The notes below the pieces were generated by a model that did not search any database, was not told where the DNA came from, and was given only the letters and a program-made list of their open reading frames with translations. Position numbers and translations under genes: made by a program. Source: Oleisolibacter albus (GTDB lineage: Bacteria; Pseudomonadota; Alphaproteobacteria; Azospirillales; Azospirillaceae). From it: DNA of 64,000 nt. The stretch spans positions 1-64,000 of the forward strand of contig NZ_QGNJ01000007.1 of the NCBI RefSeq assembly GCF_003336875.1, written 5' to 3'. Below, one piece after another: positions 1 to 64,000 of the stretch; position 1 is the first letter of the stretch; each line of letters opens with the position of its first letter.

Positions 1-320
1 AGCGGCGCGTCGGTCTGCAGACCGACGATGATCTCGTTGTCGCGGTCGATATAGCCGGCATCATGCGCCGTGATGCTGGACGCCCGGTCCGCCGAGACGT
101 CCAGAACACCCTTGGCCCGCTCCTGCTTCAGCAACGCGCCCAGACGCGCCCACAGCGCCGTCGTCCGCGCCGTCGGACCCGCCAGAAACGACGAGTCCCC
201 CGTGTACGGCGTGTAGTTCGCCTTGATGAAGGCCGAAACGTTGACCTGATCCTGCCAATCGCTGCCGCTGAACCCGCGCCAGGCGTCGGTGGTGTCGAGA
301 GGACGTGAAATCATGTTCAT
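1..320 (-). CDS. pflB: Formate C-acetyltransferase (pyruvate formate-lyase), N-terminal part
   Basis: The first 106 codons of a pyruvate formate-lyase, cut by the left edge. The enzyme cleaves pyruvate with CoA to acetyl-CoA and formate under anoxic conditions, using a glycyl radical. The translation begins MNMISRPLDTTDAWRGF and carries the family's N-terminal signatures: QVNV.AFI..NYTPY.GD.SFLAG, SITAHDAGYID and IVGLQTDAPL. These match the start of E. coli PflB closely. The ATG at 320 is preceded by AGGAG at a normal distance. The catalytic cysteines and the glycine-radical loop lie outside the window, and so does any activase gene. A perfect 10-bp inverted repeat lies about 90-130 bp upstream. 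A second in-frame ATG two codons in could also serve as the start. Confidence 0.9.
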   Translation of the reverse strand, partial: MNMISRPLDTTDAWRGFSGSDWQDQVNVSAFIKANYTPYTGDSSFLAGPTARTTALWARLGALLKQERAKGVLDVSADRASSITAHDAGYIDRDNEIIVGLQTDAP

Positions 321-406
321 GTCAGGCTCCTGGAGAGCTGGGATCGGGCGCACCGCTCGACGGTGGCGTCACCGACTCCCGGTTGGTTCACGGGTGCAGC
401 GGGAGC

Positions 407-448
407 ATGTTCCAGAATTTCATGCTGAGGCGCATTGATCTGGAACAT
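407..448. promoter_or_regulatory. 10-bp perfect inverted repeat upstream of pflB
   Basis: ATGTTCCAGA at 407-416 is repeated as its exact reverse complement TCTGGAACAT at 439-448, with 22 bases between the arms. It lies in the 203-bp gap between the pflB start and the stop of the upstream hydrolase gene. Its centre is about 108 bp before the pflB ATG. The spacing and perfect symmetry suggest a regulator site, with the arms about two helical turns plus apart, or an RNA stem. The regulator is unknown, and the arms do not match the FNR consensus. Confidence 0.45.
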
Positions 449-523
449 TTGTTTCCACATTTACCGCATGGACCGCGGTGGAAAGGCAAGGCCCGCCCCT
501 GCCGGAGCAGGCCGTCTGCGCGA

Positions 524-1372
524 TCAGGCCGCAGCGGCCTCGCGCTGGATGATGTTGGACAGGCGGCCGATCCGCTCGATCTCCACCTCGATGTGGTCGC
601 CTTCCTTCAGGAACAGCGGCGGGGTCCGCTTCTTGCCCACGCCGCCGGGCGAACCGGTGATGATGACGTCACCGGGCGCCAGCGCGCTGAAGGTGCTGAT
701 ATATTCGATCAACGCCGGGATCCGGTGGATCATGTTGCCGGTATTGTCGTTCTGCACCTGCTGGCCGTTGAGGAAGGTGCGGATGCCCAGGGCATGGGGA
801 TCGGGGATCTCGTCGGCGGTCACCAGCCACGGCCCGAAGGCGCCGGTGCTGCGCCAGTTCTTGCCGGCCGTGAACCAGCTATGCTGCCAGTCGCGCACCG
901 ACCCGTCCATGTAGCAGCTGTACCCGGCCACATGGGACAGCGCCTCCTCGCGGGTCAGGCGGAAGCCGCTCTTGCCGATGATGACGGCCAGTTCGCCCTC
1001 ATAGTCGAACTCGCTGGTGAAGGTCGGCTTGATCACCGGACAGGCATGGCCGGTTTGCGAGTCGGGAAAGCGGATGAACAGCGTCGGAGCGGCATTCGTC
1101 TCACCGAACTCCACGCGCTTGTCGGCATAGTTCATGCCGACGCAAAAGATCTTGCCGGGGTTCTCGATGGTGGGCAGGAACTCGATGGCGGACTCGGCGT
1201 AATCCGGTGCCGCGTCCAGACAGGCGGCAGCCTCGGCCAGACCGCCGCCGGCCAGCATCCCCTTGAGATCCGCATATTTTGGCCCCAGACGGCGCCTCAG
1301 ATCGACGATGCCGCCAGCCACGGCCACGCCATAGCTGCGCGTGCCGTTGTGCCGGAAATTGACCAACTTCAT
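524..1372 (-). CDS. Fumarylacetoacetate hydrolase family protein
   Basis: A 282-aa enzyme of the FAH superfamily. Members hydrolyse or decarboxylate acylpyruvate or ring-cleavage type substrates using a bound divalent metal. The N-terminal half (MKLVNFRHNG, then a short linker domain) is typical of ureidoglycolate-lyase or acylpyruvase-like members. The catalytic FAH domain starts at about residue 80 (KIFCVGMNYADK). The metal-binding acidic residues are visible in FDYEGELAVIIGK and DGSVRDWQ, and the conserved ITGSPGGVG segment is near the C-terminus. The ATG at 1372 is preceded by a GGAGA-type ribosome binding site. A longer upstream frame is open but not needed. The substrate cannot be told from sequence. 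Its placement between pflB and maeB gives only weak support for central carbon metabolism. Confidence 0.85.
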   Translation of the reverse strand: MKLVNFRHNGTRSYGVAVAGGIVDLRRRLGPKYADLKGMLAGGGLAEAAACLDAAPDYAESAIEFLPTIENPGKIFCVGMNYADKRVEFGETNAAPTLFIRFPDSQTGHACPVIKPTFTSEFDYEGELAVIIGKSGFRLTREEALSHVAGYSCYMDGSVRDWQHSWFTAGKNWRSTGAFGPWLVTADEIPDPHALGIRTFLNGQQVQNDNTGNMIHRIPALIEYISTFSALAPGDVIITGSPGGVGKKRTPPLFLKEGDHIEVEIERIGRLSNIIQREAAAA

Positions 1373-1490
1373 CTCTTGTCTCCACGAAGACCGATCCTGG
1401 CAGGGGCCGCACGGGCCTACGGTCGGGCGACCGCGCGCATGGAACGACGCGCCCGGACAGCGGCGCACGGACACCAGGATGTTCCGATGA

Positions 1491-1529
1491 ACCGGGCCGG
1501 CCCACCCGGACGGAGGAGGCCGGCCCGGT
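1491..1529 (-). terminator. Hairpin downstream of maeB
   Basis: ACCGGGCCGGC at 1491-1501 pairs perfectly with GCCGGCCCGGT at 1519-1529, giving an 11-bp GC-rich stem with a 17-base loop, 15 bases after the maeB stop. No clear T-run follows on the - strand, so it may be a terminator of relaxed type or an mRNA-stabilising stem. Confidence 0.45.
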
Positions 1530-1544
1530 CGCCTGTTCCGCCGC

Positions 1545-3845
1545 CTACTCCGCCGCCTGGCGCAGCGGCACCGGGGCCGTGTCCAGCTGGGCATCCACCA
1601 CCGCCAGCGCCGTCACATTGACAAGGCCGCGGGTGGTGATGGCGGGCGTAACGATGTGGGCGGGCGCACCGACACCCAGCAGGATGGGGCCGACAGCCAG
1701 CCCGTCGCCCAGCACCTTCAGCATCTCCACGGTGATGTTGGCCGCGTCCAGGTTCGGCATCACCAGCAGGTTCGCCGCCCCACGCAGCCGGCTGTCCGGC
1801 AGGATGGCGCCGCGCACCGTCTCCGACAGTGCCGCCTCGGCATGCATCTCGCCATCGGCCTCCAGCTCCGGTGCCCGGCGCCGCAGCAGTTCCAGCGCGG
1901 CCCGCATCTTCAGCGCCGACGGCGCGTCCGAACTGCCGAAATTGGAGTGGGACAGCAGCGCCACCTTCGGTTCGATACCGAAATGACGGACCTTTTCCGC
2001 GGCCAGGACGGTGATCTCGGCAATCTCCGCCGCTGTCGGGTCGGTGTTCACCTGGGTATCGGCCAGGAAATAGGTGCCCTTGCCCAGAATCAGCAGCGTC
2101 ATCGCCGCCGACAGCGGCGCATCACCGTGGCGCCCCAGCACATCGCGCACATGGCGGTGATGATCGGCATAGCGGCCGGCCGTGCCGCAGATCATGGCAT
2201 CGGCCGCCCCCCGCCGCACCATCAGGGCGGCGAAGACGCTGGCATCGGAGCGCACCAGCGTGGCCGCCTGCGCCGGCGACACGCCGCGCCGGCCCATGAC
2301 CTGCTGATAGACATGGGCGTATTCGTGGCAGCGCGGGTCGCGCACAGGCTCCACCACCTCCACATCGCGGCCGGGGACCAGACGCAGGTTCAGCTCGGCC
2401 AGCTTGCGGGCCACCACCTCCGGCCGTCCCAACAGAATGGGCTTGGCGATGCCGTCATCCACGGCCACCTGGGCCGCGCGCAACACGCGGTCATCCTCGC
2501 CCTCGGCATAGACCACCCGCTTCGGCGCCTGGGCCGCCTTCTGGAACACCGGCTTCATCACCAGGCCGGAGCGGAACACATACTGCCCCAGACGCTCGCG
2601 ATAGGCGCGCAGATCCGCCAGCGGCCGCGTCGCCACGCCGCTGTCCATGGCCGCCTTGGCCACGGCCGAGGCCACCTCGACGATCAGCCGCGGATCGAAC
2701 GGCTTGGGCAGGATGTAGTCCGGGCCGAAGCGCAACTGCTCGCCGGTATAGGCCGACGCCACCACGTCGGAGGCCTCGATGCGCGCCATGTCGGCGATGG
2801 CCTTGACGCAGGCGATCTTCATTTCCTCATTGATGGTGGTGGCCCCCACATCCAGCGCGCCGCGGAAGATGAAGGGGAAGCAGAGGACATTGTTGACCTG
2901 GTTGGGATAGTCGGAGCGGCCGGTGGCGATGATGGCGTCCGGACGGGCCGCCCGCGCCTCCTCCGGCATGATCTCCGGCGTCGGATTGGCCAGGGCCAGG
3001 ATCAGCGGCCGCGGCCCCATGGCCTTCACCATATCGCCGGTCAGCACGCCGGGGCCGGACAGGCCCAGGAACAGATCGGCCCCCACCATGGCGTCGGCCA
3101 GACTGCGCACGCCGCTGGCTGTGGCGTAGCGCTCCTTCTGCGGGGTCATGCCGCGGTTGCGGCCCGGATAGACCACGCCCTCGCGGTCGGCCAGGATGAC
3201 ATTGTCACGCCGCAGACCCATGCCCACCAGCAGATCCAGGCAGGCGATCCCCGCGGCGCCGCCGCCGGTGGACACCACCTTGATATCCTCGATCCGCTTG
3301 CCCACCACATTCAGCCCGTTATGGACGGCCGCAGCCACCACGATGGCGGTGCCATGCTGGTCGTCATGGAAGACCGGGATCTTCATGCGCTCACGCAGCC
3401 GGCGCTCCACCTCGAAGCAGGCCGGCGCCCCGATATCCTCCAGATTGATGGCGCCGAAGGTCGGCTCCAGCCGCGCGATGGTGTCCACCAGCGCGTCCAC
3501 ATCCTTCTCGTCGATCTCGATGTCGAACACGTCGATGTCGGCGAACTTCTTGAACAGGACGGCCTTGCCCTCCATGACCGGCTTCGACGCCAGCGGACCG
3601 ATGTCCCCCAGCCCCAGCACCGCCGTGCCGTTGGAAATCACTGCCACCAGATTGCCGCGCGCCGTCACCTCGGCCACCCGCGACGGGTCGGCGACGATGT
3701 CCTCGCATGCGAAGGCCACACCCGGCGAATAGGCCAGCGCCAGATCGCGCTGGGTCAGCATCGGCTTGGTCGCGACGATGGCCAGCTTCCCGGCCTTGCC
3801 GCAGCGGTGATAATCGAGTGCGCGCTCTTTGAGATCGCCGGACAT
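1545..3845 (-). CDS. maeB: NADP-dependent malic enzyme, malic-phosphotransacetylase fusion (MaeB type)
   Basis: A 766-aa protein that oxidatively decarboxylates malate to pyruvate. It has the two-part architecture of MaeB. Residues about 1-425 are the malic enzyme ([32 protein letters not shown], the HDDQHGTA motif, NAD(P)-binding [16 protein letters not shown]). Residues about 435-766 are a phosphotransacetylase-like regulatory domain ([17 protein letters not shown] ... [10 protein letters not shown]). In studied MaeB enzymes this domain binds acetyl-CoA and is not a true Pta. The length fits the family (E. coli MaeB is about 760 aa). The ATG at 3845 follows a GGGGGGAC ribosome-binding stretch. 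Pyruvate from malate could feed the adjacent pflB product. I see no oxaloacetate decarboxylase in the window, so malic enzyme may be the pyruvate-forming step for citrate-derived carbon here (inference). Confidence 0.93.
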
Positions 3846-4025
3846 GGGAACGTCCCCCCTGATTGGCTTGACTGAACGACCAGGACCGGCATCCCGGTCC
3901 GATCGCCGGCGATGCAGTGCGCCGTCCGACGGGGCCGTTCGCGATCCGGTTGCTGACGAACGTCTTGCCTTATAGGCAGCCAACCTGTCGGAAGTCTGTC
4001 GGGGGGTCGGACCGGCCGTCGCAGA

Positions 4026-6539
4026 TCAGGGCCGGGCCATGATCATCTGCCATTGCCGCAGGAAGCGCATGCGCTTGGTCTCGTCCAGGAAGACCAGCAG
4101 CGGCGGGCCGAGATCGGCGTGCTGCAACGGACCGTTCAGCTCCGCCATCAGCTGCGCCGCCGAGAACGGTCCCTCCAGTACCGGAAAGACCGTATAGAGC
4201 GGGGTGCTGTGGGCGATCAGCCCCTGCCCTTCCGGCGACAGCAGATAGTCGATGAAGCGGCCGGCCAGGGCGCGTGCCGACGATGCCTTGGGAATGACGG
4301 CGACGCGGGTGATCACCAGCGTGTAATCGCTGGGCAGCACGATCCCGATGGGCGCGCCTGCCAGCTGCCGGGCCCGGGCATAGGACCCCAGCAGGTTATA
4401 GCCGATGAGGCTGTCGCCGCGTTCAATGGAGTCCAGCATCTCGCCGGTACAGCAGAACTGGCGCACATGCCGGTCGGCCAACGCATCGGCCAACTGCCAG
4501 AACTGGCTGTTCAGCACGGAATCCTGGGTCGCCAGCAGATAGCCGATGCCGCTCTGGACGATATCGTAAGTGGCGATCCGTCCGTTATAGGCGTCGGCCT
4601 TGTCCCGGATCAGATGGATCAGATCGTCGCGGGTCTGCGGGACATCCGCCTCCGGCACGAGGGTGCGATTATAGACGAAGACCGCCGGCTCCTGGGTGAA
4701 GGCGAAGGCCTCGTCGCGCCAATTGGCCCAACGCGGCAGCTGGGCCGTGAACTTCGAATGGTGCGGCTGGGTCAGCCCATCATTGACCAGCTTCACCTGC
4801 AGGTCGGCCGCCGAGCTGATGACCAGATCCGTCACCCGGCCGCGCGGATGCGCCACATGATCGTAGAGTTCACCCGTGGTCACCTCGTCATATTCGACGG
4901 TGACGCCGGGATGGTGCGCCTGGAAATCACGGATCAGCACATCCATCACGGCAAGATCCGTGGCCGAGGCGATGCGCAGCCGCTCCGTCTCGGCGGCAGG
5001 TGCGGGATAGACCAGCTGCCGTGCCTGGCCCGACTCCGGCCACAGCAACAGGACGGCGAGTGGCAGCAGCGCCAGCATGCCTCCCCGCCGCCGTGCCGGC
5101 GATGGCGGTGGAACGCTGCACAGATTCTCCTGCGGGAAGGTGATGCGGGCGATCAAACCGCCGCCCGGCCGGTCGAGCAGATCGAAGCCGGCACCATGCC
5201 CGTCCGCCACCGCCGCCACGATGGCGAGACCGAGTCCGCTGCCGACAGTGCCGGCCGACGAGCTGCCGCGGCCGAACCGGCTGAGCACCGCCGGCTTTTC
5301 CTCATCGGGGATGCCGGGACCACGGTCGGCCACCTCCACCACCGGGCCACGCGTGCCGTCGCCCGGATAAAGCCGCATCTCCACCGCCCCGGCCTGGCCG
5401 CCATATTTGACGGCATTGTCCACAAGGTTCACCAGCGCTTCGCGCAGGATGACGGCATCGCCACAGACGGTGACGGGGTCCTCCCCGTCCTGCTCGACCC
5501 GGAACACCGTATCCTCGGCCAGGGTGGCGGCCCGCTGGACCACCTGATTGGCCAGAAGCGTGAGGTCCAGCATCGCCGGATGCAGAGCCTCGCTGCGATG
5601 GACGACCATGGCGTGGCTCAACAGCTGTGTCGTCAATTCGCTGGCCTCGACGGCATTGTGGTGGATGCGCTCGACACTGCGGCGCAGCTTGTCGGGGTCC
5701 CGCCCCTCGAGCGCCAGTTCGGCCTGGGACCGCAAGGCCGCCAGCGGCGTGCGGATCTGGTGCGCCATGTCGGCAAGGAAGGTCTTGGTTGATTCCAGGT
5801 GACCGTGGAGACGGCCCGTCAAGGTGTTGATGGCGCCCAGCAACTGGCGGACCTCGGTCGGCGCCGCCGCCTCGATGGGGCTGAAATCATTGGGCCGGCG
5901 ACTGCGGATGAGATCTCCCAGGAAGGTCAGAGGCGCCAGTGCCTGCCGCACCCCGAACCAGACCAGTCCGGTGCTGACCAGCACCAGCAGGATGATGTGC
6001 CGGAAGGAATTCAGGAACAGGCTCTGGGTCAGGGCGTTGCGCTCCTCCCGGGTCTGGGCGACGACGATGGTCACCCAATGCGGACTGCGCGCCTGGACGA
6101 TGAGGTGCCCCAGCGACACCATCCGCACCGGAACACCGAGGTAGGAACTGTCGCTGAACACCGCCGTATCGTCCTGCCGCGGGGATCCCGGCAGATCGCC
6201 ATAGCCGATGACCGGGGTCGCCGCGGCGTCCAGCACCTTGTAGAAGACGCGGCTTTGCTGCGCCATGGCCAGGATGCTGAGTGAGGACGGGGGCAGATCC
6301 ACGGTAACCGACTGGTTCTCCACCCGCACGGCATCGGCAATGGTCAGGGCCGAGGCCAGAAGCAGCTGGTCGTAGGCGCTGTCCGCGGCGCGCTTGGCGT
6401 CCATCCGGGTCTGGACGAAAAGGAACCCGGCGACAACCGCCAGGACGATCAGCAGACGCACCATCAGCCGCTGGCGCAGCGACCCCGCATCCTGGACGGC
6501 ATCGAGACCGGTTTTGGGGGATCCGGGCCTAAGGGGCAT
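4026..6539 (-). CDS. TctE-like sensor histidine kinase fused to a periplasmic solute-binding protein
   Basis: An 837-aa fusion. Residues 1-200 have two transmembrane segments (about 27-44 and 181-197) flanking a 2CSK_N-like periplasmic domain. A HAMP-like stretch follows, then the H-box LADMAHQIRTPLA with phospho-acceptor His260. ATPase boxes are N371/N375 (NLVDNAVKYG), DRGPGI (405-410) and GSGLGLAI (433-440). The kinase ends near residue 468. A Pro/Arg-rich linker and a third hydrophobic segment (about 488-500, ending ESGQA) precede a complete ABC-type substrate-binding protein (RIASATDLAVMDVLIRDF ... to the end). The gene overlaps the response regulator stop by 11 bp. An internal ATG at the third hydrophobic segment has GGGGAGG only one base upstream, too close for good initiation, so a true fusion is favoured. 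It is likely a carboxylate or citrate sensor (inference). Confidence 0.88.
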   Translation of the reverse strand: MPLRPGSPKTGLDAVQDAGSLRQRLMVRLLIVLAVVAGFLFVQTRMDAKRAADSAYDQLLLASALTIADAVRVENQSVTVDLPPSSLSILAMAQQSRVFYKVLDAAATPVIGYGDLPGSPRQDDTAVFSDSSYLGVPVRMVSLGHLIVQARSPHWVTIVVAQTREERNALTQSLFLNSFRHIILLVLVSTGLVWFGVRQALAPLTFLGDLIRSRRPNDFSPIEAAAPTEVRQLLGAINTLTGRLHGHLESTKTFLADMAHQIRTPLAALRSQAELALEGRDPDKLRRSVERIHHNAVEASELTTQLLSHAMVVHRSEALHPAMLDLTLLANQVVQRAATLAEDTVFRVEQDGEDPVTVCGDAVILREALVNLVDNAVKYGGQAGAVEMRLYPGDGTRGPVVEVADRGPGIPDEEKPAVLSRFGRGSSSAGTVGSGLGLAIVAAVADGHGAGFDLLDRPGGGLIARITFPQENLCSVPPPSPARRRGGMLALLPLAVLLLWPESGQARQLVYPAPAAETERLRIASATDLAVMDVLIRDFQAHHPGVTVEYDEVTTGELYDHVAHPRGRVTDLVISSAADLQVKLVNDGLTQPHHSKFTAQLPRWANWRDEAFAFTQEPAVFVYNRTLVPEADVPQTRDDLIHLIRDKADAYNGRIATYDIVQSGIGYLLATQDSVLNSQFWQLADALADRHVRQFCCTGEMLDSIERGDSLIGYNLLGSYARARQLAGAPIGIVLPSDYTLVITRVAVIPKASSARALAGRFIDYLLSPEGQGLIAHSTPLYTVFPVLEGPFSAAQLMAELNGPLQHADLGPPLLVFLDETKRMRFLRQWQMIMARP

Positions 6540-7212
6540 GCGTCAGTTCCGCCATATAGCCCTGTCCATGCAGTGTCCGGATCGTCACCGAGGCCCCCTC
6601 CAGCTTGCGCCGCAGGCGGGAGACATAAAGCTCGATGGCATTGGGGGCCACGGCCTGATCGAGACTGCACAGCTGGTCGATCAGCGTGTCCTTGCTCATG
6701 ACCCGGTTGAGGTGGGACAGGAACAGCTCCAGCAGGCGGAATTCGCGGGCGCTGAGATCCACCGGCCGCTTGTCGATGCTGACCTTCTTCGAGGCGGCAT
6801 CGAAGGTCAGATTGCCGAAGATCTGTTCGGACGAGGCCATGCCGTGCTGGCGGCGCAGCAAGGCCCGGCAGCGCGCCTCCACCTCACGCAGGTCGAAGGG
6901 CTTCACCACATAATCGTCGGCCCCCAGATCCAGCGCATCCACCTTGGTATCGACACGGGAGCGCGCCGTGATCACCAGGACGGGGGTCTGATCGCCCCGC
7001 CGACGCAGCTGTTTCAGGATGGTCTGCCCATCCGGGCCGGGCAGCATCAGGTCGAGAATGATGAGCTGGTACTTCTCGGTTGCCAGCAGATCCTGGGCCA
7101 GATGGCCGTCGGACGCCCAGTCGATGCCGTAGCCGAGCTTGCGCAGCCGCTGGATCACGGCATCGGCAAGGTCTTCGTTGTCTTCCACGACGAGAATACG
7201 CACGGCGATCAA
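6529..7212 (-). CDS. OmpR/TctD-family response regulator
   Basis: A 227-aa two-component response regulator. The receiver domain (about 1-118) has acidic pocket residues E10/D11, phospho-acceptor Asp54 in LIILDLMLPG, Thr in VITARS, and Lys in VVKPFD. The C-terminal winged helix (about 130-222) ends with the transactivation-type DNA-binding wing IRTLHGQGYMAEL. It resembles TctD and QseB regulators, which pair with 2CSK_N kinases. It is the first gene of the two-gene operon, and the kinase start overlaps its last codons. Phased CTGTC direct repeats about 110-130 bp upstream, and more in front of the citrate symporter, fit the tandem-repeat operators that OmpR-family proteins bind. Confidence 0.92.
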   Translation of the reverse strand: MIAVRILVVEDNEDLADAVIQRLRKLGYGIDWASDGHLAQDLLATEKYQLIILDLMLPGPDGQTILKQLRRRGDQTPVLVITARSRVDTKVDALDLGADDYVVKPFDLREVEARCRALLRRQHGMASSEQIFGNLTFDAASKKVSIDKRPVDLSAREFRLLELFLSHLNRVMSKDTLIDQLCSLDQAVAPNAIELYVSRLRRKLEGASVTIRTLHGQGYMAELTHAP

Positions 7213-7322
7213 CTCCCTGACGGCACGAACTCTTTCCGGGACTGGCGCCGGATCGGTCCATGCTCATTGTCGGCCGACGGACGGCCTGACAGACGGCTTT
7301 CGCGATACTATCGTCGAAAGAC

Positions 7323-7338
7323 CTGTCAAGAAACTGTC
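7323..7338 (+). promoter_or_regulatory. 11-bp-phased CTGTC direct repeat, pair 1
   Basis: CTGTCAAGAAACTGTCAGG holds CTGTCA at 7323 and again at 7334, exactly 11 bp apart, which is the spacing used by tandem OmpR/PhoB-family dimers. It lies upstream of the response regulator operon. A reverse-oriented GACAG also occurs at 7288. It also resembles a Pho box, but its repetition in front of the citrate symporter favours the local regulator. Confidence 0.45.
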
Positions 7339-7423
7339 AGGGAGCTTGCGGACGCGCCCCGGCACGCTGGGCCGGTCCGGACAGCGCCGAACCGGTCCTG
7401 CGCGCCGGGTTACGGATGCCGCG

Positions 7424-7630
7424 TCAGGCGCACTTCAGCAGTTCGATGTTGCGCAACTGGCGCAGAACCAGGATCAGCCCATCCTGGGATTCGGCCAGGT
7501 CGGCAGGCTTGGCCGCCAGGGCACTGTCCGGACACTCCAGCCATTCCGCCGCACGCTCGGGCGTTCCCCAGACCTCGACGGCCCGGTCGAATACGGTCGC
7601 ACCGTGAAGAATGTCGTTGGCAATGGTCAT
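7424..7630 (-). CDS. Small DUF2384-like (MbcA/ParS antitoxin C-terminal type) protein
   Basis: A 68-aa protein starting MTIANDILHGATVFDRAVEVWG. The body follows the MbcA/ParS/Xre antitoxin C-terminal pattern: A.EVWG..E.AAEWLE.P...L....P.DLAES.DG...VL.QLRNIE. In known systems this domain is the antitoxin of a RES-domain toxin. No RES or other toxin-like gene is adjacent, and the usual N-terminal HTH half is missing, so a toxin-antitoxin role is not shown. It lies alone between the response regulator promoter and the citS promoter, on the - strand. Phased CTGTC repeats lie about 70 bp upstream of its start, so it could belong to the same regulatory unit. Confidence 0.6.
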   Translation of the reverse strand: MTIANDILHGATVFDRAVEVWGTPERAAEWLECPDSALAAKPADLAESQDGLILVLRQLRNIELLKCA

Positions 7631-7699
7631 GGCGGGCCTCGCTCGCGCAATAGGGTGACACGGGATACGTGAACATCCCGCGCACCCTGCCATGCCGGC

Positions 7700-7715
7700 C
7701 TGTCCCGATCCTGTC
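7700..7715 (+). promoter_or_regulatory. 11-bp-phased CTGTC direct repeat, pair 2
   Basis: CTGTC at 7700-7704 and again at 7711-7715 (context CCTGTCCCGATCCTGTCATC), the same 11-bp period as pair 1. It lies between the divergent DUF2384-like gene and citS, so it could control either. Confidence 0.45.
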
Positions 7716-7799
7716 ATCGGCGGCGCCACCTCTCTCCATCGATAGGCGAAGAGGGAGAGGCGAACTTTCCGACATCGCCCCGAACAAGGCGCCGGCACA

Positions 7800-7815
7800 G
7801 ACAGGTTTCCGACAG
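7800..7815 (-). promoter_or_regulatory. 11-bp-phased CTGTC direct repeat, pair 3 (opposite orientation)
   Basis: GACAG at 7800-7804 and 7811-7815 is the same repeat read on the - strand, again with an 11-bp period and exactly 100 bp from pair 2. It lies about 145-160 bp upstream of the citS start. Confidence 0.42.
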
Positions 7816-7957
7816 ATCTTAGCGCTAGGACCAACACTGGAAAGCAGGAGCAGACTGCGCCAGCGAAGCATAAGGCCCGAAGAACCCGGCGTTCTTCCGG
7901 AAATCGCCATGCAGTCTGCCAGGGCAACCGGCGAAATCTCTAAGAAGGAGCGCCCCA

Positions 7958-9316
7958 ATGACCAGCGTTGAAGCTGCGGCCGGTATTGCGGCACAAAAAA
8001 CGGCGGAAAAAGAGCGTTTCTGGCCTTATGGCTGGTGGAAGATCATGGACTTCCGCATCGGGATCATCCCGCTGCCGGCATTCCTGATCCTGTCCGGCAT
8101 CATTTACTATCACGTCTGCGCGGGGAAGGTTCCCGGCGAGATCACCATGATCATCGCCCTGCTGGCGGTGTTCGGCTTCACCTGCGCCGAAATCGGCAAG
8201 CGCACGCCTGTTCTCAAGAACATCGGGGCGGCCGCCATCTTCGCCACCTTCATTCCCTCGGCGCTGACCTACTACCACATCATTCCGGTGGAAGTGGTCA
8301 AGGTGACCACCGACTTCACCAAGCAGAGCCAGTTCCTCTACCTGTTCATTGCCTGCATCATCGTGGGCAGCATCTTCGGCATGGATCGGCAAGTCCTGAT
8401 CAAGGGCTTCTTCAAGATCTTCGTGCCGCTGGCCGTGGGCTCCGTGGCCGCAGCCATCGTCGGCACCCTGGTCGGCATGCTGGTGGGCAAGACCGCCTAT
8501 GAGACCTTCTTCTTCCTCGTCGTGCCGATCATGGCCGGCGGCGTCGGTGAAGGTGCCATTCCGCTCTCCATCGGCTACAGCGAGATCCTGGGCCTGCCGC
8601 AGGGCGAAATGTTCGCCACCGTGCTGCCGCCGGTGATGCTGGGCAGCCTGACGGCCATCCTGCTCTCGGGCACCCTCAACTATATCGGCAAGCGCTATCC
8701 GCACCTCACCGGTGAAGGCCGCCTGCAGCCGGGCGTCGAGAACGAGATCTCGTCCGCTGCCGCCGCCCCGACCACCGGTCCGATCGACCCGGCCACCGTC
8801 GCCGCCGGCGGACTGATCGCCATCTGCCTGTATCTGATGGGCACGCTGTCGCACAAGCTGTTCGGCCTGCCGGCCCCGGTGGCGATGCTGTTCATCGCCG
8901 TGCTGTTCAAGCTCAGCAACGCCATCTCCCCGCGTCTGCAGGAAGGCGGCACCGTGGTCTACAAGTTCTTCCAGACCGCGGTGACCTATCCGCTGCTGTT
9001 CGCCGTGGGCGTGTCGATGACGCCCTGGGACAAGCTGATGGCCGCCTTCACCCTGCCCAACCTGGTGACCATCTTCGCCACCGTGGCGACACTGATGGGC
9101 ACCGGCTTCCTGGTCGGCCGCCGCATCGGCATGTACCCGATTGAGGCCGCCATCGTGAACGCCTGCCACAGCGGTCAGGGCGGCACCGGCGACGTCGCCA
9201 TCCTGACGGCTGCCAACCGCATGGTGCTGATGCCCTTCGCCCAGATCGCCACCCGCATCGGTGGGGCGCTGACGGTGACCTGCACGCTGATCGTCCTGGC
9301 GAAGTTCATCGCCTGA
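7958..9316 (+). CDS. citS: 2-hydroxycarboxylate transporter family (CitS-type citrate/Na+ symporter)
   Basis: A 452-aa, strongly hydrophobic secondary transporter of the 2HCT family, which imports citrate (or malate) with Na+ or H+. Both family GGxG re-entrant loop motifs are present: MAGGVGEGAIPLS in the first half and SGQGGTGDVAILTAANRM in the second. The Arg-bearing C-terminal stretch AQIATRIGGALT is also there. The N-terminus is a short cytoplasmic segment before the first helix (WWKIMDFRIGIIPLPAFLIL), as in CitS. The ATG at 7958 has AGGAG 8 bases upstream. A strong intrinsic terminator follows. The nearby citrate lyase genes make citrate the likely substrate, and the flanking two-component system is the likely controller. 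Confidence 0.9.
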   Translation: MTSVEAAAGIAAQKTAEKERFWPYGWWKIMDFRIGIIPLPAFLILSGIIYYHVCAGKVPGEITMIIALLAVFGFTCAEIGKRTPVLKNIGAAAIFATFIPSALTYYHIIPVEVVKVTTDFTKQSQFLYLFIACIIVGSIFGMDRQVLIKGFFKIFVPLAVGSVAAAIVGTLVGMLVGKTAYETFFFLVVPIMAGGVGEGAIPLSIGYSEILGLPQGEMFATVLPPVMLGSLTAILLSGTLNYIGKRYPHLTGEGRLQPGVENEISSAAAAPTTGPIDPATVAAGGLIAICLYLMGTLSHKLFGLPAPVAMLFIAVLFKLSNAISPRLQEGGTVVYKFFQTAVTYPLLFAVGVSMTPWDKLMAAFTLPNLVTIFATVATLMGTGFLVGRRIGMYPIEAAIVNACHSGQGGTGDVAILTAANRMVLMPFAQIATRIGGALTVTCTLIVLAKFIA

Positions 9317-9343
9317 CGACCACCCAGTATTCCGACGGGCGGA

Positions 9344-9397
9344 GCCGCCCATGGCCGGTGCCCTCAAGGCCGGCCGTGGGCGGCCTCCGTCTTTTTG
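9344..9397 (+). terminator. Intrinsic terminator after citS
   Basis: A long hairpin: GCCGCCCA at 9344-9351 pairs with TGGGCGGC at 9377-9384, and the inner TGGCCGG/CCGGCCG arms extend it to about 15-16 bp. It is followed by a T5 run at 9392-9396. The structure lies about 30 bp after the citS stop, so citS is probably a separate transcript from the abrB-like and citC genes. Confidence 0.8.
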
Positions 9398-9503
9398 CCG
9401 TTCCGTCGGCGGCGAACGCCCCTGCCACCGCAGACAGTGGGCACCTCCGGGCATCTGATACGGGGACGGGCCGGGTGCAGCGTCCTCCAGGCAAGGAAAT
9501 CCG

Positions 9504-10556
9504 ATGAAGAGCCTTCCCCCTCCCGCGCAATGGGCAGTGCTGGCCCTGCTGTCCGCAGTCCTGACGGCCGGGCTGCACTGGGCGGCGTTGCCGGCCTCGT
9601 CCCTGCTGGCACCGATGGTTGCCGGCATCGTGCTCGGCATCCGGGGGACGACGCTGCGGCTGCCGCGGGTGGCCTTCGTCGGTGCCCAGGCCGTGGTCGG
9701 CTGTCTCGTGGCCCACGCCATCACCGCGGCGACGCTGGTGGCCGTGGCGCAGAACTGGTTCTCGATGCTGGCCGTGGTGATGAGCACGGTCCTGGCCAGC
9801 GGATTGGTCGGCTGGCTGATGGTCCGGTTCGGCAGTCTGCCGGGAACGACGGCCGCCTGGGGATCGTCCCCGGGCGGTGCCGCGGCCATGGTGGCCATGG
9901 CCGCCGAATTCGGGGCCGATGCACGGCTGGTGGCCTTCATGCAGTATTTCCGCGTGGTCCTGGTGGTGCTGTCGGCGTCGCTGGTCTCACGCTTCCTGCT
10001 CGGCGGACATCTGGTCGCACCGGCGGCCCCCGCCGTCCTTGCGGTTCCGCTGGGGGAGCAGCTGTCCGCCTACGCCGTGACGCTTCTGGTGGCCGTCGGC
10101 GGAGCCTGGCTGGCGGGGCGGCTGCGGGTGCCGGCCGGGGCGATGCTGCTGCCGATGATCGGCGGGGCCGTGCTGCACGGATCGGGACTGGCCGAACTGT
10201 CCATGCCCGCCGGATTGCAGGACATCGCCTATTGCGCCATCGGCTGGACCGTCGGTCTGCGGTTCACCCCGGAGGTGATCCGCCACGCCGTCCGCGCCGT
10301 ACCGCAGATGCTGGTTTCCACCCTGGCCCTTATCGGCCTGTGCGCGGCCTCGGCCTGGGGATTGATGCGGCTGCTGGGCATGGACGGGCTGACGGCCTTC
10401 CTGGCCACCAGCCCGGGCGGGCTTGAATCGATCGCCGCCATCGCCGTCGGCAGCGATGCCGACGTGTCGTTCGTGCTGGCCCTGCAGACGCTCCGCCTCG
10501 CCGTCGTCATTCTGACCGGACCGCCGGTCGCCCGGCTGATCGCCCGCTTCGCCTGA
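9504..10556 (+). CDS. AbrB-family (PF05145-type) inner-membrane protein
   Basis: A 350-aa polytopic membrane protein with two similar halves of about 170 residues. Each half has a PGG-containing re-entrant-like motif: AAWGSSPGGAAAMVAMAAEFGAD in the first and FLATSPGGLESIAAIAVGSDAD in the second, the mark of the AbrB duplication family. Function is not settled for this family: some members are called ammonia-monooxygenase-associated or regulators, but the protein looks like a transporter. This is unrelated to the Bacillus AbrB DNA-binding protein. Position between citS and citC suggests a role in carboxylate or product transport (inference). The ATG at 9504 is preceded by AAGGAAA. GC-rich repeats follow the gene. 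Confidence 0.85.
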   Translation: MKSLPPPAQWAVLALLSAVLTAGLHWAALPASSLLAPMVAGIVLGIRGTTLRLPRVAFVGAQAVVGCLVAHAITAATLVAVAQNWFSMLAVVMSTVLASGLVGWLMVRFGSLPGTTAAWGSSPGGAAAMVAMAAEFGADARLVAFMQYFRVVLVVLSASLVSRFLLGGHLVAPAAPAVLAVPLGEQLSAYAVTLLVAVGGAWLAGRLRVPAGAMLLPMIGGAVLHGSGLAELSMPAGLQDIAYCAIGWTVGLRFTPEVIRHAVRAVPQMLVSTLALIGLCAASAWGLMRLLGMDGLTAFLATSPGGLESIAAIAVGSDADVSFVLALQTLRLAVVILTGPPVARLIARFA

Positions 10557-10809
10557 CCCGGCGCATCGCGGCACCATCAAGGCCGCTCGCAGCGGCCCCT
10601 GCCACGGCCGCCTGCCCGGCGGCCATGCCGCAGCCCACCGCGCCCCCTGCGCCTCCGGCGCGCAGGCCTTTGACAGCGCTGTGACAGCAATCGCGGCTAG
10701 CCTTTCCCCATTGAGCGGTCCTGGCCGGCATCGGCCGGCAGAGGACCCGGACAGGTCCGGGATGTCCCTCATCCCGGTTCCGACAGACGCTCCAAGGGGA
10801 GCACGGCCC

Positions 10810-11916
10810 GTGACTGACGATTTCGAGTTCTACGCGGTTGACCCGGCTGCAAGCCCCGACGAGCGGCATGCCATCCGGCAGCTTCTGACCCGGTGCGGGC
10901 TTGATTACGAAGAGCACATCCAGGTCTTCGTGGCCTGCCGCCACGAGGGGCGGCTGGTGGCCTGCGCCGGGCTGGAAAGCAACATCGTCAAGTGCTGCGC
11001 CATCGAACCCGACCTGCGCGGCGGCTCGCTGAGCCTGACGCTGCTGAGCGAAGTGGTCCATCTGGCCTATGAGCGCGGCCATTCGCACCTCTTCCTCTAC
11101 ACCCGGCCGGAAAACGTGTCCTTCTTCCAGGGCTGCGGCTTCTATCCGCTGGCCGAAGTGCCGGGCTACGTCACGCTGATGGAGAACACGCCGGTCGGCA
11201 TCCGCAGCTACTGCGACCGCCTGCGGACCAAGCGGATCGCTGGCGCGAAGATCGGCGCCATCGTCATCAATGCCAACCCCTTCACGCTGGGCCACCAGTA
11301 CCTTGTGCGGCTGGCGGCGGCGCAGTGCGACTGGCTGCATCTGTTCGTGGTCAGCGAGGATGTCTCCTTCGTCTCCTACCGCGACCGCTATGCGCTGGTG
11401 GAACAGGGCGTCCAGGGGATCGAGCGGCTGACCCTGCACCACGGGTCGCAGTACATGGTCTCGCGCGCCACCTTCCCCGACTATTTCTTCAAGGAAAAGG
11501 GCGTGGTGGGCGATTGCTGCACGGCCATCGACCTGCTGCTGTTCCGCAGATACATCGCGCCGGCGCTGGGCATCACGCACCGGTTCGTCGGCACCGAACC
11601 CTTCTGCGAAACCACGCGCAAATACAACGCGGACATGAAGTACTGGCTGCAGACCGCGGATGCGGCAGCCCCGGCCGTCACCGTGATCGAAGAGGCACGC
11701 ACCCGTGCGGGAGGCACGCCGATCTCCGCCTCGGAGGTGCGCCGCCTGCTGCGCAGCCGCGATGTCGACCGTATCCGCGCCCTGGTCCCGTCGGCGACCT
11801 TCGAGCTGCTGCAGGACAAGTACATGCCCAAGATCGTGCCGTTCGTTCCAGACCTGGCCGGCGCCGCGGGTGAACCCGACGCGGTGCCGCGGCGGGCCGT
11901 GGCGGCTGGTGTCTGA
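10810..11916 (+). CDS. citC: [Citrate (pro-3S)-lyase] ligase
   Basis: A 368-aa ligase that acetylates the thiol of the citrate lyase acyl carrier protein to switch the enzyme on. An N-terminal GNAT-like domain (about 1-150, with LFLYTRPENVSFFQGCGFYPL) precedes a nucleotidyltransferase domain with NPFTLGHQYL (the T/HxGH-type motif, near residue 156) and the later HRFVGTEPFCETTRKYN and ISASEVRRLL. The GTG at 10810 is preferred because AGGGGAG lies about 9 bases upstream and the protein then starts like family members. In-frame ATG codons at 10681 and 10762 would give longer forms. It is the first gene of the citrate lyase cluster and is followed after 42 bp by citD. Confidence 0.92.
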   Translation: MTDDFEFYAVDPAASPDERHAIRQLLTRCGLDYEEHIQVFVACRHEGRLVACAGLESNIVKCCAIEPDLRGGSLSLTLLSEVVHLAYERGHSHLFLYTRPENVSFFQGCGFYPLAEVPGYVTLMENTPVGIRSYCDRLRTKRIAGAKIGAIVINANPFTLGHQYLVRLAAAQCDWLHLFVVSEDVSFVSYRDRYALVEQGVQGIERLTLHHGSQYMVSRATFPDYFFKEKGVVGDCCTAIDLLLFRRYIAPALGITHRFVGTEPFCETTRKYNADMKYWLQTADAAAPAVTVIEEARTRAGGTPISASEVRRLLRSRDVDRIRALVPSATFELLQDKYMPKIVPFVPDLAGAAGEPDAVPRRAVAAGV

Positions 11917-11958
11917 ACCGGTCCGGCGGCTGCCGCCGGCCCAAGTGGAGTGAGGTCG

Positions 11959-12255
11959 ATGAAGATCGTTAAGGAGGCTCTGGCAGGAACGCTGGAATCC
12001 AGCGACCTGCTGGTCAAGGTGTCCCCCGCTGCGGGGGACGGGCTGGACGTGGTCATCAGCAGCGAGGTGATGCAGCAGTTCGGCGCCCAGATCGAACAGG
12101 TGGTGCGCGACACGCTGAACGCGCTTGGCGTCACCGACGGGCTGGTCGTGGTGGAGGACAAGGGGGCGCTCGATTGCGCCATCCGCGCACGGGTCCAGAC
12201 GGCCGTGCTGCGCGGGGCCGAGGTTCAAACCTTCAACTGGAGCGCCCTGTCATGA
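11959..12255 (+). CDS. citD: Citrate lyase acyl carrier protein (gamma subunit)
   Basis: A 98-aa acyl carrier subunit of citrate lyase. The N-terminus [16 protein letters not shown] contains the conserved GTLESSD motif. Its Ser14 is the known attachment site of the 2'-(5''-phosphoribosyl)-3'-dephospho-CoA prosthetic group made by CitG and attached by CitX. Length matches the family (about 97-98 aa). The ATG at 11959 is preceded by GGAGTGAGG. An ATG three codons earlier is possible, but the family N-terminus favours 11959. The stop overlaps the citE start (ATGA), so translation is coupled. Confidence 0.95.
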
Positions 12256-13124
12256 AACTGCGCCGCAGCATGCTGTTCCTGCCCGGTGCCAACGCCGCCA
12301 TGCTGAGCACGGCGTTCGTCTACAAGCCGGACTCCATCATGTTCGACCTGGAAGACGCCGTCTCGCTTCGCGAGAAGGACGCCGCCCGTCTGCTGGTCTT
12401 CCACGCCCTCCGGCTCCCGGTCTATCGCGGGATCGAGACGGTGGTGCGCATCAATCCCCTCAACACCCCCTTCGGCCATGCCGATCTGGAAGCGGTGGTG
12501 CGGGCCGGGGTCGATGTGGTGCGCCTGCCGAAGACCGACAGCGCCGAGGACGTCGAGGTCCTGGAGCGCGAGGTCGAGCGGATCGAGCGCGCCTGCGGCC
12601 GCGAGGTCGGATCGACCCGGCTGATGGCGGCCATCGAATCCGCCAGCGGCGTCATCAATGCCCTGAGCATCGCCAAGGCGTCGCCGCGGCTGATCGGCAT
12701 AGCCCTGGCCGGCTTCGACTATGTCATGGACATGCAGACCGAGCGTGGCGACGGCACCGAGCTGTTCTACGCCCGCTGCGCCGTCCTTCACGCCGCCCGC
12801 GCCGCCAAGATCGACGCCTTCGACGTGGTGTGGTCCGACCTCAACGACGAGGCAGGCTTCCTCAAGGAAGTCGACCTGATCAAGCGGCTGGGCTTCAACG
12901 GCAAGTCACTGATCAATCCGCGCCAGATCGAACTGCTGCACAACGCCTTCGCCCCCACCGAGGAAGAGGTGGACTACGCCCGCCGCGTGGTCGCGGCCGC
13001 GATTGAGGGCGAGCGCAAGGGGCTCGGCGTCGTCTCGCTCAACGGCAAGATGGTCGACGCCCCGGTCATCGACCATGCGCGGCGTGTGCTGCAGCGGGCC
13101 GAAGCCTCTGGAACCCGCAAGTAA
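12252..13124 (+). CDS. citE: Citrate lyase beta subunit (citryl-ACP lyase)
   Basis: A 290-aa subunit that cleaves citryl-ACP into acetyl-ACP and oxaloacetate. HpcH/HpaI-aldolase TIM-barrel features are visible: [16 protein letters not shown], the metal and substrate region FDLEDAV (D32, E34, D35), an Arg in [23 protein letters not shown], the metal-site Glu in [10 protein letters not shown], and GFDYVMDM. The start codon overlaps the citD stop, and citF follows after 15 bp. The length is normal for CitE (about 290-305). Confidence 0.95.
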
Positions 13125-13139
13125 CTGGAGTGCTGTGTT

Positions 13140-14660
13140 GTGAACGACCTCAACGCCAACCGGCTCTCCAACGAGCCAGCTCTCGATCGCCTGCCGCGTT
13201 TCGACGGCTACGCGAAACAGACACCGTATCTCAAGGACCCCGTGCAGAAACGCGCGCGCAAGGTCTGTGAGACGCTGGAGGATGCCATCCGCCGCTCCGG
13301 TCTCAAGGACGGCATGACCATCTCCTTCCATCACGCCTTCCGGGAGGGCGACAAGACCATCAACACGGTGGTCGAGCTGCTGGCCCGCATGGGCTACAAG
13401 GATCTGACGCTCGCCTCCTCCTCGCTGCTGAGCTGCAACGCGCCGCTGATCGAGCATATCCGCAACGGCGTCGTGACCCGCATCTATACCTCGGGCATGC
13501 GCGGCAAGCTGGCCGAGGCCATCAGCAACGGGTTGATGCAGAATCCCGTCAACATCCACTCCCATGGCGGGCGGGTGAAGCTGATCCAGGACGGTGAGCT
13601 GAAGATCGACGTCGCCTTCCTCGGCGTGTCCACGGCCGACTGCTTCGGCAACGCCAACGGCATCAGTGGCCGGTCCCGCTGCGGCTCGCTGGGCTATGCC
13701 ATGGTGGATGCGCAGCATGCCGGCACGGTCATTCTGCTGGCCGAGGAGATCGTGCCCTTCCCCAACGCGCCGGCCAGCATCTCGCAGGATCAGGTCGATT
13801 GGGTGGTCAAGGTCGACCAGATCGGCGATCCGTCGAAGATCAGCGTCGGGGCAGCCCGCATCACCTCCAACCCGCGCGAGCTGCTGATCGCCCGCTACGC
13901 GGCGGAGGTCATGATCCATTCCGGCTATTTCGAGCAGGGGTTCTCGCTGCAGACCGGCTCGGGCGCCGCATCCACGGCGGCCACGCGCTTCCTGGAAGGC
14001 CATATGCGCCGCAAGGGCATCACCGCCAGCTTCGCGCTGGGCGGCATCACCGGCGGCATCGTCGACCTGCACAAGAAGGGCCTGATCTCCCGGATCATCG
14101 ACACCCAGAGCTTCGATGCCGATGCCGCGGAGTCGCTGCGGACCTCGCCCGACCATATCGAGATCTCCACCAACGAGTACGCCAACCCCGGCTCCAAGGG
14201 TGCCTTCGTCGATCAGATGGATCTGGTGATCCTCAGCGCGCTGGAGATCGACCTGGACTTCAACGTCAACGTCATCACCGGGTCCGACGGGGTCATGCGC
14301 GGTGCATCGGGCGGCCACTGCGATGTGGCGGCCGCGGCCAACCTGTCCATCGTCGTGGCACCGCTGATCCGCAGCCGCATTCCCACCGTGGTGCGCCGCG
14401 TGACGACGGTGGTGACGCCGGGCGAATGCATCGGTGTGCTGGTGACCGACCATGGCATCGCCGTCAATCCCAACCGGCCCGACGTGCGGGAGCGGCTGAC
14501 GGCGGCGGGCCTGCCGGTCATGACCATCGAGGAGTTGCAGCAGCGCGCCGAGTCCATCACCGGCGAGCCGCGGCCGATCGAATTCCTCGACAAGGTGGTC
14601 GGGATCATCCGCTACCGCGATGGCAGCGTGATCGATGTGGTCCGGCAGGTGAAGGCCTGA
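13140..14660 (+). CDS. citF: Citrate lyase alpha subunit (citrate:acetyl-ACP transferase)
   Basis: A 506-aa transferase that swaps citrate for acetate on the carrier protein. It has the typical CitF N-terminus (RLPRFDGYAKQTPY) and family blocks TISFHHAFREGDKTIN, IHSHGGRVKLIQDGE, QTGSGAAS and SGGHCDVAAAANLSIVVAPL. Length equals that of known CitF (about 505-512). Initiation is at GTG 13140, with GGAG about 11 bases upstream. citX follows after 6 bp. Confidence 0.95.
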   Translation: MNDLNANRLSNEPALDRLPRFDGYAKQTPYLKDPVQKRARKVCETLEDAIRRSGLKDGMTISFHHAFREGDKTINTVVELLARMGYKDLTLASSSLLSCNAPLIEHIRNGVVTRIYTSGMRGKLAEAISNGLMQNPVNIHSHGGRVKLIQDGELKIDVAFLGVSTADCFGNANGISGRSRCGSLGYAMVDAQHAGTVILLAEEIVPFPNAPASISQDQVDWVVKVDQIGDPSKISVGAARITSNPRELLIARYAAEVMIHSGYFEQGFSLQTGSGAASTAATRFLEGHMRRKGITASFALGGITGGIVDLHKKGLISRIIDTQSFDADAAESLRTSPDHIEISTNEYANPGSKGAFVDQMDLVILSALEIDLDFNVNVITGSDGVMRGASGGHCDVAAAANLSIVVAPLIRSRIPTVVRRVTTVVTPGECIGVLVTDHGIAVNPNRPDVRERLTAAGLPVMTIEELQQRAESITGEPRPIEFLDKVVGIIRYRDGSVIDVVRQVKA

Positions 14661-14666
14661 TCCCCC

Positions 14667-15203
14667 ATGCCGGCCCCGTCCCCCCCCACCGGCGCGCCGG
14701 TGACGCTCGACGCCATGCTGGCGGCCCGCGACCAGCGGGCCGCGCACCAGCGCGACGCGCTGGCCCGGTTCCAGCTGCCCGTCGTCTCCGTCACGCTGGT
14801 GGCCCCGGGGCCGGTCAAGGATACGCCGCGGACGCGCTTCGCCATGGAGGTGGCCGCGGCGGACCTTGACGCGCTGTTCCGCCGCCAGGGCTGGGCCGTG
14901 CCGTTCCAGGAAATACGGACCGCGCCCACAGGGCCGGAGGCCCTCTACGCCGTCGCCGCCGACGCCCTGGCACTCAAGCGGGCGCTGGCGGAGCGGGAGG
15001 ATACCCACCCGCTGGGGCGGCTCTGGGATCTGGACGTCATCTGCCCACAGCGGGGGGGGCTGTCGCGGACGGCCCTGGGTCTGGAACCACGCCGCTGTCT
15101 GGTCTGCGGCGAGCCGGGCCATGCCTGCGCCCGCGCCCGCCGGCATCCGCTGGAAACGCTGCTGGGCGTGATCGAGGAGAGGATCGATGCGTACCGGGCT
15201 TGA
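14667..15203 (+). CDS. citX: Holo-citrate lyase synthase (phosphoribosyl-dephospho-CoA transferase)
   Basis: A 178-aa enzyme that attaches the phosphoribosyl-dephospho-CoA group to Ser14 of CitD. CitX signatures are present: VSVTLVAPGPVKDT near the N-terminus, HPLGRLWDLDVICP, and the Cys/Arg-rich tail RRCLVCGEPGHACARARRH. Length is in the normal range (about 170-185). It ends 17 bp inside citG, so the two cofactor genes are translationally linked. Confidence 0.93.
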   Translation: MPAPSPPTGAPVTLDAMLAARDQRAAHQRDALARFQLPVVSVTLVAPGPVKDTPRTRFAMEVAAADLDALFRRQGWAVPFQEIRTAPTGPEALYAVAADALALKRALAEREDTHPLGRLWDLDVICPQRGGLSRTALGLEPRRCLVCGEPGHACARARRHPLETLLGVIEERIDAYRA

Positions 15204-16119
15204 TGACAGCTCCCTTCTCCGTCCGGCCGGATGTGGCCCGACGGACGGAGGTCCGGTGGACGGGGCGGCGCACGACCTGGCAGGCCGTCTCGCCCATCTC
15301 GTCCACCGGGCACTTCTGCATGAGGTGCTGCTGACGCCCAAGCCAGGGCTGGTCGACCGTCGCAACACTGGCGCCCACCGTGACATGGATGTCCACAGTT
15401 TCCTGGCCAGCGCCCGGGCCATCGCACCCTGGGCCCGGGTCTTCTTCGCCCGCGGCCTTGCCGCCACGGCAGTGCCGGCCAGCCTGTTCCTGCCGCTGAT
15501 CCGGGCCGACGGCATGGCCTGCGAACGCGACATGCTGCGGGCGACCCGGGGGGTGAACACCCACAAGGGCAGCATTTTCGCCTTCGGTCTGCTGTGCGCC
15601 GCAGCCGGACGGCTGGCCGGGCGGGGACGCCCCCTGAGCCGCGAACCGCTCTGTGCCGAAGTGGCGGCCATTTGCGACGGCATCGTCGATGAGCTGTGCC
15701 GCACGGCAGAGGCAACAACGGCCGGGGAACATCTCTATCGCCGGTATGGCCTGACCGGCGCCCGTGGCGAAGCGGCCTCCGGCTTCGCCACGGTGCGGCA
15801 GCACGCGCTGCCGGCCTATGAACGGCTGCTCACCGCCGGGCTGGGAACGGAGACAGCCCTGCACGGGGCGCTGCTGGAACTGCTGGCCGTCAATCCCGAC
15901 ACCAATGTCGTGGCCCGCGGTGGCCTGGACGGGCTGGCCTTCCTCCAGGATTCCGCCCGCTGCCTGCGCCGTGACGGCGGCGTGCTGGCCCCCGATTTCC
16001 GTCGGCGCATGGACCGGCTCGATGATGCTGCCATCGCCCGCAATCTCAGCCCGGGCGGCAGCGCCGATCTGCTGGCCGTCACCTGGTTTCTGTCCCGGTT
16101 GCCGGCGGAGAGGACTTGA
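15187..16119 (+). CDS. citG: Triphosphoribosyl-dephospho-CoA synthase
   Basis: A 310-aa enzyme that makes 2'-(5''-triphosphoribosyl)-3'-dephospho-CoA from dephospho-CoA and ATP, the precursor of the citrate lyase prosthetic group. Family motifs are clear: EVLLTPKPGLVDRRNTGAHRDMD, the central RGVNTHKGSIFAFGLLCAAAG, GLTGARGEAASGF and the C-terminal NLSPGGSADLLAVTWFL. The ATG at 15187 lies within citX. An N-terminal extension of about 25 residues before DLAGRLAHLVHRAL is not conserved-looking, so a later start is possible. It is the last gene of the citCDEFXG cluster. Confidence 0.93.
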   Translation: MRTGLDDSSLLRPAGCGPTDGGPVDGAAHDLAGRLAHLVHRALLHEVLLTPKPGLVDRRNTGAHRDMDVHSFLASARAIAPWARVFFARGLAATAVPASLFLPLIRADGMACERDMLRATRGVNTHKGSIFAFGLLCAAAGRLAGRGRPLSREPLCAEVAAICDGIVDELCRTAEATTAGEHLYRRYGLTGARGEAASGFATVRQHALPAYERLLTAGLGTETALHGALLELLAVNPDTNVVARGGLDGLAFLQDSARCLRRDGGVLAPDFRRRMDRLDDAAIARNLSPGGSADLLAVTWFLSRLPAERT

Positions 16120-16185
16120 GACGGTCGGGGAAGCCGGCTTACTGTTGGGTGGTGGCATATTTCCGGCGCACCACCGCTGCGCCCC

Positions 16186-16794
16186 ATGGGATTCGATCAG
16201 ATGCTGGAGGTTGATGCGGCTCTGGCCGATGCGTCGGCACGTTACCGCTTCGTACTGGTACCGGGGCTCTATGACAGCGGGCCGGAGCATTGGCAGTCGC
16301 GCTGGCAGCACCGCCATGCCTTCTGGGACCGGATCACCCAGCGCAACTGGAACGACCCCGATATCGAGGCCTGGATCGGTGCCATCCGCCGCTTATTGAC
16401 CGACAGGTCGCGGCCGGCCATCCTGGTCGGGCACAGCTTCGGGGCACTGGCCTCGTGTTGTCTGGCCGGCGACCGCACCCATGCCGTCGCCGGTCTGATG
16501 CTGGTCGCCCCTGCCGAACCGGCGCGCTTCGAGGTGGAAGACCGTGTCCCCACCGGCGATCTGGGCGTGCCGACCGTGGTGGTGGCCAGCCACAATGACC
16601 CGGTGATGCGGTTCTCCCGCGCCATTCACTGGAGCAACGCCTGGCATGCCGAGTTGGTCGATGTCGGCGAGGCCGGGCATATCAATGCCGAGGCAGGGTT
16701 CGGACCCTGGCCCTTCGGGCTGCATGTGCTGCGGAAGCTGGTGCTGCATATCGATGCCGAGGCCCGCAGCGGGACGCATGCCCGCGCCTGCTAA
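16186..16794 (+). CDS. RBBP9/YdeN-family alpha/beta hydrolase
   Basis: A 202-aa serine hydrolase of the RBBP9/YdeN family. The catalytic triad is visible: Ser84 in the nucleophile elbow VGHSFGALAS, Asp138 in VASHNDPVM, and His165 in EAGHINAEAGFG. The opening block VLVPGLYDSGPEHWQSRWQ is family-typical. The natural substrate is unknown for most members. It starts 66 bp after citG on the same strand and could share its transcript, but no link to citrate metabolism is evident. The region just upstream has no strong ribosome binding site. A second ATG five codons in (16201) is possible. Confidence 0.88.
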   Translation: MGFDQMLEVDAALADASARYRFVLVPGLYDSGPEHWQSRWQHRHAFWDRITQRNWNDPDIEAWIGAIRRLLTDRSRPAILVGHSFGALASCCLAGDRTHAVAGLMLVAPAEPARFEVEDRVPTGDLGVPTVVVASHNDPVMRFSRAIHWSNAWHAELVDVGEAGHINAEAGFGPWPFGLHVLRKLVLHIDAEARSGTHARAC

Positions 16795-17282
16795 GGTCCC
16801 GGCGCAGACGCAGGATTCATGTCGTCATATCGACATTGATGTATAGCACATTGAAGTACCGAGGGCGGCGGACCGGCAGAGACGACGCCTTCGCCGGAGT
16901 CGATGTACTCGCGCATAATCCGACCACCGACCAAACCCGCGCCGCTGTCCCGCGTGATCCCGGCGCGTTGCATCCATCCTTGCGGCATCTCCACTGGCAA
17001 TCGCCGCGGCCACCCTCTTAATAGCGCTAAGACTCCAGCCATAGAACGACGGAAGCACGCCCCGTCTTTACTATGATCAAGAACCGCCGGATTCAGCGGT
17101 TGGCCCTTGGCTTCTGCCTCCGATCTTCAAGATCACCCGCCGGATGATCTCATATGCGCAAAACTGCGTTGTCTTGCCGCATGCGCCGATCTACAGTACA
17201 CAGATGAGAAGGGAGCAATGGCCTCCCGCGATTCGAGCCCCCTCACGCTCGGTTTCATCCACGGCTGACTGGGAGCAACGGC
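16795..17282. other. 488-bp region without a convincing gene
   Basis: This stretch is visibly less codon-biased and more AT-rich than its flanks. Several short frames on both strands have no ribosome binding site and no recognisable product. The one item with a good ribosome binding site is a 16-codon frame at 17218-17268 (AAGGGAGCA before ATG; product MASRDSSPLTLGFIHG) just upstream of the small exported ORF. It might be a leader peptide or chance. Inverted repeats around 17090-17140 (CCGCCGG/CCGGCGG type) are imperfect. Confidence 0.4.
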
Positions 17283-17432
17283 ATGAAGGACAATTCGCTT
17301 TTCCGCTTCGTCGCCGTCAGCGGCGCCGCCTTCCTCCTGCTGATGAGCGTTGCCGCCAGCGCCGCCGGTCCCACCGCGCCGGCCTCCTCCGTGTCCCATG
17401 TGGTGAGCCGGACCGCCACGCCGGCCCCCTGA
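17283..17432 (+). CDS. Possible 49-aa exported peptide, ending at a TGA in a longer open frame
   Basis: A short reading frame with GGGAGCAACGGC before the ATG. The first 27 residues form a good Sec signal peptide (MKDNSLFRF, then AVSGAAFLLLMSVAASA), leaving a mature part of only about 22 residues rich in Ala, Pro and Ser. Third-position GC is high, as in real genes here. After the TGA the same frame stays open to 17906, in a Cys-rich stretch. This could be a genuine small secreted peptide, a pseudogene with a premature stop, or a chance frame. No family is recognised. Confidence 0.35.
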   Translation: MKDNSLFRFVAVSGAAFLLLMSVAASAAGPTAPASSVSHVVSRTATPAP

Positions 17433-18004
17433 GGCGCAGGCGGTCCGTTCTGCCAGGTCGTCACCTCCCCGGTCACAGCGTTCGGCGCCGTGAAGAACAG
17501 GTCGGACGACACCCCGCCAGGCGCGAAATTCCGGACACTCCCGCTGGCAGCAGGGTCCCCGTGTTCCTGCTGCCTTGGCGCGTATCTCCCCGATCTGGTG
17601 ACACTCCGACCCGGGCAGCCCGTCCAGGGACTTGGCGACTGCTCCCGCCGCGCTTGTTTATGGAACAAGGGGTGCAACCGGGCCGTTGCCCCACTCAACC
17701 CGGTTGACCAGAGTCCCATCAGTTCCTCGACGCCAGATCCCCACATCGCGACCTCCCAAAGGCCCGCTCAACAGGCGGGGGCCGCTCCGTCACAACTGGA
17801 GTGCTACGCCCTGTCGCACTTTCCGGAGCCATCGTTCCCAGACAGATTGCATGTCCGTGGCATATCCGGCGGTTGCGGCTTGCCACCGGATTCCGCAGAC
17901 GACTAGATTGGAGTGGGCACTTCTTAGGCAGTCCGCCCCCGGCAGGGACGCCGGACTGCAGCGACGCCGGACAACCACCGGCGCACAGGTCGGGGGTTCG
18001 ATAG
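17433..18004. other. 572-bp region upstream of pseB, no assignable gene
   Basis: Only unrecognised frames are seen. The + frame continuous with the exported peptide is open to 17906, with third-position GC falling along its length (decay or non-coding). A - strand frame over 17255-17746 also has high third-position GC but no recognisable domain or good start. No promoter or tRNA structure was recognised. pseB begins at 18005 after GGTCGGGGGTTCGATAG. Confidence 0.4.
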
Positions 18005-19012
18005 ATGGTGGATCTGAACGGCAAGTCGGTGCTGATCACGGGCGGCACGGGGTCCTTCGGCAAGAGCTTCGCCAAGACCATCCTGGGCCAATACAAGCTG
18101 CGCCGGCTGGTCATCTATTCCCGCGACGAGCTGAAGCAGTACGAGATGGCCCAGGACCCGGCCTTCGCCGGGCGGCCGGAGATCCGGTTCTTCATCGGTG
18201 ATGTGCGCGACGTGGAACGGCTGCGCACGGCCATGCGCGGCATCGACTATGTGGTGCATGCCGCGGCGCTGAAACATGTGTCCATCGCCGAATACAACCC
18301 GTTCGAATGTGTCCGCACCAACATCATCGGTGCGGAGAACGTGGTGAAGGCAGCCATGGGCAGTGCGGTGCAGCGGGTCATCGCACTGTCCACCGACAAG
18401 GCCTGCAACCCCATCAACCTGTACGGCGCCAGCAAGCTGGCCTCCGACAAGATCTTCATCGCCGCCAACAATTATTCCGGTGGCGACGGCCCGCGCTTCG
18501 CCGTGGTGCGCTATGGCAATGTGGTGGGATCGCGCGGCAGCGTCGTGCCCTTCTTCCGCAAGCTGGTGCAGCAGGGTGCGACCGAGATCCCCATCACCGA
18601 CCCGCGCATGACGCGGTTCTGGATCACCCTGCCCCAGGGCGTGGATTTCGTGCTGTCGTCGCTGACCATGATGAAGGGGGGCGAGGTCTTCGTGCCGAAG
18701 ATCCCCAGCATGCGCGTCACGGATCTGGCCGACGTGGTGGCCCCCGGCCTGCCGCACAAGGTGGTGGGCATCCGGCCCGGCGAGAAGCTGCACGAGATGA
18801 TGATCTCGTCCGACGACAGCCGCAGCACACTGGAACTGGCCGACCGCTATATCATCTGTCCGAATTTCAGCTATTGGCGCACCGACAATTACGAGGTGGA
18901 CGGCGCCCATCCCGTGGCTGACGGGTTCTGCTACGCCAGCGACACCAACACCGACTGGCTGGACGGCGAAGGTCTGCGCCGGCTGCTGGACGAAACGCCC
19001 GACGGGCTGTGA
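18005..19012 (+). CDS. pseB: UDP-N-acetylglucosamine 4,6-dehydratase (inverting), PseB type
   Basis: A 335-aa extended SDR enzyme that converts UDP-GlcNAc to UDP-2-acetamido-2,6-dideoxy-L-arabino-4-hexulose, the first step of pseudaminic acid synthesis. The Rossmann motif ITGGTGSFGKSF is at the N-terminus. The PseB-type catalytic block LSTDKACNPINLYGASKL contains the Asp-Lys pair and the YxxxK Tyr/Lys. KHVSIAEYNPFECV.TNI and the C-terminal PSMRVTDLADVVAP are family-typical. Length matches PseB (about 330-340). pseC starts 9 bp after its stop. Confidence 0.93.
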   Translation: MVDLNGKSVLITGGTGSFGKSFAKTILGQYKLRRLVIYSRDELKQYEMAQDPAFAGRPEIRFFIGDVRDVERLRTAMRGIDYVVHAAALKHVSIAEYNPFECVRTNIIGAENVVKAAMGSAVQRVIALSTDKACNPINLYGASKLASDKIFIAANNYSGGDGPRFAVVRYGNVVGSRGSVVPFFRKLVQQGATEIPITDPRMTRFWITLPQGVDFVLSSLTMMKGGEVFVPKIPSMRVTDLADVVAPGLPHKVVGIRPGEKLHEMMISSDDSRSTLELADRYIICPNFSYWRTDNYEVDGAHPVADGFCYASDTNTDWLDGEGLRRLLDETPDGL

Positions 19013-19021
19013 GGCACCCCC

Positions 19022-20236
19022 ATGACCACCGCGCCCTTCTTGCCCTATGGCCGGCAGTGCCTCGATGAGGATGACATCGCCGCCGTGGCGGCGGTGCTGC
19101 GGGGCGACTGGCTGACCGGCGGCCCCAGCGTGGCCCGGTTCGAGCAGGCGGTGGCCGCGTATGTGGGCGCACCGGAGGGGGTGGCCTGTTCCAACGGCAC
19201 CGCCGGGCTGCATCTGGCCATGCTGGCGCTGGGCATCGGCCCCGGCGACGTGGTGGTGGTCCCCAGCCTGACCTTCCTGGCCACGGCCAATGCCGCCCGC
19301 TATGTCGGAGCGGAGGTGGTCTTCGCCGATGTGGACCCGGCCACGGGCCTGACCAGCGCCGCACATCTGGAGGCGGCGCTGGCGCGGGTGGCCGCGGGGC
19401 GGCCGCGGGTGCTGGCGCCGGTGCATCTCAACGGCCAGTGCGTGGAAATGGGCGAGGTGGGCGCCCTGGCCCGCCGGCACGGGCTGCGGGTGGTGGAGGA
19501 TGCATGTCATGCCATCGGCGCGGCACATGTGGCCGCCGATGGCACGGTCGTGCGCGTGGGCGCCTGCCCGCAGTCCGACATGGCCGTATTCTCCATGCAT
19601 CCCGTCAAGACCATCGCCATGGGTGAAGGATCGGTCGTCACCACGCGCGATGCCGAGCTGGCCCGCCGGCTGCGCCGGTTCCGCAGCCACGGCATGATCC
19701 CGGCCGCCGAGGGGGTGAGCCAGCCCGGCGAGGGGCTGGCCGCCGACGGCCAGCCCAACAGCTGGTACTATGAGATGCTCGAGCCGGGCTTCAACTACCG
19801 TGCCACCGACATCCAGTGCGCGCTGGGGCTGAGTCAGCTGGCCAAGATCGACCGTTTCCTGGCCCGCCGGCAGGCGCTGGTGGATTTGTACGACCGGTTG
19901 CTGGCCCCGCTGGCCCCTGTGGTGGCACCGATCCGGCGTATTCCCGGCTGCCGGCCGGGCTGGCATCTGTATGTGGTGCACATCGACTTCGCTGCCCTGG
20001 GCCTGGACCGGGATGCGGTGATGCGGCGGCTACGGACCGCGGGGATAGGGACCCAGGTGCATTACCTGCCGGTTCACCGCCAACCCTATTACCGCCAGCG
20101 CTATCCCGGCACGGTGCTGCCGGGCGCCGACGCGTATTATGCACGCTGCCTGTCGCTGCCGCTGTTCCCGGCCATGACCGACGGCGATGCCGAGCGGGTG
20201 GCCGCCGCTCTGGCCGATCTGGCGCGGTGCGGTTGA
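19022..20236 (+). CDS. pseC: UDP-4-amino-4,6-dideoxy-N-acetyl-beta-L-altrosamine transaminase
   Basis: A 404-aa PLP enzyme of the DegT/DnrJ/EryC1 family that aminates the PseB product. The family opening FLPYGRQCLDEDDIAAVAAVLRGDWLTGGPSVARFE is clear. The PLP lysine sits in FSMHPVKTIAMGEGSVVTT, the HPVK.ITTGEG pattern of PseC. GFNYRATDIQCALGLSQL follows, then the C-terminal half with HYLPVHRQPYYRQRY. It forms a two-gene unit with pseB. Later pathway genes (pseF, pseG, pseH) are not in the window. Confidence 0.93.
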   Translation: MTTAPFLPYGRQCLDEDDIAAVAAVLRGDWLTGGPSVARFEQAVAAYVGAPEGVACSNGTAGLHLAMLALGIGPGDVVVVPSLTFLATANAARYVGAEVVFADVDPATGLTSAAHLEAALARVAAGRPRVLAPVHLNGQCVEMGEVGALARRHGLRVVEDACHAIGAAHVAADGTVVRVGACPQSDMAVFSMHPVKTIAMGEGSVVTTRDAELARRLRRFRSHGMIPAAEGVSQPGEGLAADGQPNSWYYEMLEPGFNYRATDIQCALGLSQLAKIDRFLARRQALVDLYDRLLAPLAPVVAPIRRIPGCRPGWHLYVVHIDFAALGLDRDAVMRRLRTAGIGTQVHYLPVHRQPYYRQRYPGTVLPGADAYYARCLSLPLFPAMTDGDAERVAAALADLARCG

Positions 20237-20347
20237 CCCCGCCGACCGATCCCGGCGGCCCTGTCCTGCATTTCCCGAGAATCGGGGACTGGATCGTCTG
20301 TGGCATAGTCCGCGCCCTGCCGGACCCTATTCGTCTGCCCTGCCCCT

Positions 20348-22144
20348 ATGTCGATCCTGCACCCGTCCCCCCGTTTCCTGTCCGGTGGCAGCATCCGTGC
20401 CCGGCTGGGCCTGCATCTGCGCGACAATGATCTGGCCATCGCCCTGCTGAGTGCCGCCATCGGGCTGGTGGTGGGGCTGGGCGTTCTGGGGGTGCATCAG
20501 CTGGTCGGGCTGCTGCACACGCTGCTGTTCGGCGTGCCGGCCGGCGGGCATCTGAGCGCGGGCCGCGGACTGGCGCCGCTGGCCATCAGCATCGTGCCGG
20601 TGCTGGGAGGCCTGACACTGGGGGGCCTGGCCTGGCTGTTCGGGCGCATCACCGCCCGCGAGATCGTCGACCCGGTGGAGGCCAATGCGCTCTATGGCGG
20701 GCGCATGTCGGTGGTGGACAGCCTGCGCCTGACCGCGGTCACGCTGGTGTCCAACGGCAGCGGCGGATCGGTGGGGCTGGAAGCCGCCTATACCCAGCTG
20801 GGATCGGGCATTGCCAGCCGGCTGGGTCAATGGGCCAATCTGCGCCGCAGCGATCTGCGGCTGCTGGTGGGCTGCGGGGCGGCGGCGGCCATCGCCGCCG
20901 CCTTCAATGCGCCGCTGGCCGGCGCCTTCTACGCCTTCGAACTGGTGATCGGCGCCTATACCCTGCCAGCGTTGGTGCCGGTCTGCCTGGCCGCCGTCAG
21001 CGCCGGTCTGCTGCCGCAACTGCTGGGCCAGCCGCACCTGTTCAGCCTGGAGGGCGATCTTGCGATCCACCCGGCCGATTATGGTGTCTTTCTGGTCCAG
21101 GGCGTGCTGATCGGGCTGACCGCCATTGCCGTCATGCGCTCCGTGTCGCTGGCCGAGACGCTGTTCCGCGGCACCGGCCTGCCGGGCTGGAGCCGCCCGG
21201 CCCTGGGCGGCGCCCTGCTGGGTGGTCTGGCCCTGGTCTATCCGCAGGTGCTGGGCAGCGGCCAGGGCGCAATCCAGGATGCGCTTGACCTGCATTACGG
21301 GCTGGGCCTGGCTGCGTCCCTGTTGCTGGCCAAGGCGCTGGCCGCCGCCATCAGCCTGGGCAGTGGCTTCCGCGGCGGCCTGTTCAGCAGCAGCCTGTTC
21401 CTGGGCGCCCTGTTCGGTGTCGTGCTGGCCGAGCTGCTGCATCTGGCCCTGCCCGGCCTGGGTCCGCAGCCGGAAGCGCTGGTGCTGGTGGGCATGGCCG
21501 CCTTCGGCGCCGCGATCGTGGGCGCCCCCATCACCATGGTGCTGCTGGTGCTGGAGATGACCGGCAGCCTGCCGGCGGCGGCGGGTGTACTGACCGGCGT
21601 GCTGATGGCGGGCATGGTGGTGCGCCAGCTGTTCGGCTACAGTTTCGCCACCTGGCGCTTCCATCTGCGCGGCGTGCCGATCCAGGGCGCCCATGATGTG
21701 GGCTGGCTGCGCGAGCTGACGGCCAAGCGGCTGATGCGCACTGATCCCAAGACCGTGGCCGCCAGCATCACGCCGGCCGATCTGCGCCGGCTGCACCCGC
21801 TGGGCGGGACCAAAACCGTCTATGCGCTGGACGGCGAGGGCCGCTATGCCGGCCGGGTGGACATGGCCCATGCCCATGAGCTGGCCGACGAGCAGCTGCC
21901 GCAGACCGTGGCCGGGCTGGCCGTGGGCGCAGACCAGTTCCTGCTGCCGGATACGCCGGTGCGCACGGCGCTGAAGCGCTTCTCCGAGACGGGAGCGGAA
22001 CGGCTGCCGGTGCTGGATGGGCCGGTGACGCGGCATGTGCTGGGCTATCTCAGCGAAGCCTATGCCCTGCGCCGCTATTCGCTGGAGCTGGAGCGGCGGC
22101 GCAGCGACGAGCTGGGCGAGCGCAGCCTGTATGGCGGTGCCTGA
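20348..22144 (+). CDS. CLC-family chloride channel/transporter with C-terminal CBS-like region
   Basis: A 598-aa membrane protein. Residues about 20-440 form the CLC core. The region equivalent to the GREGP gating motif reads GSVGLEAAYTQLGSGI, so the gating Glu is kept while the usual Gly-Pro after it is Ala-Ala. The second half carries GSGFRGGLFSSSLFLGALFG and GAPITMVLLVLEMTG. About 130 residues follow the channel (LTAKRLMRTDPKTV to the end) and form a CBS-like pair. Ion and direction (channel versus Cl-/H+ exchange) cannot be decided from sequence. The gene ends in a hairpin shared with the convergent PIG-L gene. Confidence 0.85.
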   Translation: MSILHPSPRFLSGGSIRARLGLHLRDNDLAIALLSAAIGLVVGLGVLGVHQLVGLLHTLLFGVPAGGHLSAGRGLAPLAISIVPVLGGLTLGGLAWLFGRITAREIVDPVEANALYGGRMSVVDSLRLTAVTLVSNGSGGSVGLEAAYTQLGSGIASRLGQWANLRRSDLRLLVGCGAAAAIAAAFNAPLAGAFYAFELVIGAYTLPALVPVCLAAVSAGLLPQLLGQPHLFSLEGDLAIHPADYGVFLVQGVLIGLTAIAVMRSVSLAETLFRGTGLPGWSRPALGGALLGGLALVYPQVLGSGQGAIQDALDLHYGLGLAASLLLAKALAAAISLGSGFRGGLFSSSLFLGALFGVVLAELLHLALPGLGPQPEALVLVGMAAFGAAIVGAPITMVLLVLEMTGSLPAAAGVLTGVLMAGMVVRQLFGYSFATWRFHLRGVPIQGAHDVGWLRELTAKRLMRTDPKTVAASITPADLRRLHPLGGTKTVYALDGEGRYAGRVDMAHAHELADEQLPQTVAGLAVGADQFLLPDTPVRTALKRFSETGAERLPVLDGPVTRHVLGYLSEAYALRRYSLELERRRSDELGERSLYGGA

Positions 22145-22165
22145 CCCGCATCGGCGGGATCAGGC
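22139..22165. terminator. Bidirectional hairpin between convergent genes
   Basis: GCCTGA(22139-22144)-CCCGC-ATCG-GCGGG-A-TCAGGC(22160-22165) forms an 11-bp stem with one bulged base. The stop codons of the CLC gene (22142-22144) and of the PIG-L gene (complement of 22160-22162) lie in opposite arms. It has no T-run. Confidence 0.5.
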
Positions 22166-22894
22166 CCGCGCCAGCTCCCGCAGCACCATGAATCCTTCCG
22201 CCGCCGCCATGCCCACCATGGCACCGGTCCAGCAATCCAGCGCCGCCACCCCCTCCAGCGAGCGGGAATGGGGGAAGGGCCGCATCTCGGCGGCGTAGGC
22301 CTCCAGCGCTGCGCGCTTGGCCGGCTGATGGCCGCTGATATCGACGAAGCGGGTGGGCTGGAAGGCGGGGCCGATGCCGGGGCCGGCCCATTCGCTGCTG
22401 GAGGGAACGGCGAAGGCGTAGAGCGCCTGCACCGGTGACCAGGCCTGCGGCCGGCAGGCCGTCAGCACCGCCTGATGCACCACGCGGTGGTCCACATTGA
22501 GGTCGCCGCCATGATGGGTGTAGATGACGTCCGGCGTGACCGCCGCGATCTGCCGCTCCACCGCCTGGACCACGTCCAGCAGGGCCAGGCTGTCCATGCG
22601 GTTGTCGGGAAAATCCAGCAGCACCGGCGGCTGCGCCCCCAGCAGGGCGGCGGCGGTGCGGGCCGCCTGCCGCCGGGCCTCCACATGGCCGGCGGGGACA
22701 TTGCCGCGGGCATCCTCGCCATTGGTCATGAACAGCAGATGCACGACATCGCCGCCGGCGGCGTGGCGGGCGATGGTGCCGCCGCAGCCCAGCACCTCGT
22801 CATCCGGGTGGGCGGCCACGACCAGCACAGTGCGGGACAGGACGGCAGGGGCCGGAACGGCGGGGATGGTGGGAGCCGGAACGGTCGGGACCAT
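22160..22894 (-). CDS. PIG-L/LmbE-family deacetylase
   Basis: A 244-aa zinc-dependent N-deacetylase. The metal motif AAHPDDEVLGCGGT (H29, D31, D32) and the second metal/catalytic block YTHHGGDLNVDHRVVH are intact. Enzymes of this family remove acetyl groups from GlcNAc-type substrates. As last gene of the nonulosonate/glycosylation operon it probably acts on a sugar or nucleotide-sugar intermediate (inference). The ATG at 22894 has AGGAG 7 bases upstream. A GTG at 22900 would overlap the WbqC stop as GTGA and add two residues. The Ala/Pro/Val-rich first 20 residues are not conserved. Confidence 0.88.
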   Translation of the reverse strand: MVPTVPAPTIPAVPAPAVLSRTVLVVAAHPDDEVLGCGGTIARHAAGGDVVHLLFMTNGEDARGNVPAGHVEARRQAARTAAALLGAQPPVLLDFPDNRMDSLALLDVVQAVERQIAAVTPDVIYTHHGGDLNVDHRVVHQAVLTACRPQAWSPVQALYAFAVPSSSEWAGPGIGPAFQPTRFVDISGHQPAKRAALEAYAAEMRPFPHSRSLEGVAALDCWTGAMVGMAAAEGFMVLRELARA

Positions 22895-22896
22895 GG

Positions 22897-23610
22897 TCAC
22901 TCCTGCGCCAGCCCGCCGTCGGTGGCCAGGATGCCCAGGCTGTCGGGGCCATGGGTCAAGGCCAGATCAATGGCGGACATGTAGGGCTCGAAGCCGGGGA
23001 ACGCCTGGGTATAGGTGGGATGCCGGTAATCGTGGAACAGCAGCTCGATTCCGGCCGCACGGAAGGCCGCGCGGTCAAGATAGTCGCGGCCGAACGGACC
23101 GGACAGGTAGGTGGTGGCCCCCACCTCGCGGCAGAGATTGAGGATCAGCAGATCCTTGGCGTCGCGGCAGGCGAGATCGAGGCTGGAAACCACGGGCGTG
23201 GTGATGCCGAACCCCCGCAGCAGGTCACCGGTCAGCCGACGGCAGAGCGGCAGCAGCTGGCCCGGCGGATCGGCATAGACCGGTGCCAGCCGCGCCTGCC
23301 AGTCTGCGAAGAAGGGCGCGCGGCGGTAGCTGCCCTCGATGGTCTTCCAGTGCCTAGCCGCCCAATCCTGGCCGCTGTCGATGTCGATGGCGTCCAGCGG
23401 CATGTCGCCATAGCGGCCGCCACTGCGGATCGGCACGGTCAGCCAGGTCCAGCCCTGGGCCGTGCGCACCTTGTTGCGGTTGGCGAATTTGGTCCTGCTG
23501 TTGCGGTCGATCTGCACATGATCCAGCGAGATGCACAGATCCGACCGGCGGATGCGGTCGAAATAGCCGAGCCAGGGCAGATAGGCCGGCTGCATGATGG
23601 TGACGATCAT
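22897..23610 (-). CDS. WbqC-like family protein
   Basis: A 237-aa protein of the WbqC family (PF08889). The hallmark N-terminus IMQPAYLPWLGYFDRIRRSDL, then DHVQIDRNSRTKFANRNKVRT and WLTVPI, are clear. The biochemical role is not established. Members are repeatedly found in O-antigen and flagellin-glycan loci and are thought to modify or transfer sugar side groups. Its start codon overlaps the stop of the upstream methyltransferase (ATGA), and its stop overlaps or abuts the deacetylase start. Confidence 0.88.
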   Translation of the reverse strand: MIVTIMQPAYLPWLGYFDRIRRSDLCISLDHVQIDRNSRTKFANRNKVRTAQGWTWLTVPIRSGGRYGDMPLDAIDIDSGQDWAARHWKTIEGSYRRAPFFADWQARLAPVYADPPGQLLPLCRRLTGDLLRGFGITTPVVSSLDLACRDAKDLLILNLCREVGATTYLSGPFGRDYLDRAAFRAAGIELLFHDYRHPTYTQAFPGFEPYMSAIDLALTHGPDSLGILATDGGLAQE

Positions 23611-24263
23611 GCGCCAAGCCTTTCCCGCCGCAGATAGAGGGTGAAGTCGCCGCCATGGTAGTCGTGGCGCAGGGCGAGATGCGGGCTCACCGCCCGGCAG
23701 GCCGCCAGCACGGCCAGGGGATCGGCCTTGAACTCCCCCGCCTCCGCCGGGCCGCCCCAGAGGCTGAGGCAGTTGAAGGCGGCGGCCACGCGCGCGGCCC
23801 GGAACAGCCGCGCCGCCGTCGCGGCCAGGAACCCCATGGGGTCGGTGCTGCGGCGGTAGAAGATGCCGCTGGCCAGCACGAAATCATAAGCCCGGTCGCC
23901 CAGATCGGCGGCGCCGTCGGACAGAAGATGGAAGGCAGCGCCGGAATGGTGGCGGCGCGCATGCTCAACCATGGCGGGGGTGATGTCGACGCCGGTATAG
24001 GCGACCTCCAGCCCCTGCCCCCGCAGCCAGCCCAACAGATCGCCCTGGCCGCAGCCCACATCGAGCACGGAACAACCAGACCTCAGCCCGACCTCGGCCA
24101 GGACGCGGAAGCGCAGCTCCTGCCCGGCGCGGCTGCCCCAATCCACCGCCGCCGGGGTGCCAGCATGACGGCGAACCTGCTCGGTGAAGAAGGAGATGGT
24201 GCCGGCGTCGTCACCCGACACGGGCGGTGCAGGCGGGGACTGCGTGAAAGGGGGCACGGTCAT
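23607..24263 (-). CDS. Class I SAM-dependent methyltransferase
   Basis: A 218-aa Rossmann-fold methyltransferase. The SAM motif SVLDVGCGQGDLLGWL is near residue 65, with the acidic residue after the second strand in YTGVDITPAMVEHARR. Motif II-like AYDFVLASGIFYRR follows. The N-terminus is Pro-rich and poorly conserved. The substrate is unknown. By context it probably methylates the nonulosonate or a glycan intermediate. Both ends overlap neighbours by 4 bp (ATGA). Confidence 0.82.
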   Translation of the reverse strand: MTVPPFTQSPPAPPVSGDDAGTISFFTEQVRRHAGTPAAVDWGSRAGQELRFRVLAEVGLRSGCSVLDVGCGQGDLLGWLRGQGLEVAYTGVDITPAMVEHARRHHSGAAFHLLSDGAADLGDRAYDFVLASGIFYRRSTDPMGFLAATAARLFRAARVAAAFNCLSLWGGPAEAGEFKADPLAVLAACRAVSPHLALRHDYHGGDFTLYLRRERLGA

Positions 24264-24949
24264 GGCAGCCGCTCCGCCACCACGCGCCAGAAGCAGTTTG
24301 AGACGCGCCCGGGCAGCGCCATTTCCTCCACGCCGACATGCTTGACCTCGCGCAGGGTCCAGCCTACGGCGAAGAGGGCCATCAGTTGGGCATGGCCGAG
24401 GAAGCAGAGCTGGCCGCAGCCGACCAGCGGCCCGTCGGTGATGTCCACCGTCAGCCCGTCATCGATCTGGCGGCCGGCGACAAAGCTGCTGTCACGGTCG
24501 CTGTAGGCTTCCATGAAAAAGCGGCCGCCGGGACGCAAGACCCGGCGCAGTTCGGCCACGGCCCGGCGCATCCCCTCATAGCCGACACAGACCAACCCCG
24601 CCCGGTCGACGGCCAGATCGAAGAGACCGTCGGCAAAGGGCAGTGCCGTAAAGTCCCCCTGGCGCAGATCGCCCTCCAGCCCCTCGGCGGCAAAGCGGGC
24701 GCGGGCGGCGTCGATGGCGCTGGGGCTGCCGTCGATCCCGGCAACCTGGAACCCCTCCCGTGCCGCGAACCAGAGATTGTTGGCGAGGCCGCAACCGACC
24801 TCAAGCACCCGGACCGCGCTCCGCAGCCGGTCGCGCGGGGCGTTGCGATAGACGAAGCTGACGACACTGTCCCAGGGATAGCGGGCGCCGCCCCCCTCGG
24901 CATAGGTCTGTTCCCACACCGGATCGAAGGCCAGACCGGCGCCGCTCAT
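24260..24949 (-). CDS. Class I SAM-dependent methyltransferase
   Basis: A 229-aa methyltransferase starting MSGAGLAFDPVWEQTYAEGGGARYPWDSVVSF. SAM motif VLEVGCGLANNLWFAAREG is near residue 49, followed by VAGIDGSPSAIDAARARF and the post-motif LRRVLRPGGRFFMEAYSDRD. The ATG at 24949 overlaps the synthase stop (ATGA). Much longer open frames upstream are only the antisense/other-frame shadow of the synthase gene. The methylated substrate is not known. Methyl groups on flagellar nonulosonates are known elsewhere, so this is the contextual guess. Confidence 0.83.
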   Translation of the reverse strand: MSGAGLAFDPVWEQTYAEGGGARYPWDSVVSFVYRNAPRDRLRSAVRVLEVGCGLANNLWFAAREGFQVAGIDGSPSAIDAARARFAAEGLEGDLRQGDFTALPFADGLFDLAVDRAGLVCVGYEGMRRAVAELRRVLRPGGRFFMEAYSDRDSSFVAGRQIDDGLTVDITDGPLVGCGQLCFLGHAQLMALFAVGWTLREVKHVGVEEMALPGRVSNCFWRVVAERLP

Positions 24950-26010
24950 GCGAAATCCTCCGGGGTGAAGACATGGCCGGCGGGCACGGCCCGTTTCAGC
25001 CGCAAGCCAGTGATCCAGTCCGCCGCCTTGGGCGGCAGGCCGGTGCCGGGCCGGCCGAAGCCGATATCCGCCTGCATCAGCACATGGCCGGCCGGAAGCT
25101 CCGCCGCCGCCTGGCAGGACAGGCGGAAGCTGGGCTTGAACTGGCGGTCCGGGCTGACGGCCGGGACGGACAACGCCGCCTCCAGCCCGCGCACATCCCG
25201 CACCAGGGCGGCAAAGCTGTCCGGCGTTTCGGAGAACCAATGATCGGGGCCGGGCAGCCCGCGGTCGGTGGTGAAGTGCTTCTCGATCATGACGGCGCCC
25301 AGGGCCACGGCGCCCAGGGCCGCCACGGAACCGTCGGTGTGGTCGCTGAAGCCGACGAGGCAGTCCAGCGCCGCGCCCAGCCGCTGCATGCGCCGCAGAT
25401 CGACGCCGTCCAGCGGCGCTGGATAGGCCGAGACGCAATGCAGCACCACAAGATCACGTCCGCCGCCGCGCCGGAACGCCTCCACCGCATCTTCGATCTC
25501 GGCCAGGGTGGACATGCCGGTGGACAGGATGGTGGGCAGGCCGGACCGACCCATGGCCTCCACCAGTGGCAGATGGGTCAGATAATCGGAGCCGTTCTTC
25601 AGCACCGGGGCGCCGGCCGCCAGCAGATCGTCGATGCCGTCGCTATTGGTGGGCGTACTGAAGAACAGGATGCCGATGCGGCGCGCATGCTCTGCCAGAT
25701 CCGCCAGTTGGCCACGCTCCAGTTCGCAGCGCTTGAACAGATCATATTGCGGTTCGGTGACGGTGCGGCCCTGGGATCGGTAGGTCAGGGTCAGGTCCCG
25801 GCTGCGCAGGAAATCCTCGGTCCGGTAGTTCTGGAACTTGACCGCGTCGGCACCGGCGGCCTTGGCCGCCTCCATCATGGTGCGGGCCAGATCCATGTCG
25901 CCATTGTGGTTGATGCCGATCTCCGCCACCAGGAAGCAAGGATGCCCGCGCCCGATGACACGGTCGCCGAGGCGGATTTCACCGGGGAGGGTGGGGACAG
26001 ACGGGCTCAT
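24946..26010 (-). CDS. neuB: NeuB-family nonulosonate (sialic/legionaminic/pseudaminic-type) synthase
   Basis: About 354 aa. It condenses a six-carbon amino sugar with phosphoenolpyruvate to a nine-carbon ulosonic acid. The TIM barrel runs from VAEIGINHNGDMDLARTMM through KFQNYRTEDFL, LKNGSDYLTHLPLVEAM, ILSTGMSTLAEI, LHCVSAYPAP and GFSDHTDGS to MIEKHFTTDRGLPGPDHWFS. A C-terminal SAF (antifreeze-like) domain contains RPGTGLPPKAADWI. The HNG motif is closer to NeuB/LegI than to PseI (usually HSG), although pseB and pseC are nearby. ATG 26010 (MSPSVP) was chosen. ATG 26019 and GTG 26037 are in frame, and none has a strong ribosome binding site. It is first gene of a five-gene overlapping operon. 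Confidence 0.88.
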   Translation of the reverse strand: MSPSVPTLPGEIRLGDRVIGRGHPCFLVAEIGINHNGDMDLARTMMEAAKAAGADAVKFQNYRTEDFLRSRDLTLTYRSQGRTVTEPQYDLFKRCELERGQLADLAEHARRIGILFFSTPTNSDGIDDLLAAGAPVLKNGSDYLTHLPLVEAMGRSGLPTILSTGMSTLAEIEDAVEAFRRGGGRDLVVLHCVSAYPAPLDGVDLRRMQRLGAALDCLVGFSDHTDGSVAALGAVALGAVMIEKHFTTDRGLPGPDHWFSETPDSFAALVRDVRGLEAALSVPAVSPDRQFKPSFRLSCQAAAELPAGHVLMQADIGFGRPGTGLPPKAADWITGLRLKRAVPAGHVFTPEDFA

Positions 26011-26133
26011 AGGCACCATGCGCTGGCACGGGAACACGGTCCGCAGCGACCGCGGAGGTCAACCTAGCGCCGCCAATGGGCGGCGGCAATGCCGGTCGGG
26101 TCTGGCTGCCGGAGGATCGGAAATGGAAGCGGA

Positions 26134-26916
26134 TCAGACGTGGAGATTGATCTTCTGGCCCAGAAGTGAGGTGAGGCTTCCCCCCCCGCCGCCGAGGATG
26201 GTCAGCGCCGCCGATGCCGCGCTGTTGACGCTGCCGGACGCCTGATCGCCGCCGACGCTGATGAGGAAGCGCTTGACGAACTTCTGCTGTTCGTCCGGGT
26301 CCTTGAGCTTGTCCAGATCCACCCGCTCCTTCATCAGCTTCAGCTGGCTGTCGAAAGGCAGTTGGGTATAGCTGTCCGGCATGCCAAGGCCGATGCGGGT
26401 GACGTAGAGCAGGGCCTTGTCGGCCATCAACTGCGGCACCGTTTCCACGGACTTGATATTGCGCAGGAAATAGAGCGCCTCCTGCAGACCCGGATTGCCG
26501 TCGCCCTGTTCCCGCTCGAAGCGCACGGTCATGGCGTTGTTCATGACCTTGGTCATGAGTTCGGCATTCTTCGAAGGCTGGGTGGTCCAGTTGGAGAAAT
26601 CTTTGGCGAACTGGGCAAAGCGCGGATCGGCCAAGCGGGCCGCCATCGACTTGCTGTCGTTGGGGTCCTCCGTCATCAGCTTCTTCAACAGCCCGGTTTT
26701 CCAGGACTCGCTGTCCAGCTGATAGGAGGAGAGCACGAACTCCAGAGCCTTGCGGTCCTTCAGCAATTCCTCCGGCGTGGTGATCTTGGCCATGCGCGTC
26801 TGGAAATCGGTCAGATCCTTCTGGACAAGCTTGGACGACGTGAATTTCTGCGTCAGTTCCGCGCCCTGACGCTGAATCACATTGTAGGCTGCCAGTGACC
26901 CGATTCCCTCGAGCAT
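26134..26916 (-). CDS. DUF1217 flagellar-associated protein
   Basis: A 260-aa protein of the DUF1217 family, found next to flagellar genes in alphaproteobacteria. The body shows the family pattern DLTDFQTRMAKITTPEELLKDRKALEFVLSSYQLD, SKSMAARLADPRFAQFAKDFSNW, then DKALLYVTRIGLGMPDSY. A Ser/Gly-rich tail precedes LLGQKINLHV. The product is probably secreted or a rod/hook-associated factor, but function is unproven. The start at 26916 lies 4 bases after the flaF stop. A longer frame upstream is Arg-rich and overlaps flaF, so it was rejected. Confidence 0.82.
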   Translation of the reverse strand: MLEGIGSLAAYNVIQRQGAELTQKFTSSKLVQKDLTDFQTRMAKITTPEELLKDRKALEFVLSSYQLDSESWKTGLLKKLMTEDPNDSKSMAARLADPRFAQFAKDFSNWTTQPSKNAELMTKVMNNAMTVRFEREQGDGNPGLQEALYFLRNIKSVETVPQLMADKALLYVTRIGLGMPDSYTQLPFDSQLKLMKERVDLDKLKDPDEQQKFVKRFLISVGGDQASGSVNSAASAALTILGGGGGSLTSLLGQKINLHV

Positions 26917-26920
26917 GGGC

Positions 26921-27334
26921 TTACACCGCCGTGACCGACGGCGCCTCCTTGGATGCTGCCAGGGCCGCCTGCTGCGCCGCGGACTGCTGGGCGCGCGTCT
27001 GATCGGCAAGACCGCCGGCGATTTCCTTGTTGACGTCGATCAGCGACTGCAGGCTGCGGTCGGGATCGCTCATGGCATCGAGACTGGTCCGCATCGACCA
27101 GAGACCCAGGGAGATCAACTGGGCGCGGACTTCGCGCGGCAGGGCATTCCCCTCACCCGCCAGATCGGAGATGAAGGCCAGCCACATATCGTGGTTGCGC
27201 TGCAGAGCACGGATCCGCTGCACCGGATCGCGGGCCGTGCCGAGAGCCTGGGTCACGAACCCGATCAGACGCAGTTCCAGCCCCACGGGGGTCTCAGCGG
27301 CGGCCTGACGGGATTGGTAGGCGGACAAACTCAT
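26921..27334 (-). CDS. flaF: Flagellin synthesis regulator FlaF
   Basis: A 137-aa protein with the FlaF pattern: MSLSAYQSRQAAAETPVGLELRLIGFVTQAL, then NHDMWLAFISDLAGEGNALPREVRAQLISLGLWSM and SLIDVNKEIAGGL. FlaF is an alphaproteobacterial factor that promotes flagellin synthesis or secretion, usually opposing FlbT at the flagellin mRNA level. No flbT is next to it here. It lies 188 bp downstream of the flagellin gene, beyond a terminator, so it may have its own promoter. The start at 27334 was chosen because the upstream codons are not conserved. Confidence 0.88.
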   Translation of the reverse strand: MSLSAYQSRQAAAETPVGLELRLIGFVTQALGTARDPVQRIRALQRNHDMWLAFISDLAGEGNALPREVRAQLISLGLWSMRTSLDAMSDPDRSLQSLIDVNKEIAGGLADQTRAQQSAAQQAALAASKEAPSVTAV

Positions 27335-27480
27335 GGTCGTGGTCTTTCGTCGTTCCGTAGGACACATCTGACCGGAATTCTGCCGGTCCGCGTTGAAAGA
27401 AGCCTTAACAGCAGAACCTTGACGCGGGCGACACCCTCACCGCCGGAGGACCGTGAACCAGGAATTTCCGGACGCTGAGA

Positions 27481-27511
27481 GGAAAACGGGGGCGGCGCGG
27501 ACGCCGCCCCC
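27481..27511 (-). terminator. Intrinsic terminator after the flagellin gene
   Basis: GGGGGCGGCG (27488-27497) pairs exactly with CGCCGCCCCC (27502-27511) around a CGGA loop. On the - strand the stem is followed by GTTTTCC, and it lies 11 bases after the flagellin stop. This is a classic factor-independent terminator. Confidence 0.85.
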
Positions 27512-27522
27512 GGGACTTACGC

Positions 27523-28938
27523 TTAGCGGAACAGACCCAGCAGAGACTGCGGCTGCTGGTTGGCAATCGACAGCGACTGGATGGCCAGCTGCTGACGGGA
27601 CTGCAACGACTGCAGACGCGCACTCTCTTCCGCCAGGTCGGCGTCCACCAGGGCGCCCAGACCGTCCTTCAACGAGTCCATCAGGGTCTTCGAGAACTCC
27701 TGCAGACCCTGGACCTGCTTGGTGGCAGCACCCAGGGTGGAGATCTTCGTGTTCATCGCCTCGATGGCCTGGTTGACGGTATCGATCGCGGACGCCGCAT
27801 TGCCGAAGCGGGCCGTGGCCGAACCGGCCGTCGTCACCGCGCCAGCACCGTCCTCGGCCCGGCCGTTGACGACCGAGACAAGGGCCGCACCGTTGGTGCC
27901 GACGGAGTTCGCCGTGTTGATACCCGCCGTGCCCACAGCCATGGTGACGTTGGACGCGGTGAGGGCAGAACCCTGGGACAGGAAGAAGGTTTCCGTGCCC
28001 GAGGTGGCCTTGGTCAGGGCGACCTGCGCGGTAGCGGCACCGCCGAAGGCGGCGACACCAACACCCACCTGGGTGATGTCCGCGCGGAAGACGTCAACGG
28101 TATTGTCGCTGTTGAGGCGGATACCGAAACCGGCTTCCTTCATCTTGTCGACGAGGTTGCCCAGCTCCTTGCCCGAGGAGAAGGCGTCATCCGCCGTTCC
28201 CAGGTTCACGGAGATGACCTTGACGTCGGCGCCGGCGGCGTTGGACAGACCGCCCGCCGTCACGGCGGTGTTGGTGCCGTCCTGGTTGAACTCGAAGACG
28301 TAAGTCTGCGTCGCCGTACCCGAACCGACCTGGAAGGAGATGGTGTCGCCATCCACGAAGTCGGTCGCGTCCGCCGAGAAGTCCAGCCGGATGCCGCCAT
28401 TGTCAGCCTGAAGACCTTCCAGACCCAGGTCCTTCGACGTCGCCTGGGCATTGGCGACCGTCAGCTGACGGCCGGAAATGTCCTGCAGGAAGCTCAGCGT
28501 CGTCTCGTCACGATCGCCGCCGGTGGAGTTCACCAGCAGGTTGATGCCGTTATACGTCGCGGAGGTGGCGAAGGTGTCGATGTCGTCCAGCGTGCTCTGC
28601 AGCTGGGCGTTCATCGTCGCCTTGTCGAGACCCTGCTGCTGGGCCTGGGTGACGGTCTGCTTCAGCGAAGTCAGCTTGTCAGAAATGCTCTTGGCGCCGT
28701 TGTTCGCCACATTGATGGCAGCGAGACCGAACGCCTGATTGTCCTGAACGGCCTTCAGACCGGCCATGTCCGCGCGCATGCCCTGGGCGATGGAGAACAC
28801 CGCCGGATCGTCCGAGGCCTTGTTGACCGCCAGGCCCGACTCAATGCGGGACTGGGTGGTCCGGGTATCCCGGTCGATGGTGAACAGCGAACGGATGGCG
28901 GCCTGGGCGGCCGAGTTGGTGACAATCGAGTTGGCCAT
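27523..28938 (-). CDS. fliC: Flagellin
   Basis: A 471-aa flagellar filament protein. The conserved N-terminal D0/D1 region (MANSIVTNSAAQAAIRSL ... IESGLAVNKASDDPAVFSIAQGMRADMAGLKAVQDN) and C-terminal D1/D0 region (AIEAMNTKISTLGAATKQVQGLQEFSKTLMDSLKDGLGALVDADLAEESARLQSLQSRQQL ... LLGLFR) flank a variable Thr/Ser/Ala-rich centre (about 165-370), where glycosylation usually occurs. AGGAGAAAATACC precedes the ATG at 28938, a strong ribosome binding site. It is followed by an intrinsic terminator. The downstream sugar operon fits a glycosylated flagellin. I could not identify its promoter with confidence. Confidence 0.95.
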   Translation of the reverse strand: MANSIVTNSAAQAAIRSLFTIDRDTRTTQSRIESGLAVNKASDDPAVFSIAQGMRADMAGLKAVQDNQAFGLAAINVANNGAKSISDKLTSLKQTVTQAQQQGLDKATMNAQLQSTLDDIDTFATSATYNGINLLVNSTGGDRDETTLSFLQDISGRQLTVANAQATSKDLGLEGLQADNGGIRLDFSADATDFVDGDTISFQVGSGTATQTYVFEFNQDGTNTAVTAGGLSNAAGADVKVISVNLGTADDAFSSGKELGNLVDKMKEAGFGIRLNSDNTVDVFRADITQVGVGVAAFGGAATAQVALTKATSGTETFFLSQGSALTASNVTMAVGTAGINTANSVGTNGAALVSVVNGRAEDGAGAVTTAGSATARFGNAASAIDTVNQAIEAMNTKISTLGAATKQVQGLQEFSKTLMDSLKDGLGALVDADLAEESARLQSLQSRQQLAIQSLSIANQQPQSLLGLFR

Positions 28939-29053
28939 GGTATTTTCTCCTGAATTGGCAAGCCACTTTTGCGGCTCTCTTACATTGACATACCCACCCC
29001 CCTTTCGCAAGGGATTCCCCGCTCCAAAGGGATAGGTCTCCCGCCTGACCGGC

Positions 29054-30568
29054 TTAGGTCAGGAAGTCCAGAATGGATAAGCGGTTGAACGTGGTGATCG
29101 CCTGATAACTTGCTTGAAGTTGCGTGTCAGCCGCTTTCATTTTCATCGACACCTCGGCGGCATCGGCATCCTCGGCCTTTTCCAGACCGTCCTTCGCCAC
29201 ACCGATCATCGACTTGTGTTTCTCTTCCAGCTTATCCACTTGACTGCGCACAGATCCGAGATGACTCACGGCCTGGTTGAGGTCGGACTGCCCCTGCTTG
29301 AGGGTATCGCGGGCGCTGGAAACGACGGCCAGATAGCGATCCCGTTCGGCCCGGCCTTCCGGTGACGAGGCATCGGCAATCGGCGCATTGTCCATGGTGG
29401 CGACGGCGGTCAGCCCCTGAATGATGCGGCGGAAATAGCTGGCATCGGCCCGCACCCCGTAATTGACGTCGAGATTGTCGTCCACGCGGGCGGTGGTGGG
29501 AGCGGTGCCATAGCGCAGCGTGCTGGAGTAGATATTGCCCACCTCCAGGCGCGGCCGGCCGGCCACCTGCTGATCGACGCCCTTGTAGGCGAAGTCAGGG
29601 TCGAAGACCACGCGCTCCATGGCCTCGTTCAGGGTCGCCAGATCCTTGTCCTTGTCGCCGGTGAAGACATAGCGTGGCTTCACATAGGTACCGGCCGGCG
29701 GAACAGTGCCGTTGAACCGCTCCAGCTGATCATCCACATCGTCGACGCTGTTGCCGTCCTGATCGACATCAAGCGCCGGCCCGACAACCGCGGTGCTGGC
29801 CCCTTTGATCTCCACCGCCGTGGCCGGCGTGCCGCTGGACGCGGTGATGGTCATGCGGTTCTCGGCATTGCCGCCGGCCGGCTTGTCGATGCTGATGGTG
29901 AAATCGGAGAAGCGCGCGTCGGCCAGGATCTTGCCACGCAGATCGGTGAGGATGCCCTCCACGGTGTCCAGAGGCGGAGCGCCGGCGGTCGAATTGAAGG
30001 TCACGCCATTCAGCGTGATGGAATAGGCCCCCGAAGGCGCGCCAGCATCGATCTGCACCGTCTTCGGCGCCGCAGCCGCATCCTGGTACTGCTTGAAGAA
30101 GCTGTCATAGGTCAGCAGAACCTGATCGAAATCACCGACCGGCGGCGTGTCGAGATCGCTGCCGGCAAAGATGTAACGGCCCTCGACCTGGGTGTTCAGC
30201 AGCCCCTTGATCTGGTCCAGCGCATTGCGGGCGTTCTGCTTGATGACGGACGGGTCCTGCACCAGCGTGCCGTCGGCCAGGGTGAGGTCGGACACCACAC
30301 TGTCGACGATGCTGTTGATGCGGTTCATGGTCGTGTCCGCGACCGAGGTGCGGGTCTGCACCAGGTCGATGTTCTTCTGGTAGGTGTTCAGCCGCGCCTG
30401 CATGTCACGCAGGCCGACCGAGCGCCCCGCATCGAGGCCCAGACCGCTGAGCGTCTCCGACTTCTTGCCCGTGTCCAGCTGGCGGAACAGATCGTCATAC
30501 TGGCTCCGGATCTGGTTGGTGTCCCGCAGCATCCGGAGGTAGGTGGGCATGGTGGCGATCGAGGTCAT
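29054..30568 (-). CDS. flgL: Flagellar hook-associated protein 3 (hook-filament junction)
   Basis: A 504-aa HAP3. The N-terminal coiled D0/D1 (MTSIATMPTYLRMLRDTNQIRSQYDDLFRQLDTGKKSETLSGLGLDAGRSVGLRDM) and C-terminal part (AAEVSMKMKAADTQLQASYQAITTFNRLSILDFLT) are typical. GRYIFAGSDLDTPP marks the FlgL family. It is much longer than enteric FlgL (about 317 aa) because of an inserted beta-rich module at about residues 175-260 (GAYSITLNGVTFNST ... MTITASSG) that resembles the repeats in FlgE here. It starts 17 bp after the flgK stop, so it is co-transcribed. Confidence 0.9.
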   Translation of the reverse strand: MTSIATMPTYLRMLRDTNQIRSQYDDLFRQLDTGKKSETLSGLGLDAGRSVGLRDMQARLNTYQKNIDLVQTRTSVADTTMNRINSIVDSVVSDLTLADGTLVQDPSVIKQNARNALDQIKGLLNTQVEGRYIFAGSDLDTPPVGDFDQVLLTYDSFFKQYQDAAAAPKTVQIDAGAPSGAYSITLNGVTFNSTAGAPPLDTVEGILTDLRGKILADARFSDFTISIDKPAGGNAENRMTITASSGTPATAVEIKGASTAVVGPALDVDQDGNSVDDVDDQLERFNGTVPPAGTYVKPRYVFTGDKDKDLATLNEAMERVVFDPDFAYKGVDQQVAGRPRLEVGNIYSSTLRYGTAPTTARVDDNLDVNYGVRADASYFRRIIQGLTAVATMDNAPIADASSPEGRAERDRYLAVVSSARDTLKQGQSDLNQAVSHLGSVRSQVDKLEEKHKSMIGVAKDGLEKAEDADAAEVSMKMKAADTQLQASYQAITTFNRLSILDFLT

Positions 30569-30585
30569 GATGGCTTCCCTCCGGC

Positions 30586-32166
30586 TCAGGCCGCCCGGAA
30601 CAGGGCGTCGTACATCTGTTCGATGGTGGTGACCACGCGCGAGGCGGCGGCGTAGGACCGTTGCAGCGTCAGCAGTTTGACGATCTCGTCATCCAGGCTG
30701 ACGCCGGTGGCGTTCTGATATTCCAACGTCATGTTCTCCGAGGTGGTCTTGGCCTCGGAAGCGGCGGCCGTGGCCGCGCCCGCCTCGCCGGAATGCTTCA
30801 GCAGCATCTGCTGGGCATAGTCGATCAGCGACAGGTTGGCCGGGAGCGTGGACTGCAGATTGCGCCGCGGATCGGCTCCCAGTCCGCCGGTGTTGAAGGC
30901 TTGGTGCGGCTTGCCGTCCAGGGCCGTGGCCCCGAAGACATGCTCCACGGCGTTCTTCAGGAACAGCGTGTCCCCGGCGACGACATCGGGCGGGTTCGAA
31001 CCGCCAGCCGGCGGCGCCACCGGCGCACCGGCATCGCCATAGCGGACCAGTTCCGGCTGATCCAGCACCTTCTGGCTGACACGGATGCGCGAGGCGAAGC
31101 CCACATAGGTCGAGGGATGGGCATAGTCGACGGCCCCGCTGGTATCGCCGGGGATGCTGACACCGTCGGCATCGGAGAACAGGTGCAGGCCGGGGATCTG
31201 GCGCGTCGGGCTGTCCTTGCCGGCGAAGCGTGTGGCCACCTCATGCGCCAGCCCGTCCAGTTCGCCCTGCATGCGCGGAATCGTCTCGTCGCGCAGGTCG
31301 ATCAGGGCGCCCAGCTTGCCGCCACGGATACTGGAGGTGATGTCCAAGCCGCTGACAGGATCCCCCAGCCGGATCGGTGGAATGCCGCCCCCGCCATCGG
31401 GGCTGTAGTAATCACTGGCCTGCGGCACGCAGCTGGCGGTGGAGAGGGTGTTGGCCACCCGGTCCACCAGCATGGAGCCGCTCTGCGACATTACCAGCAC
31501 CGTGCCGTCGGCGCGGTTGGTCACGGTGATGTCCATGTACTGCGCCAGCTGGCGGATGCTCTCGTCACGCTTGTCGACCAGATCGGCGATGGTGGCGCTG
31601 CCGGTATTGCCGGCGCGGAAAATGGCGCTGTCCACCGAGGCGATGGTGTCGAGCAGCTGATTGACCTGGTTGACGCCTTCGACGATCTGCTGCTGGGCCT
31701 CGTTGCGCAGGTCGATATAGGCCTGGCCCGTGCTGTTCAGGGTGGTGGTGAAGGACTGTGCCTGACGGATGACCTTCTGCTGGTATTCCAGCGACTCCGG
31801 CTTGGCCTGCAGCTGCACGAAGGCGTCGCGCAGCTGGGTCAGCGAAGCCGCCACCGAGCTCTCGTCCTCCGGCTTGCCCTGGGTCTTCTCGAGGCGGCTG
31901 AGATAGCTCTGGGTGATGTCGGTCTGCGCCGCCAGACTCTGCTGCCGCAGCATTTCCCGCATCAGGGATTCGTTGTAGGCCCGCTCGACCTTGCCGGTCA
32001 TGACGCCGCCGAGGCCATTGCCATAGGGCAGCGCCTCCTGCGTCAGCGACTTGCGGGTATAGCCCGGCGTCTGCGCATTGGAGACGTTCTGCGACGTCAC
32101 GCCCATATTCGCCTGCGTATTGCGCAGGGAGCTCAGGGCGGAGGACATGGCGACGTTCAAGGACAT
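30586..32166 (-). CDS. flgK: Flagellar hook-associated protein 1
   Basis: A 526-aa HAP1. The N-terminus MSLNVAMSSALSSLRNTQANMGVTSQNVSNAQTPGYTRKSL contains the rod/hook signature (NVSNAQTPGYTRK). The conserved C-terminal helix is MTLEYQNATGVSLDDEIVKLLTLQRSYAAASRVVTTIEQMYDALFR. The middle DLVDKRDESIRQLAQYMDITV is also FlgK-typical. It heads the flgK-flgL unit and is transcribed leftward from a near-perfect sigma-54 site about 35 bp before the start. Confidence 0.93.
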   Translation of the reverse strand: MSLNVAMSSALSSLRNTQANMGVTSQNVSNAQTPGYTRKSLTQEALPYGNGLGGVMTGKVERAYNESLMREMLRQQSLAAQTDITQSYLSRLEKTQGKPEDESSVAASLTQLRDAFVQLQAKPESLEYQQKVIRQAQSFTTTLNSTGQAYIDLRNEAQQQIVEGVNQVNQLLDTIASVDSAIFRAGNTGSATIADLVDKRDESIRQLAQYMDITVTNRADGTVLVMSQSGSMLVDRVANTLSTASCVPQASDYYSPDGGGGIPPIRLGDPVSGLDITSSIRGGKLGALIDLRDETIPRMQGELDGLAHEVATRFAGKDSPTRQIPGLHLFSDADGVSIPGDTSGAVDYAHPSTYVGFASRIRVSQKVLDQPELVRYGDAGAPVAPPAGGSNPPDVVAGDTLFLKNAVEHVFGATALDGKPHQAFNTGGLGADPRRNLQSTLPANLSLIDYAQQMLLKHSGEAGAATAAASEAKTTSENMTLEYQNATGVSLDDEIVKLLTLQRSYAAASRVVTTIEQMYDALFRAA

Positions 32167-32200
32167 GGCGAACCAATCCGTTCAGGCTTGCCGGAAGGGA

Positions 32201-32218
32201 AAGCAATGCCCGTGCCAA
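32201..32218 (-). promoter_or_regulatory. Sigma-54 (-24/-12) promoter of flgK
   Basis: On the - strand: TTGGCAC-GGGCA-TTGCTT, with the diagnostic GG and GC dinucleotides separated by 10 bases. This matches the RpoN consensus TGGCAC-N5-TTGCW fully. It lies about 35 bp before the flgK ATG and differs from the flgE promoter by one base over 21. Confidence 0.85.
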
Positions 32219-32453
32219 GGCGGCAAACCGCCGGTTGCCGCCAGTTGCGGACGGCGGCTGGCCGGCATGAACCCGGCGAAAGGGGGAACGGCCGGCAAAG
32301 ACTGCCGCCCTGCCGGGGCAAGAGCTGCCGCCCTGTCGCGACCAGAGGGCGCGGGGGGCATGCGGTGCCCGGGGGATGCAAATCGGCGGCAATGGGGCTA
32401 CACCCTTGCCCACTTTCCCCGCCAGGGGGAGCGCCCAGACCGGATGAAGTGCC

Positions 32454-33452
32454 ATGTCCCGACCCGATGATCCCGCGCTGGCGGCCGCCCGCGCCCTTCT
32501 GCACATCGAAGCCCGCGCCGTGCTGGCGCAGGAACAGGCGCTGGATGCGGATTTCCAGGCCCTGGTCCGTGCCATCGGCGCCGATGAGGGCACGACGCTG
32601 GTGGCCGGTGTCGGCAAATCCGGCCTGATCGCACGTCTGCTGGCCAGCAAGCTGGCCTCTGTCGGAACCCGCGCCTTCTACTACAGTGCCCTGGACGCCC
32701 TCCATGGCGAGCTTGGCGCCATCCGGCGCGGCGACATCATCATTCTTCTGTCCAACAGCGGCCAGACCCAGGAGCTGGTGGATGTGGCCAAGGCGGCCCA
32801 GCTGCGCGGCGCCCGCATCGTCGCCATGGTGTCGCGGGTGCCGTCGGCCCTGTCGCGCATCGCCGACTGGACCCTGCGCTGCGCCGTGGAGCGTGAGGCC
32901 ACTGACACCAAGCTGCCCACGGCCAGCACCACGGCCATGCTGGCTCTGGCCGATGCGCTGGTGGTGGCCGTGGCCCGCCAGCGCGACTTCTCCGCCGAGG
33001 ATTTCGGCCGCAACCATCCGGGCGGCACCCTGGGCATCGTGCTGTCCGCCAAAGTGCGCGACCTGATGGTGGCGGCCCCGCAGTCGGTGGCGCTGGTATC
33101 CGCCGGCCAGCCCATCTTCGAGACGCTGCTGGCCATGACCTCCTTCCCCAACGGCGCCGCCCTGGTGGTCGATGGCGACCGCGTGCTGCAGGGCATCGTC
33201 ACCGAAGGCGACATCCGCCGCGGCCTGGGCACCCATGGCCGGGGCTTCCTGGACCTGGACACCGGCTCCTGCATGACGGCACCGGTGCGCCGTACCTGCG
33301 GCCCGGACCTGACGGCGCTGCAGGCGCTGGAGATCATGGAGACGCCGCACCAGATCAATGTGGTGCCCGTGGTCGATGGGGACCGCCGCGTGCTGGGGCT
33401 GCTGCGCCTGCACGACATTGCCGGCATGGAAGTGGAGAAGGCGCTGGGCTGA
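32454..33452 (+). CDS. kdsD: Arabinose-5-phosphate isomerase (KpsF/GutQ family)
   Basis: A 332-aa isomerase converting ribulose-5-phosphate to arabinose-5-phosphate for Kdo of lipopolysaccharide or capsule. The SIS domain (about 1-185) has GVGKSGLIARLLASKLASVGT, LLSNSGQTQELVDV, REATDTKLPTASTTAMLALADAL and the GRNHPGGTLG motif. Two CBS domains follow (VRDLMV ... GIVTEGDIRRGL and CMTAPVRRTC ... VLGLLRLHDI). Length matches KdsD/KpsF. The ATG at 32454 shares the intergenic region with flgK, which is divergent. Confidence 0.93.
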   Translation: MSRPDDPALAAARALLHIEARAVLAQEQALDADFQALVRAIGADEGTTLVAGVGKSGLIARLLASKLASVGTRAFYYSALDALHGELGAIRRGDIIILLSNSGQTQELVDVAKAAQLRGARIVAMVSRVPSALSRIADWTLRCAVEREATDTKLPTASTTAMLALADALVVAVARQRDFSAEDFGRNHPGGTLGIVLSAKVRDLMVAAPQSVALVSAGQPIFETLLAMTSFPNGAALVVDGDRVLQGIVTEGDIRRGLGTHGRGFLDLDTGSCMTAPVRRTCGPDLTALQALEIMETPHQINVVPVVDGDRRVLGLLRLHDIAGMEVEKALG

Positions 33453-33532
33453 GACACCCGACCAGGGGGACGGCCCGCCGCCCCGGTCACGCCGGACGAT
33501 AAGACCGCTTCCCCCTGCCCCCACCCGACGCC

Positions 33533-33742
33533 ATGCCCATGACGCCCGCCGATCCCGCCAGCACCAGCCTGACCCTGTACGGGACCCTGGCCCTGGTGGT
33601 CCTCTATCTGCTGTTGCTGGCCCGCAGCGCCTGGAAGCAGGGGGAGCTGGGCCAATATCTGCGTGCCCTGCTGATCGTGGCCGGGCTGATCGCCGCCCTG
33701 GGGCTGGCGGTCTGGGCCTGGGTCCGCTTCGTCGCGGGGTAA
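33533..33742 (+). CDS. Small membrane protein of unknown function
   Basis: A 69-aa frame with two hydrophobic helices: TLYGTLALVVLYLLLLAR (about 13-30) and ALLIVAGLIAALGLAVWAWVRF (about 45-66). These are separated by a short charged loop (SAWKQGELGQYL). Codon use fits the neighbours. No family was recognised, and no good ribosome binding site precedes either possible start (33533 or 33539). It follows kdsD on the same strand by 80 bp. Confidence 0.5.
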   Translation: MPMTPADPASTSLTLYGTLALVVLYLLLLARSAWKQGELGQYLRALLIVAGLIAALGLAVWAWVRFVAG

Positions 33743-33850
33743 GCGCTGCCTAGCCCACCCGGTAAGTTCTGACCGGCACCCCCGGCCCGCCACCGCGGAC
33801 GCGGAGCAGAATTACCCGATGATCTCCTTTGGAATCAAAGACCTTGGCAC

Positions 33851-33868
33851 TTGGCACGGTCATTGCTT
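33851..33868 (+). promoter_or_regulatory. Sigma-54 (-24/-12) promoter of flgE
   Basis: TTGGCAC-GGTCA-TTGCTT matches the RpoN consensus exactly, with GG and GC 10 bases apart. It lies 40 bp before the flgE ATG. Near-identity to the flgK site shows that hook and hook-filament junction genes are in one sigma-54 class. Confidence 0.88.
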
Positions 33869-33907
33869 TCCCAGCGGCCCGAGCAATCTTTGCGCGGGAG
33901 AGAGATC

Positions 33908-36337
33908 ATGAGCGTCTTCGGTGCGATGACCACAGCGGTGGGGGGCCTCTCGGCCCTCAGCAAGTCGCTGGGTCACATCTCCGACAATATCGCCAATTCC
34001 CAGACCATCGGGTACAAGCGGGTGGAAACCAGCTTCCAGACCCTGGTGACCCAGTCCAGTTCCTCGGGCCACAGCCCCGGCGGGGTGCGCGCCCGTCCCG
34101 ACTTCACCAATGGGGTCCAGGGCAATATCTCGCAGACCCAGACGGCCACCAACATGGCCATTTCCGGCAACGGCTTCTTCCAGGTCAGCCGCGGCGAAGA
34201 GGTCGGCGGCAATGTCAACTTCAACAGCCAGGCCTATTTCACCCGGGCCGGCGACTTCTCGCTGGACAAGAACGGGTTCCTGCGCAACAGCGCCGGCTAT
34301 TACCTGAATGGCTGGACGCTGCAGCCCGGCTCCAATCAGATCGTCAAGGGGACGCCGCAGCCGATCCGCATCCAGCAGCTGATCGACAACCCGACCGCGA
34401 CCAGCAGTATCAACCTGCAGGCCAACCTGCCGCTGACGCCCAAGGCCGACCAGACCCTGGCACCGATCGAGGTGCCCATCATCGACCGCAACGGCGAAAC
34501 CCGCTCGGTCACTATGAACTGGCGCAAGCAGGGCACCGACCAGTGGCGCCTGCAGATCGATGCGCCGGGCAGCAGCATCCAGCCCACGTCCGGCACCCTG
34601 GCCGGGCAACCCCAATCCTTCGGCACCCCCCTGGAGCTGAGCCAGAACACCACGCCGCAGCGGCAGGTGAGCCTGGTGACACTGACACCGGGCGGCACCG
34701 CACCCAACGAGATCGAGGATGGCAAGGCCTACAGCATCACGCTGAACGGCAAGACCTTCTCCTATACGGCGCAGAGCTTCGATACCAGCGAGTCCGTCAT
34801 GGGCAATCTGGTCAATCAGGTCAATGCCAGCGGCAGCTTCAGCGATTACAGCCTGGAGATCCTTGACAGCGATGCCAGCAACCCGAACAGCACCATGCGG
34901 CTGCGCGTCACTGGCCCGTCGGACGGATCGGCCTTCACCCTGGCTTCGACCACGACGGCGACCACCGGGTCTTCCATGGCCACCAATGCCGCCCCGTCGG
35001 GCGCCACGGCCCAGGTTTCCACCTTCACCTTCAACGACCTGTCCCCCGGAGCCGGCGACACCTACAGCCTCAGCATCAATGGCCACACCTTCAGCTACAC
35101 CGTGACGGCCACGGACAATCTGCGGACCGAGGATATCGCCACCAAGCTGGCCAACCAGGCCAACGAGGCCTTTGCCAATGACCAGTCCCTTGCCGGCTTC
35201 CACCTGAGCGTCAGCGGCGATACGGCGGGAACGGACAATGATCCCGTCACGATCTCCGTCACCGGCCCCAGCACCGGCGCCGCCTTCACCGCCGCCTCCT
35301 CCGCCAGCATCACCACCGCGACCCCGACGGCCGCGGTGGCCGAAGCCAGCGGCTTCGGCCTTGCCAATGCGGTGCCTGGGATCAAGCAGCAGGTGTTCCT
35401 GCCGCTGAACGGCGTGGTGGGGGATGTGGGTGACGTCTTCACCATCCCCTTCGGCGGGGACGGCCAGGGCGTCAGCTACACCACCGATGGAACCGAACAG
35501 TCCATGGAGACCATCGCCACCCGGCTTGCGGCGCTGGTGAACGGGAATGCCGACTCGCCCTACACGGCCAAGGTCAGCGGGGCCGGGCTGGTGCTGACGC
35601 GTCGGACCTACACCAACCCGCCCATGGCAACCAACGCCGGCCTCGGCCCGTCCCGGGATGAAGCCTCCACCTTCCCGTCGGCACAGAACGGCTTCGGGAC
35701 CACAGACGGCCGGACTCCGGCCCACCTGTCGGTCACCTTCGGCGAGGGCGGCGTGCTGCAGAGCCTGTCCTCCGGCAACCGGGGGGCCGGCAATGCCACG
35801 GTCTCGCCCACGCAGAATGCCAACGATCCGGCCTATGTCACCTTCACCGTCGACTACGGCAACGGCCCGCAGGAGGTGCGGCTGAATCTCGGTCAGTTCG
35901 GCAGCAGCGTCAACGGCCTGACCCAGTTCGCCGGCTCCGATGTCGAGGTCTTCAACAAGACCCAGGACGGCTTCACCCGCGGCACCTTCCGTGATCTGAC
36001 CGTGCTGTCCTCGGGCGAAGTGGTGGCCAATTACGACAATGGCCGCAGCCGCGTGCTGGCCCAGGTGCCCATCGTCCAGGTCAACAATGTGGACGGGCTA
36101 CAGAAGGTGGATGGCAATGCCTGGGTGCCCACCACCGAAAGCGGCGCCCAGCGCCTGACGGCGGCCGGTGAGAACGGCTCAGGCAATCTGGTGGTCAGCA
36201 GCACCGAGGGCTCGAACGTCGATATCGCCGACGAGTTCACCAAGCTGATCGTCACCCAGCGCGCCTACAGCGCCAATACCCGCGTGGTCAATGCCAGCGA
36301 CCAGATGCTGCAGGACGTGCTGAACCTCAGCCGCTGA
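33908..36337 (+). CDS. flgE: Flagellar hook protein, enlarged by internal repeats
   Basis: An 809-aa hook protein. The N-terminus MSVFGAMTTAVGGLSALSKSLGHISDNIANSQTIGYKRVETSF and the C-terminus EGSNVDIADEFTKLIVTQRAYSANTRVVNASDQMLQDVLNLSR are canonical. NMAISGNGFFQV and the FTRAGDFSLDKNGFLRN block are also present. The protein is about twice the size of enteric FlgE (about 400 aa). Three related beta modules at about residues 265-375, 378-495 and 500-590 share a pattern of xYS(I/L)x(L/I)NGxTFSY followed by an LxNQxN-type helix. The ATG at 33908 has GGGAGAGAGATC upstream and a sigma-54 promoter. Confidence 0.93.
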   Translation: MSVFGAMTTAVGGLSALSKSLGHISDNIANSQTIGYKRVETSFQTLVTQSSSSGHSPGGVRARPDFTNGVQGNISQTQTATNMAISGNGFFQVSRGEEVGGNVNFNSQAYFTRAGDFSLDKNGFLRNSAGYYLNGWTLQPGSNQIVKGTPQPIRIQQLIDNPTATSSINLQANLPLTPKADQTLAPIEVPIIDRNGETRSVTMNWRKQGTDQWRLQIDAPGSSIQPTSGTLAGQPQSFGTPLELSQNTTPQRQVSLVTLTPGGTAPNEIEDGKAYSITLNGKTFSYTAQSFDTSESVMGNLVNQVNASGSFSDYSLEILDSDASNPNSTMRLRVTGPSDGSAFTLASTTTATTGSSMATNAAPSGATAQVSTFTFNDLSPGAGDTYSLSINGHTFSYTVTATDNLRTEDIATKLANQANEAFANDQSLAGFHLSVSGDTAGTDNDPVTISVTGPSTGAAFTAASSASITTATPTAAVAEASGFGLANAVPGIKQQVFLPLNGVVGDVGDVFTIPFGGDGQGVSYTTDGTEQSMETIATRLAALVNGNADSPYTAKVSGAGLVLTRRTYTNPPMATNAGLGPSRDEASTFPSAQNGFGTTDGRTPAHLSVTFGEGGVLQSLSSGNRGAGNATVSPTQNANDPAYVTFTVDYGNGPQEVRLNLGQFGSSVNGLTQFAGSDVEVFNKTQDGFTRGTFRDLTVLSSGEVVANYDNGRSRVLAQVPIVQVNNVDGLQKVDGNAWVPTTESGAQRLTAAGENGSGNLVVSSTEGSNVDIADEFTKLIVTQRAYSANTRVVNASDQMLQDVLNLSR

Positions 36338-36373
36338 TGCCTTGACCGGTTGATTGCTCGATTGCTCTCTCCC

Positions 36374-36404
36374 AAGGCCGCCCGTCCCCGCGGGCGGCCT
36401 TTCC
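36374..36404 (+). terminator. Intrinsic terminator after flgE
   Basis: AAGGCCGCCC (36374-36383) pairs with GGGCGGCCTT (36392-36401), a perfect 10-bp stem, followed by TCCGTTTC. It lies 37 bp after the flgE stop. Confidence 0.75.
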
Positions 36405-36582
36405 GTTTCGGCCACCCGACGGGCCAAGGGGAGGGGTGGCCACCAGGCTCCGTCAGCATCTCCGGCCGATTGGAATGGAAAGGTCGACAATAGATGCAGA
36501 TCATTGCCCTATATCGGTTGTGAATATTTTGCTGGACCTCTCCGCGAGATTTGGGTAGCCTTCAGTCAGGAGAACCCTGACC

Positions 36583-37197
36583 ATGATGATCGGAGCAACC
36601 CAGCCCGCCTATCGGACCTTCGAAGCGACCTCGACCGCGGTCGCCAAGGGCTCAGACTCCGGCTTCTCCGCGGCTGATCCGGCCAGCGCCTCTGTCGCGC
36701 TCTATTACAGCCCCAAGCTGCGCTTCGACACCGAGGCCAATGTGGCGGTGCTTGAGTACCGCGATGTGCTGACCGGCAAGATGGAGCGCAGCATCCCGAC
36801 CAAGGCGCAGCTTGAAGCCTATGAAAAGGCGGCCAAGATCGCCCGCGAGGAGGAGGCCGACAAACGGCTCCAGGACCTGCTGGGTCTGGCCCAGGAGGAA
36901 GCGGCACTGGCCGCTGGCGGCGAGTCCGCCGCGATGGGCACCGATCCCCTGGCAATCGCCGGCGCCGGCGACATGACCGCCAGCGGTCCGTCCTTCACCA
37001 GACCGGCGGCGGCCGGCACGCTGTCCCCAGGCGCGCCCCCTGCCAGTTCCGCGTTTTCAGCGGCCGCGTTCTCCGTGACATCAATGGCCAGCGCCGTATC
37101 GAGCGGAACCGTCGGCATGGCCTCCGTCAGCACGGCATCCACCGGCAGCCCTGGCGATGCCCCCACCGGCACGGGCCGGGATGGCGTAACCGCCTGA
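36583..37197 (+). CDS. FlaG-like flagellar-linked protein with disordered tail
   Basis: A 204-aa protein. The middle (about 40-75) reads YYSPKLRFDTEANVAVLEYRD, then LTGKMERSIPTKAQLEAY. This resembles the FlaG pattern (hydrophobic strand, D..TGE..R.IP....L) and similar short proteins in alphaproteobacterial flagellar loci. The next 30 residues are a charged helix (KAAKIAREEEADKRLQDLL). The last 110 residues are Ala/Ser/Thr/Gly/Pro-rich and probably disordered. Two ATGs occur in tandem. AGGAG lies 10 bases before the first. It has no partner in its transcript and lies between flgE and the mot genes. The FlaG link is a pattern match, not proof. Confidence 0.65.
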   Translation: MMIGATQPAYRTFEATSTAVAKGSDSGFSAADPASASVALYYSPKLRFDTEANVAVLEYRDVLTGKMERSIPTKAQLEAYEKAAKIAREEEADKRLQDLLGLAQEEAALAAGGESAAMGTDPLAIAGAGDMTASGPSFTRPAAAGTLSPGAPPASSAFSAAAFSVTSMASAVSSGTVGMASVSTASTGSPGDAPTGTGRDGVTA

Positions 37198-38094
37198 GGG
37201 GCGGCCACCAGCGCCAGGATCCGAAAGCGCCGCCCACCGCTTGACGCTGCCGGCGACGATGTCCGGTGAGCAGTGCTGATTCTGCCCTGCGACGGCGCAG
37301 CGGCGGCCTGTCCGTGCGGGAGGGCCGGTGCGGCCGCTTCCGGTGCATGGCATGGTCCGCGCGGACCAGCAGCGGAGCGCGCCGCGGCCCCTCTGCCGAT
37401 ATGCGCACATCCTGGGACCAGAGCTGGAGACGACGCTCCAGATGTGCGGCGACCGCGAGAGCACGCCGTCGGAGGACCTGTCCTGATCCTTGACAGGGGA
37501 CCGGCGGAAGCGGTGGATGTGCGGGTGGAAAATCTGGGCAAGCGCTCCCGGCGCCATCCTCCGCGAGGCGCGCGCCATCAAGGCCTGTCTGCCGACCACG
37601 ACCGCGAGCGGCGCGATACCCACAAAAAGGCGGGACCCGCTCGACTCCACCTGGAAAAGCCAGGGATTTACAGCAGGTTGGACCAGGGGGTCTTCCTCGG
37701 CCCATCCGGCCGAGGCGTCACGGACGCGCGCAGACCTGGATTGGGGAGGCACTGGAGGAGGCCCCGGCCCGCTATGGCGCCCCGAAATCCCCAACACCGA
37801 CCAGGGCCGCAATGTACGGATTCAGCGATGGACCGGAACACCAGGATCGGCCCAGGATCGGCATGGAAGGAGGCCGGGAATGGACGGCGTCTTTATCAAG
37901 CGGGCCATGGCGGAAACATGCAGGCATCCATCTGCCTGCCTTCGAGACCGGAGCGGAGTGCCGGCCGGGCTGACGGAATCACGGCCGGCATGACAATGCC
38001 CGAGGCCCCCCGTCGGCACTGGGGGGAAGGACACCGGACGGGGCATATCCTCGGAACCCGGGATCAAACATCGAAACCCACCGCCACAACCGGT
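37198..38094. other. 897-bp region without a supportable gene
   Basis: Long frames exist on both strands, but none has a ribosome binding site, a recognisable domain or consistent codon bias. The most protein-like segment is on the - strand, about 37370-37480 (ALAVAAHLERRLQLWSQDVR, helix-like), with another possible segment in a different frame at about 37550-37700. This would fit a decayed, frameshifted gene. No promoter, repeat or RNA structure was recognised. Confidence 0.4.
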
Positions 38095-39099
38095 TCAGGG
38101 GGCCGTGTCCACCAGGATCTCGACCCGGCGATTGCGGGCTCGGTTCTCGGGCGTGCGGTCCAGCGGGCGGGTGTCGGCATAACCCACCGCCTGTAACCGC
38201 TCCGCCGGCACACCGCTGGCGATCAGCGTGCGGACCACGGCCGCCGCCCGGGCCGAGGACAGCTCCCAGTTCGAGGGGAAGCGGGCGGTGCTGATGGCCA
38301 CATCGTCGGTGTGGCCGGCAACGGTGATGGTGCCGGGCACGGCGGCCAGTGTGGCCGCCAGGGTCTCCAGCGTGGCCAGGGCCGTCGGCTCCAGCGCCGC
38401 GGAGCCGGAGGCAAACAGGATGCGGTCCTGCAGGGTGATGGTGACACGTTGCCTGCTGACCGCCAGATCCACCGTGGGCGGCAGGCCAGCCGCCTGCAGC
38501 CGGGCCAGCAGCCGCGCCGCATCGGGCGACAGGGCCGGCCCTCCGCCGGCATCGGTGGCTTCCCCGCCGTCGGGTGGACGAGCGGGGGCGGCGCCGGGCC
38601 GGGCAACCGTCGCCGTGGCCACACCACCCGTCCCCTCGCCTGTCGCCTCGCCCGCACGGCCGCCGCCATCCCCCGCGCCGCCGCCCTCGTCGCCGCCTGC
38701 GCCGGACGCGGCGCCGGCCGGCAGCAGGCCGTTCCCTCCCGGCCACAGCCCGGCGCCAGACAGCGCCCCCGGCCCGCCGCCGGATATGGTCTGGGCTCCG
38801 CCGGGCGCGCGCGCGCCCGGTGCCGCGGCGCCCTTGGGCTGCATGCCCAGGATGGCGACCATGCCCAGAAACACGGTCATCAGCAGCGTGACCATGTCCA
38901 TGTAGCTGATGACCCAGTCCTCCTGCTCCTCCACCTCGGTGCTGGTGCGGCCACTGGTGGTGTCGGACAGGCTCTCGCCCGGCAGACGGCGGGGAAAGGC
39001 CGGCGGGGCCTCCGGCGGTGCGCCGGGAGCGCCGCCGGGTGGCGCCGCGGGCGGCCGGGCGCCCCCCCGCCGGACCGGCGGCGGATCAATCGTCGCCAT
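38095..39099 (-). CDS. motB: Flagellar motor stator protein B (OmpA-family C-terminus)
   Basis: A 334-aa MotB-like protein. A Pro/Ala-rich cytoplasmic N-terminus leads to one transmembrane helix, DWVISYMDMVTLLMTVFLGMVAIL, whose Asp in YMDMVTLL is the proton/ion-carrying residue. Residues about 90-195 are a Gly/Ala/Pro-rich low-complexity linker. The C-terminal OmpA-like peptidoglycan-binding domain (about 205-334) has ILFASGSAAL, VAGHTDDVAI, ELSSARAAAVVRTL and NRARNRRVEILV. It overlaps the motA stop by 14 bp. The ion (H+ or Na+) is undecided. Confidence 0.88.
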   Translation of the reverse strand: MATIDPPPVRRGGARPPAAPPGGAPGAPPEAPPAFPRRLPGESLSDTTSGRTSTEVEEQEDWVISYMDMVTLLMTVFLGMVAILGMQPKGAAAPGARAPGGAQTISGGGPGALSGAGLWPGGNGLLPAGAASGAGGDEGGGAGDGGGRAGEATGEGTGGVATATVARPGAAPARPPDGGEATDAGGGPALSPDAARLLARLQAAGLPPTVDLAVSRQRVTITLQDRILFASGSAALEPTALATLETLAATLAAVPGTITVAGHTDDVAISTARFPSNWELSSARAAAVVRTLIASGVPAERLQAVGYADTRPLDRTPENRARNRRVEILVDTAP

Positions 39100-39895
39100 G
39101 GCCGCCCTCGCCGGACTCCTGCAGATAGGAGGCCAGCATGTCCTGGATCATGCTGGGCGAGCGGCCGAGATGGGTCAGCACCACCCCGTCCAGCAGCACG
39201 TTCAGCATGGCCACCCGGCGGGCGGTCCGCTGCTCCAGCTTGATGGCGATGGGCTTGAACACCAGATTGGCCAGAATCAGGCCATAGAGCGTGGCCAGCA
39301 TGGCCACAGCCATGCTGGCACCGATCAGGCCGATATCGCCGGCGCCGAGATTCTTCAGCATGCCGACCATGCCGGCCAGGGTGCCCAACAGGCCGAAGGC
39401 GGGCGCAAAGGAGGACAGGGTGCGGAACACCCGCGATTTGGCGGATTCGTTCTCCACGAATTTCTGGATACGCCAGTTCATGACATGCATCAGATCTTCC
39501 AGCGGGGCCGCATCGACCACCAGCTGCAGGCCCAGACGCAGGAAGTGATTGCGAACGGCGCGGGCCTTTTCGTCGGCCGCCTGGATCTGGCGTCCGTGCA
39601 GCAGCCGCGCCACCTCCAGCAGCTGCTGGACGTCGGCATCAATGGTGGAATGGTCGCGGAAGATGTTCGACAGCGCCCCGACCGCGGCCCGCAGCTCGTC
39701 GCCGCGGAAGGCCAGCAGCGCCACACAGAAGACCCCGCCGACGACGATGGCCAGCCCCTCCACATTCAGGAAGAAGCGGGCATCGCCACCGATACTGACG
39801 ACGAAGGTCAGCAGGGCGATGCTGGTCACAATGCCCAGCACCGAGGTGAGGATGACGCGGGGGGCGGAAGGCCGGGCGGTACGAGTCGACGGCAT
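39086..39895 (-). CDS. motA: Flagellar motor stator protein A (MotA/TolQ/ExbB family)
   Basis: A 269-aa four-helix channel protein. The N-terminal helices (VILTSVLGIVTSIALLTFVV; FLNVEGLAIVVGGVFCVALLAF) follow the MotA/PomA pattern with the VGG motif. The cytoplasmic loop holds the charged stretch ENESAKSRVFRTLSSFAPAFG. The conserved helices 3-4 read GLLGTLAGMVGMLKNLGAGDIGLIGASMAVAMLATLYGLILANLVFKP. Start 39895 (MPSTRT) was chosen. An ATG seven codons earlier (39916) is also open. It is first gene of the motA-motB pair. Confidence 0.86.
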   Translation of the reverse strand: MPSTRTARPSAPRVILTSVLGIVTSIALLTFVVSIGGDARFFLNVEGLAIVVGGVFCVALLAFRGDELRAAVGALSNIFRDHSTIDADVQQLLEVARLLHGRQIQAADEKARAVRNHFLRLGLQLVVDAAPLEDLMHVMNWRIQKFVENESAKSRVFRTLSSFAPAFGLLGTLAGMVGMLKNLGAGDIGLIGASMAVAMLATLYGLILANLVFKPIAIKLEQRTARRVAMLNVLLDGVVLTHLGRSPSMIQDMLASYLQESGEGGHGDD

Positions 39896-40294
39896 GGCGG
39901 GCCTGGATGCGGGCATGCCGCACCCTGCCCGCTTTTCCGGCCATTGCCAATGATCGAGATCAACGGCCGGGCCAACCAGTCCGTCCGCGCACCGTTCAGC
40001 GGCGCCGTTCGTTCAGTTCATCAATCCAATCAATCTAAATGTTGCTGCATTCACATGGACGTTATACACAAGTCTCCCATCCCAGCCTGGGGTTGCGGCG
40101 GCAGAATGATACGCGGCGCTCCAAGCCGGTGAAACGAACCGGCCCGACGGATGCAACAAAAAGTCCGCACCCTTGATTTGGATCATGCCGCCCAAGCGTA
40201 TAGCGGGCGAATGATGTGCTCCCCGGCCAATTCCGGCCAGGCTCCCGGTCCCTTCTCCCAAACGGGCGCAGCCGGGTCACACCGGGCAGAGATC
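39896..40294. other. Divergent region between motA and the GGDEF-EAL gene
   Basis: It contains an AT-rich patch at about 40010-40080 (ATCAATCCAATCAATCTAAA), likely promoter-bearing. I could not define -35/-10 elements. A - strand match TTGGCCCGGCCGTTGAT near 39965-39981 resembles a sigma-54 site but lacks the -12 GC. The + frame from 40151 is open into the next gene. Confidence 0.4.
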
Positions 40295-42130
40295 ATGGAC
40301 GCAGCACACGGCCCCTGCATGGTCGCCGCCCCGGTGGCACAGGCGCAGCGGACAGCCGCCCCGACAGGCGGCATGCCTGGCATTCACCCTGCCGGTCCGG
40401 ACGGGATGAAGTCGCCGGCCAATCTGCCGCTCAACAGTGGCGCCCTGCTGCATACGCTGATGGCTTCCACCAGCGATGGCATCGTCGTCACCGACGCCAA
40501 TGGCACCATCCTCATGATCAATCCGGCCTTTACCCGGGTGACGGGGTACAGCGCCGACGAGGCGATCGGTCAGAAGACCTCGCTCCTGCGCTCTGGCCGG
40601 CACGACCGCGCTTTTTATGAGACGCTCTGGGCGGCGCTGGAAACCGAGAACCAGTGGAAGGGCGAGATCTGGAACCGCAGCAAGAGCGGTGAGATCTATC
40701 TGGAGTGGTTGCGGATCTTCCGTGTCGTCGATCCCGAGCATGGGGCTGTCCGGCACATCGGCATCTTCACCGACATCACCGATCATCACCGGGCCGAAGA
40801 GCGGGAGTTGACCGGCGATGACCGCGATGCCCTGACCGGGCTCATGACCCGGACCCGCTTCCTCCAGCGGCTGGAAGCCGCGGTCCGGCACGCCCGCCAG
40901 ACCGGTGCGCATGTCGGGCTGCTGATCGTCAATATCGACCGCTTCCGCCGCATCAATGAACATTTCGGCCATGCCGTGGGCGATACCGTGCTGGTTTCCG
41001 CCGCCCACGGTCTGCGGCGCCGGCTGCCGGCGGGCGATGCCATCGCCCGCCTGTCGGGGGACGAATTCGCCATCCTGCTGTCCGCTGTTTCCGATGCCCG
41101 GCTGCTGACAGAAGTGGCGCGGTCGCTGCAGCAGGGCATCACCGCCGCCGGCGATGCCGCCGGGCTGACGACTCCCCTGACCGCCTCCGTCGGGCTGGCG
41201 CTGATGCCGGAGGATGGCGACACGCCGGACGAGCTGATGCGCCATGCGGCAGCGGCCGTGGACGAGGCGCACAAGCAGGGGGATGCAGGCATCGCCTGCC
41301 ACAGCAGCAGCGCCGCCGCCCGCACCGGCCAGCGCTTCCGGCTGGAGGCGGCATTGCGGCGGGCCATCCGCACCCAGGCCTTCACCCTGGTCTATCAGCC
41401 ACGGATCGATATGCGCCGGCACACGCTAGTCGGTGCCGAAGCGCTGCTGCGCTGGCATGACCCGGATCTGGGTGAGGTCTCCCCCGCCACCTTCATTCCG
41501 GTGGCGGAAGAGACGGGCCTGATCCGGGAAATCGGCGATTGGGTCCTGGAAGAGGTGGCGCGGACGGCGGCCATCTGGCGGCAGACCGACCTGCCGGCCA
41601 TTCCCCTGGCGGCCAATGTCTCCGCCCTTCAGCTCAGCGATGACCGGATCGTGGAGCATGTGCGGCATCTCCTGCACAAATACGGCCTGCCACCGTCTGC
41701 GCTCCAGATCGAGGTGACCGAGACCGCCCTGATCCGCGATGCCGACCGGGCCCGCACCGTGCTGTCCGGGCTCCGGGCCTGTGGCATCCAGGTGTCTCTC
41801 GACGATTTCGGCACCGGCTTCGCCACCTTGTCGGCGCTGCGCGATCTCCCGGTCGACGAGATCAAGATCGACCGCTCCTACATCTCCCCCTTGGACCAGG
41901 CCTCTGTGGACCGGGCCGATATGGAGATCGTGCGCATGATCGTCGCCCTCGGCGGCGCCCTGGGCAAGGACATCGTCGCCGAAGGCGTTGAAACCGAGCG
42001 GCAGGCCGCCCTGCTGCGCGGAATGGGCTGCAATCTGGCACAGGGCTGGCTCTATGGCCGGCCGATGCCGTTGCAGCACCTCATGGGCCAGGCACGCCGG
42101 TCGGCCGGCATTTTGTCCGGTCAAGAGTAA
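40295..42130 (+). CDS. PAS-GGDEF-EAL c-di-GMP turnover protein
   Basis: A c-di-GMP signalling protein of about 611 aa from this start. It has one PAS domain (LLHTLMASTSDGIVVTDANGTILMINPAFTRVTGYSADEAIG), a GGDEF domain with the signature changed to RLSGDEFAILLS, and an EAL domain with GAEALLRW, ETALI and the loop LDDFGTGFATL, all intact. The inhibitory RxxD site before SGDEF is not conserved. The EAL half looks like an active phosphodiesterase. The GGDEF half could be weakly active or GTP-sensing. The start is uncertain: 40295 (MDAAHG, after GGGCAGAGATC) or 40151. It lies next to motAB and a chemoreceptor, so it may control motility. The chemoreceptor gene follows by 21 bp. Confidence 0.88.
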   Translation: MDAAHGPCMVAAPVAQAQRTAAPTGGMPGIHPAGPDGMKSPANLPLNSGALLHTLMASTSDGIVVTDANGTILMINPAFTRVTGYSADEAIGQKTSLLRSGRHDRAFYETLWAALETENQWKGEIWNRSKSGEIYLEWLRIFRVVDPEHGAVRHIGIFTDITDHHRAEERELTGDDRDALTGLMTRTRFLQRLEAAVRHARQTGAHVGLLIVNIDRFRRINEHFGHAVGDTVLVSAAHGLRRRLPAGDAIARLSGDEFAILLSAVSDARLLTEVARSLQQGITAAGDAAGLTTPLTASVGLALMPEDGDTPDELMRHAAAAVDEAHKQGDAGIACHSSSAAARTGQRFRLEAALRRAIRTQAFTLVYQPRIDMRRHTLVGAEALLRWHDPDLGEVSPATFIPVAEETGLIREIGDWVLEEVARTAAIWRQTDLPAIPLAANVSALQLSDDRIVEHVRHLLHKYGLPPSALQIEVTETALIRDADRARTVLSGLRACGIQVSLDDFGTGFATLSALRDLPVDEIKIDRSYISPLDQASVDRADMEIVRMIVALGGALGKDIVAEGVETERQAALLRGMGCNLAQGWLYGRPMPLQHLMGQARRSAGILSGQE

Positions 42131-42151
42131 GGCCGCCAAGGACAAGGACCG

Positions 42152-43615
42152 ATGATGCAACTCGCGAACATCCGTCGACTGACATCGCTGCTGATCCTGG
42201 GCCTGCTTCTGGTCCAGATTCCCGCCATCGCCGCCGGCGAGATGGTCCTGACCGGCCATTTCACCGGAACGGCGGCTCTGCTCTCCGCCGGCCTGTTCCT
42301 GGCCGCCCTTGCCGCCTGGTGGTTCCTGCGCGGGACCGCGACGGAGCGCATGATCCTGGGCGGCCTTCTGCCCCTGGCCGCCGCCGCCGCCATGGTCGCT
42401 GTCCACGGTCTGCCCTGGCAGACCGATCTGCATATCTATTTCTTCGTGCTGATGGCCGTGGTGGCCGGCTATTGCGACCGCGCGGCCCTGATCGCCTCGG
42501 CCGTGACGCTGGAGATCCATCATGTGGCGACCAGCCTGCTGGCGCCCTCCTACCTGTTCGCCGGAGAGATCGATATTCTGCGGCTCGTCCTGCATTGCTG
42601 GCTGATCCTGTTCCAGACCGGTCTGCTGATCGCCCTGGCGACCATCCTGTCGCGCGCCTTCCACACCTCGGAAGCCGCGCTGGAGGAGGCGCATCACGCC
42701 AAGGCCGAAATCGAAAAGGCCACCGCCGAACGCGAGGCGCTGGCGGAGCGCGCCCGCGAGGAGCGGCTGACCGCCCTGCAGCAGGTGGCGGACCGGCTGG
42801 AATCGGATGTGGGCAATCTCGCCCGCGAGGTCGCCACCGTCGCCCGCCAGGCGTCGGAAGATGCCGAATCCCTGAGGCGGTTCGCCAGCGAGGGGCTGCA
42901 GATCGCCGACGGCGTCAGCCGCTCCAGCCAGGGGGCATCGCAGAGCGTCGAAACCCTGGCGGCTGGAACCGAACAGCTGGCATCCTCCATTTCGGAAATC
43001 GGCGAACAGCTGGAGCGCTCCACCCGCGCCTCGCACCGTGCGGCCCAGAAGGCGCTGGAGAGCCAGCGGATCGTGGCCAGCCTGTCGGAAACCACGCGCA
43101 GCATCGACAGCGTGCTCAGCGCCATCACCGACCTGTCGAGCCAGACGCAGTTGCTGGCCCTCAACGCCACCATCGAAGCCTCCCGGGCCGGAGAGGCCGG
43201 AAAGGGCTTCACGGTCGTGGCCAACGAGGTGAAGAATCTCGCGGCCCAAAGCGCCCGGTCCGCCCAGGAGGTGGGGGAAAAGATCGCCGCCATCCGCCAG
43301 AGCACCGAGGATGCCGTCGCCGCCATCGAGGAAATCGCCCAGGTCATCACCGATCTGGATCAGGTCAACTCGATCATTGCCGGGGCCGTGACGGAGCAGG
43401 ATGCGGCCACGCGCGACATGGCAACCCATGCCGTCGATGCCGCCGCTGCGGCCAGGATGTCGGCCCAGCTGGGCGGAGATGTGGTGCGCGTCGGCACCTC
43501 GACCGGCGATGCGGCCGACCGCATGACGCAACTGTCGGACATGCTGCGCCAGCGGGTGGAAGGCTTGACCGTGGCCGTGGCCGATTTCGCCACCCAGGTC
43601 CGCCGCTCCGCCTGA
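42152..43615 (+). CDS. Methyl-accepting chemotaxis protein with six-helix membrane sensor
   Basis: A 487-aa chemoreceptor. Instead of a periplasmic ligand domain, the first about 170 residues form about six hydrophobic helices ([15 protein letters not shown] ... [20 protein letters not shown]). An intramembrane His pair sits in [18 protein letters not shown], plus a later His in [10 protein letters not shown] coiled-coil and the MCP signalling domain follow, with the highly conserved hairpin tip near [41 protein letters not shown]. No C-terminal CheR-tethering pentapeptide is seen (ends QVRRSA). The signal is unknown. It is probably co-transcribed with the GGDEF-EAL gene. Confidence 0.9.
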
Positions 43616-43638
43616 CCCGCGGCGCAGGACACCCTGCG

Positions 43639-44511
43639 TTACACCCCGGCGAATACCGCATCCAGCACCGGATCGGGATCGGGCCGTCCGATCCCGAATG
43701 ACCGCTCGGCGCGCCCACTGTCGAGGGTGGTGAAGCGGGCCGGCGGTTCGTCGCCGGCCACGCCCGGCACCGGCCGGACCAATGCGGGGTCGGCCCCGAT
43801 TTGCCCGGCAAGACGGAAAGCGGCCTCGGCATAGGTCAGATCCCGGCTGCCGGAGAGCTGCCATACGCCGCCGGCGCGGTCGGGATCGTCGGCAAGCCGC
43901 CCCAGAATCCCGGCACAGAGACGGGCGATCAGATCCACCGGCAGCGGCGCCATACGCAGGTCGGAGAACGGCGCGAGCGGCTGTCCGGCCCTCAGCTGTT
44001 CGGCCCATGTGGCCATCAAGGCATCTTCGGGGGCGATGACCCGCGACAGGCGGAGGATGGCCATTCCCGGCAGGGACCGCAAGGCCGCCTCGGTCGCAGC
44101 CTTCTGACGCCCATAGACGCTGACCGGACAGCATGGCTCGTCGCTGCGGCGGTCCGGACGGGCGCCATCGAAGACCTTGTCCGTCGACAGGAACAGCAGC
44201 GGAATTCCCCGCGCCGCCGCTTCGGTCGCCAGCCGGAGAGGTCCGGTGACGTTGACAGCCGCCGATCCCTCCGGGTCCGCACGGCAGGCCGCCATCCGTG
44301 CCACCGCGGCGGCGACCACGATGGCACCGGGATTCGCTGGCAGCCTGTCGAGGGAGGGCGATTCCGCCAGATCGAGCCAGGGCCGCTCCGCCGCGGCTTG
44401 CTCCCGCCGGCGGGTCGTTGCCAGCACCTCCGTGCCTTGCATCCGCAGATGGCTGGCCAGATGCCGACCGACCATGCTGTCGCCGCCAACCACCACGATA
44501 GGGTCCGGCAT
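43639..44511 (-). CDS. RmlD-like NAD(P)-dependent sugar nucleotide reductase/epimerase
   Basis: A 290-aa extended SDR of the RmlD_sub_bind type. The N-terminal Rossmann motif VVVGGDSMVGRHLASHL, the LFLSTDKVFDG block, and the catalytic VYGRQKAATEA (YxxxK) are intact. RmlD proteins reduce dTDP-4-dehydrorhamnose. Here the exact substrate is unclear, because no rmlABC genes lie nearby. GGGGGAGG before the ATG at 44511 is a strong ribosome binding site. It is convergent with the chemoreceptor gene, 23 bp away. Confidence 0.8.
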   Translation of the reverse strand: MPDPIVVVGGDSMVGRHLASHLRMQGTEVLATTRRREQAAAERPWLDLAESPSLDRLPANPGAIVVAAAVARMAACRADPEGSAAVNVTGPLRLATEAAARGIPLLFLSTDKVFDGARPDRRSDEPCCPVSVYGRQKAATEAALRSLPGMAILRLSRVIAPEDALMATWAEQLRAGQPLAPFSDLRMAPLPVDLIARLCAGILGRLADDPDRAGGVWQLSGSRDLTYAEAAFRLAGQIGADPALVRPVPGVAGDEPPARFTTLDSGRAERSFGIGRPDPDPVLDAVFAGV

Positions 44512-44765
44512 GCGCAAACCTCCCCCTTTGTCCGGGCGGAACCTTACAGGCGGAGGGCCGGTCACCCCAGATCTCTTCTGGAACTCTTCAGGACGCGATG
44601 GGCTGGGCCAGCTTCCGTCCCACCTGGATGCCTGGGACAGAAGCCGAGCGATCGGCCATGCCGGATGTTCGCAGCACGCTTCTGCTGATGAGCCCGGCAC
44701 AGCCGAGGCACCGCCGAGCTTTCTTTCCCCCGTTCGGTGGACGCCGGATCGGGGTCGCCGATCGC

Positions 44766-45008
44766 CTATTTCGGCGTGTTTGCGCGCGCTGGCACCGTCT
44801 GCGCAGCCGGAGAGGAGCCGGATGGCGCGGCCTGGGACGTCGACGGCGGCGATGTCGGGCTGCCGGACTGTCCGGGAGAGGCAGGCGCTGGAACGGCCTC
44901 CGGCACCGGATTTGAAGGCACGAACATGAACTGGCGGGGCACCTGATCGCGATGGCTGGTACAGCCGATAAGAGGCACGACCAGCAAAGCGAGGACAGCT
45001 GAACGCAT
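44766..45008 (-). CDS. Small putative lipoprotein
   Basis: An 80-aa protein starting MRSAVLALLVVPLIGCTSHRD. The lipobox LIGC places the lipidated Cys at residue 16. The mature part is short and Pro/Ala/Ser-rich, without a recognised domain. A GAGG-type ribosome binding site lies before ATG 45008. The ATG at 45023 adds five residues. It lies downstream of the CRP-like gene on the same strand and could be the last gene of that transcript. The 254 bp beyond it hold nothing recognisable. Confidence 0.65.
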   Translation of the reverse strand: MRSAVLALLVVPLIGCTSHRDQVPRQFMFVPSNPVPEAVPAPASPGQSGSPTSPPSTSQAAPSGSSPAAQTVPARANTPK

Positions 45009-45092
45009 CAATTCCGGCCTCATCGCCAGTTCACTCCCGGCCCCCGATTCCGCGGAGATCAGGCCGGGGCCGCAGCCAATCTCTCTGCGTGA

Positions 45093-45800
45093 TCATTGGG
45101 ACATACGTTCCAAAAAAGGCAGATCGTGAACGACCATATACCCATTGCGGTAGGAGATGGCACCACTGGCCTGAAAACTCTTCATGGTCTTGTTCACGAT
45201 CTCCCGCGAGACCCCCAGCATATTCGCCAGATCCTCCTGGGAAATGAAGGTTCCGATCCGGGTGCCGGAGGGGGTCGCCCGTCCAAAGCTCTGCGCCAAC
45301 ATGGTGATCCTCTTGGCCAGACGACGGGTGACATTCAGAAAGACCGTGTCTTCGATAATCCCACTGGTCCAACGCACCCGCGCGCACAGGACGCCCATCA
45401 GCCGGATGCACAGGCTGGAACGTGCCTCGAGAAACGGCATGAAGTCTCTGCGGTCGACACGAAGAAGTTCGGAAGGTTCCTGGGCAACGACCGTGGCTGT
45501 CCGTTCCCCCCCATCCAGCATCGCGATTTCCCCGAACATTTCTCCGGCGTCGAGAATGTTCAGCAGCATGACCTTGGCATCGGTCGACTCGGTGACAACC
45601 CCCATACGCCCCCGCAGGATGACATAGAGGCAGTCCCCTGGATCTCCCTTGGCGAAGACGCGTTCATCCGCCTGGAAACGAACCGTCCGTGAAAACTCCA
45701 GGACGGCCTCCAGCTCCGCCGGGTCCAGAACCGAAAATACACTGTTGCGCCGAAGGAACTCCTTGTCGATCAGAGAGCCGGCTACCGTATTTCGTTTCAT
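45093..45800 (-). CDS. Crp/Fnr-family transcriptional regulator
   Basis: A 235-aa regulator. The cyclic-nucleotide-binding beta-roll (about 20-140) contains FAKGDPGDCLYVILRGRMGV and the phosphate-binding cassette FGEIAMLDGGERTATVV, including the Arg that contacts cNMP in CRP proteins. The C-terminal winged helix has ISQEDLANMLGVSREIVNKTM. Its recognition helix R-E-x-x-x-K resembles CRP (R-E-x-x-x-R) rather than FNR, predicting a TGTGA half-site. No FNR-type N-terminal cysteine cluster is present. Start 45800 was chosen; 45848 is an alternative. It lies 68 bp after tfuA on the same strand. A perfect TGTGA-N6-TCACA site lies upstream of the peptide/ycaO operon. Confidence 0.88.
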   Translation of the reverse strand: MKRNTVAGSLIDKEFLRRNSVFSVLDPAELEAVLEFSRTVRFQADERVFAKGDPGDCLYVILRGRMGVVTESTDAKVMLLNILDAGEMFGEIAMLDGGERTATVVAQEPSELLRVDRRDFMPFLEARSSLCIRLMGVLCARVRWTSGIIEDTVFLNVTRRLAKRITMLAQSFGRATPSGTRIGTFISQEDLANMLGVSREIVNKTMKSFQASGAISYRNGYMVVHDLPFLERMSQ

Positions 45801-45868
45801 GGCCACGCGAAGAGAGTGAACCCAGTCTTGGACATGATTCACATCCATCCGCGCGCATTGCAACCAAA

Positions 45869-46618
45869 TTACACAGTCATGGGCATGTCCAGCGCGGAGC
45901 GGGCGGCACGCTCCCACATGACGGTATGCTCGAAAGGAAATAGGGGTCGCGGCCTCTGTGAACCGGACGGATGTTCGACGCCCAGCGTCCGCAGCATGTC
46001 CAGGGCATCTTCCCGCTTCTGATCGGCCCGGCCACAGGGCAGCCAATCCCGGAGACCCGCCAATTCGCTGCCGGGAACCCCGGCCTCCTTGGCCCGGAGC
46101 AACAGCGAACCGTACCCCCGCATCTTGTAAGGCATCGCTTTGGCCAAACACTCGAGGTGCCGGCGCAACGGGGTGGAGAGCACCCCGGCGGCATGGGCAT
46201 CGGACAAGGTGCGGCGAATATTGACCATGGCCTCACTCAGCAGGGGATAGCCAAGTTCGGCCGGACCATGGGTCACCGCCACTTCGTCATCATCCTCAAG
46301 CCGTCCATCCAGGAAGGCAGAGAAAATGGCGCCAACCCCGACCATGCCGAAACCGTGCAACTCCGCAGCCCGGAGAGCCCCCATGCTCGCCGCACCGAAA
46401 ACCGGAATGCCGCGGTCCAGGGCAAACAGGATCTCCTTGTGCCAGACCGCGGGGACATTCTCGAAATACCCGTCGATGATGCCGATGGCCGCGGGCTGGT
46501 CCATCACCGCCCGCAGCACATCGCCCTGGGACACCGGGGGACGGTAATCAGCGGGCAATACCTGCCGCGCCTCGGATACGGGCAGGGTCGGACCGAGGAA
46601 AATGATGGCATCGGACAT
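45869..46618 (-). CDS. tfuA: TfuA-like protein (YcaO partner)
   Basis: A 249-aa protein with the full TfuA core pattern: IIFLGPTLPVSEA, then IGIIDGYFENVPAVWHKEIL, ALDRGIPVFGAASMGALRAAEL, GVGAIFSAFLDGRLEDDDEVAV and YPLLSEAMVNIRRTL. TfuA was first seen in the trifolitoxin locus of Rhizobium. In other systems it works with YcaO in peptide-backbone thioamide formation, proposed to deliver or activate sulfur. The ATG at 46618 has GGAAGGGG upstream. It follows the YcaO stop by 31 bp. The C-terminal about 110 residues are helical and less conserved. The exact chemistry here is unknown. Confidence 0.9.
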   Translation of the reverse strand: MSDAIIFLGPTLPVSEARQVLPADYRPPVSQGDVLRAVMDQPAAIGIIDGYFENVPAVWHKEILFALDRGIPVFGAASMGALRAAELHGFGMVGVGAIFSAFLDGRLEDDDEVAVTHGPAELGYPLLSEAMVNIRRTLSDAHAAGVLSTPLRRHLECLAKAMPYKMRGYGSLLLRAKEAGVPGSELAGLRDWLPCGRADQKREDALDMLRTLGVEHPSGSQRPRPLFPFEHTVMWERAARSALDMPMTV

Positions 46619-46649
46619 CGGAATTCCCCTTCCTTGCTCCCGATCTCTG

Positions 46650-47951
46650 TTAGCGCCCGAGAACGCGCCGGGCGCGCGGGCCGGGCAACAATCCTGATGA
46701 GGTCTGCACCCCCTCCAGGCCCGGGACGATGACGCGCACGACCGGGATGCCGAATTCCCGGCGCGTAAGGTCGACGACCAGGGCCTGTGCCAGTCCCACA
46801 GCGGCCAACCGGTCCAGCAACGCGTCCAGATCGCCACGAAGACTGCGCCCCCCCCAGGTGGGAAGCGCATTGAAATCGCGGACGGGCGCGCCAAGACGAA
46901 TGCGGGAAAGCCAGCGCGCCTGCTCGGCCGGCGCCAGAAGGCGCTGGTAATCCTCCCGCAGCAGATCATCACGTGCGCCGGAGATATAGGTGAGACGGCA
47001 TTGCGCCGCCTCCGTCAGCGCCCGGGCAAGGGCGACCTCCCGGATCAGGTGCGTTCCGGAACCGTAGGCCGGTCCGATGCACTGTCCTGGACCTTCGGAG
47101 CCTTGGACCACCCGGCAATAGAAAGAGGGTATGCCCAGATCGGACGTCATATCCCAAACGCCCACTTCGACCCCGGCGCAGGCGAACCGTGTCAACAACC
47201 GGCGGCAGAGCGGGTCCGCCACGGTCTCCAGATCCAATCGGGTTTCGTCCTGGGTCTCCTCATCGCGCAGGGACCACAAGGTGCGCGCATCGCGCTCGAT
47301 CACCTCGCACAGTCCGTGGATGATCGCCTCGAGCCGGTGATTCCCCGAGGCAAGCCCGTTCGACGAGGCCAGGAAACACCCGTGCCCCTGGGGAAATGGA
47401 AGCCGGTAGTCCATATGGACCAGTTCGTAGGGGACCCAAGCGGTTACGCCCGCGATCAGATCGTCGGCCTCGATCCAGAGCAGGGGCATGAACGGGGTAT
47501 AGGGGCTGGACGCCGGTCGGGGAAGCGCTGCCGGATCAACAAGCCGGTTGCTGTAGCGCAGATCCTCGTAACTGCCGCGTTTGAGCGGCAGATCGATATG
47601 CTCGGCGTGCCAGCTCTCGATGGCTTCCATGAGGCCGGAAACCTTGGCCGCGGCCAGGGACGTTCCCTTGCCCTGGCTGACCGCAAGCGCCCGCGCATTG
47701 GGACGGTTCACCATCACCACCGGAATGCCGACACTGTCCAGACCGGTGACATTGGCAATTCTCGTGATCCCGAAGATCGGAAGCAATGGCCGCATGCGCG
47801 TCAGCGTCTCCTCGGCCGGCACGATGCGCCGCCAGGATAAGCTGGGCAGATGATCCGCCATTTCGTTGCTGCGGCGGAACATGCGCTCTGCGTCCTGTCG
47901 GAGCGGTTCGACCGGCCGGGAGAGCCGTGCGTGATCCCCTGAGCCTGCCAT
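46650..47951 (-). CDS. YcaO-family peptide-modifying enzyme
   Basis: A 433-aa YcaO protein. YcaO enzymes use ATP to activate peptide backbone amides for azoline, thioamide or amidine formation. The ATP/Mg-binding blocks are intact: GKGTSLAAAKVSGLMEAIESWHAE (94-117, E109/E112), SSNGLASGNHRLEAIIHGLCEVIERDA (196-222, E208, E216, R220), and the N-terminal GITRIANVTGLDSVGIPV. The C-terminus (GLLPGPRARRVLGR) lacks the PxPxP tail of azoline-forming cyclodehydratases. No E1-like partner is adjacent. Both facts, and the tfuA neighbour, point to thioamidation-type chemistry (inference). It starts 9 bp after the stop of a 54-aa peptide gene. An in-frame ATG at 47882 is an alternative start. Confidence 0.92.
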   Translation of the reverse strand: MAGSGDHARLSRPVEPLRQDAERMFRRSNEMADHLPSLSWRRIVPAEETLTRMRPLLPIFGITRIANVTGLDSVGIPVVMVNRPNARALAVSQGKGTSLAAAKVSGLMEAIESWHAEHIDLPLKRGSYEDLRYSNRLVDPAALPRPASSPYTPFMPLLWIEADDLIAGVTAWVPYELVHMDYRLPFPQGHGCFLASSNGLASGNHRLEAIIHGLCEVIERDARTLWSLRDEETQDETRLDLETVADPLCRRLLTRFACAGVEVGVWDMTSDLGIPSFYCRVVQGSEGPGQCIGPAYGSGTHLIREVALARALTEAAQCRLTYISGARDDLLREDYQRLLAPAEQARWLSRIRLGAPVRDFNALPTWGGRSLRGDLDALLDRLAAVGLAQALVVDLTRREFGIPVVRVIVPGLEGVQTSSGLLPGPRARRVLGR

Positions 47952-47960
47952 CGGGGCCGA

Positions 47961-48125
47961 TCAGGGGAACCGCGGATTGACAAAATCGGCACCGGCCGTG
48001 AGATCAAAGACAGGTGCATCTTGATGATCCGAATGCGGCGCCTCGGACGGCAGCGCTTCGGCAACGACCCTGACGCCGGCCGGCGTCACTTCATAAAGGC
48101 GACCATCTGCACCGCGAACCAGCAT
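47961..48125 (-). CDS. 54-aa peptide, candidate substrate (precursor) of YcaO-TfuA
   Basis: A small gene with an excellent ribosome binding site (AGGAGGAG, 7 bases before ATG 48125), first in the peptide-ycaO-tfuA unit and 9 bp before ycaO. The product begins MLVRGADGRLYEVTPAGVRV and ends FDLTAGADFVNPRFP. The N-terminal half looks structured (a leader-like LYEVTPAGVRVVAEAL). The centre is acidic and His-rich (SEAPHSDHQDAP), and the C-terminal about 15 residues are a plausible core. It has no Cys and few Ser/Thr, so azoline formation is unlikely, but backbone thioamidation needs no side chain. No known precursor family was recognised. It could instead be a small accessory protein. Confidence 0.7.
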   Translation of the reverse strand: MLVRGADGRLYEVTPAGVRVVAEALPSEAPHSDHQDAPVFDLTAGADFVNPRFP

Positions 48126-48267
48126 GGACAGACTCCTCCTGATGGATGATCGTCATCGGCCCCGTCGGACCGACCGCTCAACGGGTCTTCCGGACCCTGG
48201 CGCAGGCCAAAAGCCCCGGTTAACCACGTTCCGGCGGTGACCGTAGCGCCTGGGATGCATGCTGGTG

Positions 48268-48283
48268 TGTGAAGCAGTTCACA
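48268..48283. promoter_or_regulatory. Perfect CRP-type palindrome TGTGA-N6-TCACA
   Basis: TGTGAAGCAGTTCACA at 48268-48283 matches the E. coli CRP consensus core at all ten conserved positions. It lies in the 225-bp divergent region between the peptide/ycaO operon (ATG at 48125, about 150 bp to the left) and the RHH_4 gene (ATG at 48351, about 75 bp to the right). The CRP-like protein encoded in the same locus is the natural candidate to bind it. Confidence 0.7.
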
Positions 48284-48350
48284 GAGTGTTGGAGGCGCCT
48301 ACGCCTAGTTTCCACAGCCATGTACACGCTCTGCCGGGGAAAGGAGCAAC

Positions 48351-48689
48351 ATGATGGGCGCGGAAAAAGAAGTGAAGACAAACAGGGCGGATCGGTCAAT
48401 CCCTGTGCATCATCCTGATGACATGGACGTGGACGGGCAGCTGATCAGCCACAATGTCTGGGTGCAGGGTCACCGGACCAGCGTCAGACTGGAAGCCGTC
48501 ATGTGGCAAGCCCTGCATGAGATTGCCGCCCGCGAAGAAATCACCATTCACCAGCTGATCACGCTTATTTCCGATAAGCAGGGTATCAATTCTTCCCTCA
48601 CGGCGACCATCCGCGCATTTCTTGTCGCTTATTTCCGGACCTTGTTCCGAACGGCTGGCGATTTCCGCCTCCGCCCGATGAACAGCTGA
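48351..48689 (+). CDS. RHH_4 ribbon-helix-helix domain protein
   Basis: A 112-aa protein of the RHH_4 family (PF13467), common in alphaproteobacteria. The DNA-binding core NVWVQGHRTSVRLEAVMWQALHEIAAREEITIHQLITLIS is followed by SSLTATIRAFLVAYFRTLF, as in the family. Members are small putative repressors of unknown targets. The ATG at 48351 has AAGGAGCAAC directly upstream. It is divergent from the peptide/ycaO operon and shares its control region with the CRP-type site. It is convergent with the cyclase-ATPase gene. Confidence 0.85.
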   Translation: MMGAEKEVKTNRADRSIPVHHPDDMDVDGQLISHNVWVQGHRTSVRLEAVMWQALHEIAAREEITIHQLITLISDKQGINSSLTATIRAFLVAYFRTLFRTAGDFRLRPMNS

Positions 48690-48771
48690 CCCGGAGAGGG
48701 GATCAGGGGAGCAATGCCGGGATCGTCTCGGCGGCTCCTCCTATGCAGCGGTCCGGCGCATCCGTGCCCTG

Positions 48772-51675
48772 TCAGGGATTGACCAGGATCGGTCTTGCCT
48801 CGCGGGTGGTCCGGTCCCCATCCGGCTTGTACGCGGCGGCATCGTGCGCCTGAGCCAGACGATCCAGACGCGCAAGCAGAAGATGGGCCCCGCGGCCCCG
48901 GGCCAGTGTCTGTGCCCGTCGCAAGGCGCTCCATCCCCTGTCCGCATGTCCCGCCAGCAGATACGCGGACGCCTCCGCATAAAGCTGCCAGGCGGTATTG
49001 CCCGTAAGCGCCTGTCGAGCGGCCAGCCGGGAGGCTTTGGCCAGATAGACGAGCCCCCCCGCCCCATCGCCGGTCCGCACCCGCATCCATCCGGCCAGCG
49101 CCAGCAGCCGCGGTTCGAAAAGAACGGCCCCCAGAGACCGCATCACCTGCAGCGCCTCCTCCGCCAAGCCCAGCGCCTCACCGGTCCGACCCTGCCAGGC
49201 CCAGATTTCGGCGACATAGGTCCAGGCATAGATCCGCTCGAAGGGAAAATCCGAGACGGATGCAAGATCCAGAATGGTTTCGACGCTCGCCGTAAGCGCT
49301 GACCAGTCCTGGAGTTCGGCCAGACAACGCGCCCGATGCACCTCTGTCATCAGCAGCGCATCCAGCTGCATGAAGCGCAGCCGCCCCGGATCAACCGGCG
49401 TATCCCCGCCGATGGCGCGTTCTGCAACCTGCAGCGCGGCATGAACCTGGCCATTCTCCGCCAGAGCCCCGACCAGCCAAGACCTTGGCTCGGGAAGGGG
49501 ACGGCCGCTGAAACGGCTGGAGAGTTCAAAGGCCTGCCAACCGAGGGACACAGCTGTATCGACCTTGCCATGCACCCAATGATGGCTGATCAGGCCTCCC
49601 AATGCGGTCAGTTGCCGCCGCGGATCCCCCAGGATTTCGCATTGCCGCAGCGCCTCCTGCAGATGATCGGCGGCAGCCGTTCCCCGAGTCATGGCTGCCT
49701 TGGCCAGCAGAAGCCGGGCATCGATCCCCGTTGCCGGCTCAGCCGCCGGGACATGGCCCGACGCGGTCACAGCCAGAGTCAGAAGCTCGAAGGCTTCGTC
49801 AGCCCGGGATTGCAGGAAGGCATCCCGGCCTGAACGCAATCCGGCCTGTGCCGCTATGGCCCAGTCCGTAGCGCGAAAGGCATGGCGGCTTAACGCCGCC
49901 TCGCGCCCCCTCAAATCAGAAAATTCCGTCGCCTGCAGAAGCTCGGCCACCCTGGCATGGAGCCTGATCCGCTCTTTCCTGGTCAGATTGGCGTAGACCG
50001 CTTCATGGAGAAGCGCATGGCGGAAACTGTACTCCAGCCGCGGCAGGAGACGGGTTCCATCGATGAAGCCATCCGCCGCGAGCCGGGAAAGGTGTGGGTC
50101 GAGATCGGGCCGGGCCGCTCCCAGCACAGCCCCCAGAAGATCCACGTCGAAGGTCGGTCCGATAACCGCTGCAGCCCACAAAATGGGACGCAGCTCTGCC
50201 GGGAGCCCGTCGATCCTGGCCGACAGCACTGCCTGCACACTGGTGGGTATGGTCGGGAGCACCGGACCGACCGGCTGCAGATCCCCCCACTGGCCGGCCA
50301 GCATCCCCCCGGCAACCAGCGCACGGACGCTTTCCAGCAGAAAGAATGGATTGCCCTGGCAGCGCCGCAGCAGCCCGTCCTTCACCGGGTCGAGGAGGAC
50401 TTCCGCGCCCATCAGATGATCGAGCAGCTGGCTGGCAATATCGCCGGGAAGTGGCAGCAGGTCATGCCGGGCTGCACCATCCCAGTACAATTCAGGCGCA
50501 GTCCGGGTCGACGCAACAGCAACGAGAGGAAACTCGGTTGTTGCCAGGGCGAGCCTGTCGGCAATGACCTGAAGGTCCTTATCGGCCCAATGCAGATCCT
50601 CGACAATCAACAGCAAAGGGCCGGAGCCGGCGGCACGACGGACCAGCGAGACCAGGGCATCTGCCGCCAGATAAAGGCGGGCCGTCGGATCGCCCGCCAA
50701 ACCGGGGTAGGGATGGAGCAACTCGGCCAGGGCACGTCCGGGCAAGTCCCGGACCCCGTGATCAGCCAGCATAGTGCGGACCGCTTCAAGATCCGGCGGC
50801 AATGATGCGCCCAACAGGGCGGATACGAATTCATGCACGGGATCAGCGGCGCCAGCCGCCCGGACCTGTGGCAGAACCCACTCCAGCACAGGAATACCCA
50901 GTCGTCGCACGCGGGAGGCAAGTTCGGCCAGAACCCGGCTTTTCCCGATTCCCGCCTCTCCCAGCAGCAGATGGGCGCTGCCGAAACCAAGCTGTGCCTC
51001 AACCAGGGCATCCAACAACGGAGAGATGGCCTTTGTCCGCCCAAGCAGCGGCAACCGGTTGGCCGCAGTGGCCGGTCGCGCATGCACGCCGAGCTGGCGT
51101 TGACTGGGGACGGCGTCCTCGGCCCCGAGGGCGACGACGGCCGCGGGTTCCATGTCGATCCAGTCGGCAACCAGCGGCGCCAGACCGTCGCACAGGAGAA
51201 TGCCGTCGACAGGGGCCGCCTGCTGCAACTTGGCCGCCAGATGGACGGGCCTGCCCGTGGCCGGCGGCCGGAAGCGCCCGCCCAACGCCTCGGGGTCCCA
51301 CAGGATCTCACCAGCGCTGAGTCCGATACGGACATGGATGTCGCCAAGGCTGCCCCAGCGCACCTCGCGCAGAATGGCATCGGCAGCATAGCAGGCCCGG
51401 ACACCGTGGCTTTCAAGGCTGTTCGGGACACCGAACAGGGCCAGCACGCCGTCGCCCATGGTCTGACAGACCATCCCGCCGAACCGCTCGATCTGCCGGT
51501 GCATGGCCGAAATCGCGCGGGACAGCCGGTCCTGGGCATCTTCCAGCTCCTCCGTCGCGATCAAGCCGCTGGAACCAACGATGTCACAGAACAGGACACT
51601 GGCTACACGCCGCTCCGTCCGGTGTAGCACAGCGGCTGGTACCGTCCTGGTCTGCGCGCTTTCTGCCCGCTGCAC
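48772..51675 (-). CDS. Class III cyclase-domain/AAA ATPase/TPR regulator
   Basis: A 967-aa multidomain protein. An N-terminal class III nucleotide cyclase domain (about 20-190) keeps both metal Asp residues (VLFCDIVGSSG and MGDGVLALFG). The substrate-selecting Lys position is Gln (VCQTMGDG), and the transition-state Asn/Arg pair reads His/Lys (RPVHLAAKLQQ). A large STAND/AAA-type ATPase follows, with Walker A LLGEAGIGKSRVLAEL and Walker B LLLIVEDLHWAD, then a C-terminal helical TPR-like region. Such proteins are widespread signalling ATPases of unknown output. Cyclase activity is doubtful here. The GTG start at 51675 has GGCGGAG upstream. Confidence 0.85.
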   Translation of the reverse strand: MQRAESAQTRTVPAAVLHRTERRVASVLFCDIVGSSGLIATEELEDAQDRLSRAISAMHRQIERFGGMVCQTMGDGVLALFGVPNSLESHGVRACYAADAILREVRWGSLGDIHVRIGLSAGEILWDPEALGGRFRPPATGRPVHLAAKLQQAAPVDGILLCDGLAPLVADWIDMEPAAVVALGAEDAVPSQRQLGVHARPATAANRLPLLGRTKAISPLLDALVEAQLGFGSAHLLLGEAGIGKSRVLAELASRVRRLGIPVLEWVLPQVRAAGAADPVHEFVSALLGASLPPDLEAVRTMLADHGVRDLPGRALAELLHPYPGLAGDPTARLYLAADALVSLVRRAAGSGPLLLIVEDLHWADKDLQVIADRLALATTEFPLVAVASTRTAPELYWDGAARHDLLPLPGDIASQLLDHLMGAEVLLDPVKDGLLRRCQGNPFFLLESVRALVAGGMLAGQWGDLQPVGPVLPTIPTSVQAVLSARIDGLPAELRPILWAAAVIGPTFDVDLLGAVLGAARPDLDPHLSRLAADGFIDGTRLLPRLEYSFRHALLHEAVYANLTRKERIRLHARVAELLQATEFSDLRGREAALSRHAFRATDWAIAAQAGLRSGRDAFLQSRADEAFELLTLAVTASGHVPAAEPATGIDARLLLAKAAMTRGTAAADHLQEALRQCEILGDPRRQLTALGGLISHHWVHGKVDTAVSLGWQAFELSSRFSGRPLPEPRSWLVGALAENGQVHAALQVAERAIGGDTPVDPGRLRFMQLDALLMTEVHRARCLAELQDWSALTASVETILDLASVSDFPFERIYAWTYVAEIWAWQGRTGEALGLAEEALQVMRSLGAVLFEPRLLALAGWMRVRTGDGAGGLVYLAKASRLAARQALTGNTAWQLYAEASAYLLAGHADRGWSALRRAQTLARGRGAHLLLARLDRLAQAHDAAAYKPDGDRTTREARPILVNP

Positions 51676-51887
51676 GCCCCGCTCCGCCTCGTGTCGGCCC
51701 CTCTACCCCGGCTTGAACAGCACCTGCCCCCTCAGGCGCGAGCGTGCCGACACTGTCGAGGCACGCTCTGTCTGTCCCAACCAGATATTTTGACTTTAGC
51801 ACGAAAGCCGGAGTTTCGATACAAAGGTAATCGACGCTGATGTGGCGCCCGCTCGATTCCAGGGCGAACAGACGCACCCACTGCGCA

Positions 51888-53129
51888 TTAGTATGTCGCG
51901 GTCAGCCGCAGAAAGGCAGCATTGCTTTCAAAATCACGTCCAGGGATGTTCGAAACACGGCTGGAGAAACCATATCCGACATCGATGTTGAAGAATTGGT
52001 TAAACAGGTACTTCATGCCGATTCCTGCTGAGTACAACTCCTCCTCGCGCACGCTGCCTTTGTAGTCATCCTCGGCATAACCGGCATAGCCACCGAGGAT
52101 GAGATTGCGCAGGAGTTCATGATCGACCCGCACCTGGTATTCCGTCTGTACGAAGGACGAACTACCGGACAGGGTTGTCTCCTCGACCGTGTTGGAGACG
52201 CCGACGGACACCGTGGTCAGCGGCGTTGGGTTCCAATCGAGGCTGGCGCCATAGGTCAGCCCATCAACAGACGCATAGGCGGAGTCCTTGTAGTTTTGGC
52301 GGCGGTAACCGGCGAAGACTTCCCCCGTCGTGATGCCGCTGATATCGACCGCGACGCCGCCCGTCGCGGCATAACCATCGGAGTCACGCGCCGATCCCTG
52401 ATCATACCGGCGCCAATTGAAGCCCCCTTGGACGAACGCAGACAGGTTGGGCGATGTCGCATAGGCAAGGCGGCCGGTGACCCCATACTCGTTGCGGTCA
52501 CGGGTGTCCTGATCCAGCAGCCCGCCGCCAAAGGCGGCCACATCCTCGAAGTCGTAATTCCGCCAGTCGGCCATCAAACGGCCTGACAACCTGGCGACCT
52601 CGCGGCGCAGCGTGACACCGGCCGTCGTCAGATCATATTCTGTCGGCTCGGCCCCGCCGACATCGTTGGCAGCGCCCCGTTCCTCGTGGCGATTCTGATA
52701 GCCCGCATTGACATTGAGCGCAGTCCCCGCGGTGATATCGAAACGGCTGTCCGCCAAGGCAAAATAGTCCGTGTAGTTCTCGCTGCTGTTATCGGCATGT
52801 CGGCCCAGCTCCGCGCCGGCCCGGAGACCGACGGCATGCCGGCCCCAGTCAGAGCGCACCCGCAGTTCCGGACGGGCAATGAAGATGAAGTCGTCTACTT
52901 TTCCGGTCTGGCTTGCGTAGATATTGTCATCATATTCGCTGCTCAGCGCCAACTGGGGGAAGAGCAGGAATGAACCGGCCCGCAGCCCTTTCGCATCATA
53001 ATCCGGCCGGGCGCGCTCCGTCACTGTCTGGCCGCGCCGCGGTTCCTGGGCCGAGGCAGGGCTGGCCACGGACGTCAGCATGCTGGTGCTCAGCAAACCG
53101 GCCCCTACGGCGAAGAGCGCTTTCCGCAT
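51888..53129 (-). CDS. Outer-membrane beta-barrel protein (BBP2_2-like)
   Basis: A 413-aa exported protein. The signal peptide MRKALFAVGAGLLSTSMLTSVASPASAQ is cleaved after ASAQ or nearby. The rest consists of alternating aromatic beta strands (LALSSEYDDNIYASQTGKVDDFIFIARPELRVRSDW, then repeated pairs) ending in FLRLTATY, an outer-membrane C-terminal strand. It resembles outer-membrane beta-barrel family BBP2_2, often linked to exopolysaccharide loci. Role unknown. A GACACTGTC-centred inverted repeat lies downstream, at about 51748, between this gene and the cyclase-ATPase. A short hairpin (CACTGC-AAG-GCAGTG, 53168-53182) lies 39 bp upstream. Confidence 0.85.
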   Translation of the reverse strand: MRKALFAVGAGLLSTSMLTSVASPASAQEPRRGQTVTERARPDYDAKGLRAGSFLLFPQLALSSEYDDNIYASQTGKVDDFIFIARPELRVRSDWGRHAVGLRAGAELGRHADNSSENYTDYFALADSRFDITAGTALNVNAGYQNRHEERGAANDVGGAEPTEYDLTTAGVTLRREVARLSGRLMADWRNYDFEDVAAFGGGLLDQDTRDRNEYGVTGRLAYATSPNLSAFVQGGFNWRRYDQGSARDSDGYAATGGVAVDISGITTGEVFAGYRRQNYKDSAYASVDGLTYGASLDWNPTPLTTVSVGVSNTVEETTLSGSSSFVQTEYQVRVDHELLRNLILGGYAGYAEDDYKGSVREEELYSAGIGMKYLFNQFFNIDVGYGFSSRVSNIPGRDFESNAAFLRLTATY

Positions 53130-53801
53130 AGTCTCTGTACCCCTTCCGTAAATTCTTCAAAACCCTCCACTGCAAGGCAGTGCATTAGCCGCCTAACACT
53201 TCGGATTTCGAGCAGCAAGAAGGGCAAATGGAGAATTCCCACTACCACGTATGGCATCCACCATCTTTCTTGACTTGTACTTTCCAAACAACCCCGGCGC
53301 AATTCAGAAAAAATTCTCTACGTCCAGACGAATTTTTCAGTATTACTTCATGTCCTCCATACACTTGATCTCTCATACAAAGCGGCGGCAATGATGGCGT
53401 TCAGATCCTCCAATTGCGGCCACCACCCGAGGTCACGAATCGCAGCGGCGGGATCGGCCACGACCTACATGGCATCCCCCCAACCGTTCCGCACGCGGCA
53501 TGGATTGCCGACACGCGCGGAAGCCGGCGGGACCTGCGGAAAGGAAGCGCGTCTCCCTTCATCGATCACCATGCAAGGTCCGCCTCCCCGGGGGGCATAG
53601 GCTTGCCATAGCTGGATCTCGGCCGGAAGGCCGAATGGATACCCGTTCGATCCCGGCGCAGTGTCACCAGCGCGAGAACCCCACCTTGGCCAAAGGGTCA
53701 AGGCCCGGCATGGAATACGCTAATTGTCCGGGCTGCGCGTCGAATACAGGATTAAGTATTCACCCCTTGCGGCCCCCGCCCCTTAAATCAGGATAATGTC
53801 A
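53130..53801. other. 670-bp AT-richer intergenic region
   Basis: No supportable gene. The part at 53130-53400 is distinctly AT-richer than the window average (runs such as AAAAAATTCTCT and GAATTTTTCAG). It holds the hairpin CACTGC-AAG-GCAGTG at 53168-53182 upstream of the beta-barrel gene. The part 53400-53780 has overlapping short frames without ribosome binding sites. The composition change suggests a boundary of acquired DNA or a promoter-rich spacer. Confidence 0.4.
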
Positions 53802-54728
53802 ATGACGGGGATCTACACCGATCATGGTTTTTCCGACACTCAACGGCGAGAGCATGTCTTGGCAGGGCATTTGTTCATTCTCTCCGACAGGCCTGGGCTT
53901 CAAGCGCTCTGCGTGCATGCGGATAAACTGATCCGGGAGGCCTTCGATGGAATAGACCCCCTGATGGCTCAACATGCCTTGACCGTCGACCAGTTTGTCG
54001 CCTGTGTCTCCCCATTGAAATCAACCTTCACGAACAGCGACGAGACAAAGTCGCTGATGCAGGCCTGTTTACGGGAGCTGGGGTGCGATCCCGCGGACAC
54101 CTATTTTGATCTGCCTCGGCTTCGGGCAATTCCCAGTCACGATTATCTGACATCCGGGGTCAGCTACAATTATCAACCCCACCGGGACACCTGGTATGCC
54201 CACCCACAGGCCTTGATCAATTTCTGGATGCCTGTCTATGGCATCACGGCTGATGGCGGCATGGACATGTTTCCGGGATATTTCAACCATCCGGTCCCCA
54301 ACGGGTCAGCAGGGTTCCATTATGGCGACTGGGTCGCAACGGCCCGGTACGCGGCAGCACAGCACATCACCAGCGATCCTCGTCCGCATCCCTGGCCGGA
54401 TCGCCCCATCGACCGCACCGGCGCGGTTCGGCTGGCGCTCGGCGCCGCCGAGGCCATGTGTTTCTCCGGCCACCATCTGCATGCATCCGCCCCCAACCGC
54501 ATGGGCTTCACCCGGTTCAGCATCGATTTCCGAACCATAAGCCTGAGCGATCTGCGCGATGGCCGCGGCCCTGCAAATCTGGACAGCGATGCCCGCGGCA
54601 CGACCCTGGCAGATTTTCTCCGGGTGACCGACCTCGCCCCCCTCGATATCAACGTGATCGATATGGACCGGGTGTACCCGCCGTCGCGGCTGTCGCTGGA
54701 GGGGGCATCGGCCCTGGCTCAACCCTGA
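53802..54728 (+). CDS. 2OG-Fe(II)-oxygenase-like protein (PhyH-type pattern)
   Basis: A protein of about 308 aa. The C-terminal two thirds show a double-stranded beta-helix oxygenase pattern: YQPHRDTWYAHPQALINFWMPVYGITADGGMDMFPG (HxD metal pair) and, about 100 residues later, CFSGHHLHASAPNRMGFTRFSIDFRT (third metal His and an Arg for 2-oxoglutarate). This would oxidise or hydroxylate an unknown substrate. ATG 53802 (MTGIYT) has AGGA at good spacing; ATG 53796 is two codons earlier. Codon use is more relaxed than in neighbours, consistent with acquisition. The gene is convergent with cobC and overlaps its end by 10 bp. No precise family name can be given. Confidence 0.65.
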   Translation: MTGIYTDHGFSDTQRREHVLAGHLFILSDRPGLQALCVHADKLIREAFDGIDPLMAQHALTVDQFVACVSPLKSTFTNSDETKSLMQACLRELGCDPADTYFDLPRLRAIPSHDYLTSGVSYNYQPHRDTWYAHPQALINFWMPVYGITADGGMDMFPGYFNHPVPNGSAGFHYGDWVATARYAAAQHITSDPRPHPWPDRPIDRTGAVRLALGAAEAMCFSGHHLHASAPNRMGFTRFSIDFRTISLSDLRDGRGPANLDSDARGTTLADFLRVTDLAPLDINVIDMDRVYPPSRLSLEGASALAQP

Positions 54729-55780
54729 CCCTTGCCGCAACCGGTGGAGGCGATGGCGCCCAAAGCCACGCGCAGCCGGTCCAGCGCCGCGGTATCGGCG
54801 GGAAGACCAAAGCGCAAAAGCGTCGGCCGATCCGCAAACCGCCGGACCAGGATCCCCCTGCCCGCCAGGGCCTCGGCCACCTGCGTCGCATCCGGGTGCG
54901 ATACCAACCGGAACAGCGGAGTACCACCGCGCAGGGCCAGCCCGCCCCGGCTGAGACAATCATCCAGGTCGCGTGCGGACGCCGCAAGCCGCTGCCGCAT
55001 GCGGTCAGCCCAACTCCGGTCCGCCAACGCCATCGACGCCAGGGCGATCGCCGGGCCGGGCACAGCCCATGGACCGATGGCACGGCGGAGGATCGTCGCC
55101 GAAGCGGGTGCGGCCAGGACGAAGCCCAGGCGAAGCCCGGCCAGTCCGTAGAATTTGCCGAACGACCTCAACACCAGCAGCGCCGGGTGGTCGACGTCCG
55201 CAGCCAGGCTGTGGACGGGGTCGACATCCATGAAGGCCTCATCGACCACCAGCCAGCCGCCACGCCGCCCCAGAGTCGCGGCGGCCCGCAGAAGCGTATC
55301 CCGCTCCAGCACGCGCCCGTCCGGATTGTTGGGATTGACCACCACCACGACGCCGGCACCGCTCCCCAGGGCGGCCTCCAGGTCCGGCACCATCATGGTG
55401 TCGTGACCGGCCAGCCGCCAGCAGGCGGCATGTTCGGCATAGGTCGGCCCCAGGATGGCGACACCGTTTCGTGGGACAAGGCGTGGCAGCCATTGGATGA
55501 CGGCCTGGGTCCCCGGCGCGGCGACGACATGCTCCGCGCCGGGTGCGCCGTAGCAAAGGGCAGCTGCCTGGTGCAAGGCCCCCAGGGCCGCGGTCTCAGG
55601 CAATCGCGTCCACGCCTGCGCGGGAATGGGCGGCAGCGGATAGCACCAGGGATTGATGCCGGTGCTGAGGTCGATCCAGGGATCTGGTGCGTCCGGCCAC
55701 GCGGCACGGGCAGCATCCAGCCCGCCCCCATGCGCTTCGTCCTGGATTACGGCAGCATCCGTGTTAAGCATCAGCGCCAT
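54719..55780 (-). CDS. cobC: Threonine-phosphate decarboxylase
   Basis: A 353-aa PLP enzyme of the class I/II aminotransferase fold. It makes (R)-1-aminopropan-2-ol O-phosphate, the nucleotide-loop linker of cobalamin. Signatures are WIDLSTGINPWCYPLP, GAEHVVAAPGTQAVIQWLPRL, VVVNPNNPDGRV and the PLP-lysine block LLVLRSFGKFYGLAGLRLGFVLA. The ATG at 55780 overlaps the cobD start codon on the opposite strand. An alternative ATG at 55771 would remove the overlap. It ends 10 bp inside the convergent oxygenase gene. Confidence 0.92.
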   Translation of the reverse strand: MALMLNTDAAVIQDEAHGGGLDAARAAWPDAPDPWIDLSTGINPWCYPLPPIPAQAWTRLPETAALGALHQAAALCYGAPGAEHVVAAPGTQAVIQWLPRLVPRNGVAILGPTYAEHAACWRLAGHDTMMVPDLEAALGSGAGVVVVVNPNNPDGRVLERDTLLRAAATLGRRGGWLVVDEAFMDVDPVHSLAADVDHPALLVLRSFGKFYGLAGLRLGFVLAAPASATILRRAIGPWAVPGPAIALASMALADRSWADRMRQRLAASARDLDDCLSRGGLALRGGTPLFRLVSHPDATQVAEALAGRGILVRRFADRPTLLRFGLPADTAALDRLRVALGAIASTGCGKGQG

Positions 55781-56756
55781 GTTCGATCTATCCCTGACCC
55801 TTCCGGTCCTCTGTGTGGCGTTGCTGGTGGAACGCATCGCCGGCTACCCGGATAGCCTGTTCCGGCGGATTGCGCACCCCGTTGTCTGGATCGGTGCTCT
55901 GATCGGCTGGCTGGACAGGCGGCTGAACCGCGATGGCGACACATTCCGCAGCCGTCGTCTGTCCGGGCTGCTTGCCGTCTTGCTGCTGCTGGCGGTCGCC
56001 ATGGGCGTGACTGTGCCCCTGGCACTGACCCTTCGCCAGCTTCCCGGCGGCTGGATCCTGGAGGCCGTTCTCGCCTCCAGCCTGCTGGCCCAGCGCAGTC
56101 TGGACAGCCATGTGGCGGCCGTCTCCGCCGGGCTGCGGACATCCCTGGCCGAAGGAAGGCGCGCGGTGTCCATGATCGTCGGCCGCGATCCCGAGTGCCT
56201 GGACCGGGCGGGTGTGGCCCGCGCCGCCTGCGAGAGCCTGGCCGAGAACTTCTCCGATGGTGTCGTGGCACCGGCCGTGTGGCTGCTTCTGGGCGGGCTG
56301 CCCGGCATCGTCCTCTACAAGGCCGTCAATACCGCCGACAGCATGATCGGCCACCGCAGCCCCCGGTTCCTGGCCTTCGGCTGGGCCGCGGCCCGGCTGG
56401 ACGATGGGCTGAACCTGCCCGGCGCGCGCCTGACCGCCGGACTGCTGACAGGGGCTGCCTGGACGCTGCCCGGTGCCGATGCGGCCGCGGCCGGGCGGGC
56501 CGTGTTGCGCGACGCCGGGAAGCATCGTTCTCCCAATGCCGGCTGGCCGGAGGCCGCCCTGGCCGGTGCCCTGGGATTCCGCCTGGCGGGACCACGGCGC
56601 TATGGCGGCACCATGGTCGAGGATGCCTGGATGGGCGACGGGCGCGCGGACCTGGGGGCGGACGACATCGACCGGGCGCGGCGGCTGGTCTGGCGCGCCT
56701 GGACCGGAATGCTGCTGCTGGCCGGTGCGGGACTGCTGCTGACAGCCTGCCCCTGA
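55779..56756 (+). CDS. cobD: Adenosylcobinamide-phosphate synthase (CbiB/CobD)
   Basis: A 325-aa membrane enzyme joining the aminopropanol phosphate arm to adenosylcobyric acid. The family opening ALLVERIAGYPDSLFRRIAHPVVWIGALIGWLD, the central RDPECLDRAGVARAACESLAENFSDGVVAPAVWLLLGGLPGIVLYKAVNTADSMIGH and the C-terminal hydrophobic helix are all present. The ATG at 55779 shares two bases with the cobC start on the other strand. No strong ribosome binding site is visible. A GTG at 55761 is in frame. It is convergent with bluB, with a GCGCCG-TCAG-CGGCGC hairpin (56760-56775) at the junction. Confidence 0.93.
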   Translation: MFDLSLTLPVLCVALLVERIAGYPDSLFRRIAHPVVWIGALIGWLDRRLNRDGDTFRSRRLSGLLAVLLLLAVAMGVTVPLALTLRQLPGGWILEAVLASSLLAQRSLDSHVAAVSAGLRTSLAEGRRAVSMIVGRDPECLDRAGVARAACESLAENFSDGVVAPAVWLLLGGLPGIVLYKAVNTADSMIGHRSPRFLAFGWAAARLDDGLNLPGARLTAGLLTGAAWTLPGADAAAAGRAVLRDAGKHRSPNAGWPEAALAGALGFRLAGPRRYGGTMVEDAWMGDGRADLGADDIDRARRLVWRAWTGMLLLAGAGLLLTACP

Positions 56757-56765
56757 CCGGCGCCG

Positions 56766-57401
56766 TCAGCGGCGCAGGATCTTCTCGGCCATGGGGCGTC
56801 GATGCTCCCAGCCTTCCCGCTCCAGTTCGGGCACCGGGTCGTCCTTCACGGGATAGCCCAGGCAGAGGTAGCCGACGAAATTCCATTCCTCCGGCACATC
56901 CATCACCTGCCGCACCTCGACCGGGTCGAGGATCGACACCCAGCCGAGGCCGATGCCATGGGCGCGGGCGCTGAGCCACAGGGTATGGATGGCCATGACG
57001 GCGGAATAGGCCAGCGTTTCCGGCATGGTGCGCCGCCCCAGCCCGTGCCCCTGGTCGGGGTCGGGGTCGGCGAAGACGGCGATCTGCACCGGCGCCCGGT
57101 CGATTCCCTCCAACTTCAGCTTGGCATACTGGGCCACACGCTCGCCCTGCTCGGCCAGGGCCTGGGTATTCTCGCGCAGGAAGATCTCCCGCACAGCGGC
57201 CCGGCGGGCCGGATCGTCCACACGGACGAAGCGCCAGGGCTCGCTGAGCCCGACGCTGGGTGCCATGGCCGCATCGGCGAACAGCTGCGTCATCACCGAT
57301 TCGGAGATGGGATCGGTGCGGAAATGCCGGATGTCCCGGCGCCACCGCAGCAGGGCGCGGAAGTTATCCTGGAACGGCGGGTCGAAGTCGGGAACGATCA
57401 T
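56766..57401 (-). CDS. bluB: 5,6-dimethylbenzimidazole synthase
   Basis: A 211-aa flavin-destructase that converts reduced FMN to DMB, the lower ligand of vitamin B12, using oxygen. BluB features: [19 protein letters not shown] near the N-terminus (phosphate/FMN contacts), [60 protein letters not shown] and GYLCLGYP. Length is normal. The start overlaps the cobQ stop (ATGA at 57398-57401), so it is part of the operon. Its presence points to aerobic B12 with DMB as lower ligand. Confidence 0.94.
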
Positions 57402-58885
57402 GGTTCACCACGCGAACGGGCCACGGCCAGCAGGCCATCCAGATCCAGATGCTGTTCCATGGCATCGGCAATCTCATCCAGCGCCGCCTCGACGACCACC
57501 CGATGATCCATGCCGTCCGAGGCAGCACCCAGTCCGGATAACAACTCGGCCCGAGCAGCACCCGCGGTCAAGAGCCCATGCACGTAAGTGCCCCGGATGC
57601 GACAATCCACCGACATGGCGCCATCGGACCGGCCATCGCCCAGGGTCAGCGCCGGGCGGACGCAATCCGGACCGCTTGTGACACCCACATGGATCTCGTA
57701 TCCCGAAAACATGGCACCACCCGGAAGCCGGCCCCCGACCTCCCGCACGGTTTTCCGGCTGGTCAGCACCGTCTCCACATCCAGCAGCCCCAGACCGGGC
57801 GCCGAACCCGGTGTTCCCTCCACGCCGTCGGGATCGGCAATGAAGCGGCCGAGCATCTGGTAGCCGCCGCAGAAGCCCCAGACATGGCCGCCCCGGCGGA
57901 CATGGCCGGCCAGATCCACATCCCAGCCCTGGGCACGGAAAAAGGCCAGATCCGCCAGCGTCGCCTTGCTGCCCGGCAGCACCACCAGATCGGCATCACC
58001 GGGCAAGGGCCGGCCGGGCGGAACGAAGGTCAGCGAGACGCCGGCTTCGCGCGCCAACGGGTCCAGATCATCGAAATTGGCGATGCGGGCCAGCATCGGC
58101 ACGGCCACCCGCAGGGCCTTTCCCTCCGGTCCCGTCGGCCGCGTCTCCAGCACCACCGCGTCTTCCGCGGGCAGACGGGCCGCCGCAGGCAGCCAGGGCA
58201 GGACACCGAATGCCGGCCATCCCGTCCGCTCCGCGATGATGCGGAGGCCGTCATCGAACAACCGGATGTCGCCGCGGAAGCGGTTGATGAGGAAACCACG
58301 GATCATGGCACGGTCGGCAGGGTCCAGCACGGCGGCGGTGCCCACCAGACTGGCGATGACGCCACCGCGGTCGATGTCCCCCACCAGCACCACGGGCACG
58401 CCGGCCGCCCGGGCAAAGCCCATATTGGCGATGTCGCCGGGGCGGAGATTGACCTCCGCCGGGCTGCCAGCCCCTTCCACCAGGACCAGATCAGCCTCCG
58501 CCTCCAGGTGGACGAAGCTCTCCAGGACACGGGGTAGCAGGGTCGGCTTCAGGGTCAGATAGTCGCCGGCCCGGGCCGTGGTCAGTACCCGCCCCTGAAC
58601 CACGACCTGGGCCCCCACATCGCTCTGGGGTTTCAGCAGCACCGGATTCATGTGGACGCTGGGCGCCACGCCGCAAGCCAGGGCCTGAAGCGCCTGGGCC
58701 CGGCCGATCTCGCCGTGGCCGCCCTCCACACCCGCGGCCACAGCCGCATTGTTCGACATGTTCTGCGCCTTGAACGGACGCACGGCCAGACCGCGGCGGC
58801 GGTAGGCGCGGGCAAGCCCCGCCACCAGCAGCGACTTGCCCACATCCGACCCGGTTCCCTGCAGCATCAAAGCAGGGACGCGCAT
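57398..58885 (-). CDS. cobQ: Cobyric acid synthase
   Basis: A 495-aa glutamine-dependent amidotransferase that amidates side chains b, d, e and g of adenosylcobyrinic a,c-diamide. The N-terminal dethiobiotin-synthetase-like ATPase shows [48 protein letters not shown] and [15 protein letters not shown]. The C-terminal GATase domain has the nucleophile region [14 protein letters not shown]. Both ends overlap neighbours (TGATG with cobO, ATGA with bluB). Confidence 0.95.
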
Positions 58886-59499
58886 CAGAACTCGATCCCC
58901 TGCTGCGCCTTGATGCCCGCCTCGAACGGGTGCTTGACCGCGGTCATCTCCGTGACCAGATCGGCAGCGGCAATCAGCTCCGGCTTGGCATTGCGCCCGG
59001 TGACCAGCACATGCAGGTCCGGGCGGCGGGTGGAAAGGACGGCGACCACCTCCTCGATCGGCAGGTAATCGTAGCGCAGGGCCACATTCAGCTCATCCAG
59101 GACCACAAGCCGGCAGGACGGGTCCGCCATCATCCTGCACGCCACCTCCCAGGCGGCGCGGCAGGCCGCGACGTCGCGCTCCCGATCCTGGGTCTCCCAG
59201 GTGAACCCCTCGCCCATGACCCGGTGCTCGATGAGGTCGGAGAAGCGCTTCAGCGCCTCCTGTTCGCCGGTGGCCCAGGTGCCCTTGATGAACTGTACCA
59301 GACCACAACGGAAGCCATGGCCGGCGGCCCGCATCAACAGACCGAAGGCCGCCGTGCTCTTGCCCTTGCCCGCCCCGGTATGGACCATCAGCAAGCCCTT
59401 CTCGTCGGTGTTCCGGGCCACCCGCGCATCCTGGAGGGCCTTGCGCTTCTCCATCTTGGCCTTGTGGCGGCGGTTCGCCTCGTCCTGATCCATGCTCAT
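58885..59499 (-). CDS. cobO: Cob(I)yrinic acid a,c-diamide adenosyltransferase
   Basis: A 204-aa CobO/BtuR adenosyltransferase that adds the upper adenosyl ligand to the corrinoid. The P-loop [61 protein letters not shown] and [20 protein letters not shown] are all family signatures. Its N-terminus is Lys/Arg-rich ([26 protein letters not shown]), as usual. Both ends overlap neighbours by a few bases. Confidence 0.95.
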
Positions 59500-60026
59500 C
59501 CTCCCTTGTCGGGCAGCACGCCCTTTACGGCCAGCGGCAGTCCGGCCACCGTGAACACCACCCGGTCGGCGCGGGCGGCGAGATGCTGGTGCAGGCGCCC
59601 CGCCTCGTCCCGAAAGCGGCGGGCCAGGGCGTTGTCCGGCACGATGCCCAGCCCGACCTCATTGGCGACCAGCACCACGGGTGCCGCCGCCCGCGCCAGG
59701 GCCGCCGTCAGATCGGCGGTCGCGGCAGCGATATCCCGGTCCGCCAGCAGCAGATTCGACAGCCACAAGGTCAGGCAGTCGACCAGCACCGGCCGGCCCG
59801 CGGCAACGTCGATGGCGCCCGGCAGGTCCAGCGGGGCCTCGACTGTCTCCCAGCCCGGCACGCGGCTGGCCCGGTGATGGGCGATGCGCTGGACCATCTC
59901 CGCATCGAAGGCCTGCGCCGTGGCGATATAGACCCATGGCCCCGGCAGGGCCGTCACCAGCCCTTCGGCGAAGCGGCTCTTGCCCGAGCGGGCGCCACCA
60001 AGCACCAGTGTCAGGTCAGCCGCCAT
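59496..60026 (-). CDS. cobU: Adenosylcobinamide kinase/guanylyltransferase
   Basis: A 176-aa bifunctional enzyme (CobU/CobP) that phosphorylates adenosylcobinamide and adds GMP, the activation step before lower-ligand attachment. The P-loop LVLGGARSGKSRFAEGL, the YIATAQAFDAEMVQRIAHHRASR block with the guanylylated His, and VLVANEVGLGIVPDNALARRFRDEAGRLHQHLA are present. The ATG at 60026 lies inside the end of btuD (11-bp overlap). Its stop overlaps the cobO start (ATGA). cobS and cobT are not in the window. Confidence 0.93.
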   Translation of the reverse strand: MAADLTLVLGGARSGKSRFAEGLVTALPGPWVYIATAQAFDAEMVQRIAHHRASRVPGWETVEAPLDLPGAIDVAAGRPVLVDCLTLWLSNLLLADRDIAAATADLTAALARAAAPVVLVANEVGLGIVPDNALARRFRDEAGRLHQHLAARADRVVFTVAGLPLAVKGVLPDKGG

Positions 60027-60810
60027 GGCCCACCTCGCGGTTGAGACGCCAGGGCAGGGCATAGGCCTGCCCCTCGTGCCGGCCCGTCAGCAGATCCACA
60101 CCATAGATGTCGGCCAGCGTCCCGCGCTCCAGCAGATCCAGCGGCGCACCGTCGGCCACCACCGCCCCGCCGGCCAGACAGACCAGGCGATGGCAGTAGC
60201 GCAGGGCGAGGGCCATGTCGTGCAGCACCACGATGACGCCCTGCCCGGCGGCGGCCCGCTGCTTCAACAGATCCATGACCTGCAACTGATGCGCCGGATC
60301 AAGGCCCGCGACCGGTTCATCGGCCAGGATCATGCGGGGCTGTCCGGCCAGAACACGGGCCAGCATGGCGCGCGTCCGCTCGCCACCGGACAGGGTGGTG
60401 ACCGTCTGCTCCGCCAGTTGCAGCACGCCGCAATCGCGCATGGCGGACTGGATGGCAGCCCGATCGTCGGCCCCCTCCCCCGCCAGCGGCCCGCGATGGG
60501 GCAGACGCCCCAGCGCCACGGTATGGCGGACGCTGAGCGGCCAGTGGGCCATGCTGCCCTGTTCCAGATAGCCGATGGCGCGGGCTCTGGCGCGGGCCTC
60601 AAGACCCGACAGCGGCCTATCCTCCAGCAGCACGGCTCCCTCGGCCGGGGAGCGCAACCCGGCCAGCACGGTCAGCAGCGTGCTCTTTCCGGCACCGTTC
60701 GGGCCGATCAGCCCGACCATTTCCCCGGCAGCGACGGCCAGACCGGCCCGGTCCAGCAGAGTGCGGCTGCCGATCCGGACGGTGACGTCCCTGGCCTCCA
60801 GACGGATCAT
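60016..60810 (-). CDS. btuD: Cobalamin/heme/iron-siderophore-type ABC transporter ATPase (BtuD-like)
   Basis: A 264-aa ABC ATPase. Walker A GLIGPNGAGKSTLLTVLAG, Q-loop YLEQGSMAHWPLSV, signature TTLSGGERTRAMLARVLAG, Walker B MILADEPVAGLD and the H-loop VVLHDMALALRYC are intact. It belongs to the FecE/BtuD class that serves FecCD-type permeases. Co-location with btuC, btuF, btuB and cobalamin genes makes vitamin B12 the likely substrate. Its start overlaps the btuC stop by 4 bp. Confidence 0.9.
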   Translation of the reverse strand: MIRLEARDVTVRIGSRTLLDRAGLAVAAGEMVGLIGPNGAGKSTLLTVLAGLRSPAEGAVLLEDRPLSGLEARARARAIGYLEQGSMAHWPLSVRHTVALGRLPHRGPLAGEGADDRAAIQSAMRDCGVLQLAEQTVTTLSGGERTRAMLARVLAGQPRMILADEPVAGLDPAHQLQVMDLLKQRAAAGQGVIVVLHDMALALRYCHRLVCLAGGAVVADGAPLDLLERGTLADIYGVDLLTGRHEGQAYALPWRLNREVGHGG

Positions 60811-61811
60811 CGCATCTCTCTCCGCAGACGGGTGAGAAGGTACAGGAAGAACGGGGCGCCGATCAGGGCGGTGACCACGCCCAGCTTCAGTTCGTCATTG
60901 GTGGGCAGCAGCCGCACGCTGATATCGCCGGCCAGCAGAAGGCAGGCACCGGCCAGACCGCTGGGCAGCAGGGCCGCACCCGGCCGCTGCGCCACCAGGG
61001 ACCGGACCAGATGCGGAACCACCAGCCCGACGAAACCGATGCTGCCACTGACCGACACAGCGGCCCCCACGGCCAGGGCCGTCCCCAGGACCAGGGCCGT
61101 CCGCACCCGCGGCAGGCTGACACCCAGGCTGGCGGCCGTGCATTCCCCCAGCGCCAGGGCATCCAGCGCCCGGGACTGGGACAGCAGCACCAGGCAGCCT
61201 GCCAGCATGAACGGCAGGGCAAGGCCCACATGGGACAGGCTGCGGTCGGTCAGCGAGCCCATCAGCCAGAAGGCGATCTCCAGCGCCGCATGGGCGTTCG
61301 GCGCCAGATTGAGGGCCAGGGAGGTGAAGGCCGAGGCCAAGGCCGTCACCGCGACACCGGCCAGGACGAGCGTGAGCGTCCCCGGTTCGCGGCCGGCGAT
61401 GAGATGCACGATCCCGACGGCCACCAGCGCGCCCGCGATCCCGGCCAAGGGCAAGGCCAGGCCGGCAAGACCGGCGATGCCGAAATAGATGACGCAGACA
61501 GCCCCGAAGGCAGCGGCACCGGACGTGCCCAGCAGGCCTGGCTCGGCCAAGGGGTTCCGCAACAGCCCCTGCAAGGCCGCACCGGAAAGGCCGAGAACGA
61601 ATCCGACCATCGCCCCCAGCACCGCACGCGGCAGCCGGATCTCCCGCGCCACCAGCGCCGTGGGGGAGTCGCCGCCGGCCAGCAGCGCCTGTGACAATTC
61701 CAGCGGCGCAATATCGGCGGGTCCCACCAGAAAGGACAGGACCAGCAGCCCCAGCATCAGCAGGGTCAGCGACGCGATCAGGGGACCGGTGCGGATCATA
61801 TTGCCAATCAT
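60807..61811 (-). CDS. btuC: FecCD-type ABC permease (BtuC-like)
   Basis: A 334-aa permease with about ten transmembrane helices. FecCD motifs are clear: REIRLPRAVLGAMVGFVLGLSGAALQGLLRNPLAEPGLLGTSGAAAFGA near the N-terminus, the coupling-helix region ALALGECTAASLGVSLPRVRT, and the C-terminal GFVGLVVPHLVRSLVAQRPGAALLPSGLAGACLLLAGD. It is the B12 import channel by context. Both ends overlap adjacent genes by ATGA-type junctions. Confidence 0.92.
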   Translation of the reverse strand: MIGNMIRTGPLIASLTLLMLGLLVLSFLVGPADIAPLELSQALLAGGDSPTALVAREIRLPRAVLGAMVGFVLGLSGAALQGLLRNPLAEPGLLGTSGAAAFGAVCVIYFGIAGLAGLALPLAGIAGALVAVGIVHLIAGREPGTLTLVLAGVAVTALASAFTSLALNLAPNAHAALEIAFWLMGSLTDRSLSHVGLALPFMLAGCLVLLSQSRALDALALGECTAASLGVSLPRVRTALVLGTALAVGAAVSVSGSIGFVGLVVPHLVRSLVAQRPGAALLPSGLAGACLLLAGDISVRLLPTNDELKLGVVTALIGAPFFLYLLTRLRREMR

Positions 61812-62641
61812 GGGGCACCTCCCTGTGCCGCGGAGGCCAGCAACGGCACGCCCTCCACGGCTCCCGGCCCGGCGCAGAGCCAGTAACGCAGGGGGAATTC
61901 GACAGGGCGCATGCGGCCAGCCACAGGCGCCAGCGCCGGATGGTCCAGCAGGGCCTGCCCCTGGCTGTCATGGCCGCTGCGGCGGCTGTCGATGACAAGG
62001 ATATCCGGGGGATTCAGCACCAGGTCCTCCAGCGCCACACGGCCGGTCGCCCCGTGGGCATAATGGTCGGCAATGTTCTGCAGTCCGGCACGCGCCAGCA
62101 TATCGGTGATGAGGCTGCGGCCACCCGGCACGTCGCCGCCGGGTCGGAACAGGGCGGCAGTCAGCCGGGAGCGGCCAGGGGGCGGCGTGATCTGGGTACG
62201 GATCCGGTCCGCCAGGGCATGCCCCCGCGCGGAGGCGCCCACGGCGGCGGCCAGCTGTTCGATCTGACCGGGAATATCGTCAAGGGAGGAGGCCGTCGGC
62301 AGCTTCAGGACGGGAACCCCCAACCGTTCCAGCATCTCCAGTGTGGACCGCCGCGTGAACCCGCCGGTCACCACCAGATCCGGCTTCAGCATCAGCACGG
62401 ATTCGGCCCGGCCATCATGCCGGGGCAGGCCCTCGGCCAGGGACGCCGCCGGTGACAGGTATGGATCGCCGGCCAGCAGGCTGACAGCGGCGATCCGGTC
62501 CCGGTCCGCCACCGCCAGCACGAACTGGTCGGCACACAGGCTCAACGACACGATGCGGCGCGGCGCTTCCCCCGCGGCAACCGCCGACGCTCCCGTCAGC
62601 ATCGCCAGCAGAACAGCCGGGAGCAGGCGCCGCACCGCCAC
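61808..62641 (-). CDS. btuF: Periplasmic cobalamin-binding-like protein
   Basis: A 277-aa exported binding protein. The signal peptide MAVRRLLPAVLLAMLTGASAVAAG is followed by RRIVSLSLCADQFVLAVADRDRIAAVSLLA, typical of PF01497 (BtuF/FhuD) proteins, then GGRSLITDMLARAGLQNIAD in the second lobe. A Cys at residue 36 occurs but no lipobox. The gene follows btuB by 3 bp and overlaps btuC. Within a B12 operon it most likely delivers corrinoids to BtuCD. Confidence 0.88.
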   Translation of the reverse strand: MAVRRLLPAVLLAMLTGASAVAAGEAPRRIVSLSLCADQFVLAVADRDRIAAVSLLAGDPYLSPAASLAEGLPRHDGRAESVLMLKPDLVVTGGFTRRSTLEMLERLGVPVLKLPTASSLDDIPGQIEQLAAAVGASARGHALADRIRTQITPPPGRSRLTAALFRPGGDVPGGRSLITDMLARAGLQNIADHYAHGATGRVALEDLVLNPPDILVIDSRRSGHDSQGQALLDHPALAPVAGRMRPVEFPLRYWLCAGPGAVEGVPLLASAAQGGAP

Positions 62642-62644
62642 GGC

Positions 62645-64000
62645 TCAGAACGCCCCCCGCACGCCCACATAGGCGGCGGTTCCGGAGGTGCGATAGCCGT
62701 AGACTTCCTGGTAATTCTCATCGAACAGGTTTTCGACCCGCCCGAAGACGCTGACCGCGTCGGTGACCTGCTGGCTGACGCGCAGATCCACCACCGTGTA
62801 GCTGTCCAGGATCGGGGCGCTGGCTGAGGCGCGGTCACGCTGGCGCGAGACATAGCGCAGGTCCGTGCCGATCTCGGTGCCGGCCAGCGGCCGCACCGCC
62901 GCCGAGAGATTGACCGTATGGCGCGGCCGCCGCGGCAGCGCCCGGTTGGTGGCCGGGTCCTCCGTATCCAGCAGCGTGTAATTGCCGCTCAGATCCAGCC
63001 AGTCCAGCGGACGCAGGGTCGCCGCCAGTTCGACACCCTTGGTCTTTGCCTTGGCGATATTGACGTAACCGCTGGTGAAGGCGATCAGATTGTCATAGTC
63101 GGTGTGGAAGACACCGGCTTCCAGCTCGATCCGGCCATCCAGGAAGCTCTGGACCACGCCGGCATCGATGCCCTTGCTGGTTTCCGTCTTCAGGTCGCGG
63201 TTGCCATAATCCGGATCGAACAGCTGGTACAGGCTGGGCGCCTTGGCGGCGGTGCCGTAGCTGGCGCGCAGGCGCGTGCCCGTGGGCAGGCTCCAGGACG
63301 CGGCGATGCGGCCGGTGGTCTTGCCGCCGAACCGGCTGTTGTCGTCATGGCGCACACCGCCGGTGATGAAGACCGCATCGGTGACGGCCAGCTGATACTG
63401 GGCGAACACCGCGTCGGTATGGACCTCCGCGTCGGTACCGGTGGTCTTGACCCCGCTGATGGTGGAGGTGTTCTTGGCCTTTTCCCATTCCCGCGAGGCG
63501 CCGGCGGTCAGGACATCGGCGGAACGCAGCTTGAGCTCGGTCTGGTAATCGAGGCCAGTCCGGGACCCGTCATAAGTGGAGTAGCGGTAATAACCGAGCG
63601 GCTCGTCAAAATCCCGGTCGGTATCGCTGCCGGACAGGGTCAGCGTGTGGCTCCAGCGTCCATCCAGAAGATCGAAGCCGGCCGATGCGCTGCCGTGCAG
63701 GACCTTCTTCTTCTGGCTGGCCGGGCCATCCTGACTGGTGGATGGATCGAAATCGGAGTCCATATCTTCATAACCGCCAGACAGGTTGAGGCGGACAGTG
63801 TCGGCGATGACCGTGCCCAGACGCCCCGACAGGTTCAACGCCTCGGCCCCGTCATTCTCGCCACCGGCGGCGACGCGGGAGAAGCCGTCCGACTTCACCC
63901 AGGCGGCATTGAAGCTGCCCGAAACCGTACCCACGCGGCCGGCCACCGTCCCCTGGATCCGGCGCGTATCGAACGCGCCATATTCGGCCAGCCCATTGAC
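62645..64000 (-). CDS. btuB: TonB-dependent cobalamin receptor, C-terminal part
   Basis: About 450 C-terminal residues of a TonB-dependent outer-membrane receptor, cut by the right edge. The frame is open to the last base. A GTG at 63946 is internal, not the start. The barrel strands include LDYQTELKLRSADVLTAGASREWEKAKN, ASYGTAAKAPSLYQLFDPDYGNRDLKTETSKGIDAGV (a common TonB-receptor motif) and VDLRVSQQVTDAVSVFGRVENLFDENYQEVYGYRTSGTAAYVGVRGAF, the last strand. The plug domain and TonB box, and any cobalamin riboswitch, would be beyond the window. It is the first visible gene of the - strand B12 operon. Confidence 0.9.
   Translation of the reverse strand, partial: VNGLAEYGAFDTRRIQGTVAGRVGTVSGSFNAAWVKSDGFSRVAAGGENDGAEALNLSGRLGTVIADTVRLNLSGGYEDMDSDFDPSTSQDGPASQKKKVLHGSASAGFDLLDGRWSHTLTLSGSDTDRDFDEPLGYYRYSTYDGSRTGLDYQTELKLRSADVLTAGASREWEKAKNTSTISGVKTTGTDAEVHTDAVFAQYQLAVTDAVFITGGVRHDDNSRFGGKTTGRIAASWSLPTGTRLRASYGTAAKAPSLYQLFDPDYGNRDLKTETSKGIDAGVVQSFLDGRIELEAGVFHTDYDNLIAFTSGYVNIAKAKTKGVELAATLRPLDWLDLSGNYTLLDTEDPATNRALPRRPRHTVNLSAAVRPLAGTEIGTDLRYVSRQRDRASASAPILDSYTVVDLRVSQQVTDAVSVFGRVENLFDENYQEVYGYRTSGTAAYVGVRGAF

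What the first reader, a model, noticed from the sequence alone, without database searches (positions are those of the whole stretch)
45869..48125. Compact peptide-YcaO-TfuA locus: a candidate undescribed RiPP (probably thioamide) system
Seen: a 54-codon gene with a near-perfect ribosome binding site sits 9 bp before a full-length YcaO with intact ATP-binding residues, followed by an intact TfuA. No E1-like ocin protein, dehydrogenase or protease is beside it, and YcaO lacks the PxPxP tail of azoline-forming enzymes. Known: YcaO-TfuA pairs make backbone thioamides in several systems. Inference: the 54-aa peptide, ending FDLTAGADFVNPRFP and with no Cys, is the substrate, and the modified amide lies in its C-terminal part. 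It matches no precursor family I know.
Basis: partly seen in the sequence, partly recalled or inferred. Interest (0 to 1): 0.85.

Follow-up and report, generated by a model that had tools for sequence, protein, structure and literature searches.

The report
cAMP-wired thioamide-peptide operon, repeating cores
A tiny gene beside a pair of peptide-modifying enzymes looks like the raw material for an undescribed modified peptide, and its operon seems to carry its own cyclic-AMP switch, an arrangement kept in many soil and plant-associated relatives; the chemistry has not been tested.

Summary
The peptide gene sits beside YcaO-TfuA in all 36 family genomes (of 59 searched) that hold a close TfuA. 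Homologues evolve as protein (dN/dS 0.03-0.32). An RGADGRLYxV leader is conserved; the C-terminus varies by group, and in some other alphaproteobacteria becomes 4-20 tandem units such as DHDAGRYMITPG, the mark of a RiPP core.

The operon also holds a Crp-type regulator and a cyclase/AAA protein. A perfect Crp palindrome (TGTGAA-N4-TTCACA, 48268-48283), the only exact copy in the 4.69-Mb genome, lies upstream of the peptide gene; an exact copy sits at 32 of the 36 peptide loci. Two Azospirillum species that split the operon keep one on each half.

Best explanation: a cAMP/Crp-controlled thioamidated RiPP, like thiovarsolins in logic but with a different leader. Thioamide, cAMP synthesis and DNA binding are inferred, not tested. 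Literature searches listed no report of this family. New variant of a known kind.

The parts
47961..48125 (-). 54-aa precursor peptide gene; conserved leader at the N-terminus (MLVRGADGRLYEVTPAGVRVV, about 48063-48125)
47964..48008 (-). proposed core, FDLTAGADFVNPRFP (residues 40-54)
   Evidence: position inferred from relatives in which this part varies or is repeated
48133..48140 (-). ribosome binding site AGGAGGAG of the peptide gene
46650..47951 (-). ycaO (start codon uncertain)
   Evidence: PF02624 1.3e-86; best NCBIfam TIGR03266 1.1e-69, below cut-off; closest solved chain 6pe3 MJ1094 7.8e-37
45869..46618 (-). tfuA
   Evidence: PF07812 5.6e-45; NF033432 1.2e-60, below cut-off
45093..45848 (-). 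Crp-family regulator (start chosen by me at 45848)
   Evidence: PF00027 2.7e-23 and PF13545 8.1e-15; closest solved chain 3i54 5.4e-33; present after tfuA in 21 of 21 family loci
48268..48283 (.). Crp-type palindrome TGTGAAGCAGTTCACA between the divergent peptide and RHH genes; 142 bp from the peptide ATG, 67 bp from the RHH ATG
   Evidence: only exact copy in the genome; conserved
48351..48689 (+). ribbon-helix-helix protein, RHH_4
   Evidence: PF13467 3e-20; RHH proteins in 20 of 21 family loci
48772..51675 (-). class III cyclase domain + AAA_16 ATPase protein, 967 aa; likely the cAMP source
   Evidence: AAA_16 3.5e-13, Guanylate_cyc 1.4e-5, TPR_10 only 0.1; TIGR03903 TOMM kinase/cyclase 6.2e-62, far below cut-off; metal-position Asp pair kept in 18 of 18

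Best explanation
The locus makes a thioamidated RiPP under its own cAMP/Crp control. Shown from sequence: a protein-coding peptide family with a conserved leader and a variable, in some relatives tandemly repeated, C-terminal part; fixed linkage to YcaO-TfuA; and a conserved Crp-type palindrome upstream of the peptide gene together with a crp gene and, in most loci, a cyclase/AAA gene. Inferred: the cyclase/AAA protein senses a signal and makes cAMP; cAMP-loaded Crp binds 48268-48283 and switches on peptide-ycaO-tfuA-crp and probably the divergent RHH gene; YcaO with TfuA exchanges a backbone O for S in the C-terminal core; ordinary cell peptidases then release short, protease-resistant thioamide peptides, as proposed for thiovarsolins.
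For: Linkage: peptide beside YcaO-TfuA in 36 of 36 family genomes with a close TfuA (E<=1e-85), of 59 searched. Coding selection. RGADGRL invariant in 23 peptides aligned, with C-termini that differ by group. Tandem cores in L074, L083, L090, L095, L096, L098 and L125; six of nine tails tested beat all 2000 shuffles. YcaO is nearest the thioamidating kind. One YcaO clade of 47 rows (support 100/98) holds 45 with the precursor at the locus and the two with it relocated. Site: exact at 32 of 36 peptide loci, the other four with 1, 1, 1 and 2 mismatches; 51 exact sites in 59 genomes against 1 for the reversed control pattern; in 80 named loci a site within one mismatch in 45, 44 of them with crp; in A. 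canadense and A. rugosum the operon is split and each half keeps an exact site.
Against: No chemistry, cAMP synthesis or DNA binding was tested. The window's own core is not repeated and lacks the Arg of the repeated cores. The cyclase domain of the window scores weakly (1.4e-5) and has H/K where active class III enzymes usually have N/R (recalled); Arg at that second place is K in 18 of 18. 3 of 21 family loci show no cyclase gene, one of them not explained by a contig end. A profile of the family did not recover the precursors of L095, L098 and L125 in their genomes at E<=0.01, so those rest on the leader motif and position (L125's gene lies after tfuA). Within the 64-kb window alone a match with up to 2 mismatches is expected by chance. 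No ThiS-type sulfur carrier was looked for.
Confidence: 0.74

Rival explanations
1. YcaO-TfuA modifies some other, housekeeping protein (as in MCR or ribosomal protein uL16 thioamidation) and the small peptide is an accessory or bystander.
For: The closest curated models are the McrA-glycine thioamidation pair; the locus is kept throughout two genera, as a housekeeping function would be; thioamidated proteins exist (PMC13063428 and PMC5589413; passages and search listing).
Against: Tandem repetition of the C-terminal part in relatives, leader-type conservation and constant linkage fit a substrate. PMC13063428 says TfuA is not encoded near suspected uL16-modifying YcaO enzymes (passage).
Confidence: 0.1
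2. The peptide is a RiPP precursor, but YcaO makes an azoline or amidine rather than a thioamide.
For: YcaO enzymes make all three (PMC8442711, search listing; family knowledge). SagD-type TIGR03604 also matches (5.9e-42).
Against: TfuA is present in 78 of 80 relatives, the other two cut near the ycaO end; the thioamidation model scores far higher (1.1e-69); the precursor has no Cys and the core of the window has one Thr; many repeat units have no Cys, Ser or Thr at all; no PxPxP tail.
Confidence: 0.1
3. The palindrome belongs to the ribbon-helix-helix proteins, not to Crp, and the cAMP circuit is a misreading.
For: Exact sites lie beside RHH genes in the module and beside other RHH-type genes at 9 of the 18 other exact sites examined (Pfam was run on one of the nine).
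Against: The site is the Crp consensus TGTGA-N6-TCACA (recalled). The operon's regulator keeps GE..RT in the cyclic-nucleotide domain and [ST]RE in the recognition helix in 21 of 21. Site and crp co-occur in 44 of 45 loci. In G026 an exact site stands in front of another crp that is followed by a CHASE2-cyclase gene. RHH genes at sites may simply be Crp targets.
Confidence: 0.18

Closest known systems
Thiovarsolins (var cluster, Streptomyces varsoviensis; PMC6511847, passages read)
   Same: YcaO + TfuA; precursor with a leader and a core that ranges from no repeat to five; thioamide on a short Arg-containing unit (APR); no dedicated protease, release by endogenous peptidases proposed
   Different: Actinobacterial; heme oxygenase, ATP-grasp, amidinotransferase and MFS genes there, none seen in this module; leader here RGADGRLYxV; cyclase, Crp and palindrome here; paper passages mention no cyclase
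TfuA clusters mined in Malit et al. 2021 (PMC8120280; sections 11 and 12 and passages read)
   Same: Over half of the mined TfuA clusters are proteobacterial, in 613 families overall, so this family may sit unremarked among them
   Different: The held text has 0 occurrences of Azospirillum, Alphaproteobacteria, cyclase, kinase, Crp or repeat; supplements could not be read here
MCR glycine thioamidation YcaO-TfuA (TIGR03266, NF033432)
   Same: Closest curated models and closest solved YcaO (6pe3, MJ1094)
   Different: Scores below the equivalog cut-offs (235 against 365 and 204.5 against 235.2 bits); here a small precursor is linked
TOMM system kinase/cyclase fusion protein (TIGR03903)
   Same: The cyclase/AAA protein matches along 832 residues at 6.2e-62; a large Ser/Thr kinase beside TOMM precursors of Burkholderia is noted in PMC2887384 (passage)
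   Different: 210 against a cut-off of 706 bits; no kinase domain in the window protein
Branch 6 ATP-grasp RiPP loci (PMC8939145, passages)
   Same: Mentions adenylate cyclases and YcaO-TfuA in the same group of loci
   Different: Centred on ATP-grasp enzymes; none was seen in this module; no Crp or repeat described in the passages seen

Membership tests
RiPP precursor with modifying enzyme | short gene under protein-level selection, linked to the enzyme genes | tested here: met
RiPP precursor with modifying enzyme | conserved leader and variable or repeated core | tested here: met
   repeats are in relatives, not in the window peptide
RiPP precursor with modifying enzyme | core post-translationally modified | not testable with these tools
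   needs mass spectrometry
Thioamidated RiPP (YcaO-TfuA) | adjacent YcaO and TfuA | tested here: met
Thioamidated RiPP (YcaO-TfuA) | backbone thioamide in the product | not testable with these tools
   inferred from the enzyme pair
Thiovarsolin family | var-type extra genes (heme oxygenase, ATP-grasp, amidinotransferase, MFS) | tested here: not met
   not among the annotated genes of two Azospirillum loci nor among the window genes scanned; other loci were not scanned for them
Azol(in)e RiPP (TOMM/LAP) | PxPxP YcaO tail, E1-like partner, Cys/Ser/Thr-rich core | tested here: not met
   no PxPxP; no Cys in the peptide; no E1-like gene among the annotated genes
MCR thioamidation equivalogs TIGR03266 / NF033432 | score above the curated cut-off | tested here: not met
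TIGR03903 TOMM kinase/cyclase | score above the curated cut-off; kinase domain | tested here: not met
Crp-type cAMP regulator with TGTGA-N6-TCACA target | cyclic-nucleotide domain, Crp HTH and a consensus site at the operon | tested here: met
Crp-type cAMP regulator with TGTGA-N6-TCACA target | cAMP-dependent binding to that site | not testable with these tools
   needs a gel shift

The most novel reading that the evidence does not exclude
The thioamide peptide is itself a signal: the cyclase/AAA protein is its receptor, so peptide, cAMP, Crp and palindrome form a closed feedback loop; and comparable pairs (a cyclase or kinase joined to an AAA ATPase beside YcaO-TfuA, seen in several phyla) make this a general class of thioamide-peptide signalling.
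Probability: 0.2. Interest if true: 0.92.

Novelty: new variant of a known kind. Interest (0 to 1): 0.76.

Why it matters
It offers a candidate thioamidated-RiPP family outside Actinobacteria, in culturable, much-studied plant-associated bacteria, together with a predicted on-switch (a cAMP-type site), which is what usually blocks finding the product of a silent cluster. The repeating-core forms give many natural variants for mapping which amide YcaO-TfuA attacks. If the cyclase/AAA protein senses the product, YcaO chemistry would be tied to second-messenger signalling.

Tried and rejected
Chance ORF: rejected by coding selection and conservation. A single-peptide search as proof of absence: too weak; it ranked G012 and G019 at E 0.155 and 0.306 and did not find the G022 gene, so loci were read directly. 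A class-wide profile search of 385 genomes gave 11 matches at E<=0.01: 4 in the window's family and 7 weak ones outside it (5.5e-4 to 0.0087), with no ycaO, tfuA or crp in the 1.7-3.1 kb held around those seven. The same profile did not recover the precursors of L095, L098 and L125 in their genomes. A. canadense and A. rugosum first looked like losses of the peptide; a genome search showed relocation. The repeat test was not significant for L055, L076 and the window peptide, so no repeat is claimed by that test there. The literature search was too broad (9,064 papers) to tell anything. No structure prediction or fold search was run: the families are clear by sequence and complexes cannot be modelled here.

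Counts: L085 (precursor cut by a contig end) and L084 (unread bases in the gene) are counted as precursor rows. L028/L059 lacks the cyclase in the stretch held; L037 and L040 lack it where the contig ends. L115 and L116 lack TfuA and end near ycaO. In one search the site was sought anywhere in the locus, not only before the peptide. The genomes and the loci overlap and are not added up; one search kept the best 80 of 233. Of the 19 exact sites away from peptide loci, 18 were looked at (G033 was not). A first count of seven RHH neighbours was raised to nine by a recount.

Full report
Observation. YcaO and TfuA are clear by Pfam; their best NCBIfam matches are the McrA-glycine thioamidation pair, below cut-off, and the closest solved YcaO is MJ1094 (6pe3, 7.8e-37). 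The peptide matches nothing in Pfam and nothing beyond chance in NCBIfam. The YcaO start is uncertain.

The peptide is a real, linked gene. In the window's genus (11 genomes with the own one) and in genus g12 (22 genomes) the peptide is found at E<=0.024; all 20 loci returned by that call have ycaO beside the peptide. Searching 59 family genomes for TfuA gives 36 with a close match (E<=1e-85). The same 36 hold the peptide: the 33 above; G012 and G019, weak but at the right place; and G022, which coordinates identify with the Indioceanicola profundi plasmid L134, where a diverged precursor follows the site. Three more genomes have only a distant TfuA (G026, G013, G018); the two of these that I read (G026, G013) have ycaO and a cyclase but no peptide and no site. 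The remaining 20 have no TfuA match. Fourteen homologue pairs give dN/dS 0.03-0.32. Contig lengths identify G001 and G004 with Niveispirillum irakense and Aerophototrophica crusticola, so the window comes from that corner of the Azospirillaceae (inference).

Leader and core. RGADGRL is invariant in 23 aligned peptides, all chosen from this family. The C-terminal part changes by group: DHEAARxMITPGA and the like in Azospirillum, GASAEIFASSAEIFSAKM or GASAELHSARS in Niveispirillum, FDLTAGADFVNPRFP in the window. In other alphaproteobacteria a similar leader (RGADG or RGPDG) is followed by tandem units: DHASARVFVDPG four times in L074, DYHAGRMAIEA-type units nine times in L083, four in L090, six in L096, twenty in L095 by count of A[GSA]R; L125 (ASRAVM units; its gene lies after tfuA) and an Anaerolineae contig, L098 (SSWFA units), are further cases. 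In a shuffle test of nine tails six beat all 2000 shuffles and three (L055, L076, window) did not. This is the pattern of a RiPP core whose copy number drifts, as for thiovarsolins, where the family ranges from no repeat to five (PMC6511847, passages). By eye D-x-x-A-G recurs in several cores (DHEAGRMSITPG, DYDAGRMAIEAG, DLTAGADFVNPRFP, DHLAGEMIYGPPFIP, DLLAGGFQYIPV). Against this, a profile of the family did not recover the precursors of L095, L098 and L125 at E<=0.01.

The module. In 21 family loci (20 fetched plus the window) crp follows tfuA in 21 and the cyclase/AAA gene lies upstream in 18; two of the three without it are cut by contig ends. RHH proteins occur in 20 of 21. The cyclase protein keeps both metal-position aspartates in 18 of 18 and a Walker A match in 15 of 18; where active class III enzymes usually have an Asn/Arg pair (recalled) the window reads H/K, H in 17 and K in 18 of 18, and H also stands at the first place in the best solved match, lipJ. 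The Crp protein keeps GE..RT and [ST]RE in 21 of 21; its closest solved chain is 3i54. Annotated records of A. lipoferum 4B and Azospirillum sp. B510 agree on the order cyclase, RHH, 'hypothetical protein', YcaO-like, TfuA-like, Crp/Fnr, RHH, with no protease or peptide exporter between.

The palindrome. TGTGAA-N4-TTCACA at 48268-48283 is the only exact copy in the 4.69-Mb genome; two more have one mismatch. Within the 64-kb window a match at up to 2 mismatches is expected by chance, so the argument rests on conservation. In 21 loci the looser site TGTGA-N6-TCACA is exact in 18 and has 1, 1 and 2 mismatches in three. Over 59 family genomes there are 51 exact copies, 32 at peptide loci; the reversed control pattern has one. 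Of the other 19, 18 were examined: nine lie beside another RHH-type gene in Azospirillum, four in front of a GNAT-type gene in the window's genus (the own genome has that site with one mismatch), one in front of a crp with a CHASE2-cyclase (G026), and four have no such neighbour. In 80 named loci a site within one mismatch is present in 45, 44 of them with crp; crp is in 47; the precursor is in 46, 43 with crp. In A. canadense and A. rugosum the operon is split, and each half has an exact site. The loci are related, so these counts are not independent.

Wider picture. A tree of 81 YcaO rows places 47 in one supported clade (100/98): 45 with the precursor at the locus and the two split ones; two further precursor rows (L098, L125) fall outside. 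Beyond this clade YcaO-TfuA also stands near AAA_16 proteins with a cyclase and/or kinase domain: of eight proteins scanned, all have AAA_16, seven a cyclase and two a kinase domain, from Myxococcota, Acidobacteriota, Chloroflexota, Actinomycetota and alphaproteobacteria. Such proteins are common in myxobacteria (recalled), so that part is suggestive only.

Mechanism and rivals. I commit to a cAMP/Crp-switched thioamidated RiPP (0.74). The place of modification is inferred from the repeats, the thioamide from the enzyme pair, release by ordinary peptidases by analogy with thiovarsolins. Rivals: another protein as substrate (0.1), another YcaO chemistry (0.1), and RHH rather than Crp on the palindrome (0.18, since RHH genes also mark the sites). 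The last concerns only the control part and can hold together with the RiPP reading.

What is in print. Sections 11 and 12 and passages of PMC8120280 (0 occurrences of cyclase, kinase, Crp, repeat, Azospirillum); passages of PMC6511847, PMC13063428, PMC2887384 and PMC8939145, which mentions adenylate cyclases and YcaO-TfuA among ATP-grasp loci. The searches listed no paper on this family; subscription papers and supplements were out of reach.

Noticed in passing
L171, L172, L173, L175 and own genome L181: A GNAT-type acetyltransferase gene beside an AMP-binding (acyl-CoA ligase type) gene has the same palindrome in front (exact in four genomes, one mismatch in the own genome). Thiovarsolins are N-acetylated, so a link is conceivable but untested; Pfam was run on one GNAT protein.
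   Followed up: partly
L163-L170, L179: Nine further exact palindromes in Azospirillum lie beside RHH-type genes away from the module.
   Followed up: partly
L105, L114, L115, L116, L118, L126, L130, L136: Small ORFs just before ycaO in other phyla share a D/EDG-x-x-Y-like N-terminus (IADDGKVYKL, VGDDGSVYHI and others); those of L115 and L130 end in repeats. Five aligned; seven of the eight scanned, no Pfam or NCBIfam hits (L115 and L116 not scanned). Possibly a wider leader class.
   Followed up: partly
L107:5499-5774: Repeating PTDRTPAGQ peptide upstream of a ycaO in a Kiloniellales contig, with a different leader.
   Followed up: no
L162: Exact palindrome in front of another crp gene followed by a CHASE2-cyclase gene, with no ycaO in the 4.5 kb held.
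   Followed up: no
window 51888-53129: Beta-barrel porin (BBP2_2, 5e-116) next to the cyclase gene; also beside it in L023 and L036.
   Followed up: no
window 53796-54728: 310-aa ORF with no Pfam match at E<=0.001.
   Followed up: no
L160, L161 (Azospirillum): A second, more distant ycaO-tfuA pair elsewhere in the genome, without cyclase, crp, site or leader motif in the stretch held.
   Followed up: no
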